A stretch of 46,640 bases of DNA from a virus: the IMG/VR virus record IMGVR_UViG_3300027976_000060, positions 1 through 46,640 of that record; one strand, written 5' to 3'. The notes beneath the pieces were generated by a model. It did not search any database. It worked only from the letters and a program-made list of their open reading frames with translations, and was not told the DNA's origin. Below, piece by piece: positions 1-46,640 of the stretch (positions are counted from its first letter, which is position 1; each line of letters starts with the position of its first letter). The translations under genes were made by a program, and so were the position numbers.

Positions 1-1328
1 GTTTTATTACTGCCAAAGTCTGATTCACCATCAGTAACTTTGCTTTTTGCTTTGATTGATTCCATGATAGAGCTCTGCGGACGGTGGTATCCGCCTTCGT
101 CTCCGCCTTCATCAGTAATGCGCATAGTATCAATGTTGTACTCTAGATCAACCTTTTGTCCAACACCTGTACTACTGCGACTTTTCATACATTGAATTTG
201 ATACTTGCCGCGTTCTTTCATTGCCCTACTTGTAAAGATACCAAACACGTTGTCTGCTGTGTTGATCTTACTGATACCACCACTGATGTGACTGTGATCA
301 AATTCAATTTCCTCAACAGCACTGCGATTCAACTGCGATGCAGTAACAAACAGCACATTCAATTCTTTTGCCAAGTTACGTAGTTCTTCACTCACATACT
401 TGTCTTTGACAAACAAGTCGTTGGGACTGACTTTGGCACTAACTGGCATCAGCAAGTCCAAATAATCACACATGATAAAGTCTACTTTGATATTGGTTTG
501 TATTTGTACTTCTTTGATATACGAACGAATGTCATTGATATTACTCTGTGCCGGCAATGCCTTGACACGATACTGTCCAAACTTCTTGCCAACAACTTTG
601 ACTTTCATGGTAGCAGTGTCGATATCCTTACGAATATCTTTGGTACTCATGTTGGTCAACATTGCATCAGTTCTCAAACTTGTGAGTTCTTCACTCAATT
701 CAAGACTGATATATACCCCGCTGAGTCCTTGTTGCAACCAGTTCAGTGCAATATTCATCATTACCAAACTTTTGCCTGATCCGGATCCACCAGCAAAGAT
801 GTTTAGTTCGCCGCGACTAAATCCACCATACAACAACCGATCCACTTGTGGCCAACCTGTGCTCACTTGTCCACCTGAGTTGAAGTATTTGTTGATACGA
901 GCACTGGGATCAGCAAAGTAATCTGTGCCCATGTCCTTTGTCAAGCTGATCTGTACAGCATCTTTGATCAGTTTCTCAACTGGATCATAGTCGCCTTTTT
1001 CCAACAAGTCAGCACTTTTTAAAATAGCACGTTCAAGTTCTTGACGTCTAGTAAACGCTTCGAACTCAGTCATGAACCATTCATAGTGTCCTTCATTTAG
1101 ATCCGGAACTGCTTGTAGCCTGATTCCGGTAGTGGCTGAAATCTGTGCACGATCTGGCATTGTTTTGTGTTTTTCAGAGTGTTCTTTGATAAACTCTGCT
1201 GCTGACCTGATACTTTTGTCAAAGTTCTCAGGGTTATAAATGTTTTGTACACGCACATAGCTGGAAGCATCTTCCAGCATCATTTCTAAAAACAATCGTT
1301 GTACATCTAATCCGTATTCTTTAAGCAT
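1..1328 (-). CDS. 41: Replicative DNA helicase, gp41/DnaB family (3' end cut by the window edge)
   Basis: The frame stays open from the ATG at 1328 to the left edge, giving about 442 residues. T4 gp41 is about 475 residues, so only a short C-terminal piece is missing. A helical N-terminal part is followed by a RecA-type ATPase core with a Walker A loop GGSGSGKS near residue 182 and a Walker B strand (FIMCDYLDLL) near residue 288, then a SQLNRS-type motif and an arginine-rich late segment. The expected role is the ring-shaped 5'-3' helicase of the phage fork, working with the gp61 primase encoded just upstream. Its ATG lies inside the last codons of the primase gene (ATGCTTAA, an 8-base overlap), which suggests translational coupling. 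No intein is seen in the visible part, although gp41 genes of related phages are known intein hosts. Confidence 0.93.
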   Translation of the reverse strand, partial: MLKEYGLDVQRLFLEMMLEDASSYVRVQNIYNPENFDKSIRSAAEFIKEHSEKHKTMPDRAQISATTGIRLQAVPDLNEGHYEWFMTEFEAFTRRQELERAILKSADLLEKGDYDPVEKLIKDAVQISLTKDMGTDYFADPSARINKYFNSGGQVSTGWPQVDRLLYGGFSRGELNIFAGGSGSGKSLVMMNIALNWLQQGLSGVYISLELSEELTSLRTDAMLTNMSTKDIRKDIDTATMKVKVVGKKFGQYRVKALPAQSNINDIRSYIKEVQIQTNIKVDFIMCDYLDLLMPVSAKVSPNDLFVKDKYVSEELRNLAKELNVLFVTASQLNRSAVEEIEFDHSHISGGISKINTADNVFGIFTSRAMKERGKYQIQCMKSRSSTGVGQKVDLEYNIDTMRITDEGGDEGGYHRPQSSIMESIKAKSKVTDGESDFGSNK

Positions 1329-2313
1329 CTATTTCTCTCGGTCTGTTAATTTTCTTTTCGAGTTGACGTTTCTTCAACTCAATTTTTATCTTGCTTGTTT
1401 CTCTTGATTGCATAATAGTTAGCAACGTTGGCAACTTTCCCCACAGTTTCACAGCGTCGTTGATGTCTTTCACTGTGCTTGGCCACTCAGGTATACTCAC
1501 CGCCCACCCCAACTCTACCGCACGGTCTATCAGTGCAAGCCCAGCTTGATCTTGATCTGGCACCACAGTAACGTCACGACCTAAGCTGCGTATCAATCTT
1601 GCTTGCTCGTCACTTATTTGATTGTGCATAACAGCCAATCCACTGATACACAGCGCATCAAATATGCCTTCTGTCACGATCACATGTTGCCAGTCAGCCT
1701 GTTGTAGATCCATGCCAAACACGTACCCCTGTTGCATGTCGTTGATGTAACGTGGATTTCGGTCATCCAAGAATCGTATTGTACTGCCCACTACTTGATT
1801 GTTGTATGTAAACGGAATAACAACGCCGCTTCTACTGGTGGCTGCCACCATCAACGGATAGTCTTCAGGAACGCATCTGTTTCGCAAGTATGCCCATTCC
1901 GCAGGACTATCCGGTGTTACAAAATCTGAAAACTCTGGAAGTTCTGCTTCTTTGAATTCAATCGGTTTTGTATTGTTCCACTCGCGTTGCCGATCTTCCA
2001 ACATACCTTCCATACTGCGATGGCGCATGCTTTCGAGATTTATTTGATTGATATCGTTTTCCGAAACGCCTATCCATTCAAGCAATCTACGTGCTTTGAA
2101 TCCAATGTTGCGGCCAAGAATAAAACTTGCAGTGTATCCGCAGTTGAAACACGAATAACTCCAGCCCTGGTCAGACAATTTAATACCACCTCTGCCTCGG
2201 CGATCAGGAGTGTTGCCGTTGTGAGCGCAACAAGGTGCATTGCCGGAGATCCAGCCCGATGGGCTTAGTTTAGTTTTTCTTCCTGTTTTCCAATATGAGA
2301 GGATGTCGATCAA
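1321..2313 (-). CDS. 61: DNA primase, gp61-like (zinc-binding plus TOPRIM)
   Basis: 330 residues, close to the 342 of T4 gp61. An N-terminal zinc-binding module is visible (C28, C29, H31, C55, C58). A TOPRIM core follows, with the glutamate motif VTEGIFDAL (E215) and the DxD pair VPDQDQAG (D253, D255). It should lay RNA primers for lagging-strand synthesis together with gp41, whose gene overlaps its 3' end. The start is unusual. The only usable initiator is TTG at 2313, because an in-frame TAA lies three codons upstream; GGAAAG about ten bases before the TTG can serve as a ribosome site. The first 44 bases of the gene overlap the 3' end of the GIY-YIG endonuclease gene, so the invader probably replaced the original start region. 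Confidence 0.9.
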   Translation of the reverse strand: MIDILSYWKTGRKTKLSPSGWISGNAPCCAHNGNTPDRRGRGGIKLSDQGWSYSCFNCGYTASFILGRNIGFKARRLLEWIGVSENDINQINLESMRHRSMEGMLEDRQREWNNTKPIEFKEAELPEFSDFVTPDSPAEWAYLRNRCVPEDYPLMVAATSRSGVVIPFTYNNQVVGSTIRFLDDRNPRYINDMQQGYVFGMDLQQADWQHVIVTEGIFDALCISGLAVMHNQISDEQARLIRSLGRDVTVVPDQDQAGLALIDRAVELGWAVSIPEWPSTVKDINDAVKLWGKLPTLLTIMQSRETSKIKIELKKRQLEKKINRPREIDA

Positions 2314-2953
2314 TGCGTATTACTTTCCACAAATTTTCATTTTTTCTTTTAACTAACGGTTGTGCATTATTATAACATTTTCTATACGCCGAGAACAAGC
2401 CCCAATACGTTATTTTTATTTCATTTTTATGTAATTCGGCAAATTCTTTGAGCCCTAAATTAGTTGTCCATTCTTTGCCATCCGGTGACGTTATTTTATA
2501 AGTTCCTTTATGTGAATCGCTTTTGCGTTTTTTTGTTTCAGTAGAGTCTTTAGAATTATTATATCTTCGTTTTTGACCAATACTGCAATTTAATGCCCGT
2601 TTTTCTTTCCACTCAGTTGATACATTTTGCCAAAATAGTTTTGCAGAGTCTGAATCATGGCCATCGCCGCCTGCAGTTACATTATAACCAGTTTGTAACG
2701 TTTTATATTTGTGTATCCAGTATTTTTCTCTTTCGTTTAACTCATCCGAAGACCAGTTAATATTTTGTTCTATAATCTTAAATTTCATGTTAACCCACCC
2801 ATATTTTCGAATGGCTTCAAGGACAGGCCGCTTTATGTTTAGAAAATATTTTGCGGCTGATTGATAAAGTATAGACTTTTGAGTTGGGTCAATAGTGCTT
2901 TTGCCAACGTATTGTTTGCCGGATGGTGATGTAATAATATAGATGTATTTCAT
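2270..2953 (-). CDS. GIY-YIG homing endonuclease, free-standing
   Basis: 227 residues from the ATG at 2953; a TTG further upstream is in frame but not needed. The N-terminus has the GIY-YIG core in the form KYIYIITSPSGKQYVGKS, with a downstream glutamate-containing helix (NEREKYWIHKYKT) and the closing GYNVTAGGDG segment. The C-terminal half is basic and contains a second TSPDGKEW/GLKEFAELH stretch resembling the NUMOD1 helix-turn-helix modules of group I intron and free-standing endonucleases. The gene sits between a virion-type gene and the primase and overlaps the primase start. A late-type box (GATAAATA) ends five bases before the ATG, so it appears to carry its own promoter. It would cut intron-less or insertion-less alleles to spread; the target is not visible. 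Confidence 0.9.
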   Translation of the reverse strand: MKYIYIITSPSGKQYVGKSTIDPTQKSILYQSAAKYFLNIKRPVLEAIRKYGWVNMKFKIIEQNINWSSDELNEREKYWIHKYKTLQTGYNVTAGGDGHDSDSAKLFWQNVSTEWKEKRALNCSIGQKRRYNNSKDSTETKKRKSDSHKGTYKITSPDGKEWTTNLGLKEFAELHKNEIKITYWGLFSAYRKCYNNAQPLVKRKNENLWKVIRIDRHPLILENRKKN

Positions 2954-2958
2954 ACACC

Positions 2959-2966
2959 TATTTATC
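2959..2966 (-). promoter_or_regulatory. Late-type promoter box GATAAATA before the GIY-YIG gene
   Basis: Matches the T4 late promoter octamer (TATAAATA) at seven of eight positions on the minus strand. Five bases (GGTGT) separate it from the ATG at 2953. With T4 geometry (+1 six bases past the box) transcription would begin at the ATG itself. Confidence 0.55.
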
Positions 2967-2985
2967 AAATAACAGTTAAAACAAA

Positions 2986-4098
2986 TTAACGATATTTTAT
3001 ATATTCCACATGCCCAGTGGATATTATCACACCAACTGACAGCATATTGTATGGATTTGGGCGATATCCAGAACCACCCGATGTCAGTGTAAGTCCTGTT
3101 ACTTCACCAGAACTACCAATTGTTGAGGTTGCTGTTGCGCCTGCACCATCACCAACAAAGGTAATCAACGGAGGTGCTTGGTACCCAGAACCGGCGCTGG
3201 TGACGGATACACTGGTAACAACACCGTCAGTTACTACAGCATTAGCTGTGGCAGCTATTCCAAAATTTGTTCCATTTGTGCCAGTAGTGGTCACACTGTT
3301 GTTGAAACACAAACGAAGCAGCGGATGCCACCCAACCACTGTCATATGGATAGTTTTGGTTGTGTTCAAGTATTGTGTAGATGGTGTTACATTGTACCAA
3401 ATACTCTGGTATGTTTCTGCTGCTTGTGCTTTGATTGTGCCTGTGTATCCAATCAAATCCAGTTGTATGCTAGTAACAGGGCCGCGTGGCTCAATTTGGC
3501 TACTGAAGTATTCGGTTGATTGGTAAGGAGTAGTTGACCCAATGGCCTGACCAGTTTGGCGTGCCCAATCTGGATATTGTGATCCACTGCTGTCACCATA
3601 ACTGGTTTGAGCTGACAAGTTCACAGTTGGTATTGTCAGTTCAGTACTGGGAACAAACGCTGGATAAATGCTGTCTACAATATCAGCCGGGGCACGGGCG
3701 CCTGCTTGGGCATCAGTAAACACTGCTTCTATCAAGTTGCCGCTGGCTCGCATAATACTATAGCCTGCTGGTTGTGCTTCGATGGCATCAAGATCGGCCG
3801 GTGTTAATGTTACTTTGGCGCGGCCATATGCAGCATTGATAATTGTCATTTCTTTTTGTGCTAGCAATGCATTGCCATTTTGGCTGACCATTCTAAATGT
3901 CAGTGTGCTGCCCGTGATATTCACAGGTTTTTCGTCTTGATTGATAAACTCAAACAACACCACGTTGTCAACACCTTTGTTGATTGTTAGTTTTTTAGCA
4001 TACACAGGATCGTACCTCAGATTGAAATAAGCACCACTGGTGTCAGGAGTTAAAACTCTAATTACTTGCTGGTAAAGATAGGCAGTGGTTGAATACAT
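2986..4098 (-). CDS. Virion-type protein with glycine-rich GSGY repeats, probably tail or baseplate associated
   Basis: 370 residues, not assigned to a named T4 gene. The N-terminal 120 residues (VYAKKLTINKGVDN, ITGSTLTFRMVSQNG) read like the beta-rich N-terminal domain of phage baseplate upper proteins. The C-terminus has two copies of a VTSxGSGYxxPP/LTSGGSGYxPNP unit with a GDGAGATAT turn between them, a pattern common in phage tail fibre and baseplate components. There is no signal peptide or membrane helix. A late-type box GCTAAATA, identical to the one before the tail sheath gene, ends six bases before its ATG, which supports late expression. The downstream neighbour is the GIY-YIG gene. 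The role as a structural protein is inferred. Confidence 0.6.
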   Translation of the reverse strand: MYSTTAYLYQQVIRVLTPDTSGAYFNLRYDPVYAKKLTINKGVDNVVLFEFINQDEKPVNITGSTLTFRMVSQNGNALLAQKEMTIINAAYGRAKVTLTPADLDAIEAQPAGYSIMRASGNLIEAVFTDAQAGARAPADIVDSIYPAFVPSTELTIPTVNLSAQTSYGDSSGSQYPDWARQTGQAIGSTTPYQSTEYFSSQIEPRGPVTSIQLDLIGYTGTIKAQAAETYQSIWYNVTPSTQYLNTTKTIHMTVVGWHPLLRLCFNNSVTTTGTNGTNFGIAATANAVVTDGVVTSVSVTSAGSGYQAPPLITFVGDGAGATATSTIGSSGEVTGLTLTSGGSGYRPNPYNMLSVGVIISTGHVEYIKYR

Positions 4099-4104
4099 AT
4101 GAAG

Positions 4105-4112
4105 TATTTAGC
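4105..4112 (-). promoter_or_regulatory. Late-type promoter box GCTAAATA
   Basis: Minus-strand octamer identical to the one before the tail sheath gene (46029-46036). It ends six bases before the ATG at 4098, leaving a leader of about one base under T4 geometry. Confidence 0.55.
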
Positions 4113-4161
4113 GAGCTTGACAACCCGGACAGGCGCTTTAATACTGTCCAATACTGTAAGG

Positions 4162-4169
4162 TATAAATA
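4162..4169 (+). promoter_or_regulatory. Consensus T4 late promoter box TATAAATA
   Basis: Perfect copy of the T4 late octamer on the plus strand. Five bases (TCCAG) separate it from the ATG at 4175, so the expected +1 is the A of the start codon. Confidence 0.65.
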
Positions 4170-4174
4170 TCCAG

Positions 4175-4552
4175 ATGGGCAATGATATCTTTAGTAAACT
4201 AAGCGAACAATATCCTTTTATCACGTTGTGTGTGTATGCATCAACGGAATACGTGGGCATAGTTCAAAATCAAGATACTCTTGTTACCACCATATACGAC
4301 TTTGGAAGTATTCACGATCCATCAATGAAACAACAATTTTTGGAGTTGGCCAATGTATGGTGGTGGGAAAGCAATCGCAGTATTCCCATAAATATTTTTC
4401 TAAAAAAAGACTGGGCAATATTCAAGCCTTGCTTGCGCACATTTATCAACAAAGATTTAGAAATATTGCACGGGCCTGTGTGTAGCCTTGCTGATATTAT
4501 TCTTAAGAAAAGCAAACGAAAATCTATTACACTTGTTCGTCGGATGGAGTAA
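4175..4552 (+). CDS. Conserved-looking small protein of unknown function
   Basis: 125 residues, unrecognised. It is the only plus-strand gene in the left 13 kb. It has a mixed alpha/beta composition (SEQYPFITLCVYASTEYVGI, QDTLVTTIYDFGSI), a tryptophan triplet (VWWWES) and a basic C-terminus, with no signal peptide or membrane helix. Reality as a gene is supported by the perfect late box TATAAATA five bases upstream and by the divergent promoter arrangement with the 4098 gene. There is no ribosome binding site in the few bases available, as expected for a leaderless message. Its 3' end overlaps the converging DnaE-like gene by 26 bases. Confidence 0.65.
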   Translation: MGNDIFSKLSEQYPFITLCVYASTEYVGIVQNQDTLVTTIYDFGSIHDPSMKQQFLELANVWWWESNRSIPINIFLKKDWAIFKPCLRTFINKDLEILHGPVCSLADIILKKSKRKSITLVRRME

Positions 4553-5105
4553 GCAAGTTCATATGTAATGCTACCAGCATTGCATAACTTAGGCTGTGTG
4601 ACTTTTTGAATGTGTACCCCTGAGATTCGTCACCATCCCATACTGTTTCAAACACCACATCCCACGGCTGTCTTTGCAAGTGTGCTTTGCCTGGACGAAT
4701 GATACTGATAAATGCTGCCATTCGCGGAATACTATCTGGCCGCATCTCTTTTAACAAGTCTGTATAGTTGCCAACATGTACCAACTGTTGAGCCCACTCT
4801 GTATCAGTCCATAGTTTGGCCCAATCAGGTTCTTGTGCCAGTGATGTGGTATAGTGCTCAGGACCGGTAATCAACTGATACACGCTCATGTTCAACAAGT
4901 CAATTTTAAAGTATCCCAATTCTTCTGCGGCTTTGTAGTCAATGGCAGCACATTGGTTAACTGGATCGTGCGGAATATCTGTTACATAGATTCCAGAATT
5001 GTGTCGACGCACTTGCCCTTGATGTGATTGACGTGCTGGTGTGTGCTGAATCAATTCAAGCAACTGATTGCGATCAGCAAAGTCAATGTCGATATCTGCG
5101 CTCAT
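4527..5105 (-). CDS. Miniature DnaE-like protein (bacterial DNA polymerase III alpha palm motifs)
   Basis: 192 residues from the ATG at 5105, coupled to the upstream gene by TAATG. It lines up in order with the catalytic palm of bacterial DnaE. DIDIDFADR (D4, D6, D8) matches the PDxDxDF motif holding two catalytic aspartates. RHNSGIYV matches the HxxGxxI region. FKIDLLNM (D69) matches the third catalytic aspartate (E. coli KFDFLGL). MRPDSIPRMAAFISIIRPG (121-139) and FKKSHSLSYAML (167-178) match the later conserved motifs. A normal DnaE has over 1000 residues; PHP, thumb, most of the fingers and the beta-binding region are absent. T4-like phages have their own family B polymerase, so this is unlikely to be the replicase. 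Its role (repair, accessory factor, or a decoy of host polymerase) is unknown. Confidence 0.72.
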   Translation of the reverse strand: MSADIDIDFADRNQLLELIQHTPARQSHQGQVRRHNSGIYVTDIPHDPVNQCAAIDYKAAEELGYFKIDLLNMSVYQLITGPEHYTTSLAQEPDWAKLWTDTEWAQQLVHVGNYTDLLKEMRPDSIPRMAAFISIIRPGKAHLQRQPWDVVFETVWDGDESQGYTFKKSHSLSYAMLVALHMNLLTPSDEQV

Positions 5106-5779
5106 TACCAACCTGCCTGTTTCAAAATATCCTTGGCATATTCTTGATCAGCAGGATAGTCCTGGAATCGTTTTTGCCAATGATCAACATCTATATAAGG
5201 ATACACCAATGCAATCTGTTCCTTGTTTAACTCGCTTAAAAAATGTTGACCAGACTCACTGTTGAATATTATCCACGGACTGATACGTCCTGCTGTGACA
5301 GCATAAACCATTGCGTTGGTACCACCATAGCGTAAACAATCATGTTGTGGATTGCCTGTCTTTTCACTCCAATCAATACCAAACTCTATTGCTCTTGTCA
5401 ATGCATCATCTACATTTTCTACACGCAAATAAAATGCCAGGTACTCTGTATAGACTGTATCGCTGCACCAGTTGTCAATTTTTTTGTTTTGTTTCAGTAC
5501 CCATTCCATAAACCTTGCAGGATTTATAGCACGTATGCTCACACAGTAACGTCCAAACTTGACAAAAGCCTTGTAATAAGGACTTTCACAAAAATCATCA
5601 TAGGTTTTTAATTTGGCACTGCCCTGCGTCATTTCATAAAATTTGATGTATGCTTGAAACCCCAGTTCTACCCCACGTTCCGAACGTTCATGTCTGCGTC
5701 TACGTGGCTCGCAACTGTGCACAGTGAGACTTGTTTCTCTAACAAAATCTTTTTTACAAAACTGGCAAGTGTACTTCAT
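5105..5779 (-). CDS. Protein with N-terminal zinc finger, function unknown
   Basis: 224 residues. The N-terminus holds a C2H2/C2HC-type finger: C5, C8, H21 and C23, spaced as C-X2-C-X12-H-X-C, followed by a run of arginines (PRRRRHERSE) that could bind nucleic acid. The rest is a soluble, aromatic-rich domain (YYKAFVKFGRYCVSI, PYIDVDHWQKRFQDYP) that I do not recognise. The gene lies between the gp62-like gene (4-base ATGA-type overlap) and the DnaE-like gene (TAATG overlap). It is therefore likely co-translated with them and may act in the same replication or repair process; that link is inferred from position only. Confidence 0.7.
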   Translation of the reverse strand: MKYTCQFCKKDFVRETSLTVHSCEPRRRRHERSERGVELGFQAYIKFYEMTQGSAKLKTYDDFCESPYYKAFVKFGRYCVSIRAINPARFMEWVLKQNKKIDNWCSDTVYTEYLAFYLRVENVDDALTRAIEFGIDWSEKTGNPQHDCLRYGGTNAMVYAVTAGRISPWIIFNSESGQHFLSELNKEQIALVYPYIDVDHWQKRFQDYPADQEYAKDILKQAGW

Positions 5780-6225
5780 TTTTTCTTTTCTTGGCCCATT
5801 AACTTGTGGTGTTCGTCAATTTCTTTTTTGGTTGTCATTGACGCCAACACAGCAATGTCATCATCCTTCATATGCGGATACAGTTCTGACAACTGCTTGC
5901 GTATACTGCTGGCACCAGGTTCTTTTTTCTTTGGAGCAATCCAAGTATGCCTAGGAGTGCCCATGTCCGGACTCACAGTGGTAGCACACAGCCATTGCAA
6001 TTCTGGATGCTTGCTGAGTGTAAAGAAATGCTTGTTGAGCCTTTCATTTGTGGCAATAAGATAAAACTGTTGTAGTTCCGGTGATCCTTCTACAGAACTG
6101 GCCCATCGCACCATTAGAAATGTTGAGAATTTCTTGCGTTCTTCTTCGGTCAGCTCTTGATAGAAGCCGCGGTTCTTGCGATCAAGCTGTCGCATCTCGT
6201 TGATAATGTTCAACTTGTCGCTCAT
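5776..6225 (-). CDS. Probable sliding-clamp loader small subunit, gp62-like
   Basis: 149 residues from the ATG at 6225; an upstream in-frame TTG is ignored because TAATG couples the ATG to the preceding gene. The pattern fits the phage clamp loader A family (T4 gp62, 187 residues). An FLMVRWASS segment is followed by an ATNERLN asparagine-glutamate motif, a KHPELQWL tryptophan block, HTWIAPKKK, and then paired helices ending in a KKEIDEHHKLMG tail. In T4, gp62 bridges the gp44 ATPase ring that loads the gp45 clamp. No gp44 or gp45 gene is in this window. The assignment rests on motif layout, not on a strong single signature, so an unrelated small replication protein remains possible. Confidence 0.5.
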   Translation of the reverse strand: MSDKLNIINEMRQLDRKNRGFYQELTEEERKKFSTFLMVRWASSVEGSPELQQFYLIATNERLNKHFFTLSKHPELQWLCATTVSPDMGTPRHTWIAPKKKEPGASSIRKQLSELYPHMKDDDIAVLASMTTKKEIDEHHKLMGQEKKK

Positions 6226-6728
6226 TACCAAGCACGTGAATAGTCGACAATTTCACAGTTACGACTTATATCTTTTACAAAGTATACACAATCCGGCTTT
6301 GGGCCGTCGGAGATAGGAACACACAGCATTTGTCCGTTCTTTAACTTGGGAGCATACCAAGCAACTTCGTGATACACATCTACAATTTCAATGTCCGGGA
6401 AGCTGGGACGGAAACTGCTCAATGGGTTAAACTGAAATACTTTGAATCCGCGATCGTTGATACTGGTCAACGGCAACACTTCGAGATCACCTATTTCTGG
6501 TTCGCCGATAAGAATTTGCCAGTCCATTGGCATACGTAGTTTGTGTTCGCCAATTTTTAATACCAATGCAGGCGCATTAAAACTTTCAAGAAAGATCAAA
6601 GGAATATAATGATAGTCAGGATCTTTGGGATCGCTATTGTCGAAGATAGCAAATCTCATATCATCTACTTCTTCTGGAAGATGGTCAAGGTCAAATGGTT
6701 CGTTTTTATCTAATGTTAATATACGCAT
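6225..6728 (-). CDS. Conserved-looking early protein of unknown function
   Basis: 167 residues from the ATG at 6728; the longer frame starting at a TTG would begin inside the -35 box of its own promoter and is rejected. The protein is acidic at the N-terminus (NEPFDLDHLPEEVDDMRF) and rich in beta strands and prolines (DYHYIPLIFLESF, PMDWQILIGEP). It has no recognised motif, signal peptide or membrane helix. It is the first gene of the operon that continues into the gp62-like, zinc-finger and DnaE-like genes. A near-perfect sigma-70 promoter ends six bases before the ATG, so the message is predicted to be leaderless. Confidence 0.7.
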   Translation of the reverse strand: MRILTLDKNEPFDLDHLPEEVDDMRFAIFDNSDPKDPDYHYIPLIFLESFNAPALVLKIGEHKLRMPMDWQILIGEPEIGDLEVLPLTSINDRGFKVFQFNPLSSFRPSFPDIEIVDVYHEVAWYAPKLKNGQMLCVPISDGPKPDCVYFVKDISRNCEIVDYSRAW

Positions 6729-6734
6729 GTTGTT

Positions 6735-6764
6735 ATTATAGCAGGTCAACCAACGGTGTGTCAA
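6735..6764 (-). promoter_or_regulatory. Strong sigma-70 promoter, predicted leaderless
   Basis: TTGACA at 6764-6759, an 18-base spacer, and TATAAT at 6740-6735 on the minus strand. The -10 box overlaps the stop codon of the SGNH gene. AACAAC then separates it from the ATG at 6728, so the normal +1 falls on the start codon. Confidence 0.8.
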
Positions 6765-7407
6765 TTGTTTTTAATTTTGTTGTTACTTCAGCAGCAAATT
6801 TTTGTTGCCAGCTAGGGTCAGGCACATGGAACAGTGGCGAGCTTGTTTGCAGCTCAAGAGGATATTTTGCTAAATTAAAATCAATTTTATGTTTGTCAAA
6901 TTGAGAAAATTGATCAACAATGCGTGACATACGGGACTGTTCGATATTGTCGTGATCCTTGAGCATACATTCAAATATGCTCAATGAGTATACAAATGGA
7001 ATATTCAAACTCTTTAGAGTATGCAATGCACCAACAATTTGCCAACATGTGCCGGCAATATTCCATGCTGGGTCAGTTAATGACTGGTAAAGTGTTATTA
7101 GCAATTTCTGATCCTTGTCCAGTACATGAGATAATGCACTTGTTATCCACTCCCTATTGATGTAGGGGCTGGTGTTTTTGAACTCAATTCTATCAGTGCC
7201 AGTGAAGCCAATGACCACGGCCGCAGGGCCGAGTGTTAAACCGCTGATCAGTTCATGTAGTATCATGCCAGTTGAATTTCCAGGAAATGCACGATTATCT
7301 ATTTCATAATCCGGCAGCATTTCAGACCAATGCTGATCCGGAAACTTGGGATCTTTATGAAAATAACTGTCGCCTACTATCAATAGCCTGGGCTTGGTTA
7401 CTTCCAT
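6736..7407 (-). CDS. SGNH/GDSL-like hydrolase family protein
   Basis: 223 residues. The N-terminus reads RLLIVGDSYFHKDP, the block I strand and GDS nucleophile motif of SGNH hydrolases (S around residue 14). An asparagine-containing segment (RAFPGNSTGMI) and VVIGFTGTDR correspond roughly to the oxyanion blocks. The C-terminal FHVPDPSWQQKFA sits where the Asp-His pair is expected, but the order differs from the usual DxxH, so activity is uncertain. Members deacylate or de-esterify sugars or lipids; phage copies may trim host surface polymer or act in glycan modification. Its ATG overlaps the end of the UvsW C-terminal gene, so the two are co-translated. Confidence 0.6.
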   Translation of the reverse strand: MEVTKPRLLIVGDSYFHKDPKFPDQHWSEMLPDYEIDNRAFPGNSTGMILHELISGLTLGPAAVVIGFTGTDRIEFKNTSPYINREWITSALSHVLDKDQKLLITLYQSLTDPAWNIAGTCWQIVGALHTLKSLNIPFVYSLSIFECMLKDHDNIEQSRMSRIVDQFSQFDKHKIDFNLAKYPLELQTSSPLFHVPDPSWQQKFAAEVTTKLKTIDTPLVDLL

Positions 7408-8240
7408 TCCAATTTCTCCTGGGTGAAGTTATATTTAGCCTCCCTGTAAAATACTTTTCTCTTGGTCAAGTGTCGTTTGGCAAACTTACAAGTGCTAGTC
7501 ACATCCCAGATTTGTACGTGGTCTTTGTCTTCTGCTTTCCTAATACCACGTCCAATAGATTGGATAACGCGCACAAAGCTCTTGCCGGGTTCCAGAAGAA
7601 CCAGATTAAAAATCCTAGGAATATTAATACCCACAGCGGCCACACCATAAGTCGCCACAATAATCTTCCCAGTACTTGTTGCAATTTCATCATATTCATC
7701 TTGTCTTGCTCCTGCTTTGGTTGCGCCTGATACAAATACCGCTCGGTCGCCCAGGCGTTCGACCAAGGCGTGACCCGCTGCTACACGGTCTACCAATACC
7801 AATGTGTTGCCAGTGTCATTGACATGCTTTACCAAGTTGGCAATAGCAGTCAATCGGTCTGGTTCTTCTAACAAAAACTTCAACTCGCTTTGATAATTTG
7901 AAAACTCAGCATGATCAACCAACTGTACAATATTCACATGACATTGTGCCAACACTCCGCGATCTTGCAATTCGCTTGCACTTAGTTGATTGATAACAGG
8001 GCCCAAACTGCATTTCAATGCTTGAAACTCAAATGGCTCTTTGGGCACAGTTCCGGTCAACCCCCAACGAATTGGCACTCTTGCCATGATGCCGGTTAAC
8101 AGTGTTTTGAGTGCATCAGCTTTGGCCATGTGACAATTGGCCACTACTGCTCCATCAACCACATAGTTGTGGTTATTTTCTATATGTAAATTATATACTT
8201 TAGCGGGTTTGCTGATTTCAGTTCTTTTTACTAGTCGCAT
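7398..8240 (-). CDS. uvsW: UvsW helicase, C-terminal part, preceded by a C-intein
   Basis: 280 residues starting at ATG 8240 with AAAGGT as ribosome site. Residues 1-35 are a split-intein C fragment ending NHNYVVDGAVVAN, followed by the extein Cys+1. The extein starts CHMAKADALK, which joined to the VDE end of the 10173 gene restores the helicase motif II DECH (compare DECHLATGK in T4 UvsW). The second RecA-like domain follows, with LTGTVPKEPFEF (motif III region), ATYGVAAVGINIP (motif V) and QSIGRGIRK (motif VI arginine fingers). UvsW is the T4 helicase that resolves branched recombination intermediates and ends origin-initiated replication. The combined extein is about 486 residues. Activity requires trans-splicing. 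Confidence 0.92.
   Translation of the reverse strand: MRLVKRTEISKPAKVYNLHIENNHNYVVDGAVVANCHMAKADALKTLLTGIMARVPIRWGLTGTVPKEPFEFQALKCSLGPVINQLSASELQDRGVLAQCHVNIVQLVDHAEFSNYQSELKFLLEEPDRLTAIANLVKHVNDTGNTLVLVDRVAAGHALVERLGDRAVFVSGATKAGARQDEYDEIATSTGKIIVATYGVAAVGINIPRIFNLVLLEPGKSFVRVIQSIGRGIRKAEDKDHVQIWDVTSTCKFAKRHLTKRKVFYREAKYNFTQEKLEWK
8136..8240 (-). mobile_element. Split intein, C fragment (UvsW)
   Basis: 35 residues at the N-terminus of the UvsW C-terminal gene. They hold the YNLHIENNHNYVVDG block and the terminal VVAN, ending with Asn at the splice site; extein residue +1 is Cys (8133-8135). The length is typical of canonical split inteins such as gp41-1 and NrdJ-1. Confidence 0.92.
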
Positions 8241-9129
8241 ATATACCTTTGATTTTTGTTGCTGTGTTTATATCAAATCTATTATAATCAATTTGTTCTG
8301 TACGATCAAGAAACCATTCTTTTGTTACTAAGATAACTCTGTATCCATTTTGCAGTGCCCACTTTTCTAATGCAACCATTTTGGCATTGAACTTATTACC
8401 AGTACATAGTTCAATTGGTTTTACTTCAACAACATATTTTTGAATATGATCAACAAAATCCACAATATAAATGTATTCTGAATTTTGGTAATTATACCTG
8501 ATTCTTAGTTTTTCATACTCGGCAGTAGGACTGAAATATTGATACAATGCCTCCCAACTAGATCTAAATTTTTTATTATCAAGGATTGATTCCCAATGAG
8601 AATTTCGGTTGTTTGAGTTAGGTGTAAATGTTCCTGCTAGTATTCGGTCTTTTATTAACTGTGAACGATATTCTTTGCCGGCTGCTGACATCCTGATTCC
8701 GTACATGCCATTGCCAGACCCACTGTTTTTTAAACTAATTTTATCTTTGACCTCTTGTGTGCAAGGGGGCATGGTTCCTATTTTTTGACCCTTTGTACCG
8801 GCGTTCCACGAAACACCTGTATTTAAATTTGCTCTTGTTAATCCTGGATATTGCTGTTGAACTGCAAGTCCGCCGAGTCGGCTAAGCTGTGATTTAATTT
8901 CTTGCTCAGTTACAGTCCCTGCTAATAAGTTATCTATATTGTTAACCCACAAACTTGTTTTAGAATTTAGTATTCTTTTTTTAAATCGAATAAACTGGTT
9001 ATCCAATAGTATTGTGTTGTTTGATAAGGTCAATGTTTGTTGTCCAAACTCTACTACTCGTGCCGTCTGCCCGGCAAGCTTCAGTGCTATGTTTAATTTG
9101 ATTATCCATTCATCATATGTAATTTTCAT
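8218..9129 (-). CDS. Homing endonuclease, NUMOD3 plus PD-(D/E)XK nuclease, in the fractured uvsW locus
   Basis: 303 residues, lying between the two UvsW half-genes. A central NUMOD3-type DNA-binding segment is visible (EVKDKISLKNSGSG, NGMYGIRMS). The C-terminal domain has a PD-(D/E)XK-type core: SSWEALYQYF, then YIVDFVDH and VVEVKP (D...ExK), then RVILVTKEWF. This matches the Vsr-like endonuclease class found in fractured genes with split inteins. The gene has its own AGAGG ribosome site and a late-type box CATAAATA that overlaps the stop codon of the upstream half-gene. Its last 23 bases overlap the start of the C-terminal half. It would cut uvsW alleles lacking the insertion and so carry the split intein along. 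Confidence 0.87.
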   Translation of the reverse strand: MKITYDEWIIKLNIALKLAGQTARVVEFGQQTLTLSNNTILLDNQFIRFKKRILNSKTSLWVNNIDNLLAGTVTEQEIKSQLSRLGGLAVQQQYPGLTRANLNTGVSWNAGTKGQKIGTMPPCTQEVKDKISLKNSGSGNGMYGIRMSAAGKEYRSQLIKDRILAGTFTPNSNNRNSHWESILDNKKFRSSWEALYQYFSPTAEYEKLRIRYNYQNSEYIYIVDFVDHIQKYVVEVKPIELCTGNKFNAKMVALEKWALQNGYRVILVTKEWFLDRTEQIDYNRFDINTATKIKGIYATSKKN

Positions 9130-9153
9130 AAATACCTCTGCATTAGTTATGTG

Positions 9154-9161
9154 TATTTATG
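9154..9161 (-). promoter_or_regulatory. Late-type promoter box CATAAATA before the endonuclease
   Basis: The octamer overlaps the end of the N-terminal UvsW gene. Here a leader of about 20 bases follows and contains AGAGG seven bases before the ATG at 9129, unlike the leaderless cases. Confidence 0.5.
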
Positions 9162-10173
9162 TTTTATTCAAAATATTATGATGTTCGGTTAGTTCATCGG
9201 CCCGGCACCATCCTTGAGTTGTGAGAAATTTATGATTACCAGTGACTTGTATTTTTACACCGGTATCAAACTCTAATTCATACATTTTTTCACTGGCAGA
9301 ATTTGTTAAATTTTTATGGTGTTTCACAACAGTATCTGTTTTAAATTCTTGCGTTTCTTCGGAAAAATTAACTATTGTGTCACCTACTTTAATATCTTTT
9401 ATAAGAACATACCCGTCGGGGGTCAATACTCGAGCATTGCCATCAAAACACTCGTCAACCATTACACAAACAACATCTTCAATGAAGTCTTGTATGGTAC
9501 ACTCTGCTACACCACTCTTGGTATTCTTCATCAGCACATTTAAACTTTGCCATGTGCATATTGTATGTGTACGTCCAAATTCTTTACGGTCTCCAAAGTA
9601 AACACCCACATCTAGCCCCAAGTTGACATAGTCTGCTTCTGTTTGGCCAACCAAACTCTTGTTGGGCACAATAACAATACTGCGACCATACGGTTCAATG
9701 CTCAAACTCAGTGCTGCTGTCATCAGTGTCTTGCCAGCACCTGTTGCCACTTCTTGTATGCATTGTGGGTTGCAAAGAAACGCATTGATAATCTCCACTT
9801 GGTAGTCACGCAACACCACAGGTTGTCCTGCCATGGGATGTGTTTTGGGCCATACCTTGTGAGCGAATGAGTCTTCTTTGATATGGTCAAATTCAAATGT
9901 GGTCGAGTATGTACGCTGATCATCTAGCTCAATATCGTAATTGAACTTTTCCAGTATAGGCACAATCTCTGGCAACAGATTTACATAGGTACTGCCACCC
10001 AATTGAAAGTAACTAACCTTGCCGTCCCATCGTCCCAAACGAACCGCGGGCAAGTATCGAGCACCGGGCACATCATATTTAAAAGCATTAGTTAATGCAC
10101 GGCGTGCATCCAGTTCAAGCCCTTCAATTTTGATATTGACTTCGTCTCGTATTACAATTGTGGCTTTTTTCAT
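9157..10173 (-). CDS. uvsW: UvsW helicase, N-terminal part, followed by an N-intein
   Basis: 338 residues: 241 of extein and 97 of intein. The extein holds the UvsW N-terminal DNA-binding region (RYLPAVRLGRWDGKVSYF), a Q-type motif LRDYQ (121-125), Walker A VATGAGKT (142-149), a motif Ia-like IVIVPNKSLVGQ and a final VCVMVDE (motif II). The reading frame then enters the intein at Cys242. The gene ends well before the second helicase domain, which is encoded separately at 7398-8240. Its ATG overlaps the stop of the 287-residue gene upstream (ATGA), so it is part of the operon driven by the sigma-70 promoter at 11039-11067. Confidence 0.93.
   Translation of the reverse strand: MKKATIVIRDEVNIKIEGLELDARRALTNAFKYDVPGARYLPAVRLGRWDGKVSYFQLGGSTYVNLLPEIVPILEKFNYDIELDDQRTYSTTFEFDHIKEDSFAHKVWPKTHPMAGQPVVLRDYQVEIINAFLCNPQCIQEVATGAGKTLMTAALSLSIEPYGRSIVIVPNKSLVGQTEADYVNLGLDVGVYFGDRKEFGRTHTICTWQSLNVLMKNTKSGVAECTIQDFIEDVVCVMVDECFDGNARVLTPDGYVLIKDIKVGDTIVNFSEETQEFKTDTVVKHHKNLTNSASEKMYELEFDTGVKIQVTGNHKFLTTQGWCRADELTEHHNILNKT
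9160..9450 (-). mobile_element. Split intein, N fragment (UvsW)
   Basis: 97 residues from Cys1 (CFDGNARVLTPDGYVLIKDI, block A) to the stop. They include the block B region KIQVTGNHKFLTTQGWC with its TxxH motif (TGNH). The insertion point is between the Glu of VDE and the Cys of the DECH box, inside the helicase active site. Confidence 0.93.
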
Positions 10174-11033
10174 TTAAAATATACTTTATTGATATATTGT
10201 TGTTGTTGTATTTCTTTGAGTAATTGTTCTTGCGGCATTGTTTCAACTAATTCGGCTACCGGTAAATGATATGGCATTAATTTTTCATGATTAAATGTAT
10301 TGTAACCTCTACTTTGAAAAAAGTCGTTATGTTCGTTAAAGTATTTTTCCATTTCTACTAACTGCTTAGATGTTTGTTGGTCTGATATATTAAATCTTAC
10401 AACAAAATCTGCGCTATAAAAATTAAATGGTTTAAATGCATCGTCGGCAATATAGTTATCATTATCGTGTGCTAGGTCTGCTAATGTCTTTCCAATTTCA
10501 ACATAGTTTAAATACACAGTTCCGAATGTTGATTTTAATGTTCCATATTTTTCTATTATGCCAACAGGTAGTCTTTTAGTTTTTGGTAATCCAAACCAAG
10601 TGCAAACAAATCTAGGGTCTGCTCCTTTATGCACTGATTCGCATCTATGAACTGCTAAATTTAATTCTGCAAGGGCCTTTTTAACAGCATCCGGAGCATT
10701 AATCCAATAATCAGTATCTTGTTTGTCTAACAGACCGTGATATTTTTCAAATATATTGTGTAGATAATTTAAGCATTCTTGGTCATATAGTGTTGTAAAT
10801 GGTTTTGTAATAATGTGTTGATGTAAATTGATTGTGTCTATACAATCAACTATCATTTTTGTAGCACGAGACGCTTCGGTATCTAGCGAATCAAACCCGT
10901 AAAATCTATCTGGATGGTCGAGCGGATATTGATCTCGCTGATTCATTCTTTCCAGCCATAACTCAGTTAGTGGGGAGCCTAAAAGGCGAAATTGCAAAGT
11001 TAGATTTTTATCAAGCTCGATGTACATGTCCAT
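10170..11033 (-). CDS. Conserved-looking protein of unknown function, upstream of UvsW
   Basis: 287 residues, unrecognised. It begins MDMYIELDKNLTLQFRLLG and is rich in aromatic residues and histidines, with a C-terminal glutamine run (EIQQQQY). It has no membrane segment or known catalytic motif. AT content is higher than in the neighbouring replication genes, which may indicate separate origin. It is the first gene of the UvsW operon and overlaps uvsW-N by four bases. The ATG at 11033 lies five bases past a sigma-70 -10 box; a second ATG at residue 3 would leave a six-base leader. Neither start has a ribosome binding site. Confidence 0.68.
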   Translation of the reverse strand: MDMYIELDKNLTLQFRLLGSPLTELWLERMNQRDQYPLDHPDRFYGFDSLDTEASRATKMIVDCIDTINLHQHIITKPFTTLYDQECLNYLHNIFEKYHGLLDKQDTDYWINAPDAVKKALAELNLAVHRCESVHKGADPRFVCTWFGLPKTKRLPVGIIEKYGTLKSTFGTVYLNYVEIGKTLADLAHDNDNYIADDAFKPFNFYSADFVVRFNISDQQTSKQLVEMEKYFNEHNDFFQSRGYNTFNHEKLMPYHLPVAELVETMPQEQLLKEIQQQQYINKVYFK

Positions 11034-11038
11034 TCTAC

Positions 11039-11067
11039 ATTATATATTATTTAAACAGCAAAGTCAA
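11039..11067 (-). promoter_or_regulatory. Strong sigma-70 promoter for the UvsW operon
   Basis: TTGACT at 11067-11062, a 17-base spacer, TATAAT at 11044-11039 on the minus strand. The -35 box adjoins the T-run of the preceding terminator. The ATG at 11033 is five bases past the -10 box. A partial late-like box (TTTAAATA) lies in the spacer. Confidence 0.78.
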
Positions 11068-11099
11068 AAAAAGCAGGTATTATTTTACTAATACCTGCT
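11066..11099 (-). terminator. Rho-independent terminator after the AAA ATPase gene
   Basis: Perfect 10-bp stem (AGCAGGTATT / AATACCTGCT) with an 8-base loop, followed on the minus strand by a run of seven T. It lies about 40 bases past the ATPase stop and separates it from the UvsW operon. Confidence 0.93.
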
Positions 11100-11135
11100 C
11101 AAAAGAGTAGATTGTCTACCCTGGAGTTAAATTGT

Positions 11136-12155
11136 TCAAGCAACTTTCATACAAGTTGTTTCTGCTAATCTCATCCAATTGGTGGCACTCAGTTTGCGCA
11201 AGTCTGCAATCTTCAATGCCATACGCAAGCTCACCTCACGCAAACGATTTTGATTTGTGTCCATAAACTCAATAATCTCGTCTTGTGCCACTGCATCAAA
11301 ATCATAATCTGAAAACAACACGCCGTCTTTGGCAATTTGCTGAATACGCAAAATCTTGTCACGCATTGTGTCCAGTGTCAAATCCAAGTAGTGACAACGA
11401 CTTTGCAATGCATCCAAGTGATCTTTGAGTTTTTGTGACTTCATCTTGTCAAACTTCAAGTTGGTGATAAAAATCACACTACCTTTGAACTCAAAACGCT
11501 CTGGAATGCCTTCGCGACGCAGAGCACTGCTTTCACTCAACCACGAAATAACACGTTTCTTGCCGGAGTCCAATGCACCTTTGAGCAAGTTAAGAGCAAC
11601 GTCATCTAACAAAATGCTGTCGCAGTCATCAAACACCACAACACAGTTGGCGTCGGAGAATTTGTAAAGTGTTTGATACAGTCCGATTGGAGTAGCACTG
11701 CCTTTGACAACTTCTGCACGAAGTCGCTTGCCTGCCAATTTGTCAAACAAACAAGACTTTTCAATTTCTTGTTCTACTCCAAAGCTCTTGCCTACGCCGG
11801 GAGGGCCACTCACAATCATAGCACGAATGTCGCCGCTTACTGTTGCCTTTGTCATTTGAGTCAAAATGTCAAAACGCTCGCGGATGCGGTTGATTGCTTC
11901 TTCGTCAGTTTCTTTTACCACAGGAACAGCGGGTGCTGATTGTTGCTCCATATTTTCTCCGTTGATGTATTCAAAATCTTCAATTGCATTTACCCGAATG
12001 CGAACAGTTTTAAACTCTGGGCCAAAGTAACCATCTGAATCTACAGTTACGTAGTTGCCTTTTGCTCCAGTAGTGTAGCCTTTTACAAGGGCAAAGTTGA
12101 TGTTGTTAACAGGACGATTGCGGTAAACACCGTTTTTGATACAAATTGCGTTCAA
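11136..12155 (-). CDS. AAA-family ATPase
   Basis: 339 residues. A beta-rich N-terminal part of about 65 residues is followed by an AAA core: Walker A SGPPGVGKS, a Walker B-type VVFDDCDSILL, a sensor-1 asparagine in SVIFITNLKFDKM, and an arginine-bearing LDALQSRCHYLDL segment. It is not T4 gp44, which has a different sensor and SRC context. It resembles stand-alone phage AAA proteins whose role is unclear; a remodelling or loading function at the replication fork is inferred. The start is TTG at 12155, chosen because AGGAG lies seven bases upstream and no ATG occurs for 68 codons. It is preceded by a sigma-70 promoter and followed by a strong terminator, so it forms a single-gene early unit. 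Confidence 0.85.
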   Translation of the reverse strand: MNAICIKNGVYRNRPVNNINFALVKGYTTGAKGNYVTVDSDGYFGPEFKTVRIRVNAIEDFEYINGENMEQQSAPAVPVVKETDEEAINRIRERFDILTQMTKATVSGDIRAMIVSGPPGVGKSFGVEQEIEKSCLFDKLAGKRLRAEVVKGSATPIGLYQTLYKFSDANCVVVFDDCDSILLDDVALNLLKGALDSGKKRVISWLSESSALRREGIPERFEFKGSVIFITNLKFDKMKSQKLKDHLDALQSRCHYLDLTLDTMRDKILRIQQIAKDGVLFSDYDFDAVAQDEIIEFMDTNQNRLREVSLRMALKIADLRKLSATNWMRLAETTCMKVA

Positions 12156-12188
12156 TTTTAACTCCTAGTTATTGCTGTCTATGTGTAT

Positions 12189-12217
12189 ATTATAGCAAAA
12201 GAGCAATTATTGGTCAA
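12189..12217 (-). promoter_or_regulatory. Strong sigma-70 promoter for the AAA ATPase gene
   Basis: TTGACC at 12217-12212, a 17-base spacer, TATAAT at 12194-12189, with extended TTTTGC before the -10. The leader of about 25 bases carries AGGAG. It overlaps the 3' end of the 50-residue gene and is nearly identical to the promoter at 12391-12419. Confidence 0.87.
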
Positions 12218-12359
12218 CTGGGTTGTTGGCCACTGTTTCAGTGCTGAGTACTTGTTGTGTAAAAACAACACCTCCTAAATTGAGTTGGTAAGTGTCTGCT
12301 ACAGACTTGATGTAAAATTGCATAACTTTGCCCGTTTTTGTGATCAACGTGTATTGCAT
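12207..12359 (-). CDS. Small 50-residue protein of unknown function
   Basis: Encoded from ATG 12359 to TAA at 12207, beginning MQYTLITKTGKVMQFYIKS and ending VANNPVDQ. A beta-rich, soluble composition is suggested; no domain is recognised. Support for its reality is strong for so small a gene. It has its own near-consensus sigma-70 promoter 32 bases upstream, AAGGA seven bases before the ATG, and its stop is placed just inside the next gene's promoter. Phage early genes of this size often encode host takeover proteins, but nothing in the sequence shows that here. Confidence 0.72.
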   Translation of the reverse strand: MQYTLITKTGKVMQFYIKSVADTYQLNLGGVVFTQQVLSTETVANNPVDQ

Positions 12360-12390
12360 TTTAGGTCCTTTTTTGTTGCTCTATGTACAT

Positions 12391-12419
12391 ATTATAGCAA
12401 AAGGCGTATTATACGTCAA
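12391..12419 (-). promoter_or_regulatory. Strong sigma-70 promoter for the 50-residue gene
   Basis: TTGACG at 12419-12414, a 17-base spacer, TATAAT at 12396-12391 on the minus strand. The stretch around the -10 (TTTTGCTATAATAT...ACATAGA) repeats almost exactly at 12189-12200. Confidence 0.87.
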
Positions 12420-12423
12420 CCAC

Positions 12424-12448
12424 AAAAAACCCTGTTAACATCAGAATT
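12424..12448 (-). terminator. Possible weak terminator after the 12451 glycosyltransferase gene
   Basis: On the minus strand an eight-pair hairpin with two G-U pairs (AAATTCTG / CAGGGTTT) around a seven-base loop, ending in six T. It lies directly past the stop codon. Stability is low, so this is tentative. Confidence 0.4.
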
Positions 12449-12450
12449 TT

Positions 12451-13182
12451 TTACTGCCAATGATTTGCAATCACCGGATCAGTTGTCTCATGGGGGTTGG
12501 GGCTGCCGTGAAACACTAAAATACTAGTGTCTTTGTTGATTTTTGTTCCAAATCCTGGTGTCGAGTATTTTCTACGTCGAAAGTCGAATCCTCCGTCTAA
12601 ACATTCCCACCTCCAACTTTTTATCCATTCTGTGCGAAAAAAACGACGATGTGCGGGTGGTATAACATCTGATATAAAATCTTGATCTCCGCGATACTTG
12701 GCAGCAAAAAAATTAATATCCTGTTTCACCACAGTTTCCCATATGTGTTTGTATTGTGTTGTGTCCCACCACATGACACTGGAGTTTGCACCAGTCCAAT
12801 TTGATTTCCATAGATACTTGAAATCTCTAATGGTCCAAAAATGTCGCAATGGCAACTGCCAAAGCCAGTCTATGTTGTTGACAATAACAACATCTAGATC
12901 AAAATACAACAATGGACCTGTATGATGTTGCGTGTTGAACAATTGTAGTTTGTACCACCAACTCTTTTTAGGTCCTACAAATCCCCAGTCTTGCAATGCA
13001 TGCTTGATCATATGGCCTGGCACTGGTCTGTGGGCTTCTGTGTACACATGTAATCGAAATGGGCGTGTCAAATGCCTGCACAACATGTTGTACAATCGAT
13101 CCACATAAATCCAATCGTACCCGTTGCCGTGTATTACACAAGCACAATCTAACGGCTCTGTGTTGGCAATTGTTAGTGTCAT
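12451..13182 (-). CDS. Glycosyltransferase-like protein (GT-A fold, DxD)
   Basis: 243 residues from ATG 13182; the frame continues far upstream, but that part is antisense to the cytidylyltransferase gene and lacks coding character. The protein shows the usual layout of a nucleotide-sugar transferase: VIHGNGYDWIYVDRLYNML at the start, a metal-binding DxD in LLYFDLDVVIVNNID, an acceptor-side segment NSSVMWWDT, and a C-terminal LVFHGSPNPHE. It probably adds a sugar to host or phage-modified surface glycan. It diverges from the plus-strand sugar operon. A late box CATAAATA ends four bases before the ATG, so the message should be leaderless. Confidence 0.78.
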   Translation of the reverse strand: MTLTIANTEPLDCACVIHGNGYDWIYVDRLYNMLCRHLTRPFRLHVYTEAHRPVPGHMIKHALQDWGFVGPKKSWWYKLQLFNTQHHTGPLLYFDLDVVIVNNIDWLWQLPLRHFWTIRDFKYLWKSNWTGANSSVMWWDTTQYKHIWETVVKQDINFFAAKYRGDQDFISDVIPPAHRRFFRTEWIKSWRWECLDGGFDFRRRKYSTPGFGTKINKDTSILVFHGSPNPHETTDPVIANHWQ

Positions 13183-13186
13183 TCTA

Positions 13187-13194
13187 TATTTATG
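13187..13194 (-). promoter_or_regulatory. Late-type promoter box CATAAATA (leftward)
   Basis: Minus-strand octamer ending four bases (TAGA) before the ATG at 13182. It forms a divergent pair with the box at 13207-13214 within 37 intergenic bases. Confidence 0.55.
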
Positions 13195-13206
13195 TGTGTA
13201 TATAAC

Positions 13207-13214
13207 GGTAAATA
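13207..13214 (+). promoter_or_regulatory. Late-type promoter box GGTAAATA (rightward)
   Basis: Plus-strand octamer with five bases (TCTTT) before the ATG at 13220. Under T4 geometry +1 is the A of the start codon. It would drive the plus-strand glycan operon of nine genes. Confidence 0.5.
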
Positions 13215-13219
13215 TCTTT

Positions 13220-13981
13220 ATGAAAATTGTAATAGTAACCGGTGGGTTTGATCCTGTGCATTCCGGGCACATAGCATATCTTAAAGCAGCACGTGAGTTG
13301 GGCGATCGCCTTGTTGTTGGCGTCAATTCAGACCAATGGCTTGAACGAAAAAAAGGCAAGTCGTTTATGCCTGTCACAGAGCGTGTGAGCATTATAGAAA
13401 ATCTCAAACCAGTAGACGGTGTTGTGCTGTTCAACGACAACGACGGATCTGCTGTAGAAGCTATTAAAAATGTAAGACAGTTATATCCTGATGCCGACCT
13501 GGTGTTTGCCAATGGTGGTGATCGTACCAATGTAAATATTCCAGAAATGAGTGTCAAAGATGATCGGTTGACATTTGAGTTTGGTGTGGGCGGTACCAAC
13601 AAAGCCAACAGCAGCAGTTGGATACTGGAAGAATGGAAAAAACCCAAAACTAGTCGAGCATGGGGATACTATCGTGTGTTGCACGAAGTTGGTGCCAGTG
13701 TCAAACTGAAAGAGCTCACTGTTGCTCCAAAGACTTGTTTAAGTATGCAACGGCATGAACACCGTGCAGAGTTTTGGTTTGTTGCCGAAGGTGAAGGTGC
13801 AGTATACACACTAGACAAATCAACCGACCACGACTTGAAATGTCACATGACAGCGCATCAGCATACTTTTATCAAAACAAACGAATGGCATATGTTGTGC
13901 AACGAAACTGATCGGCCACTTAGACTGATCGAAATTCAATACGGCAATAACTGCGTAGAAGAAGATATCGAACGCAAATGA
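13220..13981 (+). CDS. Cytidylyltransferase-cupin fusion protein
   Basis: 253 residues from ATG 13220; an upstream ATG at 13124 would run antisense through the neighbour. Residues 1-140 are a HIGH-type nucleotidyltransferase like the RfaE/HldE or glycerol-3-phosphate cytidylyltransferase domain (TGGFDPVHSGHIAYLKAA, VVGVNSDQW, FANGGDRTN). Residues 160-253 are a cupin of the kind found at the C-terminus of mannose-6-phosphate isomerase/GDP-mannose pyrophosphorylase (LSMQRHEHRAEFWFV with metal-binding histidines, GEGAVYTL, EWHMLCN). The fusion suggests one polypeptide that activates and isomerises or epimerises a sugar phosphate. It is the first gene of the plus-strand operon, and its stop overlaps the next start by four bases. 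Confidence 0.85.
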   Translation: MKIVIVTGGFDPVHSGHIAYLKAARELGDRLVVGVNSDQWLERKKGKSFMPVTERVSIIENLKPVDGVVLFNDNDGSAVEAIKNVRQLYPDADLVFANGGDRTNVNIPEMSVKDDRLTFEFGVGGTNKANSSSWILEEWKKPKTSRAWGYYRVLHEVGASVKLKELTVAPKTCLSMQRHEHRAEFWFVAEGEGAVYTLDKSTDHDLKCHMTAHQHTFIKTNEWHMLCNETDRPLRLIEIQYGNNCVEEDIERK

Positions 13982-14886
13982 CCCGTGTTGTGGCATTCAA
14001 TGGCTTGATCAATAGATTTTTTCAAGTTGATTTTAAAATACCCAACTGGAAAATCTTAAATTTTGACGATCCAGAAAAATTCAATGCTGATTGTTATTTT
14101 CAAATCAACGTAAAGAAGCGCAAGACCGCAGGTATGGTCGAGTACGATTTTATAAATGACTCAGGAAAGCCTGTGCTTGTTTGCGAATCAAATTTGTTTA
14201 GAAAAAACAGTTTTTCAGTGCGTCACCTGGACAAATGCTATTATAGATTAGGGTGGGGGCATTTCTTAAGAAGTGGCAACTTCAACAATGCCAACAGTCC
14301 TGCAGATAGATGGAATCATATACAGAAATTACAAAACATAGAAATTAAGCCATGGCAGCAGCGCAGCGGGCATGTTTTATTATGTTTACAAAAGCCCGGA
14401 GATTCAACTCTTAACAGCTTGTACAAAAAGTACAACTCATACGAAGACTGGATTGCACACACTATAGAACAAATCAAGTTGTACTCAGACGCACCCATAA
14501 TGATTCGTCCGCATTTAAAAACAAAGAAAATAAACTTCAATCGGTTTATAGGAAAAAATATAACATTAAGCCAAACATGGAACCAGCGTACAGTGTACGA
14601 AGGCGGCGAAGGATTGCAAAAAGACTTTGATGCTGCCTGCGCTGTTGTAGGATACAACAGCAACTCATTGGTAGAAAGTACCTGTGAGGGCATTCCTACT
14701 TTTCCGCTCAGTGACGAAAGCGTTGTGTGGGACATAAGCAATAGAATTGAAGATCTGTCCAATCCAATATTAGATATAGACCGTACACAATGGTTGCACA
14801 ACGCTGCTTATATGATCTGGAATATGAACGAGTTAAATGACGGCACTGCATGGAATCATTTGAAAGGAGTATACTTCGATGACTGA
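13978..14886 (+). CDS. Transferase-like protein, family P copy 1 (capsule/LPS type)
   Basis: 302 residues, one of four diverged copies in this island (others at 16936, 17841 and 23069). The shared pattern is a glutamine strand (VLLCLQKPGDS), an RPH motif (PIMIRPHLKTKK), AVVGYNSNSLVES with the following GIPTF, and a C-terminal DRTQWLHNAAYMIWNMNE. This resembles GT-B-type capsule synthesis and CDP-glycerol or KDO transferase families, in which RPHP and NS...GxP line the donor site. The role is probably transfer of a sugar or polyol phosphate to surface glycan. There is no signal peptide. It is translationally coupled on both sides. Confidence 0.68.
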   Translation: MTRVVAFNGLINRFFQVDFKIPNWKILNFDDPEKFNADCYFQINVKKRKTAGMVEYDFINDSGKPVLVCESNLFRKNSFSVRHLDKCYYRLGWGHFLRSGNFNNANSPADRWNHIQKLQNIEIKPWQQRSGHVLLCLQKPGDSTLNSLYKKYNSYEDWIAHTIEQIKLYSDAPIMIRPHLKTKKINFNRFIGKNITLSQTWNQRTVYEGGEGLQKDFDAACAVVGYNSNSLVESTCEGIPTFPLSDESVVWDISNRIEDLSNPILDIDRTQWLHNAAYMIWNMNELNDGTAWNHLKGVYFDD

Positions 14887-15325
14887 ACCAACTTGGGCAA
14901 AGCGCAATATACTGTTAGATCAATTTGAGCTTGCTGATTGCAGTGTGGTTGACTTTGGATGCGGTGATCGAAGTGTATTGAACTATCAAACATTCCGCGA
15001 ATACATAGGATTGGATCGTGGTGCTACTGCTGACATTCAAATTGACTTTGATACTGAGACCATTGCATTAGACAAACACTACGATGCAGGACTTGTTCTT
15101 GGAGTATTAGAATACATCAAAGATCCAGCAGCATTTGTGCAGGCAATAAGCCCGTTTGCTGATAGATTTATTATTATGGTATTGGCAAGAGCTGTGCCAA
15201 AGCCAGCATGGCGACAATCGTTTACACAAGAATCAATCGCTGCATTATTGTCCACTCAGTGGAGCAACTGCAAGTACACAAAAGCCGGTGGCTATATCAT
15301 TGCTGATTGCACAAACATTAAATAA
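14879..15325 (+). CDS. SAM-dependent methyltransferase, small
   Basis: 148 residues. Motif I of class I methyltransferases is visible as VVDFGCGDRSVL, followed by YIGLDRG (acidic residue binding the ribose) and an LVLGVLEYIKDP segment typical of post-motif strands. It is short for the class and may lack a separate acceptor domain. Its ATG overlaps the 3' end of the preceding transferase gene. Given the context it probably methylates a sugar intermediate or nucleotide sugar, but the substrate is not shown by the sequence. Confidence 0.72.
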   Translation: MTEPTWAKRNILLDQFELADCSVVDFGCGDRSVLNYQTFREYIGLDRGATADIQIDFDTETIALDKHYDAGLVLGVLEYIKDPAAFVQAISPFADRFIIMVLARAVPKPAWRQSFTQESIAALLSTQWSNCKYTKAGGYIIADCTNIK

Positions 15326-15330
15326 ACAAA

Positions 15331-16035
15331 ATGACCACAAACACCAAACTACCTATTCCTATTTTCATTGGATACGACCCGAGAGAAGCAATTGCTTATC
15401 ACACCTGTGTCAACAGCATTATCCGTCATGCTAGTCGACCGGTTGCCATTGTGCCAGTGGCGTTGAACTTGTTCAACGACTACAAAGAAACACACAACGA
15501 TGGGTCTAACCACTTTATCTACACACGATTCTTAGTACCACACCTTATGGGATTTAGTGGTTGGGCAATTTTCTTAGACGGTGACATGATTGTCAGAGAC
15601 GATATCACTAAACTCTGGGATATGTGTGATCCATTCAAAGATGTTATGGTAGTCAAGCACAATTACAAAACTAGAATGCCTGTAAAGTATCTTGGCAGTA
15701 AAAATGAAGACTATCCTCGCAAAAATTGGAGCAGTGTTATCTTGTGGAACTGTGGTAGCTTTCCAAATAAACAGTTGACGCCAGAATTTATCGAAAAAAG
15801 TACCGGTGCAGAGTTGCATCGCTTTACCTGGTTGGATGACAACCGTATCGGCGAACTACCATTGGAATGGAACTGGTTACCGGACGAACTAGGAGAAAAT
15901 GCAGGCGCCAAGCTGCTGCACTACACGTTGGGTACGCCTTGCTTTACCGACTTTGCCAACACCACAATGGCAGAGGTGTGGCACAACGAGCGCGAGCTTA
16001 CAGAATACTGTCAACAAAAGACCACTGATGACTAA
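15331..16035 (+). CDS. Glycosyltransferase (GT-A, GT8-like, DGD motif)
   Basis: 234 residues. It begins PIPIFIGYDPREAIAYHTC, a common start of GT8-like phage and bacterial transferases. A metal-binding AIFLDGDMIVRDDI lies near residue 88, and the aspartate-rich acceptor side continues with TWLDDNRIGELP and EWNWLPDE. The C-terminal LLHYTLGTPCF matches the last histidine motif of this family. It would transfer a hexose from a nucleotide sugar. It starts six bases after the preceding stop and its end overlaps the next gene by eight bases. Confidence 0.82.
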   Translation: MTTNTKLPIPIFIGYDPREAIAYHTCVNSIIRHASRPVAIVPVALNLFNDYKETHNDGSNHFIYTRFLVPHLMGFSGWAIFLDGDMIVRDDITKLWDMCDPFKDVMVVKHNYKTRMPVKYLGSKNEDYPRKNWSSVILWNCGSFPNKQLTPEFIEKSTGAELHRFTWLDDNRIGELPLEWNWLPDELGENAGAKLLHYTLGTPCFTDFANTTMAEVWHNERELTEYCQQKTTDD

Positions 16036-16939
16036 GACAAAGTTTACTGTTGTACACCGTGCCGACCCAAACAATGTGGGCGATTTGTCCAGTAACCCAT
16101 TGCAATACTTCCTTAAACCAGAAGAATATCAAGTGGTTGACATTACGCGAATAAAAGAAACAGAGTACAACAGTGGATTACCAATGATTGTTGGCGGTGG
16201 TGGACTCATTGGTAATGAATTTTTTGGAGATACCATTCAATCATTGCTGCCATCGGCAGATTTAGACCAGTTAACAAGCATACAAAAACATAAATGGAAT
16301 CTAAGAGATCTGGCCAACGAAAAAGCCCATGAAGAATTTCAATTTGCACATCGTAATTTTATTAAACGGTACATGAATAAAATTAAACCAGTGTCTGCGC
16401 CGAGACATATTTGGGGTGCAGGACACAACGGCCCAGTAGACAAACGCGGTGAAGCCGACATATTATACCCAGACTGGCTGATGAACTTTGACGAAGTGGG
16501 TATCCGAGACTGGGATCAGAATCAACCATGGGTACCTTGTGCCAGTTGTATGCATCCAGCACTGGACAAAAAATATGCAATTAAAAATGATGTTATATTC
16601 TATGAACACAAGAAACAATTGATCAAAAACTTTGGCAATGATAGTATGCCTCGGTTTGTGAATTCTGGAAACAACATTGATCAAACTATAGAATTATTAG
16701 GCAGTGCCAACATAATATTAACCAACAGTTATCACGGCGCTTACTGGGGTGTGCTGTTAGGAAAAATAGTTATTGTAGTGGAACCTTGGAGCAGTAAATT
16801 TTTGAGTATGAAATATGCTCCTTGGATTTTAAAGCGAGATCAAGACTGGAAAGACGTAGTTGATCAAGTCAAGACACGTGAAGGTGCACTGGAATCTTCT
16901 CGTCTTGCTACTACAAACTTTTGGGAAAAGATCAAATGA
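16028..16939 (+). CDS. Polysaccharide pyruvyltransferase-like protein
   Basis: 303 residues from ATG 16028, overlapping the preceding stop; the longer frame upstream is antisense-free but duplicates the neighbour. The family layout is visible: NVGDLSSNP at the start, a glycine-rich MIVGGGGLIGNEFF near residue 58, IWGAGHNGP, and a C-terminal NSYHGAYWGVLLGK that matches the SxRxHxxxxA donor-site motif. Members transfer pyruvate ketals or related groups to polysaccharide. The usual arginine before the histidine is replaced by Tyr (SYHGAYWG), so the exact chemistry is uncertain. It is coupled to the following gene by ATGA. Confidence 0.72.
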   Translation: MTKTKFTVVHRADPNNVGDLSSNPLQYFLKPEEYQVVDITRIKETEYNSGLPMIVGGGGLIGNEFFGDTIQSLLPSADLDQLTSIQKHKWNLRDLANEKAHEEFQFAHRNFIKRYMNKIKPVSAPRHIWGAGHNGPVDKRGEADILYPDWLMNFDEVGIRDWDQNQPWVPCASCMHPALDKKYAIKNDVIFYEHKKQLIKNFGNDSMPRFVNSGNNIDQTIELLGSANIILTNSYHGAYWGVLLGKIVIVVEPWSSKFLSMKYAPWILKRDQDWKDVVDQVKTREGALESSRLATTNFWEKIK

Positions 16940-17844
16940 AATTTGTAGCATACTTGTCGTCTGTTCCGCCCAGCAAAAAAAGTCAACACAAGTCGGATTT
17001 GTTAAGAAGATTTGTAGGCGGGGTTCAAGCAGCAGGTGACCATGGAGTGCTGGCCACACGTCCTCAGTTGGTCAATGCCAACGTGGCATTTATACAAGGA
17101 TGGCCACATGCTACAGGCAAACAAGCTGCACACAATTTATTTAGAAAAGAAGTATTTGATTTTCAAAAGAGAAACAACAATAAACTGCTGGTAGTAGACA
17201 GCAACTTGTTCAACTACCGCGGGAAGAACGAATACTCTAGATACAGTTTTGATGGAGTATTTCCAAGTACAGGAAATTACTTTTGGGACAATCCAGATTC
17301 TGCTCACTGGCAATCTATAAGTCGCAATACCGGCATTGCTTTAAAAGATTGGCGACGCAACGGTAATCATATACTGGTCTGCTTGCAACGCAACGGCGGA
17401 TGGAGTATGGGAACTTACGATATAGTTGCATGGGCCAACAAAACTATTGCTAAAATACAGCAAGCAACAAGCCGTCCTATTATATTGCGGCCCCACCCCG
17501 GTGATAAATCAGCAAGACAACATATTGGTGACGTCAGTCACATGCGTAATGTAAAAATTTCAGAACCAGGATCTACGTTATTAGACGATCTCAAAGATTG
17601 CTGGGCTGTAGTAAATCACAATTCTAGTCCCACTGTGGGATCTGTGATTGAAGGGTATCCAATATTTGTCACTGACCCAGAAAAAAGTCAAGCAGCTCAG
17701 GTTGCCAATACAGATTTTAGACTAATAGAAAATCCTGCTATGCCAGATCGTCAAGCATGGCTAGAACGGATTGCCATGTGTCACTGGAGCCAAAAAGAAA
17801 TCATGTCTGGAGAAGCGTGGCATCACATCAGGACTTATGTATGA
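16936..17844 (+). CDS. Transferase-like protein, family P copy 2
   Basis: 302 residues from ATG 16936 (ATGA overlap with the pyruvyltransferase-like gene). It has the family P pattern: HILVCLQRNGGWSM, IILRPHPGDKSARQ, a clear AVVNHNSSPTVGSVIEGYP, and DRQAWLERIAMCHWSQKEIMSGEAW at the C-terminus. It is more basic and has a shorter N-terminal region (SVPPSKKSQHKSDLLRRF) than copies 1 and 3. It is directly followed by copy 3, again with ATGA overlap, so copies 2 and 3 look like a tandem duplication that has since diverged widely. Confidence 0.68.
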   Translation: MKFVAYLSSVPPSKKSQHKSDLLRRFVGGVQAAGDHGVLATRPQLVNANVAFIQGWPHATGKQAAHNLFRKEVFDFQKRNNNKLLVVDSNLFNYRGKNEYSRYSFDGVFPSTGNYFWDNPDSAHWQSISRNTGIALKDWRRNGNHILVCLQRNGGWSMGTYDIVAWANKTIAKIQQATSRPIILRPHPGDKSARQHIGDVSHMRNVKISEPGSTLLDDLKDCWAVVNHNSSPTVGSVIEGYPIFVTDPEKSQAAQVANTDFRLIENPAMPDRQAWLERIAMCHWSQKEIMSGEAWHHIRTYV

Positions 17845-18773
17845 AAATTGCAAGCATACGCGGCAGTGTCAAAGGAGTAAAATCTATAGTCACAGGAATG
17901 CTTGTGTCAGGTGATGACTATGCGCTGGTTGATTCTATTAACAATCCTGTTGCACAACAAGCTGATGTGTTTTTGCAAACCAACCAAATTAAAACAAAAT
18001 TTACAACAGAAGGAATATTAGGATCATACGAACAAATATTGCAAAGTTCAAAACCATTCTTAGTACACGAAAGTGCAAATTTTAGACAGTACGCACATAG
18101 TCACGGATACACACGACTTGGTTGGTATAGTTATTTGTGGACACAAGGCATATGTGGCAACGAAAATTCGCCGTCTGACCGCTGGAATAAATTTCAAGCG
18201 GCAACTGGTATACAACTTAAAGATTGGCGCAGTCCCGGAGATAACATTGTTATTATGGGACAAAAATCAGGTGACAGCAGTCTAGTTGACCTTCAGTTCA
18301 ACAAAGTAAAATTTTCAGTATGGGTACAGCAGGTAATTGACACTATACGACTGTATACCGATCGCCCTATTGTGATACGCCAGCATCCAAGTGGAAGAAA
18401 AGGTCGCGGGCATTTGGCACTGTTAGCCAATGCAAACACAAATGTTTCGATCAGCGACTGGGCAGCCAACGATCAAGATTCTTCATCAGGCGGCAGCAGT
18501 TTGCAAGCTGATTTAGACAACGCATACTGTGTAGTGACATACAACAGTCTTAGTGCTGTAGAAGCAGTGGTTCAAGGAATTCCTGTGTTTGCATTACACA
18601 ATGGATCCATGGCATGGCCTGTGGCACATCATTTGTTATCGCAAATTGAAAACTTAAACTACAACATTGACAGAACACAGTGGTGTAACGATATAGCATA
18701 CACTCAGTGGAACAGCAAAGAACTAGCAAGTGGAGAGGCATGGGCTCATCTAAAGCCCATTATATACAGATGA
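17841..18773 (+). CDS. Transferase-like protein, family P copy 3
   Basis: 310 residues from ATG 17841. Family P features: NIVIMGQKSGDSS, PIVIRQHPSGRKGR (the RPH motif as RQH), CVVTYNSLSAVEAVVQGIPVF, and DRTQWCNDIAYTQWNSKELASGEAW. It is closest to copy 1 in the RLGWYSYLW / ENSPSDRWNKFQ block (RLGWGHFLR / ANSPADRWNHIQ in copy 1), so copies 1 and 3 appear to form a pair. The 3' end overlaps the methyltransferase gene by four bases. The role is likely the same class of glycan transfer with a different donor or acceptor. Confidence 0.68.
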   Translation: MKIASIRGSVKGVKSIVTGMLVSGDDYALVDSINNPVAQQADVFLQTNQIKTKFTTEGILGSYEQILQSSKPFLVHESANFRQYAHSHGYTRLGWYSYLWTQGICGNENSPSDRWNKFQAATGIQLKDWRSPGDNIVIMGQKSGDSSLVDLQFNKVKFSVWVQQVIDTIRLYTDRPIVIRQHPSGRKGRGHLALLANANTNVSISDWAANDQDSSSGGSSLQADLDNAYCVVTYNSLSAVEAVVQGIPVFALHNGSMAWPVAHHLLSQIENLNYNIDRTQWCNDIAYTQWNSKELASGEAWAHLKPIIYR

Positions 18774-19246
18774 AAATAGAATTTGGATGCGGAGAAACAC
18801 CTACTAAAGAAGGCTTTATGACTTGTGACATAAGAGACGTGCCAGGAGTCGACTTTGCATGTCCTGCTTGGGATATAGATAAACATGTTGAATCCAACAC
18901 AGTAACTGATATATTTTCTAGACACTTTTTTGAACACCTTACATTTAAGCAAGGTGAGTATCTGTTGGAGGTTTGGCACAATATTCTCAAACCCAGTGGC
19001 AGAGTAGAAATGTTGATTCCCAACATGCGAGTTCATGTTCAGCAGTGGTTAGACAAAGATGCCAGGGCACAACGCAACATATACGGACATCAACGGGGCA
19101 ATTTTTTGGATGTATGGGATGTACACAAAAGCGGATACGATGTCGACACGTTGAGAGAATTAGTTACAAGCAAAGGTTATACTGGATATTGTTCTCTTGC
19201 ATCAGGAAAAAGCAAACATGTACATGTGGAGTTTTTCAAACCGTAA
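18770..19246 (+). CDS. SAM-dependent methyltransferase, type 11-like
   Basis: 158 residues from ATG 18770. It begins KIEFGCGETPTKEGF (motif I of class I methyltransferases), followed by MTCDIRDVPGVDFACP and a conserved DIFSRHFFEHLTF...EYLLEVWHNILKPSG block that is characteristic of the type 11 family used in sugar and lipid pathways. It is the last gene of the plus-strand operon and overlaps the converging FkbM-like gene by 11 bases at the 3' ends. Its substrate is presumably a sugar of the island's glycan. Confidence 0.8.
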   Translation: MKIEFGCGETPTKEGFMTCDIRDVPGVDFACPAWDIDKHVESNTVTDIFSRHFFEHLTFKQGEYLLEVWHNILKPSGRVEMLIPNMRVHVQQWLDKDARAQRNIYGHQRGNFLDVWDVHKSGYDVDTLRELVTSKGYTGYCSLASGKSKHVHVEFFKP

Positions 19247-19964
19247 TGTTTTGCCAATAAGAATTGTTCTTAATTTCTGTGTGTAACTCAGCAAGTGTGA
19301 GTGCTTTTTTGGCAACTTCGTCTACTTGTTGTATTGTCGCAGCAGATAGCCGATCAACATGCAATTCGTCTGGACGATAGAAAAACATGTTTACACCATT
19401 TGAATTTAGTGTAAAGAATTCGTACCCGTGTGTCTTTAAGTAAGTTTTGTACTTTTTAAAACTTACACCGTGAAACACATGCTTATTATACTTGGCGCCT
19501 GCTACATACGGATATGAAAATTCGTAGTCGTATCCAAGATTCCTGTTTATTTCTGCGCAAATGACTTTTGGTCGAAAACTGTTTTCTAGTAGGCCTTGCA
19601 TTATTTCAAAGTCAAAACTGTCTATATCAAGACTGAAGAAGTCTACATCCAATGGAAATCTAGTCAGGTACTCGGCGCAGTTGGCAGGATCAATACATTC
19701 ATTGTAAAATGTAACATTGGCCGGGATGCTGTTTTGGACATTGAGATCAAATGCAAAACACTGATATCCTTTGTGCTGTACAAGATTTTGAGTACAGTTT
19801 ACTGCTAGTCCGTCACGTGCTTTTTTGCTGTCTTGCCCCCAGCCCATTTCTACACAAACACCAGTGGGATTTTTAATATTGCTTATCAAGTGCTCAATGA
19901 TACCATCTTCTCCGTGCTGAGAATAAACACGTTGTTCGTACGGCAATTTATAATTACTAGCCAT
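19236..19964 (-). CDS. FkbM-like methyltransferase
   Basis: 242 residues. The N-terminal YSQHGEDGIIEHLI matches the SQxGEDG motif common to FkbM-type methyltransferases. It is followed by GVCVEMGWG, CFAFDLN and the DVDFFSLDIDSFDFEIMQGLL block, which has the DID(S)FE signature of the family. The C-terminus has THGYEFFTLNSNGVNMFF, the usual closing strand. Such enzymes O-methylate sugars in polysaccharides and macrolides. The gene overlaps the next one upstream by eight bases in a minus-strand operon. Confidence 0.85.
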   Translation of the reverse strand: MASNYKLPYEQRVYSQHGEDGIIEHLISNIKNPTGVCVEMGWGQDSKKARDGLAVNCTQNLVQHKGYQCFAFDLNVQNSIPANVTFYNECIDPANCAEYLTRFPLDVDFFSLDIDSFDFEIMQGLLENSFRPKVICAEINRNLGYDYEFSYPYVAGAKYNKHVFHGVSFKKYKTYLKTHGYEFFTLNSNGVNMFFYRPDELHVDRLSAATIQQVDEVAKKALTLAELHTEIKNNSYWQNITV

Positions 19965-20523
19965 TGATCAGCACTGCCAGTTTCTTTTTGCTAGGCCACG
20001 TGATTAAATTTACAGCGCCTATTTCATCGCAAGCACGTTTGACATCAGGTATGTCATAATCGTCAAAAAATATCACTTTGGAATCTTTTATTTTTTCATA
20101 ATCATACAACACAGTTTCGTAACTGTGTCCGCCATCAACAAACACCATATCAAACTCACGTGATTCCAGTGTGTCTTGTGTGAAACCTTTGTATAGATTG
20201 TATGCTAGATCTATATTCTTAGCCAACGACCGTGCCTTTAGTTTTTCAAATCTTTTTGCACACGCATCGTAGTTGCCAGACCCTTTGCCGTTGATTTCTT
20301 GCTTGTGTGTTTCGTCTGTGGCCAGTTCAAATAGATCGTAACCTGCAAAATAAAAGTTGCTTGTGTATTGTAAACAATAATCGGTTGTCACTGTGGCAGC
20401 ACGACCAGTATGGCATCCTATTTCACAATATGATTGTGGTTTAAATAAATCAATGGCAGTACGGAAATACTGTTGTCTCCAACCCAGATCCATTACTGCA
20501 TCAACTGGCCATTCAATGTTCAT
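19957..20523 (-). CDS. Class I SAM methyltransferase (Methyltransferase_24 type)
   Basis: 188 residues. CEIGCHTGRAATVTTDY is motif I; FAGYDLFELATDE carries the ribose-binding acidic residue; DMVFVDGGHSYETVLYDY is the DGxHSYE signature of the Methyltransferase_24 group; VIFFDDYDIPDVKRACDE is the downstream DD motif. Members of this group act on sugar or small-molecule hydroxyls, and several are in cephalosporin or LPS pathways. Overlaps with Gmd upstream and the FkbM-like gene downstream indicate one translational unit. Confidence 0.83.
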   Translation of the reverse strand: MNIEWPVDAVMDLGWRQQYFRTAIDLFKPQSYCEIGCHTGRAATVTTDYCLQYTSNFYFAGYDLFELATDETHKQEINGKGSGNYDACAKRFEKLKARSLAKNIDLAYNLYKGFTQDTLESREFDMVFVDGGHSYETVLYDYEKIKDSKVIFFDDYDIPDVKRACDEIGAVNLITWPSKKKLAVLING

Positions 20524-21493
20524 GTGATAGTCTCCGTATATCTTCTGTCACCATCAACGTTACCATATCTTTAAATGATGTTTTTGGTTTCCATTTCAGC
20601 ATTCTTTCTGCTTTGCTGTATGACCCATGCAAACTATGAACTTCAGCAGGACGTTTAAAACGTGGATCTGTTTCTACATAGCGCTCCCAGTCTGTTATAC
20701 CAGCGGCTTCAAAAGAGTAAGTTAATAATTCTCTGATACTGTGTTGCACACTTGTACAAATTACATAGTCATCTGGTTCTGGTTGCTGCATCATTGTATG
20801 CATTGCTTCTACAAAGTCTCCGGCAAAACCCCAATCACGCTTGGCATCTAAATTGCCCAGTGTGATCTTGTTAGACAGTCCCAGCTTGATACGAGCAACA
20901 CCGTCTGTTACTTTTCTTGTTACAAAATCTTTGCCGCGGATCGGGCTTTCGTGATTGAACAATATACCGTTACAAGTGTACAAGCTATAACTTTCTCTAA
21001 AGTTCACTGTGGTCCAATAGGCGTGTAGTTTAGATATTGCGTAAGGCGATCTGGGTTTAAACGGAGTATACTCATCTTGAATCCCGTTGGTGTTGCTATT
21101 ACCATACAGCTCGCTTGTGCTGGCCTGGTAAAATTTAGTAGTAGAACTGTTGTTTAAAATAGCATTTAAAATGTTCAATACTCCCATTGCATTGACTTCG
21201 GAAGTGGTTTTATTAAGATCCCAGCTGGCTCCTACAAAACTTTGTGCAGCTAGATTATAAAATTCATTAGGCTTGATGCTTTTGACCAAATGATTCATGC
21301 TGGCATCATCAGTGATGTCGCCTGTGACCAGCTCAATATCATTTTGGATTCCAAGATAGTCAATGTTGCTCAAATTTGGATTGGAGTAACGCTGTACCAA
21401 CCCGTAAACTCGATAATCATTTTCTAATAGATATTTGGCAAGATAAGGACCGTCTTGCCCTGTCATGCCGGTTACAAATGCTGTTTTTTTCAT
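20513..21493 (-). CDS. gmd: GDP-mannose 4,6-dehydratase
   Basis: 326 residues, short-chain dehydrogenase fold. The NAD(P)-binding loop TGMTGQDGPYLAKYLL is near the N-terminus, and NLAAQSFVGASWD and STSELYGN are typical of GDP-mannose 4,6-dehydratases. The catalytic tyrosine-lysine pair is in SPYAISKLHAYW, followed by LFNHESPIRGKDFVTRK. It converts GDP-mannose to GDP-4-keto-6-deoxymannose, the precursor of fucose, perosamine and rhamnose in GDP form. This shows that the island makes a deoxysugar. No epimerase/reductase (WcaG) is visible here, so that step must lie elsewhere or in the host. TAATG couples it to the upstream glycosyltransferase. Confidence 0.95.
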   Translation of the reverse strand: MKKTAFVTGMTGQDGPYLAKYLLENDYRVYGLVQRYSNPNLSNIDYLGIQNDIELVTGDITDDASMNHLVKSIKPNEFYNLAAQSFVGASWDLNKTTSEVNAMGVLNILNAILNNSSTTKFYQASTSELYGNSNTNGIQDEYTPFKPRSPYAISKLHAYWTTVNFRESYSLYTCNGILFNHESPIRGKDFVTRKVTDGVARIKLGLSNKITLGNLDAKRDWGFAGDFVEAMHTMMQQPEPDDYVICTSVQHSIRELLTYSFEAAGITDWERYVETDPRFKRPAEVHSLHGSYSKAERMLKWKPKTSFKDMVTLMVTEDIRRLSHEH

Positions 21494-22218
21494 TAGGTGT
21501 TCTCACTCTTTGTGTACTTACGCTTGCCTTTTGCATGGGAAAAATATTGGGTTAGTACAGTTTTTCCAATTGGGCTTAAATGTTTCTTTTGAGGAGCAAG
21601 GTTTGTTACTCTGACATTGTTGGTTTCGGCCAACTTTACACAATCTGCTATTACCCAAGTATCGTGTGGTTTACAAAATCTGTACGGATCACTTATTTCT
21701 CTGGATTCATAAATGTGCTCGTATCTTTCCATAAAAGTTTTGGCAAATGGATGTTGGTTGTTGAAGAAATAGATACAAGTTTCTGCGTTATCCACTGGCT
21801 CGCCTGTAGATCTTGTTGCTGGTGCATACATGTACGAAATAATACTGTTGCGTGGTAATATGTTTTCTAAGAATGTGTGCGGCACAGGAGCATGCGTTTC
21901 CGAATCTGCATCAAGATATATTAGTACGTCTTGCGTCAACATTTTGCATGCATTGATCCAGGCATAGGCTTTGTAAGTAAACTTGCGTGTAAAGTGTGTA
22001 CCCCGCCAATCTAAGAAACTTTGCAGTTGCGGATTGCAAGTTTTATAGACATCCATACAGACCAAGTTGTCAGCTTGGTCGGGCATATCAAATCCCTCTG
22101 TCATCACGTACAAGGTAACAGACTTTGGCCAATACTTAATAAACGACTGTACCATTTTGTGACCTATCAAATCATAATAGGCTTTGTTCATTGTTGTTAC
22201 TGCTGCAAATGTTCTCAT
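21493..22218 (-). CDS. Glycosyltransferase-like protein, tandem copy A
   Basis: 241 residues from ATG 22218, with ATGA overlap with its paralogue upstream. It starts RTFAAVTTMNKAYYDLIGHKM and shares with the next gene the order VTTxN...Y...G..M..SF...WP, a VYxxTEG/VYAED turn and a DxD site (LIYLDADSETHAPV here). A further aromatic-rich segment (YRFCKPHDTWVIAD) contains the expected acceptor-side aspartate. Because DxD is present it is likely an active nucleotide-sugar transferase. The 3' end is coupled to gmd. Confidence 0.75.
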   Translation of the reverse strand: MRTFAAVTTMNKAYYDLIGHKMVQSFIKYWPKSVTLYVMTEGFDMPDQADNLVCMDVYKTCNPQLQSFLDWRGTHFTRKFTYKAYAWINACKMLTQDVLIYLDADSETHAPVPHTFLENILPRNSIISYMYAPATRSTGEPVDNAETCIYFFNNQHPFAKTFMERYEHIYESREISDPYRFCKPHDTWVIADCVKLAETNNVRVTNLAPQKKHLSPIGKTVLTQYFSHAKGKRKYTKSENT

Positions 22219-23027
22219 TGTTGTTTCCAATATGCTTCTGTTCTAGGCACTATTAAGTCTTGATCTTTACTGCGTCCTTGACTTTTTCTACTGCCTTTGA
22301 GATGATCCAAGTAAGCACCCCATTCTGAATTTATAAGTGGATGGCCTTCGCCTTGTATCAAATGCCCACTCCAGTCGTGTTCCGCTAGCGGCATTGACTT
22401 GCGCACAACATCAAATACAAAACTATCATGCCATTCTTGCATTGTGAATATACCGTTTTCTGCATCGTCGTACACATGTTGAAATTTATTAAGAAAAGCC
22501 AACACATTTGTAGAACGTAAATTCATTGCATACAATCCACACTCGGTATACTTGCCACGGCGGCCTAGAAAACAAAGTTCTTTGTCCAACGGACATAGCT
22601 CATTCAACTTGGCAATTGTAACAGGACTATGACATACAGTATCTGCGTCCATCCACACCAACCAATCAGTGTGTGCTATTTTTGCCGCAAAAATAGCATA
22701 GACTTTGTGAGCAAAACGTATAGCATTCCATTTAAAACTTTTGCCGGCATCCTTGCGTCGGCTTCGTACCGGATCCGATGATATTATGCCATTGGCCTTG
22801 GGAACATTGGCCCATTTTTCTTTGAACGCTACCAATGCAGCACTTTTGTTGTGCAAGTCCAACACTTTTAAATTGGGTGCAGATTCTACCACTGTGCAAT
22901 CTTCTGCGTAAACCAACAAGTCAACTTCGGCAGGCCAGTTTTGTAAGAATGTGCTGATCATTCTTTTGCCATACTGGTTGTATCCGTGCGCATTGAATGT
23001 TGTGACAACAGAGAATTTCTGACTCAT
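22215..23027 (-). CDS. Glycosyltransferase-like protein, tandem copy B
   Basis: 270 residues. KFSVVTTFNAHGYNQYGKRM and FLQNWPAEVDLLVYAED repeat the N-terminal pattern of copy A. The metal site is LVWMDADTVCHSPV, and the acceptor side has EWHDSFVFDVVRK. Copies A and B lie head to tail with an ATGA overlap and differ most in the middle region, where B has an extra basic insertion (SDPVRSRRKDAGKSFKW). The gene opens a minus-strand operon running to 19236. AAGGA sits before the ATG, and a weak late-like box (GTTAAATA, 23051-23058) lies upstream. Confidence 0.77.
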   Translation of the reverse strand: MSQKFSVVTTFNAHGYNQYGKRMISTFLQNWPAEVDLLVYAEDCTVVESAPNLKVLDLHNKSAALVAFKEKWANVPKANGIISSDPVRSRRKDAGKSFKWNAIRFAHKVYAIFAAKIAHTDWLVWMDADTVCHSPVTIAKLNELCPLDKELCFLGRRGKYTECGLYAMNLRSTNVLAFLNKFQHVYDDAENGIFTMQEWHDSFVFDVVRKSMPLAEHDWSGHLIQGEGHPLINSEWGAYLDHLKGSRKSQGRSKDQDLIVPRTEAYWKQQ

Positions 23028-23068
23028 AGTTTTCCTTATAACTAAGTGTATATTTAACTAGGTATATT

Positions 23069-23911
23069 ATGAGAGTAAGTATTTTTGACCAGTACGGTGC
23101 ACTTAATAGTTCACCTGTTTTTGAGGCCATAAGAACAGGTTTGGACCAGATTGGTGTTGACCACAACACTATGGACAGTTCAGCAGACATTGCTGTTATC
23201 TGGAGCCAACTGTGGCACGGCCGTATGCGACACAATCGCGAAGTGTGGCAATCATTCAGATCAAGCGGAAGATCCGTTATAGTAGCGGAAGTAGGAATGT
23301 TGCGCCGCGGAAGTACTTGGAAACTGGGACTAAACGGTACCGGAAGTACAGCGTATTACGGAAAAGATTTGATCCCAGGACGGGCAAACCAGTTGCGGCT
23401 AGCAGCCAAGCCATGGACCGAGAATGGATACAATATTGTTATTGCGGTCCAGCGATCCGACAGCGAGCAATGGGCAGGACAACCTCCCACTGTTGCTTGG
23501 CTGACAGAAACTGTTCGTAAGATTAGAGAATACACAGACAAACCTATTGTTATACGTCCGCACCCAAGACAGCGTATAGGCAACGTTCCCGGATGTGTTA
23601 TAGAAATGCCCAACCCTGTACAAGGAACGTACGACAACTTTGATTATGATCGTAGTTTAACAACTGCATGGGCAGTGGTCAACCACAACAGCGGACCGGG
23701 ATCACAAGCAATATTAGCAGGTGTCCCGGCGTTTGTCAATGCGTCTAGTTTGGCAGCGCCTGTTGGCAATTTGGATTTGTCTACAATAAACAATCCGTTA
23801 AGACCAGATCGTGCTCAATGGTTAGAGCAACTGGCACACACCGAATGGTACACAGATGAAATTGCCACCGGTCTACCACTTGAGCGTTTAATGGTGTCCC
23901 ATCATCGATAG
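23069..23911 (+). CDS. Transferase-like protein, family P copy 4
   Basis: 280 residues. It has the family P layout with NIVIAVQRSDSEQW, a perfect PIVIRPHPRQR, AVVNHNSGPGSQAILAGVPAF, and DRAQWLEQLAHTEWYTDEIATG at the C-terminus. It is the most isolated of the four copies, alone on the plus strand between two minus-strand units, and it overlaps the converging methyltransferase gene by 24 bases. AGG lies upstream of the ATG. Its glycine- and serine-rich N-terminal half (SFRSSGRSVIVAEVG) differs from copies 1-3. The function is inferred as a surface glycan transferase. Confidence 0.68.
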   Translation: MRVSIFDQYGALNSSPVFEAIRTGLDQIGVDHNTMDSSADIAVIWSQLWHGRMRHNREVWQSFRSSGRSVIVAEVGMLRRGSTWKLGLNGTGSTAYYGKDLIPGRANQLRLAAKPWTENGYNIVIAVQRSDSEQWAGQPPTVAWLTETVRKIREYTDKPIVIRPHPRQRIGNVPGCVIEMPNPVQGTYDNFDYDRSLTTAWAVVNHNSGPGSQAILAGVPAFVNASSLAAPVGNLDLSTINNPLRPDRAQWLEQLAHTEWYTDEIATGLPLERLMVSHHR

Positions 23912-24646
23912 ACTTTTATCAATCCATTGCAATACTAGATCTTGCTGCCGTACCATATTGTGATGTTGTATACTTGCCACTGCTGTTTCTGGCAATAAGT
24001 CTTTTTCGGCCAACTCGTGCCATGTAGTTGTTTTTGGATCCATTGGTGCATGTGTGCTTTTGTACGCAATTACATGGATGAATTCATCATCGGGTTGTTT
24101 TAAAAAGAATCCCGAATTACAGTCCCAACCATTTACTGCCAACATGTGCATCAAACTGACCACAGTATGATGATAAAAACATCCACTGGGTTGTACAAAC
24201 GACAACTGACGTATATTCATGAATGTGGTCTGCGGAACTGCCATTACCAACATACCGCCATCTTCGGCGATGCCATTCCACTTGGCCAATGTGGCAAGTG
24301 GATCAACACAGTACTGAAAAGCATCATGACACCATAGCACATCAAACTTTGATTTTAATGTTAGCTCGTCGACTTTTTCAATATCAAACTTTTGATGTGT
24401 AACGTTGGGATACTTTTTGAACTTTGACGGTGCGTCAACAATGTCAATTCCTGTACAGCGAATATTCAGCGGAATCGGAACATCATCGCGCGTTGTTCTG
24501 CTTGCCCACCATTCTAAGTCTGCCCCGGCACCGCATCCAAGATCAACTAATGAGCCAATACTTTCCATAAAATCATCGTATTCAAACAATGTGTTGAGAG
24601 TTTGTAAGCTGTGTTCGTGCCGCTCTTCGTCGTTTCTAAAACTCAT
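23888..24646 (-). CDS. Class I SAM-dependent methyltransferase
   Basis: 252 residues. SLVDLGCGAGADLEWWA is a canonical motif I, followed by CTGIDIVDAPSKF, VLWCHDAFQYCVDPLATLAKW and EDGGMLVMAVPQ, all typical of the type 11/12 group. The C-terminal part (FFLKQPDDEFIHVIAYKS) completes the sheet. Its ATG overlaps the 3' end of the UvsY-like gene (ATGA), so despite its glycan-type function it is translationally linked to the recombination operon. It marks the right border of the glycan island. Confidence 0.82.
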   Translation of the reverse strand: MSFRNDEERHEHSLQTLNTLFEYDDFMESIGSLVDLGCGAGADLEWWASRTTRDDVPIPLNIRCTGIDIVDAPSKFKKYPNVTHQKFDIEKVDELTLKSKFDVLWCHDAFQYCVDPLATLAKWNGIAEDGGMLVMAVPQTTFMNIRQLSFVQPSGCFYHHTVVSLMHMLAVNGWDCNSGFFLKQPDDEFIHVIAYKSTHAPMDPKTTTWHELAEKDLLPETAVASIQHHNMVRQQDLVLQWIDKSLSMMGHH

Positions 24647-25095
24647 AGTTGTATATCTTCCATTCCGGCGGCTCGTAATCTAACAACATGCCCCAGCATG
24701 AAGTTTTTACTTTCCATTGCTTTCATAATTCCTAGAAATCGGTTTCTAAGGAAAGCCACTTCGTTGATGATGGTTTCAAAGTCAATTACTTCATCTTCGC
24801 CATCAACGTACTTTTCAGCATCTCTACTGGTCAGTGCACGGGCATACCCTTCCAGGTACTTTTGAAAGTGGCGACGACGAATCTTACGTAGTTGTATATT
24901 TAAATGATTTAGTACTGCTTCAATTTCTTGTAATTGGTTGAATCTGTGTTCGGTCATGCCCGGCAGTGCTGAAATATTTCTCTCAACCATGCCTGAAATT
25001 GAGCAATCACGTCGTGCAGATCCAAGCTCTTGCTCATAATGAGCAATAAAATCTGGGATTGCTCCCAGATCATTTGTAACACGACTAAGCCACAT
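24643..25095 (-). CDS. UvsY-like recombination mediator
   Basis: 150 residues; T4 UvsY has 137. The protein is helical and basic, with LQEIEAVLNHLNIQLRKIRR followed by a YLEGYARALTSRDAEKYV segment and a closing NEVAFLRNRFLGIMKAMESK / FMLGHVVRL helix. The same order (paired long helix, tyrosine-basic segment, RxW-like end) is seen in the UvsY proteins of T4-like phages. UvsY loads UvsX onto gp32-coated single-stranded DNA. The position two genes downstream of uvsX, with the acidic gene between, supports the call. Sequence similarity is low across this family, so this remains probable rather than certain. Confidence 0.55.
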   Translation of the reverse strand: MWLSRVTNDLGAIPDFIAHYEQELGSARRDCSISGMVERNISALPGMTEHRFNQLQEIEAVLNHLNIQLRKIRRRHFQKYLEGYARALTSRDAEKYVDGEDEVIDFETIINEVAFLRNRFLGIMKAMESKNFMLGHVVRLRAAGMEDIQL

Positions 25096-25097
25096 AT

Positions 25098-25358
25098 TTA
25101 ATCTTCGTACTCTGATTCGTTGTCGTCGTCATCTTCGTCATCGTATTCTTCTTCTGGTTCGTCATCAAGATCTTTGATGTAGGCTGCCAACGATGCTTTA
25201 ACTTCCTTGTCGCCTTTGTACACGTCTCGGATATCATCTGGAGCAACGTCATTGTCGACCAACACAGATACCAACACATCCGCAGCTTCTTGACGATCAA
25301 CAGTGTTGATATATCGTTTAAGTTCATTCCAAATTTCGCTAGATAGTTCTACTGACAT
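25098..25358 (-). CDS. Small acidic protein between uvsX and uvsY
   Basis: 86 residues. The N-terminal two thirds is a soluble helical domain (SSEIWNELKRYINTVD, AADVLVSVLVDNDVAP). The last 25 residues are almost all Asp and Glu (DDEPEEEYDDEDDDD). Such acidic tails can mimic DNA or contact single-strand DNA binding proteins, as the gp32 tail does. The ATG is one base after the uvsX stop and uses AGAGG inside the uvsX tail as ribosome site, so it is co-expressed with the recombination genes. No named family is recognised. Confidence 0.75.
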   Translation of the reverse strand: MSVELSSEIWNELKRYINTVDRQEAADVLVSVLVDNDVAPDDIRDVYKGDKEVKASLAAYIKDLDDEPEEEYDDEDDDDNESEYED

Positions 25359-25359
25359 A

Positions 25360-26433
25360 TTATACCTCTGTTGTTTCTTCTACTGCGGTGTCATCAAGTT
25401 CTGGAATTTTGACTGCCTGGCTTGCAAAGTATGCCATCAGCTTGTCCAGACACCCATCAGTGTTTGCTTCCCATTTTTTACGGAACTGCTTGATAATTTC
25501 GCCATCGCTGGTCACAAATACCAAACTGTTTCCTTCCTTCTTGAGAATTTCTTTTCTTTCTGCCAAGTCAACCAGACCACTGTGAGGACTCATGCCAGAC
25601 GCGTAAGGAATTTTAACTTGCATGCCTTCAAAAGGTTTAGCATAGCGTGTTTTCATCACTTTACACCCTGCACGGATACCCATAACATCTGAAATCTTGT
25701 TGCCATCTTCGTCTTCCTTCAACTTCATCTTCTTCATTGCAACCACAATACTGCTTGCATAGATGAAACCCTGGCCGCCGGAGATCTTGTCATCAGGATC
25801 GAACATGTCTTGACTAGCATATGTATGATTGGTTGCAACCAAACCCACATTATAACTGCCAAACATATTGACAGAGTTACGAACAAGTGATGTCAATGCT
25901 TTGGGTTTACGGCCCATGTCGCCTTTCATGTCGCCGGCCTCAAACTGGTTAACATCAGTTGGTGTAAGCAACATGCCCAACGAGTCAATGACCCATAACA
26001 CTTTCATGCGTTCTTCTTCCGGAAGTGCTTTGTAGTCTATCATGAACGTAGAAATTGCTTTGGCAACATCGTCGATCATGCTCATATTGAGTTTAAGCAA
26101 CTTTTCGGGGCTTGTATCAACACCCAATGCACGTAGCCATGCTTCGTCAAGTGCGTTTTCTGTATCAACAAGAATAACAAAGATGCCTTGCTCTTGTGCG
26201 TTCTTTACAATGTTGCCTGAACAAATATAACTTTTGCCTGCACCCGATTCGCCAGCAAATACTGTAACTTTGCCAAGCGGAATACCTTTGTTGAAGTCTC
26301 CTGAGATCAGATAGTTAAGTGCATAGTTGCCTGTGCTGATCCAGTCTGTGGGATCGTTGAATCCAATGCTCAAGCCTTGTATGCTTTTTGTGATGTCCTT
26401 GCGGAACTTTGAGATGTCAAATGGTTTTGCCAT
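25360..26433 (-). CDS. uvsX: UvsX, RecA-like recombinase
   Basis: 357 residues (T4 UvsX 391). It has a RecA core with Walker A GESGAGKS (61-68), a Walker B-type LWVIDSLGML, an LATNHTYASQD loop and an L2-like GGQGFIYASS segment. It forms filaments on single-stranded DNA and drives strand exchange in recombination-dependent replication together with gp32 and UvsY. No intein is present, although uvsX is a known intein site in lake phages. Downstream genes follow with almost no gap. Confidence 0.96.
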   Translation of the reverse strand: MAKPFDISKFRKDITKSIQGLSIGFNDPTDWISTGNYALNYLISGDFNKGIPLGKVTVFAGESGAGKSYICSGNIVKNAQEQGIFVILVDTENALDEAWLRALGVDTSPEKLLKLNMSMIDDVAKAISTFMIDYKALPEEERMKVLWVIDSLGMLLTPTDVNQFEAGDMKGDMGRKPKALTSLVRNSVNMFGSYNVGLVATNHTYASQDMFDPDDKISGGQGFIYASSIVVAMKKMKLKEDEDGNKISDVMGIRAGCKVMKTRYAKPFEGMQVKIPYASGMSPHSGLVDLAERKEILKKEGNSLVFVTSDGEIIKQFRKKWEANTDGCLDKLMAYFASQAVKIPELDDTAVEETTEV

Positions 26434-26435
26434 GT

Positions 26436-27344
26436 TTAACCTTGTAAAAATTTAATTATTGTAGCACTATCATGCTCTAGAATACAACCACTATCTTGCC
26501 ATTTCAAGTTTCTTGGATCGCAAGTTAATGTTTGACAAACTTTTGCAATGAGTAATGCTCTTTCCCATAAATCTAACATTATAGGACAAACAATACCTGA
26601 CACTATCAAATCATGATATTGTTTTACTTTATCTAACCACGCCATGTGTATGGCATTTGCTTTTAACATTTTACTATAAAACTGGTTACTTAATTCAGAA
26701 TCCCATTGCCAGTTCAATGTTTCTGAAAGATTAACCAATGATTCTATTTTATAATCAAAGTAGTCACTCAACTGATATACCGGCGCATCAAATACAAATT
26801 TATTAGTTTCTGATATCTGATCAAAATAAGAAATTGTTAAAAACTCAAGCAATTGGTCATCTGTATTAATGTCAGTAACAGGCGGATGATATAGATGTTT
26901 TATTTCAGAAGAAACATAGTCCGGTAGTGAATCAAGTTTATCAAATGAATCACATTCGGGCCACGTTTCGTCCTTGATGTCTGAGTAAAATTTCTGCCAT
27001 AACTGCTTTTGATCAACGTCGCTTATATTTTTAAAAAATTTATCCCAGTTGCTAAGAGTCGGTACATTATTACACCACTTGTAATACGAAAATCTGTATT
27101 GCAAAATATGAAACCATCCATTGGATTTAAGTTGCAAGATACATATTTTATTGTCATCTGGATATTCCACTAGATGTTTTGCTACAAGTTCGGTATTATT
27201 AAGGTTATTAATTTTGTGACTATTGCCAGAATCTGAGAAAAAATTATCTAAATCTAAATTAGCTTTGTTGCAAGAAAAGAGTACATGGGCCAAAATAGTA
27301 TTGCCCATGCCTCCATTTCTATAATCAATACACTTGGTTATCAA
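26436..27344 (-). CDS. Unknown AT-rich gene inserted between gp32 and uvsX
   Basis: 302 residues, unrecognised. The N-terminus CIDYRNGGMGNTILAHVLFS has a GGxGN turn like that seen at the start of some nucleotide-sugar transferases (GT11-type GGLGNQ). The rest is rich in Asn, Asp, Leu and aromatic residues and lacks clear catalytic motifs. AT content is clearly higher than in gp32 and uvsX, suggesting later acquisition. The start is probably TTG at 27344, 11 bases after the gp32 stop; there is no ribosome binding site, and the first internal ATG would remove the conserved-looking N-terminus. T4-type phages usually do not carry a gene of this type here. Confidence 0.6.
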   Translation of the reverse strand: MITKCIDYRNGGMGNTILAHVLFSCNKANLDLDNFFSDSGNSHKINNLNNTELVAKHLVEYPDDNKICILQLKSNGWFHILQYRFSYYKWCNNVPTLSNWDKFFKNISDVDQKQLWQKFYSDIKDETWPECDSFDKLDSLPDYVSSEIKHLYHPPVTDINTDDQLLEFLTISYFDQISETNKFVFDAPVYQLSDYFDYKIESLVNLSETLNWQWDSELSNQFYSKMLKANAIHMAWLDKVKQYHDLIVSGIVCPIMLDLWERALLIAKVCQTLTCDPRNLKWQDSGCILEHDSATIIKFLQG

Positions 27345-27354
27345 TTAATTATTA

Positions 27355-28347
27355 CTATTTTTGACGGCTACGAATCATGGCTAATATGTCCTGTGCATTT
27401 TGCGAAGGCGCTGCTGTTGCAACTGGTGCTGCTACCATTGGTGCTGAAGCAGCTTCTGCTGCATCTTCTTCCCAGGCTGGTGTTGCTGCTGGAACAGATA
27501 TAGCTTTTGCAACTGGGGCAGGTGCTGCAGTAGTTGCGTCTGCGCTACCAGTTGGTGCACCAACACCTGCAGGACGGAAGTATTGACCCCAGCGCTCTGT
27601 GTCGTATGGTTGACCATCCACACTTGCTTCAAACATCTCTTTGATCACACGCAGTTCAACTTCGCCTGGACGCTTGGGCAAAAATGTGCTCAAGTCCCAC
27701 AAACTATGTGCATCAACTGCAGCTTGCTCAACTTCTGTCAATGCAGACTCTTTACGTGCCCACTTTGATGTGTTGTAGTCAGCATAGCCACCTTTGGCTG
27801 TTTTTGTAATGCGGAAGTCCAGTCCACGCAGGAGGTCAGTTGGCATTTCTTCCAACTCAGGATCCATCAATGCACTCTTTATAAGAGTAAACAATTGTGG
27901 GCCAATGATAAACCTACGAATTGGATTTTCTGGAGTCTTCTCGTCGGTCATTGGGTTTTCGCGAACAAAACCTTGGAAAATATAACTGCGCTTTTTCCAG
28001 TACTTGCGACCCATGTCTTCAAGACTTTTGTCTTTGAACCATCCGCGCACCTCTGTTAGAACCGGACAAGTGTCTTGCCACATTTCCATACACGGTACCT
28101 GCACGATTGTTTGTTTGGAATCCATTTGTCCCTTGATACCTGCAAATGGTAAACGAATCATTGCTCGTTCTTGCCAAAAGAATGTGTTCTTTGTGTTTGC
28201 GTCCGGGAGGAATCGTAGTGTTGTAGATGAACCTTCTTCCATGTTCCAGTGTGGATAAATTGCATTATCTCCACCAGTGGATGATCCACCTTTGTTGTTA
28301 CCTTCTGCTGCCGCGAGCTTTGCTCTGATTTCTGCTAATGATGCCAT
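27355..28347 (-). CDS. 32: gp32 single-stranded DNA-binding protein
   Basis: 330 residues (T4 gp32 301). The N-terminal basic SLAEIRAKLAA corresponds to the cooperativity domain. The core has the IYPHWNMEEGSSTTLRFLPD start of the OB fold and the zinc-site neighbourhood CMEMWQDTCPVLTEVRGWF, in which Cys and His spacing differs from T4 but is like other marine T4-like gp32. A long Ala/Pro-rich linker (ATTAAPAPVAKAISVPAATP) precedes a C-terminal NAQDILAMIRSRQK peptide instead of the usual acidic tail. It coats single-stranded DNA at the fork. AAAGG lies before the ATG. Confidence 0.93.
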   Translation of the reverse strand: MASLAEIRAKLAAAEGNNKGGSSTGGDNAIYPHWNMEEGSSTTLRFLPDANTKNTFFWQERAMIRLPFAGIKGQMDSKQTIVQVPCMEMWQDTCPVLTEVRGWFKDKSLEDMGRKYWKKRSYIFQGFVRENPMTDEKTPENPIRRFIIGPQLFTLIKSALMDPELEEMPTDLLRGLDFRITKTAKGGYADYNTSKWARKESALTEVEQAAVDAHSLWDLSTFLPKRPGEVELRVIKEMFEASVDGQPYDTERWGQYFRPAGVGAPTGSADATTAAPAPVAKAISVPAATPAWEEDAAEAASAPMVAAPVATAAPSQNAQDILAMIRSRQK

Positions 28348-28404
28348 TTTAAGTTGCCTTTCTGAGTGTTATAAAATGTTTTCTACGTTGCCTGTGATGC
28401 TAAA

Positions 28405-28442
28405 GAAAAAGCGTGTCACACAAGTAGTGTACACGCTTTTGT
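28405..28442 (-). terminator. Rho-independent terminator between the late operon and gp32
   Basis: A 10-bp perfect stem (AAAAGCGTGT / ACACGCTTTT, 28407-28416 and 28431-28440) with a possible inner CAC/GTG extension. A T-run follows on the minus strand. It is symmetric and could also work on the plus strand. Confidence 0.88.
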
Positions 28443-28457
28443 TGCTAGCGTCAATGA

Positions 28458-28465
28458 TATTTATG
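28458..28465 (-). promoter_or_regulatory. Late-type box CATAAATA inside an inverted repeat
   Basis: Minus-strand octamer lying between GCGTCA and TGACGC arms. Transcription from it would reach the terminator at 28405-28442 within about 50 bases, so it would make a short RNA or feed gp32 by readthrough. Confidence 0.35.
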
Positions 28466-28488
28466 ACGCATTTGTTCAGATGACTAAT

Positions 28489-30612
28489 TTACATTGTCTT
28501 TATCAATCCGGACAACTGTTTGAGTCTTGATAGTACATCTTCTTCAACAGAGTCAAACGTTTGAAGTTTTCCAGTGTGTCCGTATTGTCCACTTAGAGCA
28601 GAGTATTCGCTTTCTGCTACCAACGGTACATGAACTTCGACTGTGTCGGCGCCGCGATTGTTCTTGCCACCTAGTTTGACGTGTTCTTTGCCATACTTCT
28701 CAACAGCCTGCTCATAACCCATGCTAGTTTGTTTCCAAACCAACTCGTCATCGCTTTGTACTCTACCGTTGATAGTGGATGTTTCGTCTATGCCATCTGC
28801 TTTGTTCCGTAAATCTTTTAACAATGTTTCGTCATCAGGGGCAATTTTGTTTCCAATTTCTTTGGCAAAGTTCTTGATCTTGTCCATTGCACTTGAGTCT
28901 TTGCCAACAATGTCAGCGCCACTGGGCATGTAGCTGTGATCGCCTTCGTCGACATCGTCGTCGTACATGGCAGCACCGTCATCAAACTCAAACTCGTCAA
29001 ATTCGTTTGCTTCGTCATCTGATGTGTTGTAGCTGCCATCTTTGTTGAAACTACCGTCTTGGAGTATGTCATTGTTCATGCCGCCGTCAACTGAGTGACG
29101 TGTCATCCCGGACAATTCCATCATGCGTTCAACTGAATCATCTGGTTCTTCAAATTCGGAATCATCAAATGTCAGACCGCTATCGTTATAAACATCATCT
29201 TCGCCATTTACCGAGTTCCAAAATTCAAATGCTTCTGCGTCTGCCATTCCTATCTCGGCAGCACTGGCAATAAATTCATCACGTTCCATATTTTCGGCGC
29301 GATCCCACAACATTCTTTTTACTTCGCCTTCTTGTACTTCTTCTGGCTCGGCGTCGATTGCTGAAGTTTCTAAAGCAGTGACGATTTCGGCAATACTGGG
29401 GTCTTGCTGTGCAAATTCTTTAAGGCGTGCAATAACAATTTCGCGAGCATCAGCATCGGCATCAGCATCAGCCAACTCTTGTAATTGGTCAAACAATTCA
29501 TCGTCGCCAAACAAACTGTACAATTGTTCTGTTGCGTTGACTGCATCTGCACCAACTGGCAATTCTTTTGACAACAGTGCAATTAATTCTTGCTGTTGTT
29601 CTGGTGTGTTTGGAACAGTCCATGTTCCTTCTACTAGGCGGTCTGCCCAGGCTTCAAATATACTTGCTTCTTTCATAGCGTTTCCTTGTTGTTGTATGCG
29701 GGCCAAAATAGGTAAGGCCTGTTCAATTCGTGAATCAATTGTTTCTTGTACGAATAATGTTTTGAGATCTTCAATGATCACATCTTGTCCTGCTATATCA
29801 GCAGGATTCCAAGATTCAAAATACGTGTTGTATCCGCGACCCGATGCTATTCCTTTGAGTGTTCGGCTCATTGTTTCATAATATGCATTGGTTTCATTTA
29901 CCAAGTTGGCAGTTTCGCCTTCGAATACTTGTCCTTTACTGGCTCTGCGAAAACGGCTTAGAACATTAATTTCTTCAACAATGTTGCCAATATGTGTGCC
30001 GCGCATGTCGTAAGGTTTACCACCTTGACGAACATGCTCTACCATTGCACGACCACCTGATAAATTACGAAATGGCAACTTGTAACGTTCGCCATCTGCT
30101 GTTTCTACAAACAAACTTTCAACTTGGCGGAATCTTGCTTCGTTAACTCCCATTGAGCGCTTGTGCTTGATCATCAACCGAACCGAATCTGGGTCGCCGT
30201 TGTAACTGATATTTTTTGTGCCATTCCAACTTTCAAACAGACCTTCTTTAAGGGCTGCTTGTCCTCGCATACTGTATTTGAGTTTGTTGATGTTTTGGCT
30301 ACCAAATGTCATAAAATTGCGTGTAGCAAAGTTCTTCAACTGATGTTGAAACTCGTACCATTCTGACTTGTCCTTGCTGTCCATGCCGCGGCCAACATTG
30401 TCGCCGCTGAACACTTCTAAGTCGTTGTCGTCGCCTAGCATAACAACCACTGTGCCATAGTTGGTGCCGGCGGAGCTGATGAAATCAAAACTGAAAATTT
30501 CAGCAACTTCTGCTGTTGGTGCTGCTTTGCCCGAACTGTCCAGCATTTCTGGGTCGTAGCCACGGGTGACCAAAAGGTCTGAGAGTTGTTGTCCTGAAGT
30601 ATTTTGTGCCAT
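28489..30612 (-). CDS. Large acidic phage protein, probably virion or assembly related
   Basis: 707 residues, not assigned. The N-terminal 250 residues look like a folded domain (SFDFISSAGTNYGTVVVML, EWYEFQHQLKNFATRNFM). The middle and C-terminal parts are very acidic and low complexity (ADADADADA, EFDEFEFDDGAAMYDDDVDE). It ends DVLSRLKQLSGLIKTM, a motif shared with the 35478 gene (RIKQLSG). No signal peptide, membrane helix or enzyme motif is seen. It is directly downstream of the terminase large subunit and upstream of a terminator, so it is the last gene of the late operon. A late box AATAAATA ends seven bases before the ATG. Confidence 0.7.
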   Translation of the reverse strand: MAQNTSGQQLSDLLVTRGYDPEMLDSSGKAAPTAEVAEIFSFDFISSAGTNYGTVVVMLGDDNDLEVFSGDNVGRGMDSKDKSEWYEFQHQLKNFATRNFMTFGSQNINKLKYSMRGQAALKEGLFESWNGTKNISYNGDPDSVRLMIKHKRSMGVNEARFRQVESLFVETADGERYKLPFRNLSGGRAMVEHVRQGGKPYDMRGTHIGNIVEEINVLSRFRRASKGQVFEGETANLVNETNAYYETMSRTLKGIASGRGYNTYFESWNPADIAGQDVIIEDLKTLFVQETIDSRIEQALPILARIQQQGNAMKEASIFEAWADRLVEGTWTVPNTPEQQQELIALLSKELPVGADAVNATEQLYSLFGDDELFDQLQELADADADADAREIVIARLKEFAQQDPSIAEIVTALETSAIDAEPEEVQEGEVKRMLWDRAENMERDEFIASAAEIGMADAEAFEFWNSVNGEDDVYNDSGLTFDDSEFEEPDDSVERMMELSGMTRHSVDGGMNNDILQDGSFNKDGSYNTSDDEANEFDEFEFDDGAAMYDDDVDEGDHSYMPSGADIVGKDSSAMDKIKNFAKEIGNKIAPDDETLLKDLRNKADGIDETSTINGRVQSDDELVWKQTSMGYEQAVEKYGKEHVKLGGKNNRGADTVEVHVPLVAESEYSALSGQYGHTGKLQTFDSVEEDVLSRLKQLSGLIKTM
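29446..29473. repeat. Short hexamer repeat (GCATCA/GCATCG)
   Basis: About four and a half tandem copies of a six-base unit. It encodes the alternating Ala-Asp run in the 707-residue protein, so it is probably a product of slippage under selection for acidity. Confidence 0.7.
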
Positions 30613-30619
30613 AGTGTTA

Positions 30620-30627
30620 TATTTATT
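30620..30627 (-). promoter_or_regulatory. Late-type promoter box AATAAATA
   Basis: Minus-strand octamer, seven bases before the ATG at 30612, in the gap after the terminase gene. Expected leader is about two bases. Confidence 0.5.
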
Positions 30628-30639
30628 AAAGTTTTAGCA

Positions 30640-31746
30640 TTAGCGAAATGATGCAAAGAACGGCATCGGTTCCACCATACTATCACTGAAATCACGCATT
30701 TGCGAGTCCATTTCAGTGTGGAAATTCTGTAGAATCATCATCATCCGAATGACAAGTAATGTGCTCATGACCAAGTCGTCTGTTTCCCCTGGTTTGGCAG
30801 CATAACTTGTTCCATGTGCCACAAAGGTTTTTAACTCTGACACCAATGGAGAACTGTTGATTACCATTTTTTTAGATTCCACTAGGATTTTTAACTTGCT
30901 ACAAGCAGACAGTTTGCTTTTGTTTGTGGTGTTGAAACCTTTTCGTATTCTACGGGAACCGCCAGCTACAGAATTATCGCTTAGAAAATATCCTTCGATG
31001 TTTTCTTCACCAAATTCAGCAATGGAAATAAGTGCAGCTTCACCAATGGTGTTGTTTTCAACACTGTAGTAAATACTCTTAGAATCTTTTACTGTTTCAT
31101 TTATGTGTTTACAAATGTCAGCCAATATGCGTATTTGTGTAGGAATTGTTGTTTTATTGTGGCGCCATTCTGCTACTTGAGTAGTTGAGTTTGCTTCAAA
31201 CACTTGTATGGCTGCCGGGTCGCCGCCAGTGCCCAAACTGGGATCCAGTGCTACAACATAGATTTTTCCCGCTTCGGGTTTCTTGTACCAACGTACTTGG
31301 CCGGTTCTGAACAACGGTTCTTGTTGTCCTTGCAATTCAACAAGTATGGCCGGAGCAATAAGTGTTTCATCATTGATAATAAATTCACAGTTTGCGACCA
31401 ATATATTATTTGCATAATATCTGCGTAAAGGGCCTGCATTTACTATGTCGTATGTCTGCAACTCGTTAGATAACGATACTGACACTATGGTATCAATGCC
31501 GCTAGTGACAATGATAGCATCGCCTGGTTTTAGTTGTCTTGCTTCTTTGGTTATAAACTTTGGTGAGAATACTTTATGATCTAATGTACATTTGATCTGA
31601 GATGTGGTTGTTTTTACTACTACTGTTTGCAGTGGTTTATATCGGGCCACTATGCCTGAGAATTTTTCCCATCCGCTGTCAGATAAAATTTGCAAATTTA
31701 AATTATTTTTTCGAAATTCGTCCACGCATAAATCCTTCTTCAACAT
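30640..31746 (-). CDS. 17: Terminase large subunit, C-terminal part, preceded by a long C-intein
   Basis: 368 residues from ATG 31746 (an upstream in-frame TTG is rejected; AAAGA precedes the ATG). Residues 1-119 are an unusually long intein C fragment. The extein then begins CEFIINDETLI, the conserved continuation of TerL after the ATPase domain, and holds the RNase H-fold nuclease: VVALDPSLGTGGDP with the first catalytic aspartate, YSVENNTIG, and a late GETDDLVMSTLLV with another acidic pair. The nuclease cuts concatemeric DNA during headful packaging. Joined to the 32689 gene the extein is about 524 residues (T4 gp17 610). Trans-splicing is needed to unite motor and nuclease. Confidence 0.93.
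   Translation of the reverse strand: MLKKDLCVDEFRKNNLNLQILSDSGWEKFSGIVARYKPLQTVVVKTTTSQIKCTLDHKVFSPKFITKEARQLKPGDAIIVTSGIDTIVSVSLSNELQTYDIVNAGPLRRYYANNILVANCEFIINDETLIAPAILVELQGQQEPLFRTGQVRWYKKPEAGKIYVVALDPSLGTGGDPAAIQVFEANSTTQVAEWRHNKTTIPTQIRILADICKHINETVKDSKSIYYSVENNTIGEAALISIAEFGEENIEGYFLSDNSVAGGSRRIRKGFNTTNKSKLSACSKLKILVESKKMVINSSPLVSELKTFVAHGTSYAAKPGETDDLVMSTLLVIRMMMILQNFHTEMDSQMRDFSDSMVEPMPFFASFR
31390..31746 (-). mobile_element. Atypically split intein, C fragment (TerL)
   Basis: 119 residues. They contain block B (TSQIKCTLDHKVFSP), the LKPGDAIIV turn, YDIVNAG, and the terminal RRYYANNILVAN before Cys+1. A normal split intein has only about 35-40 residues here. The long C fragment matches the known AceL-TerL type (25 + 104 residues) at the same C-extein sequence, CEF. 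Confidence 0.93.
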
Positions 31747-31762
31747 TGTCGTCTTTAAATTG

Positions 31763-32689
31763 TCAATTAACAATTCTTGTTAAGCTGTGTAACTCGGCCA
31801 TTGATATTTTTCGAATAGAACCATTTGGTAATTTTATTGTCACAAGCGCATCGCCTGTAACACATCCAATCTCTCGGCGGAATCGATCAGTGCCCAATTG
31901 GGCTTCCATACTCTTGCCCCAGGCTGCATCACGGTCTGGGTGTTCTTCCCAAAAACTACGGAATGCCTTGAATCCATTTATACCCAGTGGAGTGGGGTTG
32001 CCGTATTCATCTTCGCACTTTAACGCACTTTTCCATAACAATGCAAACTGATCTTCGTCTGAGTTTGGTGTACTTGTGATAATGGCCTTACCGCCAGTTG
32101 CCAACGTAGGGCTGATAGCAGTCCAGAACTCTTTGGCAATGGTAGGACGAACAAATGCAAATTCGTCAGCGTACAGCAACGATATACTCATACCTCGACC
32201 GGTTGTTTCTGTTGTGGTGGCCGATACAATGCGTGATCCGTTTTCAAAGTCTATACTGCCTTTGTTATAACTGGTAACACCTGCACGAATATGGTCTGGA
32301 CATAGTTCGTATGCAAAGCGAATGCGTTGCATAATTTCCTGGGCACCTGTGTATTTGTGTGCAGCAATAAGAATAGTACTATCAGGCACAAACATTGCAT
32401 ACCATAACAAGTAACCTGCAGCTGATGTTGACTTGCCTGTTTGCCGAGGCATCATTGATATGCTGAAACGATAATTGTGATAAACATCAACCAATCGTTC
32501 TTGATACTCAAAAGCATGATACAACATTTTTCCTTGTGTAGGATGCTGTATGTTGAAAAAGTTATCTAGAAAGTAAGCAGGACCCGTGACTGGATCAGCA
32601 CAGTCCATAAATTCTGTTATTTCATGTTCTGTGAATGCTTGCCGCTTGTGCGGTGCTTTGATCAGTACGCCTTCTAAACTTTTAGTCAT
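31763..32689 (-). CDS. 17: Terminase large subunit, N-terminal ATPase part, followed by a short N-intein
   Basis: 308 residues: 275 of extein and 33 of intein. The packaging ATPase is complete: Q-like FEYQERLVD, Walker A MMPRQTGKST (79-88), Walker B LLYADE (171-176), and coupling motif ITSTPNSDEDQ (from 205). The extein ends RFRREIG just before the intein Cys1. Its start overlaps the SGNH gene stop (TAATG). The stop is 16 bases upstream of the C-terminal gene's ATG, so both halves come from one message and no endonuclease gene lies between them. Confidence 0.93.
   Translation of the reverse strand: MTKSLEGVLIKAPHKRQAFTEHEITEFMDCADPVTGPAYFLDNFFNIQHPTQGKMLYHAFEYQERLVDVYHNYRFSISMMPRQTGKSTSAAGYLLWYAMFVPDSTILIAAHKYTGAQEIMQRIRFAYELCPDHIRAGVTSYNKGSIDFENGSRIVSATTTETTGRGMSISLLYADEFAFVRPTIAKEFWTAISPTLATGGKAIITSTPNSDEDQFALLWKSALKCEDEYGNPTPLGINGFKAFRSFWEEHPDRDAAWGKSMEAQLGTDRFRREIGCVTGDALVTIKLPNGSIRKISMAELHSLTRIVN
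31766..31864 (-). mobile_element. Atypically split intein, N fragment (TerL)
   Basis: 33 residues starting CVTGDALVTIKLPNGSIRKI (block A) and ending HSLTRIVN. The split lies right after block A, before block B, which is the atypical S1-like position of AceL-TerL. The first residues CVxGDxxV agree with that intein. Confidence 0.93.
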
Positions 32690-33432
32690 TATAATATATT
32701 CATAGTTGTCAACTGTTTAAAAAAGTTTTCACTGACTAGGTTGTGAGTTTGCGACCCTGGGTGTTGTAAATCTCTTGCCTTGTCACCGCGCTGGGTGTTT
32801 ATAAATTTGTCTACATCAATTACAATGATAGGGATATTGAGTTGTTGACATATATACCGTATAGCAAATTCGTTTCTCTGTTGGTCAAAAATACTGTTGG
32901 CGTCTGCGTACCACCAATCTTTAAATTGCGCATGGATAGCAGGACGGAATGCATGCCCGGGCATCAGCATAATACTTGTGTTGTGTTGATCTATTATTTC
33001 AAATCGTTCTTTAAAAGTTTGTTGTAGAATTACAAACTTTGGTTTGACTATAGGCAACCAATAATGAGCTATTCTAAACATGAGACCATTTGATGCGCCA
33101 AGAACAGCAAGATTGTCAACTGGAATTGATAATTTTTTTGCCAGGAGTACTGGCCATAAGTCATCAACAGGCAGTCCTATTCCTGAAGTAAAACTGCAAC
33201 CAAGCACAGCAAATCCTGGCTTGTTAGCGGTATCAATTTTCCTAGATCTAAATCCGTAAGAATTAAAACTGTATTCTATATTGCGACCAATCCATCCGGC
33301 TTTGTCTAATAACTCGTATTGCTGAGTATTTTTTAAATTTTTCTGAAATTCTTCTTCACTGTCAGTGCTACACCAATTCAATGTTGTGTTGGCATATTGC
33401 AGTTGCAAGTGGCTTGGTGCATTTTCAAACAT
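32689..33432 (-). CDS. SGNH/GDSL-like hydrolase family protein
   Basis: 247 residues from ATG 33432; a longer frame into the radical-SAM gene is rejected. The nucleophile block is FAVLGCSFTSGIGL (GCS in place of GDS). Then DNLAVLGASNGLM (block II-like) and a C-terminal ARDLQHPGSQTHNLV give the Asp-x-x-His pair of block V. All three catalytic positions thus appear present. It shares this family with the 6736 gene but is much diverged. It sits between a radical-SAM gene and the terminase gene and overlaps both, so it is late-expressed; the substrate (acyl or acetyl groups on glycan or protein) is unknown. Confidence 0.7.
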   Translation of the reverse strand: MFENAPSHLQLQYANTTLNWCSTDSEEEFQKNLKNTQQYELLDKAGWIGRNIEYSFNSYGFRSRKIDTANKPGFAVLGCSFTSGIGLPVDDLWPVLLAKKLSIPVDNLAVLGASNGLMFRIAHYWLPIVKPKFVILQQTFKERFEIIDQHNTSIMLMPGHAFRPAIHAQFKDWWYADANSIFDQQRNEFAIRYICQQLNIPIIVIDVDKFINTQRGDKARDLQHPGSQTHNLVSENFFKQLTTMNIL

Positions 33433-34561
33433 GTGCAAACTCTGGCCATAGTTTAGAAAATTCACCAAGTTTGTCAGGGTGAAATGTTGTTTCAATATCT
33501 TGAATATGCTGTTTAAATTGTTCTGGGATATTATCACTTGCGTGTGTAACTGCACGATATTTGTCAAGTGCTTGGTCAAAGAATTGTTTTTCTGCAGGTG
33601 TTGCGATATTCAATGCATAAAACTTTTCTATTTCTGCAGCAGCAAGAGCAGCAACGTCCGGACCATGCAGAAATGGGTCTAAGTATTCAGGTTGAAATAA
33701 ATTTTGCCACAACACCGATGTACCGGTTGTTTCTGCAAACTCCCGCAATTCACAAATTCTTGTAGCATTGTATATGTTGTACACAGCATGTATTCCGCCC
33801 CATTGTCCTTGTGTCAACATCAAATTTTTAATAATTGCAAGATTGTGTTTGATCTTGTCCCATGCGGCACCGTAACGCACATATTCAAGTCGATCACCTA
33901 CGTTGTCAAAGCTCATACTCCAACCAACTTTGTTTCGTGTTGCTAATTTTTGAAATATTTTATTGTTTTCGAGATCAACTGACAGGTTGGTAATCAATGT
34001 CACAATTGAATCTTTTGGTATCACGTCTAAAAGTCTATTGTTTTCCGGCAACATCAGCGGTTCGCCGCCTACCAGTGCTACTTCATGTATATGGTCATGA
34101 TGTTGCGCAATAAAGTCGCATACTTGATCGTAGTAAGGTCTAGCACCTGACTTGACTGGTATACCTTTGATAGCAGCCCACTTGGAACTGCAAAAATCTC
34201 CGCAATAGTTGCAACTGAGATTGCAAGTGGTGTTCCACCGTACATCCACAATGACCGGGTAATGATACTGATCGCCTGCTGCGGCATAGTCAAAATTGGG
34301 GTTTACATTGTTATGCCATGCACGTTCCGAATTGGCACCAAACCGTTCAGCTTTGACACAGTTGCTACAGTACTCGTGTGGCCGGCCTTGGGATAAATCT
34401 TGACGGATTTCTGCCATCAACTTGCTGTTGAGTATTTGTTCAATACTTTGCGAGTTCAAGTTGCCCAGCATATTGGGATTGCCAGCACAGCACGTTTTAA
34501 CATCGCCACGTGGGTTGATATGTAAGCCACGCCAAGGAGCAGCACAAAAGAAATTATCCAT
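33425..34561 (-). CDS. Radical SAM protein with twitch/SPASM-type cysteines
   Basis: 378 residues. An N-terminal cysteine block FFCAAPWRGLHINPRGDVKT followed by a CC pair resembles the auxiliary cluster region of SPASM/twitch domains. A further CSNC occurs at about residue 75. The radical SAM site is NTTCNLSCNYCGDFC (CxxxCxxC) near residue 120, followed by the GGEPL motif and ITNLSVDL. Such enzymes modify peptides or small molecules through a deoxyadenosyl radical. The same architecture recurs in uncultured T4-like phages, but the product is not known. It is the first gene of the unit leading into the SGNH and terminase genes. Confidence 0.85.
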   Translation of the reverse strand: MDNFFCAAPWRGLHINPRGDVKTCCAGNPNMLGNLNSQSIEQILNSKLMAEIRQDLSQGRPHEYCSNCVKAERFGANSERAWHNNVNPNFDYAAAGDQYHYPVIVDVRWNTTCNLSCNYCGDFCSSKWAAIKGIPVKSGARPYYDQVCDFIAQHHDHIHEVALVGGEPLMLPENNRLLDVIPKDSIVTLITNLSVDLENNKIFQKLATRNKVGWSMSFDNVGDRLEYVRYGAAWDKIKHNLAIIKNLMLTQGQWGGIHAVYNIYNATRICELREFAETTGTSVLWQNLFQPEYLDPFLHGPDVAALAAAEIEKFYALNIATPAEKQFFDQALDKYRAVTHASDNIPEQFKQHIQDIETTFHPDKLGEFSKLWPEFAHV

Positions 34562-34566
34562 ACACT

Positions 34567-34574
34567 AATTTATG
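34567..34574 (-). promoter_or_regulatory. Possible promoter before the radical SAM gene
   Basis: CATAAATT differs from the late box in its last base and lies five bases before the ATG at 34561. A TTGACA 18 bases upstream (34596-34591) could make this a weak sigma-70 promoter instead. Confidence 0.35.
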
Positions 34575-34592
34575 CCAAAAACAGCAGTGGTG

Positions 34593-35009
34593 TCAATAAA
34601 GGTTTATAGCGTTGTGAACAACATTGCGTGTCCAGGTAGACACTTCTACAAAGTGGTTGCTAAGATTTTGAAACAGTTCTTTGTTCAAGTCTGCAGCAGC
34701 TCTGCTATAACATGCTATGCCAATAGTGTGATAATAAATTAAATTTACACCTTTGCGAACTGCGTATTCCGGAAATACTCCAGATATAAACAAACACTCG
34801 TCTGCTAATTCTTTTGCACGTTGACTGCTGTTTATTTGTAGGTAGTTTTCTGTAAAGCTGGGATCAGGATGCCACTGAGTTTTACGCATGTGGGCTGCCA
34901 GCATCATTATTGTGTATTGGGACAACAGTAACGGTATCTCGTACCCGGTTCTTTTTTCTGCCTCAGTGGCCAAGTTTCTAAATATCTCTACATAGTGGTC
35001 GTCTATCAT
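34593..35009 (-). CDS. Small helical protein of unknown function
   Basis: 138 residues, unrecognised. It is helical and aromatic-rich with an ADECLFISGVFPEYAVRKG segment followed by LIYYHTIGIACYSRAAADL. I recall a similar FxxGxFPE...YY...G...AY pattern in small uncharacterised bacterial proteins, but I cannot confirm it here. No signal peptide. A late box CATAAATA precedes the ATG by five bases. It lies between the nuclease and radical-SAM genes in the late region. Confidence 0.68.
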   Translation of the reverse strand: MIDDHYVEIFRNLATEAEKRTGYEIPLLLSQYTIMMLAAHMRKTQWHPDPSFTENYLQINSSQRAKELADECLFISGVFPEYAVRKGVNLIYYHTIGIACYSRAAADLNKELFQNLSNHFVEVSTWTRNVVHNAINLY

Positions 35010-35014
35010 AAAGA

Positions 35015-35022
35015 TATTTATG
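35015..35022 (-). promoter_or_regulatory. Late-type promoter box CATAAATA
   Basis: Minus-strand octamer followed by TCTTT and the ATG at 35009, identical in layout to the box at 13207-13214. Expected +1 is the A of the start codon. Confidence 0.55.
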
Positions 35023-35028
35023 GTTTGT

Positions 35029-35468
35029 TTATTTTACAACGCCTTCTTTAAGAAGTCTGGCTCTGTTGGCCATATGCGCCTGTTGCACGTCTGCTTTTGC
35101 TTGACCGTGATATAAAACTGCGTGGCCTTTGTTGACCAATACAGCACAACTGATTTCCAACTGTCGGTAGTTGCATCATATACATCAAAGTCCCCCAAGA
35201 TACGACCAAACTTGCCTTTCATATCTTCGCCACTTTTGTCTATTTGTGTTTTGAGTGTGCAAGTTTTTCCCAGCAGTGATTTGAGTCTTGCTTTTGCAGC
35301 CAGCCCAAATTTCTTTTCGACATTGTCTCTTGTTCTTGATTCAGGAGTATCAATGCCGTTGATTCTTACTCGTTCGTTGCTTAGTATTATGTCAAACCCT
35401 AGATTGATATCTACATCAACTGCGTCGCCGTCGACAATTTTTATTATGCGTGCTCTATATTCGTACAC
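35029..35468 (-). pseudogene. Thermonuclease (SNase-like), frameshifted near the C-terminus
   Basis: The first about 110 residues are a good staphylococcal nuclease-type fold: IKIVDGDAVDVDI, RVRINGIDTPESR with the catalytic aspartate and arginine, GLAAKARLKSL, and KFGRILGDFDV. After TDSWK the reported frame changes into ATQFYITVKQKQ, which is unlike the family. In the neighbouring frame the expected end appears: LVNKGHAVLYHGQAKADV and then HMANRARLLKEGVV, stopping at 35029. One missing base, plausibly in the AAA of TGGAAATC, would restore a 146-residue enzyme. It may be a sequencing or assembly error or a real mutation. Without repair the ORF stops at 35034 after 144 residues. Confidence 0.75.
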
Positions 35469-35477
35469 ATCAGCCCC

Positions 35478-35878
35478 TTAGTCGTCGAATACGTCGTCGT
35501 TGCCTAGTTCTTGCACAGCAGCAGTTGGAATTCCAGACAGTTGTTTAATTCTGTTTACAATGTCATCGAGCACTTGTGCTGTAGCTGCTTGTTGTTGGTC
35601 TTCGTCGTCCTGAGCAGTTGGTGAACCGTCGTCGTACACATTTTCTACACTGACTGCTTTTTTCAACAGTTCTTGTTTCATTTGCAATGGTGGCAGGAAT
35701 TGGTCAGCAGGTGCTTTGTCGTTGCCGGATGCAGTGGTACCGTTTGGACTAACAGCATTTAATTGTGCTGGATTTTGTATCGACGGATCCGGGCGGCCAG
35801 CATCAGTGTCACTGAGTCCATCAATTGTATATGTCTGAAACTTTCATGCATTGTGCCTTGTCTAATGTACCAAGGCAT
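35478..35878 (-). pseudogene. Small phage protein with KQLSG tail, frameshifted
   Basis: The ATG at 35878 starts MPWYIRQGTMHE; after about 12 codons this frame is lost, while the adjacent frame continues QTYTIDGLSDTDAGRPDPSI and runs through QFLPPLQMKQELLKKAV to the stop at 35478. A single missing base in the AAA at 35842-35844 joins them into a 133-residue protein. The C-terminus has DDIVNRIKQLSGI, the motif shared with the 707-residue protein, and acidic stretches. Its function is unknown. The location just after the nuclease gene and a late box CTAAATA upstream suggest a virion or assembly protein. Confidence 0.6.
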
Positions 35879-35895
35879 TGTACTGCCCCATATTA

Positions 35896-35903
35896 TATTT
35901 AGT
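35896..35903 (-). promoter_or_regulatory. Late-type promoter box ACTAAATA
   Basis: Minus-strand octamer 17 bases before the ATG at 35878. It overlaps the flanking gene's end at 35904. GGGGC in the leader may act as ribosome site. Confidence 0.5.
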
Positions 35904-36278
35904 TTATCTAGGATAGCCTTTGAATGCTTTGACCGGGCTTTGCTTGTTTGTGCTTTCTAATTCTTCTGAATCCATGTCGCCATGATTTAGGTCTGTGCTG
36001 TCTGCTCCAACTGCACGATATGCCATTTTTAACATTTCGTGTTCTTCTGCAGAATACGGCGCTGCCATTGCTGAAGTACCAATCCAGCTTTCGCTGTCAA
36101 GGACAGGCATGGTTTTTCCATCTGTTTGCGCCACTGCCATCATCACACGATTGAGTGCATAAGCGGTATTTCCCTTGCTACCGTTTCTGAACGTGTGTAG
36201 GCCGCGAGTGGATTGTTGGCGACGATTGCCCAACTTGCCAGTGGCGTTTTTTTCAGTTATGAACTCTTTAGATCTCAT
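35904..36278 (-). CDS. Conserved-looking phage protein beginning MRSKEFI
   Basis: 124 residues. The start MRSKEFITE is of the MRxxEFI type seen on many small T4-like phage proteins. A segment AYALNRVMMAVAQTDG and MPVLDSESWIGTSA follow, then an acidic helix (AEEHEMLKMAYRAVG). No known family or enzyme motif. It is in the late region between two virion-type genes, so a structural or assembly role is possible. No ribosome site is obvious upstream. Confidence 0.62.
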   Translation of the reverse strand: MRSKEFITEKNATGKLGNRRQQSTRGLHTFRNGSKGNTAYALNRVMMAVAQTDGKTMPVLDSESWIGTSAMAAPYSAEEHEMLKMAYRAVGADSTDLNHGDMDSEELESTNKQSPVKAFKGYPR

Positions 36279-36287
36279 AAAATGTTA

Positions 36288-36593
36288 TTACGGGGCAACG
36301 TAACTTGGACCTGTTGAAATACCAGCTTGAGCAGAACTTTGTGTTCCTAATGCCACAGCAGTGACATTGGTACCAACAATAGTAAGTTTATTTCCTACAC
36401 CAACATATGTTTGTACACTACTGCCGTTTGGAACAGACACTGCCGCAGCATACAAGTTACCAGTGACGTTGGCAGTATTGCCAATTTCTGTTATACCAAT
36501 TTGAAATGTAACATCAGCACTGTTAGCAGAAATTTCTGCTTTGTCAGAAGTCCATAATACATTGCCTGCTGTGGTGATTACTTGAATTGCCAT
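36288..36593 (-). CDS. Small beta-rich protein, virion type
   Basis: 101 residues made mostly of short polar strands (AIQVITTAGNVLWTSDKAE, NLYAAAVSVPNGSSVQTY) with very little charge. Such composition is common in small capsid decoration or tail proteins. AAAGGA precedes the ATG. It is one of four late genes in a row whose products I cannot name; no T4 counterpart is recognised. Confidence 0.62.
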   Translation of the reverse strand: MAIQVITTAGNVLWTSDKAEISANSADVTFQIGITEIGNTANVTGNLYAAAVSVPNGSSVQTYVGVGNKLTIVGTNVTAVALGTQSSAQAGISTGPSYVAP

Positions 36594-36605
36594 TTTCTTT
36601 TCCTT

Positions 36606-38276
36606 TTACTTTGTAAAGTTTTTGTACAAGTCAAACAAACTGCGCTCGAGTTTTACACTTTCTTCCATACTAACTTGTCTACGCAATTGACTTGCAATAA
36701 CAGGTGTTGTTGTTTGTCCAGTTGACTTGGGCTTGTTTAAACCGCCGGAATATTGTAGTGCGTTATTGCTTGTTTCTTGGTTGGTAGGCCAGTTTGGGCT
36801 GTTCTCTTCAACCATGTCGCAACCACAAGCGCTTTCGCCACACGTTGAGCATGACTCTGGTTCTGACGTAGGTGCACTGTTGCCCATACCTGCATTGCGT
36901 AACAATTCTACTAGAGTGATAGCATCTTCATCTTCGGCAGTGACTGTAACAGTTTTGCGATCCTGGCCGTTGTCATCAGTTGTCATGTTGATTGTGACAT
37001 TCATGCCTTCAGTGATCAAGCCTTCAAGTTGTGCATCCAAGTTTTCGTAAACACTGCCACCAAAGTTGATGCCGCCTTTGGCTTTTTTAGGCTTTTCTTC
37101 GCTTTCGTTGCTTTCGTCATGCTCTACATCTTTGGCAACTTTTTTACCGGCTTTTTCTGCTTTGTCGTCTTCGGCATCGCGCTTCTTGCCGCGGATACCG
37201 TCTTTGTCTTTTTCATCATACTCAATATCTTTGGTAACTTTTTTGCCGTCTTTCTCGGCCTTGTTGTCACGCTTGACATCTTTCTTTTCGTCTAGTTCTT
37301 TTTTACCGGACTTGATGTAATCACGGGCTGTGTCTAGATAGTCAACTGCCTTGGTAATCTTAGCTTGTACCCATTCTGGCAAGTTTTCATCAGAATCCAA
37401 AATACTGCGCAACTCTTCGGCTGCATCTTTGGCTTGTGTTAAATCTTGCTTGGCCATTCCGGCTTCGTCATCATACTCGGCATCATACTCGTCGTTTTCA
37501 CGAGTCATCAACTTGCTCTTGCCCGATGGGCCTTTGGCTCCAATTTTTACACCAGTGCCTTTGGGACGTCCGCGACCGCGCTTTTCACCGTCGCTGCTGT
37601 CGTTGTCGTCAGTACCAACACTCATGCCATCTGGATTGACACGACGTGTGGCTCTGATGCCTGTTGCAGTCTTTTCAATATCGTGCTTATGACCAGTATG
37701 CCTGTCGCCTGTTTTCATTTTGCTCATGTCGGCCATGCGTTTTTTAACATCTTTTTGCATGTCGTCAAAACCTTCTTCAACATCATCGTGTTCAATTTCA
37801 CGGATCTTGCCAATGGCACTTTTCATAGCATCGGCAGCAACATCGCCCAACATCTCGTCGACTTCTTTCTTTGCGCCGGCAATTTTGTCAGCAAAAGTAA
37901 TTTTGTCTTTGGGTTCCGCCAATGCAGCAAAACTTTTGTCAGCAGCAGACATACCGTGTTCTTCTTTTACAGGATATTGTTTGCCGCCCACTGTGATTTT
38001 TTCGCCGGGTTGTACACCATCAGCCTTGGCTTTGGCAACTGCTCCACTGAACGCATTGCCTTCTTCAACTGAATCATCGTACTTGTTGTACTTGTTGCGG
38101 ATTGAATCCAATGGCTTACCTTCGCGGCCAGCCGTGGCCAGGGCTTCCATGCCGTCTTTGCCGTATTTTTCAAAGCCTTTTTCAGCACGGCTCATGTCAC
38201 GCTCGGTCAGCTGTGACGTATCTGCTTTACCAGCAATTGCTGCTAGTGTTTTGTTTAGGTTGTAAAAAAAGCTCAT
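36606..38276 (-). CDS. Basic/acidic low-complexity phage protein with AT-hook and cysteine cluster
   Basis: 556 residues, not assigned. The N-terminal YNLNKTLAAIAGKADTSQL, an RGRGRPKGTG AT-hook-like motif near residue 240, and two imperfect copies of a KAEKxGKKVxKDxEYDE unit near 340-395 are visible. A SCSTCGESACGCDMV cysteine cluster lies near 490, followed by a C-terminal ESVKLERSLFDLYKNF. NLPEWVQAKITKAVDYLDTA is a motif often seen in T4-like virion proteins. It probably binds DNA or the capsid interior. AAGGA lies before the ATG. The size and disorder suggest a packaged internal or decoration protein. Confidence 0.65.
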   Translation of the reverse strand: MSFFYNLNKTLAAIAGKADTSQLTERDMSRAEKGFEKYGKDGMEALATAGREGKPLDSIRNKYNKYDDSVEEGNAFSGAVAKAKADGVQPGEKITVGGKQYPVKEEHGMSAADKSFAALAEPKDKITFADKIAGAKKEVDEMLGDVAADAMKSAIGKIREIEHDDVEEGFDDMQKDVKKRMADMSKMKTGDRHTGHKHDIEKTATGIRATRRVNPDGMSVGTDDNDSSDGEKRGRGRPKGTGVKIGAKGPSGKSKLMTRENDEYDAEYDDEAGMAKQDLTQAKDAAEELRSILDSDENLPEWVQAKITKAVDYLDTARDYIKSGKKELDEKKDVKRDNKAEKDGKKVTKDIEYDEKDKDGIRGKKRDAEDDKAEKAGKKVAKDVEHDESNESEEKPKKAKGGINFGGSVYENLDAQLEGLITEGMNVTINMTTDDNGQDRKTVTVTAEDEDAITLVELLRNAGMGNSAPTSEPESCSTCGESACGCDMVEENSPNWPTNQETSNNALQYSGGLNKPKSTGQTTTPVIASQLRRQVSMEESVKLERSLFDLYKNFTK

Positions 38277-38280
38277 TGTA

Positions 38281-38886
38281 TTATCCTTTTGGGTTGTAAC
38301 CAGTTGCTGGCTTTGCTGGACGTTTAACGTTTGTCATAGGACTGTTGTTGCCCATTGGTAAACTGTTTGTAGTGACAGCAGGAGGTGTTTTACCACCGGC
38401 CACTGTGAATGCACTACGGTACGTGTTTTTTAACACTGCGTGATCTTCTGGTGCGGCTGCATAATCGTTATACAAAGCCTTTTGTTCAGCATCAGGAGCA
38501 GGGTAAGGAGATGTCAACAAGTCCTTGTTTTGTTCTTCAATGTCAGTAGCAAGTTTGTCGTTGCTGTTTTCATACGGCACAGTCAACATACGCACACGAT
38601 TTGGATCAAGACCCAACAACTGTGCTATTTGCTGAATTTGTGGTTCAATAGCAGGATAACGAAACTCTACGTCCATGTGTGTGCAACTTTCGTTGTCAAA
38701 CGCTGGAAAGTCTGCTAGCTTGGCCATTACAGGCGTGGTTTTTGGTGTAGAAATTTTGACAACGTCAAACTGTTGAAGTTTTTCTTCAAGCGCCTTAACA
38801 AAGTCTTTGGGAGTATCGCCAGCAATTTTAATGCGGTAGTTGTATACTCTTTCGTTTTCTAACAAATATTCTCTGAAGTGTTTCAT
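38281..38886 (-). CDS. Conserved T4-like late-region protein of unknown function
   Basis: 201 residues. The N-terminal REYLLENERVYNYRIKIAGD, then VVKISTPKTTPVMAKLADF and HMDVEFRYPAIEPQIQQIAQL, look like a small folded domain conserved in T4-like phages of aquatic bacteria. The C-terminal third is proline- and asparagine-rich (MGNNSPMTNVKRPAKPATGY). The gene follows gp16 with AGGG before its ATG and a late box CATAAATA overlapping the gp16 stop. A capsid or packaging-related role is likely from position only. Confidence 0.65.
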   Translation of the reverse strand: MKHFREYLLENERVYNYRIKIAGDTPKDFVKALEEKLQQFDVVKISTPKTTPVMAKLADFPAFDNESCTHMDVEFRYPAIEPQIQQIAQLLGLDPNRVRMLTVPYENSNDKLATDIEEQNKDLLTSPYPAPDAEQKALYNDYAAAPEDHAVLKNTYRSAFTVAGGKTPPAVTTNSLPMGNNSPMTNVKRPAKPATGYNPKG

Positions 38887-38903
38887 AATTAATCCCTGTA
38901 CGA

Positions 38904-38911
38904 TATTTATG
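38904..38911 (-). promoter_or_regulatory. Late-type promoter box CATAAATA
   Basis: Minus-strand octamer overlapping the gp16 stop codon. A leader of about 12 bases contains AGGG, so this one is not leaderless. Confidence 0.5.
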
Positions 38912-39425
38912 CTTGTTTATTCTTTTGATCTCTTGTGCCAATGAGGCGTTCAAGTAGATCATTGCGGCTCAGTACTTGCCCTTCGGCAGTCTCAATAGTT
39001 TCAGTGTCATCTTCGTTTTTACCACTGAGTTTTTCTTTGTCAAGATCCAGTTTGGCTTTTTGCAACTGCAACTGAATCATTTTTAACTTCTTGTTCATCT
39101 TGGCAGTTTTTGCAGTGAGCGCATGTCCAAGCATAGCGCCTGCTACTGCAAATATTTCACTGGCATAGCGACTATCAACCTGCATGCCAAGATCAGATAA
39201 GTCATTAAAACTGTCTTTAGCCATTGTTGCTAATTCATCCAACTCTTCGTCTGATTTATATAAATCCTGGATGCCTGGCAATGCAGCGTCAATTTTATCA
39301 ATAGTATTATCTATATCAATTAACGCTGTTTTGGTTTCATCTAATGTGAGTTTACTATAAGTGTCAATAGTTTCATCATTGTCACTTGATGGCAAATCAA
39401 ATAATTCTTCTAACTTCCTAGTAAT
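38907..39425 (-). CDS. 16: Terminase small subunit, gp16-like, with apparent ATT start
   Basis: 172 residues if started at ATT 39425. The family pattern is clear: KLEELFDLPSSD, a coiled DNTIDKIDAALPGIQDL, SDEELDELATMAKDSF, LGMQVDSRYASEIFAVAG and LGHALTAKTAKMNKKLKM, which match T4-like gp16. It recognises packaging DNA and regulates the gp17 motor. The start is odd. AAGGAG lies exactly seven bases before ATT-ACT-AGG-AAG, where other phages would have ATG. No ATG or GTG occurs between the HNH stop and the first conserved residues. The only other initiator is TTG at 39482, inside the endonuclease gene. Confidence 0.87.
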   Translation of the reverse strand: MTRKLEELFDLPSSDNDETIDTYSKLTLDETKTALIDIDNTIDKIDAALPGIQDLYKSDEELDELATMAKDSFNDLSDLGMQVDSRYASEIFAVAGAMLGHALTAKTAKMNKKLKMIQLQLQKAKLDLDKEKLSGKNEDDTETIETAEGQVLSRNDLLERLIGTRDQKNKQA

Positions 39426-40032
39426 TTTGCTTCTCCTTGCAATTATCGTTATGCCACCTGCGTAAATTAGATTTACCGCCAACTATTTTACCGCAACAGG
39501 CGCAAACAAATGTAGGTTTTGATATTCCTACTTGCGACAAAGATTTAAGCCTTTTTGATTCTTCGGTTTGTGTTTTTCCAAAGTTAGGATTTAGTCTTCC
39601 ACGCTTGACCACTGATTGTTTTAACTTAGTTTCCTCGGTGTGTCGTTTATTTAACCAATGCATTTTAGTTTTCTTTACACCTTTGAGTAGTGCTGACATA
39701 TTCTCAGCATGTGCTATTCTTGTGTTTTCATAGCGTAACGATGTAGGAGTATGTCGTTCTTGCTGAGAGGGATTTTTAACGTTACATAATAACCATAAGG
39801 CAAAAGTCATTTTTTTCTTGTGTTCACCTTGTAACATCTTAGTAAGTAATAAATGACATATAAAGTGTTCTCTTGCTGTAAGCTCAACAATATTTTCTGC
39901 CGAATTACTGCCGTGTAGACTTTGCGGAATAATATGGTGACGTTCTTTATACGAATCAATACGCCGCAATTTAGCCCTATTAATAATGTTGTAATAAGTT
40001 TTGGTATATTTGTTTTCTAAAAATAAAGTCAT
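39418..40032 (-). CDS. HNH homing endonuclease with NUMOD3-type module
   Basis: 204 residues. The HNH core is ERHHIIPQSLHGSNSAENIV followed by ELTAREHFICHLLL, a frequent form in phage homing endonucleases. A NUMOD3-like repeat GRLNPNFGKTQTEESKRLKS lies in the middle, and a CACCGK...HNDNC zinc-like end closes the protein. It lies between gp4 and gp16, two packaging/head genes normally adjacent or close, and its 3' end overlaps gp16. A GGTAAATA box four bases before the ATG serves as its own late promoter; the direct repeat TACGGTA around it leaves almost no leader. Confidence 0.9.
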   Translation of the reverse strand: MTLFLENKYTKTYYNIINRAKLRRIDSYKERHHIIPQSLHGSNSAENIVELTAREHFICHLLLTKMLQGEHKKKMTFALWLLCNVKNPSQQERHTPTSLRYENTRIAHAENMSALLKGVKKTKMHWLNKRHTEETKLKQSVVKRGRLNPNFGKTQTEESKRLKSLSQVGISKPTFVCACCGKIVGGKSNLRRWHNDNCKEKQNY

Positions 40033-40036
40033 ACCG

Positions 40037-40044
40037 TATTTACC
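40037..40044 (-). promoter_or_regulatory. Late-type promoter box GGTAAATA before the HNH gene
   Basis: Minus-strand octamer within direct repeats of TACGGTA, four bases before the ATG at 40032. The same octamer serves the sugar operon at 13207. Confidence 0.5.
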
Positions 40045-40065
40045 GTACCAACGGTGTAGTATAGC

Positions 40066-40497
40066 TTATTTCCCGCCTTGATGGAACATGTCATCTTCTG
40101 TGATGACTCTAAACTTCAATCCGTTGCGCTTGCACCACTTGGTGGCCTGGTCCCATTTGGCGTAGTTGACTGCCACAACCATACGGTCTTTGTTGCTCAT
40201 CTTGCTTTCAATGATGCTTTGTTTTTTAGGTTTTATTTCAATTAGTTCAGCAATTAACGTGTTGTTTCGTGTTTTATAAGTTACCAAGAAATCAGGAACA
40301 TAGATGCTTTGTTTTCCTGTGACAGGATTGCGATAAGGTATTTTTATTGATTCACTGGCCCATTGCATTACATTATCGTTGTTGTCAAGGAATCGCATAA
40401 ATGCCAACTCCCATCCTGATCTGTAACGCGGAACACCGTGTCCTACATACTTGGAGGCATTCTTAACTGTGTACGGGCCTTGCGCAAACTTGCTCAT
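40066..40497 (-). CDS. 4: Head completion nuclease, gp4-like
   Basis: 143 residues (T4 gp4 150). Nearly every conserved stretch of T4 gp4 is present: KFAQGPYTVKNASKYVGHG, YRSGWELAFMRFLDNND, WASESIKIPYRNPVTGKQ, IYVPDFLVTY and ELIEIKPKKQ, with FRVITEDDMFH at the end. The fold is of the TnsA-like nuclease kind, and the PDF...EIK residues form a PD-(D/E)XK site. It trims DNA and completes filled heads before tail joining. It overlaps the upstream virion protein gene by four bases. Confidence 0.93.
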   Translation of the reverse strand: MSKFAQGPYTVKNASKYVGHGVPRYRSGWELAFMRFLDNNDNVMQWASESIKIPYRNPVTGKQSIYVPDFLVTYKTRNNTLIAELIEIKPKKQSIIESKMSNKDRMVVAVNYAKWDQATKWCKRNGLKFRVITEDDMFHQGGK

Positions 40498-40856
40498 GCT
40501 CTAACATTGCGTGCCGCATAGTAGTTTGGTTGCACAGGTTGTGACACACCCAGCAATGTACTATTGCTACGCAAGTTGTTGAGATAGTAAGCAATAGTTA
40601 TATCTAGTTCTGCAGGCCCAGTTGCTGTTTGTATTTGTTGCAGCAAAGTCATTGCAGATATGCCTTGTTGATTTGCAACTCTGAATATAGCAGTTGTGAA
40701 ATTTTTAGCTGCTTCTTTTGTAGTGTAGATTGATTCAAAGTATGTTGATACTGCATCCCATTCGTTAACAGGAACAACAGATTCAAATCCGTAAAAATCA
40801 TCAAACACACGAACTGTAAGGTCTAAATTGTAATTGGGATCGTTAATGGTGCTCAT
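40494..40856 (-). CDS. Conserved T4-like virion protein
   Basis: 120 residues. The pattern LTVRVFDDFYGFESVVPVNEW, a KNFTTAIFRVANQQGIS segment and DITIAYYLNNLRSNSTLLGV is conserved in T4-like phages of aquatic hosts in the same position between tail tube/initiator and gp4. It probably belongs to the neck, tail terminator or baseplate. No enzymatic motif is present. It starts six bases after the gp54-like stop and ends in an ATGA overlap with gp4. Confidence 0.68.
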   Translation of the reverse strand: MSTINDPNYNLDLTVRVFDDFYGFESVVPVNEWDAVSTYFESIYTTKEAAKNFTTAIFRVANQQGISAMTLLQQIQTATGPAELDITIAYYLNNLRSNSTLLGVSQPVQPNYYAARNVRA

Positions 40857-40861
40857 TTGTT

Positions 40862-41992
40862 TTATATTTTTGGTGCTTTAGGAAAAAATAATCCGTTGAC
40901 AGAATTGGCAGCGTTTCGCATACCACCCGGCAACCCGTTGCGTAATATATCTTGTTGAGTTGTCTTGGAATCATTTCTTATAAGATCACCAATGGAATTA
41001 TTTTTTAGTACACCCTTGACATTAAGAGCTTTTTGTACACCGCCCAGCACATTGGTAAGGCTGCCTCGACCAGATGCCAATGCTTGTATATCATCCATGA
41101 TGCCAACGCCGGCATCAAGTAATCCACCTTGACCCAACACTGTGGCCTGACTTCCTTCGCGGGCCAATGAACTTCTTATTTGGTCGTAATGAGCAGGATC
41201 ACCAAATCCAACCACATTGGTATCGGGTCGGCTTGCGCCAATTGCGCCAGAATAATACTTTACAGTTTCGTATCGTAGTGTAACAGTATGTGTCATTGTG
41301 CCAGTGCCCTGGGCATAATCATATGTATCGTGGCGCCAGTCTGTGATCATTGGATTTACCAGCACATATGCAGCAAACTTGTGTTGGTTCAAACCGTAAA
41401 TTTTAATATCTTTGAAGAACGCAGGTTTTCCATTTGCACTAAATGTACCGTCGCTATAAGCTTCGCCTGCAAAACCCCAATCGTTTACAAAACGGTCATT
41501 GTTGTAAGTGTCGCTGCTGTTGTAACTAAAACCTGTTGGTGTTGTTTGCAAATCCCCACTGGTACCATTGGTATTGGGAACGCCTTCGTACTTGTTGACA
41601 GAGTCTTTGTAGTAGTAACTAAAATAACTATACCATAGATTACGAATCAAATCGCCGCCGTCGTCGTTGAACGTTATTTGTACAGGTTGGTATTCTATTT
41701 TACTCTGTACCAGTCGTTTACGATTGTATTGATTCAGTGTTTCGACACTGATTTGATAACTGGGAAGATCAACTGTTTTAACTGACAGGCCAATGCTGGC
41801 AACATCGCCGTTGCCGAGCATTTGTTGAATGCCTGGAATTTCTGGATTTAAATTAAAATATGTATGGAAAAGGAACTTGAGCCTAGGAGCAAGTTCGTAT
41901 CCGTTCGTGCGAAAAGTTTTACTGGCGTGAGTGTAATCTCTTAACCCATTATCACCAGTAAAACCTTTAAGGAAGTCTTGTCCAAAACTCAT
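40862..41992 (-). CDS. 54: Baseplate tail-tube initiator, gp54-like
   Basis: 376 residues (T4 gp54 320). The start SFGQDFLKGFTGDNGLRDY, YELAPRLKFLFHTYFNLNP, IGLSVKTVDLPSYQISVETL and NQYNRKRLVQSKIEYQPVQI, then FNDDGGDLIRNLWYSYFSYY, follow the gp54 of T4-like cyanophages and relatives. It sits on the baseplate and nucleates tube polymerisation with gp48. It immediately follows gp19, and TAATG couples the two. The C-terminal 100 residues are rich in Gly, Leu and Asn. It could also be a large tail-tube relative of gp48; gp54 is preferred by the N-terminal match. Confidence 0.72.
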   Translation of the reverse strand: MSFGQDFLKGFTGDNGLRDYTHASKTFRTNGYELAPRLKFLFHTYFNLNPEIPGIQQMLGNGDVASIGLSVKTVDLPSYQISVETLNQYNRKRLVQSKIEYQPVQITFNDDGGDLIRNLWYSYFSYYYKDSVNKYEGVPNTNGTSGDLQTTPTGFSYNSSDTYNNDRFVNDWGFAGEAYSDGTFSANGKPAFFKDIKIYGLNQHKFAAYVLVNPMITDWRHDTYDYAQGTGTMTHTVTLRYETVKYYSGAIGASRPDTNVVGFGDPAHYDQIRSSLAREGSQATVLGQGGLLDAGVGIMDDIQALASGRGSLTNVLGGVQKALNVKGVLKNNSIGDLIRNDSKTTQQDILRNGLPGGMRNAANSVNGLFFPKAPKI

Positions 41993-42636
41993 TAGAGTCC
42001 TGTGGTTACGCCGGTAGCAACGTCTCCTGCTCTACCGACCAATGTACCTGCTGAGCCAACACCGCCGCCTACAATTTGGTTAGCATTGTCATAGGTGATA
42101 GACAAAGCAATAGTCATTGCTTCACTTGACCCATAATTGGCATCACCGTAATCTACTGATTTCAAATAGCAACCATACAATTCCCATGATTCGAGAACAA
42201 TTGGTTCCACAGCACCGTTGCCACCGTCTAGCACTTCAAACTTGGTAATAAACTTATAGTCAATACCGGCACTGGCGCTGGCCATTTCCATAAAGTCCAA
42301 TTGTTTCTGTAGTTGTTCGCCAACTAGTTTTTGTACATTTGCACCAGCATCGTCACGCAAGTTACAAGTGACATCGGCCCATGTATGCTTGCCGGCCATT
42401 TTGATTGTTGAGTTGTAAATTGGAATATCAATTTGTGCAAAGTCAACTGAAGGACGTTTAAAGTCAATCACTTGCTTGGTTAATTCTGTTACAGGTGCGG
42501 CATTGTTAGCGGCTCCAAAGTTTTCAAATAACACTCTAAAGCGATATTTGAGTTTGGGCATTAATACGCCCTGTGTTGAAGCACTTTGGTCACTGGCCAA
42601 AGGAACTGTCATTCTACTTAGTGATGATACGGCCAT
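41992..42636 (-). CDS. 19: Tail tube protein, gp19
   Basis: 214 residues (T4 gp19 163). KLKYRFRVLFENFG, VIDFKRPSVDFAQIDIPIYN, WADVTCNLRDDAG and WELYGCYLKSVDYGDANYGS are the usual blocks of myovirus tail tubes. It polymerises into the inner tube around which the sheath contracts. A longer C-terminus (VGGGVGSAGTLVGRAGD) is seen than in T4. AGGAG precedes the ATG, and a late box CATAAATA lies about 23 bases upstream. The tail sheath gene is its neighbour upstream, as in T4, separated here by a terminator. Confidence 0.92.
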   Translation of the reverse strand: MAVSSLSRMTVPLASDQSASTQGVLMPKLKYRFRVLFENFGAANNAAPVTELTKQVIDFKRPSVDFAQIDIPIYNSTIKMAGKHTWADVTCNLRDDAGANVQKLVGEQLQKQLDFMEMASASAGIDYKFITKFEVLDGGNGAVEPIVLESWELYGCYLKSVDYGDANYGSSEAMTIALSITYDNANQIVGGGVGSAGTLVGRAGDVATGVTTGL

Positions 42637-42658
42637 TTGTTGTTCTCCTATATACTGT

Positions 42659-42666
42659 TATTTATG
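42659..42666 (-). promoter_or_regulatory. Late-type promoter box CATAAATA for gp19
   Basis: Minus-strand octamer between the sheath terminator and gp19. A leader with AGGAG follows, so this is a conventional late promoter. Confidence 0.6.
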
Positions 42667-42682
42667 GTAGTTGAGTCTGGTT

Positions 42683-42712
42683 AAAAAAAGGAGTGTTGCC
42701 ACTCCTTTTTTA
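42683..42712 (-). terminator. Rho-independent terminator after the tail sheath gene
   Basis: On the minus strand GGAGTG and CACTCC enclose a GCAA (GNRA) tetraloop. A-run and T-run flanks extend the stem, and seven T follow. It starts right at the sheath stop codon. Confidence 0.93.
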
Positions 42713-45700
42713 TTACCCGGCTGCAATCTCTCCTGTATTCTTGATACGGACTGGGATGTAGATAAACTCAACAGCCTTGACTGGCTCAATAGCAATATCA
42801 ACATACAATTCATTGCGATCAATACGAGCTGGTGTGTTGTTTGTCAAGTCACAAACAACCAAATAGTCATACAATGCACGTTTAGCAACCAAGTCAATCA
42901 TCAAACCGTCAATGGCGTTCTTAAGCTGATTGCGAGTGATCTGATCGTTTGGTTCAAACAAGTATTGCTTACCAATTACATCTAAGCGACCACGCACAAA
43001 CGCAACCAATCTTGCTACGTTTATACGATCTAATGCACTTGCTGAAGTTGTGCTTGTCTTGTTACCAAAGTTGGTAATACCAACTCCCGGAATGAACGTA
43101 ATTGGGTTGATTGAGTTTTCATACAACACATCACGCAGACCTTGTCGCACACCCAGTGATTCAAATTCGCCTGTGGTTGCGTTGATATAACCAATTTGTA
43201 AAGCATTGTCAACAACACCGCGACGTGTTCCTGCTGGTGCGAACCAAGGAAACGATACTTCGTCACTGCGGATAATTGTTCTAATCATCATATGACTTGG
43301 AGCTGTTACTACAGAACTACCACTCAAATCAGTTGTTTGGCAACTTGGATAGAATACACCCATGTAAGTGTCGGCAGCAATTAAACCGTCAGCAGTGTCT
43401 AATCCTAATCCATTGTTGTTGCTGGCCCATGTCAATATATCCTGTGGGTTCAAGCGCAACGGTGTATCACCAATTACAAATGCTGTGTTGTTGCGCTCAT
43501 TGTTGAGTGCAATCATGTTTGGCGTTAGTTCGGGATATGCAGGTGCTGCTAGCAAGTTGAACTGACGCTGTTCTTCACGGATATCAGTGTTGGTGTCAAT
43601 ACCGGACTTCATGGCTGCAACAATCAATGCACGCTGTGCCTGGCGACCCATGTATGGAGCACCAGTAGATTTTAGTCCACCTGTTGTTACCCAAGCATTT
43701 GATACAGCTGGTAATGTATCATCTGGGAATGTGTCAGAGTTGAAGTAATTTACTTGGAAACTCTTGACGTTAAATCCAGAACGGCGTGTGTTAAACAACA
43801 ACATGCCTTGCGGATACAATGTTGGCAGTGGAGCATCCAAGTCCAAATAATCACTGGTCAATAAACTAGTGATTGTAGGCAATGCGCCGGTGATTGGGTC
43901 AGTGGTGCCATTGGTTGCCCACCTGGCATCAGCAAACAATGCACCATTTGATGTGGTTTGGTCAGTGTTGTTGATAACTACCCATTGGTCAACTCCGCTT
44001 GCGCTTTCCCAACGACTCAGCACTGGATAATTTTCTAAGTCACTTGTGTCAATCCACAAATCACCATACACCAATGGAGACTCAGATACGTCAGTTTGTG
44101 TAGTTGGTGCAGTAGCACTGATAATAGGACCGGTAGCGTTGGTGTTGCTCAAATCGTAACCACGAACATCGTTTGTCACGTTCTGATAACCTTGCCATGT
44201 TCCGTTGTCCTGAATCATGATGTCAACTTGATCAGCAGCACTGTAGTACCATAATGTACCGTCTAATGGATCTTGGTCCGGTGCATCATTGCTCGCAGTA
44301 TATGTAAATGTTGGAGTAGAAACCCAGTTACTTAATGCTAGCCCCGTTGCAACACCGTCTCCATACAATTGATGAACGCCTCGAACACTGGTATTAAATC
44401 CGGCTGCGGTAACAGGTGTTCCAATTACGTTGAACAATCCTATATTGCCGCCTGCAGAATGTGTAAGCACAATTGCGCCTGCGCTATTGGTAGTAGCACT
44501 AACATAAGGAATGTTTGCTGCACTAACTGCGGCAATAAAGTCAGCTGTTGTGGTTCCGAGCAAGGTAGCAGTAGCAGTTGTGTATACGGACGAGCCAGGT
44601 GCTGTGCCAGTTATTGTAAATGTGTTGTTGAGTACAAACGGTCCTGGTGTATCGTCGCTGCCGGTGATTTCTGTTGCACCTGTTGCAAATCGTTCAAAAA
44701 TAGTAATACTGCTTGTGGTATTTTTGAGTGAATCAACAAACCCGTATGTTGATCCAGCAGCAATATTAACACCGCCGCCGCTTGGGTCAAGGCCATAAAG
44801 TGCTTCACCAGTTGACAGATACAACGGGCAGGCCTGTTGTACAAACAATCCCAATGTGGCATTGTATTTTTTAACTGACAATGCAGCACCAGAATTAACT
44901 GATGAAATTTTTTGCCATACACTGCCGGTTGGGTGTGGCTGAGTTTGTGTAGAACCCCATCGTGGAGCATTATAACTTGGTGCTGCCAAATAAGCAGGAG
45001 CATAATATTCACCAATAGCAATGCCCAGTGTTGTCAATGGTGTGCCTGTTCCGGTTGCTATAGAAACAATGCCGCCGTTGCCTGTGCTGCCGTCATTTGT
45101 AGCTGTGGAATCAGCATACATGTACAGTTTGCCGCCAATTGTGGCAGCGTATACGCCAGTAATTGCTGCTGTGTTGATTGCAGTAGCAACACCGTCAACT
45201 GTGTTGTTGGGGTTGACAGGAACTGTAATTATTGTATCGTTAACAGTGAATGTATTTCCTGCTGTCAGCGCTGTTGGAGCTAATGTGCCTGATACTGTGG
45301 GCCATGATGTTTTCCAATCATCGCTGCCGGCCAATACCCAGGTATTGTACAGGTCTGACAATGCTGTTTCGCTTGTTTGTGCAGAAGTTGGGCCACCACG
45401 CTTGTAATAGCCTGGGTTAAATGTACTGGTTGCTGTGATAGCATAGTCACCAATACTGCCGACTGTTTGCAAAGGAACACTGGTGCCACTTTCTAATTGT
45501 GTTGTACTTGTAATTACAATAGGTGCTTTGACTGTAAAGGCACCGGTGGTCTGATTCCATTCAAAAATGCCCCACTGTGAATTGACAGTGTCTAACCAAT
45601 ATGCATTGTTGTTGGGCGAGCCTGTTGGGCGAGTTAATGTGGCTGTCAGTTGTGTTAAGTCAATATCAACACGCTGTACATACACGCGGTTACTTGCACC

Positions 45701-46003
45701 CAGTGCAGAGTAAGCAGCTAGTAAACCATATTCGTTTAATTCGTAACCGTTGATTGGAGTACCAGCGGTTGTTTTATAAAAGAATGGGTTACCGTATGTG
45801 GCAGCCAAATCGCGTTGACTTGTAATCAAATATACTTTGTTAGCGTTTGCTGCCAAAGTGCCTGGTGCCACGCCAGTGCCTGCTGCACTGGCTTTGTTTT
45901 GGGCGGTTGACAACAAAATATACGGTACTGAATTGGTAGCAGCAGGAATGTATTGACTCTCGTCAATGATCGTTACTTCTACACCTGGTGATGTTAATGC
46001 CAT
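42713..46003 (-). CDS. 18: Tail sheath protein, gp18, with large insertions
   Basis: 1096 residues, against 659 in T4. The N-terminal TSPGVEVTIIDESQYIPAAT and the C-terminal domain (INPITFIPGVGITNFGNKT, NQLKNAIDGLMIDLVAKRAL, ARIDRNELYVDIAIEPVKAV) are typical of contractile sheath proteins. Several hundred residues of Thr/Ala/Gly-rich beta sequence are inserted in the middle, with two similar units around LTAGNTFTVNDTIITVPVNP and VLNNTFTITGTAPGSSVY. These probably form extra surface domains on the tail. It has its own late promoter and terminator and so is a single-gene unit. Confidence 0.94.
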   Translation of the reverse strand: MALTSPGVEVTIIDESQYIPAATNSVPYILLSTAQNKASAAGTGVAPGTLAANANKVYLITSQRDLAATYGNPFFYKTTAGTPINGYELNEYGLLAAYSALGASNRVYVQRVDIDLTQLTATLTRPTGSPNNNAYWLDTVNSQWGIFEWNQTTGAFTVKAPIVITSTTQLESGTSVPLQTVGSIGDYAITATSTFNPGYYKRGGPTSAQTSETALSDLYNTWVLAGSDDWKTSWPTVSGTLAPTALTAGNTFTVNDTIITVPVNPNNTVDGVATAINTAAITGVYAATIGGKLYMYADSTATNDGSTGNGGIVSIATGTGTPLTTLGIAIGEYYAPAYLAAPSYNAPRWGSTQTQPHPTGSVWQKISSVNSGAALSVKKYNATLGLFVQQACPLYLSTGEALYGLDPSGGGVNIAAGSTYGFVDSLKNTTSSITIFERFATGATEITGSDDTPGPFVLNNTFTITGTAPGSSVYTTATATLLGTTTADFIAAVSAANIPYVSATTNSAGAIVLTHSAGGNIGLFNVIGTPVTAAGFNTSVRGVHQLYGDGVATGLALSNWVSTPTFTYTASNDAPDQDPLDGTLWYYSAADQVDIMIQDNGTWQGYQNVTNDVRGYDLSNTNATGPIISATAPTTQTDVSESPLVYGDLWIDTSDLENYPVLSRWESASGVDQWVVINNTDQTTSNGALFADARWATNGTTDPITGALPTITSLLTSDYLDLDAPLPTLYPQGMLLFNTRRSGFNVKSFQVNYFNSDTFPDDTLPAVSNAWVTTGGLKSTGAPYMGRQAQRALIVAAMKSGIDTNTDIREEQRQFNLLAAPAYPELTPNMIALNNERNNTAFVIGDTPLRLNPQDILTWASNNNGLGLDTADGLIAADTYMGVFYPSCQTTDLSGSSVVTAPSHMMIRTIIRSDEVSFPWFAPAGTRRGVVDNALQIGYINATTGEFESLGVRQGLRDVLYENSINPITFIPGVGITNFGNKTSTTSASALDRINVARLVAFVRGRLDVIGKQYLFEPNDQITRNQLKNAIDGLMIDLVAKRALYDYLVVCDLTNNTPARIDRNELYVDIAIEPVKAVEFIYIPVRIKNTGEIAAG

Positions 46004-46028
46004 GGTCTGGTCCTTTTCCTAGTTGTAA

Positions 46029-46036
46029 TATTTAGC
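46029..46036 (-). promoter_or_regulatory. Late-type promoter box GCTAAATA for gp18
   Basis: Minus-strand octamer 25 bases before the sheath ATG. The leader carries AGGAAAAGGA. It matches the box before the 4098 gene. Confidence 0.58.
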
Positions 46037-46086
46037 GCCTAATCAGAAAAACCGTTGTTATGCTTCCCTTTGGCAAAGGTTTTTGT

Positions 46087-46094
46087 ACTAAATA
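46087..46094 (+). promoter_or_regulatory. Late-type promoter box ACTAAATA (rightward)
   Basis: Plus-strand octamer, four bases (TACC) before the ATG at 46099. It faces away from the sheath promoter, which lies 51 bases to the left. Confidence 0.5.
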
Positions 46095-46098
46095 TACC

Positions 46099-46446
46099 AT
46101 GGAAAGACCAATTTGCACTGCTTGCAATCAACGACCATGTGCTGTAAACTATTACCGTGATGGTATAGCGCATTATAGAACACGATGCGACCCGTGTGTC
46201 AAGAAAAAACGTCGTATAAAGCCGGCAGTGGCTCGGTGGCAAGCAGCAGGCTACAAGAAAAAAGCCACATGTGATAGATGTGGCTTTAAATCAAAGTATG
46301 CGGCTCAGTTGTTGGTGTACCATTTAGATGGCAACTTGCACAATTCAAACATAAACAATTTAAGCACTGTGTGTTTAAACTGCACTGTTGAAATTAAAAA
46401 GTCTGATCTGCCATGGCAACCGGGGGACTTGTTGCCAGACTTGTAA
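46099..46446 (+). CDS. HNH-like zinc-binding protein
   Basis: 115 residues from ATG 46099; the frame upstream lacks support. It has two pairs of CxxC: ICTACNQRPCAVNYY and RCDPCVKKKRR in the first half, CDRCGFKSKYAAQLLVYHLD and TVCLNC in the second. The YHLDGNLHNSNINNLSTVCL stretch fits the HNH form in which His, Asn and a closing CxxC are aligned (HxxxxxxNxxxxNL). This type is common beside tail genes of T4-like phages and may be a homing endonuclease or a nuclease used in packaging. It converges with the kinase-like gene, overlapping by 53 bases. Confidence 0.72.
   Translation: MERPICTACNQRPCAVNYYRDGIAHYRTRCDPCVKKKRRIKPAVARWQAAGYKKKATCDRCGFKSKYAAQLLVYHLDGNLHNSNINNLSTVCLNCTVEIKKSDLPWQPGDLLPDL
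46258..46287 (-). terminator. Terminator for the kinase-like gene, inside the opposite-strand HNH gene
   Basis: Ten-base perfect stem (AAAGCCACAT / ATGTGGCTTT) with a seven-base loop. On the minus strand it is followed by six T. It lies about 110 bases past the stop of the 46394 gene. Confidence 0.8.
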
Positions 46447-46640
46447 CTTGGTCATACAAATCATCAAGTGTACCATTGTTGTCTAACACTGCATCAAATT
46501 TAGTGTTTACCCACGAATATTCACTAGCATGTATGTTGTTCAAATACAAGTTGCGTTTTCCCAGTGACCAGCCTACGTTTCCGTTTTCACCTGCCATATA
46601 ATTTTTAGCATGCTCTAACCAGCTGGGTTCAGAGCCTCGT
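46394..46640 (-). CDS. C-terminal part of a deoxynucleotide monophosphate kinase-like protein (cut by the window edge)
   Basis: The frame is open to the right edge and gives the last 81 residues. Visible blocks are PSWLEHAKNYMAGENGNVGW, LGKRNLYLNNIHASEYSW and FDAVLDNNGTLDDLYDQV. The last one has the shape of the C-terminal NDGTxxDLxxQV motif of P-loop nucleotide kinases such as dephospho-CoA, cytidylate and phage dNMP kinases (T4 gp1). The Walker A part would lie outside the window. If correct, it supplies dNTP precursors for replication. An alternative is another small phage protein with a similar end. Confidence 0.45.
   Translation of the reverse strand, partial: RGSEPSWLEHAKNYMAGENGNVGWSLGKRNLYLNNIHASEYSWVNTKFDAVLDNNGTLDDLYDQVTSLATSPPVAMADQTF

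What the first reader, a model, noticed from the sequence alone, without database searches (positions are those of the whole stretch)
7398..10173. UvsW helicase broken by a split intein, with a homing endonuclease gene in the gap
Three genes on the minus strand form one unit: a UvsW N-half ending in a 97-residue N-intein, a NUMOD3 plus PD-(D/E)XK endonuclease, and a C-half beginning with a 35-residue C-intein. The splice joins VDE to CHMAKA and rebuilds the DEAH-type box of motif II, so the helicase is inactive until trans-splicing occurs. This is the fractured-gene arrangement known for gp41, IMPDH and ribonucleotide reductase genes from aquatic samples. I am not aware of a well-studied UvsW case. 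Insertion in the most conserved motif fits known intein site preference.
Basis: partly seen in the sequence, partly recalled or inferred. Interest (0 to 1): 0.85.

Follow-up and report, generated by a model that had tools for sequence, protein, structure and literature searches.

The report
Phage helicase broken by split intein
A phage DNA-repair helicase gene (uvsW) is cut inside its catalytic motif by a two-part self-splicing protein element with a DNA-cutting 'homing' gene in the gap; this is a known kind of mobile element at a site that seems not to have been described, and related phages carry two such breaks in the same gene.

Summary
On the minus strand, 10173-7398 holds a UvsW N-half ending in a 97-aa N-intein, a 303-aa endonuclease ORF, and a C-half beginning with a 35-aa C-intein. 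Two other assemblies match it, 100% and 99.99% identical. Forty-two distinct alleles were found. In the 25 with both intein halves read, every splicing residue is invariant, and the intein is under purifying selection. A contiguous 130-aa version exists, and its model matches solved inteins. The closest relatives are uninterrupted.

The same element sits at the same UvsW site in cultured phages (Salmonella S16 and STP4-a, Proteus PM2), unannotated as an intein. Exteins are about 25% identical to the window's, inteins about 60%: horizontal movement.

Correction: splicing does not restore the family's own box. Uninterrupted relatives read DE-V-H (128 alleles) or DE-A-H (4); all intein alleles leave DE-C-H. 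The splicing nucleophile Cys+1 stays as a permanent residue in motif II. Uninterrupted T2 and KVP40 UvsW have DECH naturally, so it should be tolerated.

In 11 related alleles a second split intein at motif I leaves UvsW in three pieces. The window's own terminase is also split by an intein.

Known kind, new member. Splicing and homing remain untested.

The parts
9451..10173 (-). UvsW N-extein (241 aa; UvsW_N-like, motif I GAGKT, ending at motif II ...CVMVDE)
   Evidence: ResIII 2.1e-10; PHROG DNA helicase families; 78-91% aa identity to uninterrupted relatives over full length
9160..9450 (-). N-intein, 97 aa: Cys1 block A CFDGNARVLTP, block B VTGNHKFLT; stop codon at 9157-9159
   Evidence: intein_Nterm TIGR01445 3.2e-9; catalytic residues invariant in 25/25 alleles
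8218..9129 (-). Free-standing endonuclease, 303 aa: N-terminal part, NUMOD3-like middle, C-terminal PD-(D/E)XK domain (E193, D224, E235-x-K237)
   Evidence: Family-level Pfam NUMOD3 and TnsA_N; AF2 pLDDT 83.5; Foldseek to TnsA 1t0f (prob 0.96, E 0.086) and I-Bth0305I 3r3p (prob 0.72, E 0.24); dN/dS 0.12-0.35 in family pairs
8246..8250 (-). Shine-Dalgarno-like AAAGG before the C-half ATG, inside the last codons of the endonuclease ORF
   Evidence: direct reading; purine-rich stretch at the same place in most of 22 loci
8136..8240 (-). C-intein, 35 aa (own ATG; block F VYNLHIENNHNY, block G VVAN, terminal Asn); overlaps the endonuclease ORF by 23 bases in another frame
   Evidence: intein_Cterm TIGR01443 4.2e-5; overlap conserved across alleles
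7398..8135 (-). UvsW C-extein (245 aa plus stop; starts with Cys+1, CHMAKA; motifs to VI)
   Evidence: Helicase_C 7e-8; 94-95% identity to uninterrupted L035/L036, which have Val in place of Cys+1

Best explanation
It is a mobile composite element made of a class-1 naturally split intein and a free-standing PD-(D/E)XK homing endonuclease, inserted after the DE of motif II in a phage UvsW helicase. Three proteins are made from one minus-strand unit. The two helicase halves find each other through their intein parts, which form one Hint domain, and trans-splice to give a continuous UvsW whose motif II reads DECH (inferred from sequence). The endonuclease cuts intein-free uvsW alleles in co-infecting phages at or near the motif II site, and repair from the intein-bearing copy installs the whole element together with its Cys+1 codon (inferred). 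The intein keeps the insertion harmless; the insertion in an ATPase motif means that only exact loss is tolerated. Shown here: anatomy, homology, invariant splicing residues, purifying selection, empty sites, repeated gain or loss, horizontal transfer, link of Cys+1 to the insertion. Inferred: trans-splicing activity, DNA cleavage and homing.
For: Intein profiles on both halves. A contiguous 130-aa version of the same intein at the same site (L133) whose AF2 model matches solved inteins including NrdJ-1, gp41-1 and Npu DnaE (46 PDB chains at E<=0.001). C1, TxxH, block-F His, Asn and Cys+1 invariant in 25/25 distinct alleles; intein dN/dS 0.07-0.15. Endonuclease dN/dS 0.12-0.35. Empty sites in the closest relatives (L035/L036, 94-95% C-extein identity). 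On an extein tree of 25 intein and 60 empty rows the label needs 12 changes, at least 10 forced by starred branches, and the window's sister is empty. S16 vs PM2: extein 59%, intein 90%, endonuclease 71%; L017 vs L117: extein 99%, intein 73%, endonuclease 65%; intein and endonuclease identities co-vary (r=0.89), extein and intein less (0.59). All 42 distinct intein alleles have Cys+1, against 128 Val, 4 Ala, 6 Cys in uninterrupted ones. Same element and site in isolates S16, STP4-a, PM2. No Rfam group I intron in the loci scanned.
Against: No splicing, cleavage or homing has been measured. Foldseek support for the endonuclease is by probability only (no E<=0.001), and in S16/PM2 the ExK lysine is Arg. 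The penultimate intein residue is Ala, not the common His (also Ser or Ala in 23 of 25 alleles; known active DnaE split inteins share this, from memory). Tree support is from a quick search with SH-aLRT only.
Confidence: 0.87

Rival explanations
1. Genes in pieces: the two halves assemble non-covalently into a working helicase without splicing, as known for the nrdA split by mobE in phage Aeh1 (from general knowledge and PMC2988022, PMC10448857).
For: The halves break between motifs, and a phage nrdA split by a homing endonuclease gene is known to work in two pieces (cited).
Against: There would be no reason to keep every splicing residue in 25/25 alleles at dN/dS 0.07-0.15, nor to switch Val to Cys at +1 in all 42 intein alleles.
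Confidence: 0.05
2. The split intein is also a regulatory switch: trans-splicing delays or conditions UvsW activity during infection, and the host phage benefits.
For: Conditional splicing is known for some inteins (e.g. mycobacterial DnaB, PMC6195587, PMC7360933). UvsW acts late in T4 (general knowledge). A Cys is used at both nucleophiles, so redox sensitivity is conceivable.
Against: The scattered distribution with many empty relatives and intein replacement between near-identical exteins fits a selfish element; no regulatory evidence.
Confidence: 0.08
3. The endonuclease has lost homing activity or has been domesticated, and the split intein is a relic inherited vertically.
For: L131 has lost the endonuclease but keeps the split; L133 is a fused mini-intein without it.
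Against: The endonuclease ORF is open in the large majority of alleles, is under purifying selection, keeps E/D/ExK residues and travels with the intein.
Confidence: 0.1
4. Pseudogene or assembly artefact: a frameshifted contiguous intein or broken uvsW.
For: N-half and endonuclease happen to be in the same frame in the window, separated by a stop and 27 bases.
Against: Two other contigs match at 100% and 99.99%; the same three-ORF layout occurs in many alleles, with the endonuclease in a different frame from the N-half in many; cultured phages have it; selection holds all parts.
Confidence: 0.01

Closest known systems
UvsW split gene of Salmonella phage S16 / STP4-a (gp114, gp114.1, gp115) and Proteus phage PM2
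   Same: Same insertion point (DE|C...N|CH), homologous N- and C-inteins (54-63% to the window), homologous endonuclease (34-37%), same gene order and ORF overlap.
   Different: Exteins only about 25% identical; Straboviridae UvsW carries DECH naturally (T2, KVP40), whereas the window's relatives carry DEVH. Annotated only as 'DNA helicase' and 'hypothetical protein'.
Fractured genes of Dassa et al. 2009 (gp41, IMPDH, NrdA/NrdJ split inteins with a free-standing endonuclease)
   Same: Conserved enzyme gene broken by a split intein with an endonuclease ORF in the gap, found in aquatic phage-like sequence.
   Different: Different gene. The window's endonuclease is NUMOD3 plus TnsA-like PD-(D/E)XK, whereas I recall the Dassa family as EDxHD/Vsr-like. 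The paper is not in the held library, so its exact list of loci could not be checked.
Split PolB intein with HNH endonuclease in Pseudomonas jumbo phage MIJ3 (PMC6892783)
   Same: Split intein with homing endonuclease gene between the halves, jumbo phage.
   Different: DNA polymerase B host gene and HNH endonuclease.
TerL split in Escherichia phage HY03 and Shewanella phage Thanatos-2; clamp-loader split in L033/L034
   Same: Homologous endonuclease C-terminal domain (about 40% in TerL cases) and insertion right after the Walker B 'DE' before Cys.
   Different: Different host ATPase; inteins themselves clearly more distant.

Membership tests
Class 1 intein | N-terminal Cys/Ser, block B TxxH, C-terminal Asn, +1 Cys/Ser/Thr | tested here: met
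   All four in the window and in 25/25 distinct alleles; intein_Nterm and intein_Cterm above cut-off
Class 1 intein | Hint fold | tested here: met
   Contiguous homologue L133 modelled (pTM 0.74), best PDB matches are inteins, E 2.9e-7
Naturally split intein | Two halves on separate polypeptides, each fused to one extein | tested here: met
   Separate ORFs with stop and own start in the window and many relatives
Naturally split intein | Trans-splicing activity | not testable with these tools
   Needs co-expression or proteomics
Fractured gene arrangement (Dassa et al. 2009) | Split intein in a conserved enzyme gene with a free-standing endonuclease ORF between the halves | tested here: met
   empty homologues
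Fractured gene arrangement (Dassa et al. 2009) | Endonuclease of the EDxHD/Vsr-like family (as recalled; not essential to the arrangement) | tested here: inconclusive
   Family profile matches TnsA_N and NUMOD3; only weak Foldseek similarity to I-Bth0305I. By eye, motif-I endonucleases in related contigs look closer to that family
PD-(D/E)XK homing endonuclease with NUMOD3 | Catalytic E...D...ExK core and NUMOD3 DNA-binding repeats | tested here: met
   E193, D224, E235, K237 invariant in 21 members; NUMOD3 in 16/21 and TnsA_N in 20/21 members; neither significant in the window protein alone
PD-(D/E)XK homing endonuclease with NUMOD3 | Cleavage of intein-free target and biased inheritance | not testable with these tools
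   Only indirect: 12 label changes on the extein tree and discordant identities
UvsW helicase | UvsW N-terminal domain, SF2 motifs in both lobes, similarity to annotated UvsW | tested here: met
   UvsW_N (sub-threshold), ResIII, Helicase_C; best phage hits are UvsW-like helicases at 49-56%

The most novel reading that the evidence does not exclude
UvsW motif I and motif II are two linked homing sites. In at least 11 distinct related alleles both are occupied by split inteins with different endonuclease families, so a working helicase must be assembled from three separate polypeptides by two specific trans-splicing reactions. At the motif II site the element also rewrites the host's catalytic box from DEVH to DECH, leaving its own nucleophile as a lasting residue in the ATPase motif and a trace that may persist after the intein is lost (L126).
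Probability: 0.7. Interest if true: 0.7.

Novelty: new member of a known kind. Interest (0 to 1): 0.52.

Why it matters
The three-piece alleles would offer naturally co-evolved pairs of split inteins that must not cross-react, which is useful to protein engineers.

Tried and rejected
Group I intron instead of intein: Rfam search of five loci gave nothing. Endonuclease profile against PDB sequences: no match. Relatives in bacterial genome contigs: none. Pfam/NCBIfam on the window endonuclease alone: no significant hit; the family scan was needed. An alignment mixing N- and C-intein fragments misaligned because of Hint pseudo-symmetry and was discarded. Dassa et al. 2009 is not held, and no held paper was found that describes a UvsW intein; absence from this library is not proof of absence. 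Considered and dropped: assembly error and a second intact uvsW in long relatives.
Full report
What is there. The window is a 46,640-base IMG/VR virus fragment with tail sheath, terminase, UvsX, SSB and primase genes, so a large T4-like tailed phage. On its minus strand three ORFs follow one another: 10173-9157 (338 aa), 9129-8218 (303 aa) and 8240-7398 (280 aa). The first is the N-part of a UvsW-like helicase up to ...CVMVDE plus 97 residues that match intein_Nterm (3.2e-9) from Cys242. The last starts with 35 residues that match intein_Cterm (4.2e-5) and continues as CHMAKADALK..., the rest of the helicase. The C-half has its own ATG with AAAGG upstream, inside the endonuclease's last codons and in another frame. 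The overlap of 3-37 bases recurs across alleles, and a purine-rich stretch stands before most C-half starts. Two further contigs match, at 100% (7,224 bases) and 99.99% (8,909 bases).

The two halves are one intein. L133 carries the same intein at the same site as one contiguous 130-aa domain inside a 632-aa UvsW ORF. Its AF2 model (pLDDT 80, pTM 0.74; the last 12 residues are poorly modelled) matches solved inteins, with 46 PDB chains at E<=0.001, among them DnaB, NrdJ-1, gp41-1 and Npu DnaE. In 25 distinct alleles Cys1, the block-B T and H, the block-F His, the terminal Asn and Cys+1 are invariant, and intein dN/dS is 0.07-0.15 in ten pairs. Trans-splicing itself is inferred.

The endonuclease. 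Alone, the window protein has no significant Pfam hit. Across 21 relatives, TnsA-like N-terminal nuclease matches 20 (best 1.8e-10) and NUMOD3 16 (best 4.6e-12). E193, D224, E235 and K237 are invariant there; S16 and PM2 have Arg for the Lys. The AF2 model has a confident alpha/beta nuclease domain; Foldseek gives TnsA (1t0f, probability 0.96) and I-Bth0305I (3r3p, 0.72), but with E-values of 0.09-0.24. dN/dS is 0.12-0.35 in the informative pairs. DNA cleavage and homing are inferred.

Empty sites and mobility. The nearest relatives, L035 and L036 (90-91% N-extein, 95% C-extein), are uninterrupted. On an extein tree of 25 intein and 60 empty rows the label needs at least 12 changes, with 10 forced by starred branches, and the window's sister is the empty L035 (quick search, SH-aLRT support only; sampling is by similarity to the window and is not a frequency survey). 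S16 and PM2 are 59% alike in extein but 90% in intein. L017 and L117 are 99% alike over aligned extein residues but 73% in intein and 65% in endonuclease. Intein and endonuclease identities co-vary (r=0.89) more than extein and intein (0.59). This is horizontal movement of intein and endonuclease together.

Known relatives in culture. The same arrangement at the same site is in Salmonella phages S16, STP4-a, UTK0003, CF-SP2, SEA1 and AKM_NP4 and in Proteus phage PM2, with halves called 'DNA helicase' and the middle ORF 'hypothetical protein'. S16 has one uvsW place only. Long contigs of window relatives also have one.

The Cys+1 residue. Splicing would give DECH. Of distinct uninterrupted alleles, 128 read DEVH, 4 DEAH and 6 DECH; all 42 distinct intein alleles have Cys. 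Two of the six are T2 and KVP40, which carry DECH naturally. The others (L124, L126, L148, L149) lie in or near the intein-rich clade, and L126 groups with intein-bearing L014/L015, so it may be a scar of exact intein loss (inference). The element therefore changes a residue of the host's ATPase motif, to one that other UvsW proteins tolerate.

Two breaks in one gene. A second insertion lies in motif I (GAGK|T). It is contiguous in L032, L059/L139 and split elsewhere. Eleven distinct alleles (L030, L116, L117, L121, L123, L127, L130, L131, L197, L198, L199) have both sites split, so UvsW comes in three pieces, the middle one carrying a C-intein at its start and an N-intein at its end. In L117, L123 and copies the first N-half is fused to its endonuclease. 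L131 has lost the motif II endonuclease but keeps the split. These are related contigs, not the window. I know of no described natural case of this, but I could search only open-access papers.

Literature. No held paper mentions a UvsW intein. Dassa et al. 2009 is not held. A split PolB intein with an HNH endonuclease is described in jumbo phage MIJ3 (PMC6892783). The arrangement is therefore a known kind; the UvsW site is a new member as far as I could check.

Verdict. Observation confirmed, interpretation supported with one correction (DECH, not a restored box). Most likely a selfish split-intein/homing-endonuclease element whose cost is removed by trans-splicing.

Noticed in passing
window 30640-32689 (-): The window's terminase large subunit is also split by an intein: N-half 32689-31763 ends ...RREIG|CVTGDALVTI...TRIVN, C-half 31773-30640 carries ...YYANNILVAN|CEFIIND. 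The split is very early (about 33 aa N-intein), the ORFs overlap and there is no endonuclease in the gap; Pfam intein hit on the C-half is sub-threshold.
   Followed up: partly
L030/L115, L116, L117, L121, L123, L127, L130, L131, L197, L198, L199: UvsW broken twice, at motif I and motif II, by two split inteins; endonuclease ORFs of two different families sit in the gaps of several of them.
   Followed up: yes
L033:2911-5250 and L034:589-2928: Clamp-loader-like AAA+ subunit split at its Walker B (LLDE|C...HN|CDYL) with an endonuclease related to the window's in the gap.
   Followed up: partly
L004:1896-4748 and L006:467-3567: T4-like TerL (HY03, Thanatos-2) split after Walker B IDE|C with a related endonuclease; in Thanatos-2 the endonuclease is fused to the N-half in one ORF.
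   Followed up: partly
L126, L124, L148, L149: Uninterrupted UvsW with DECH inside or near the intein-rich clade: possible scars of exact intein loss, or pre-adapted sites.
   Followed up: no
window 2270-2968 (-): GIY-YIG-type homing endonuclease ORF overlapping a primase ORF (1321-2313), the primase apparently shortened at its N-end.
   Followed up: no
window 42713-46003 (-): Unusually long tail sheath protein (1096 aa) matching a 915-aa PHROG over its length.
   Followed up: no
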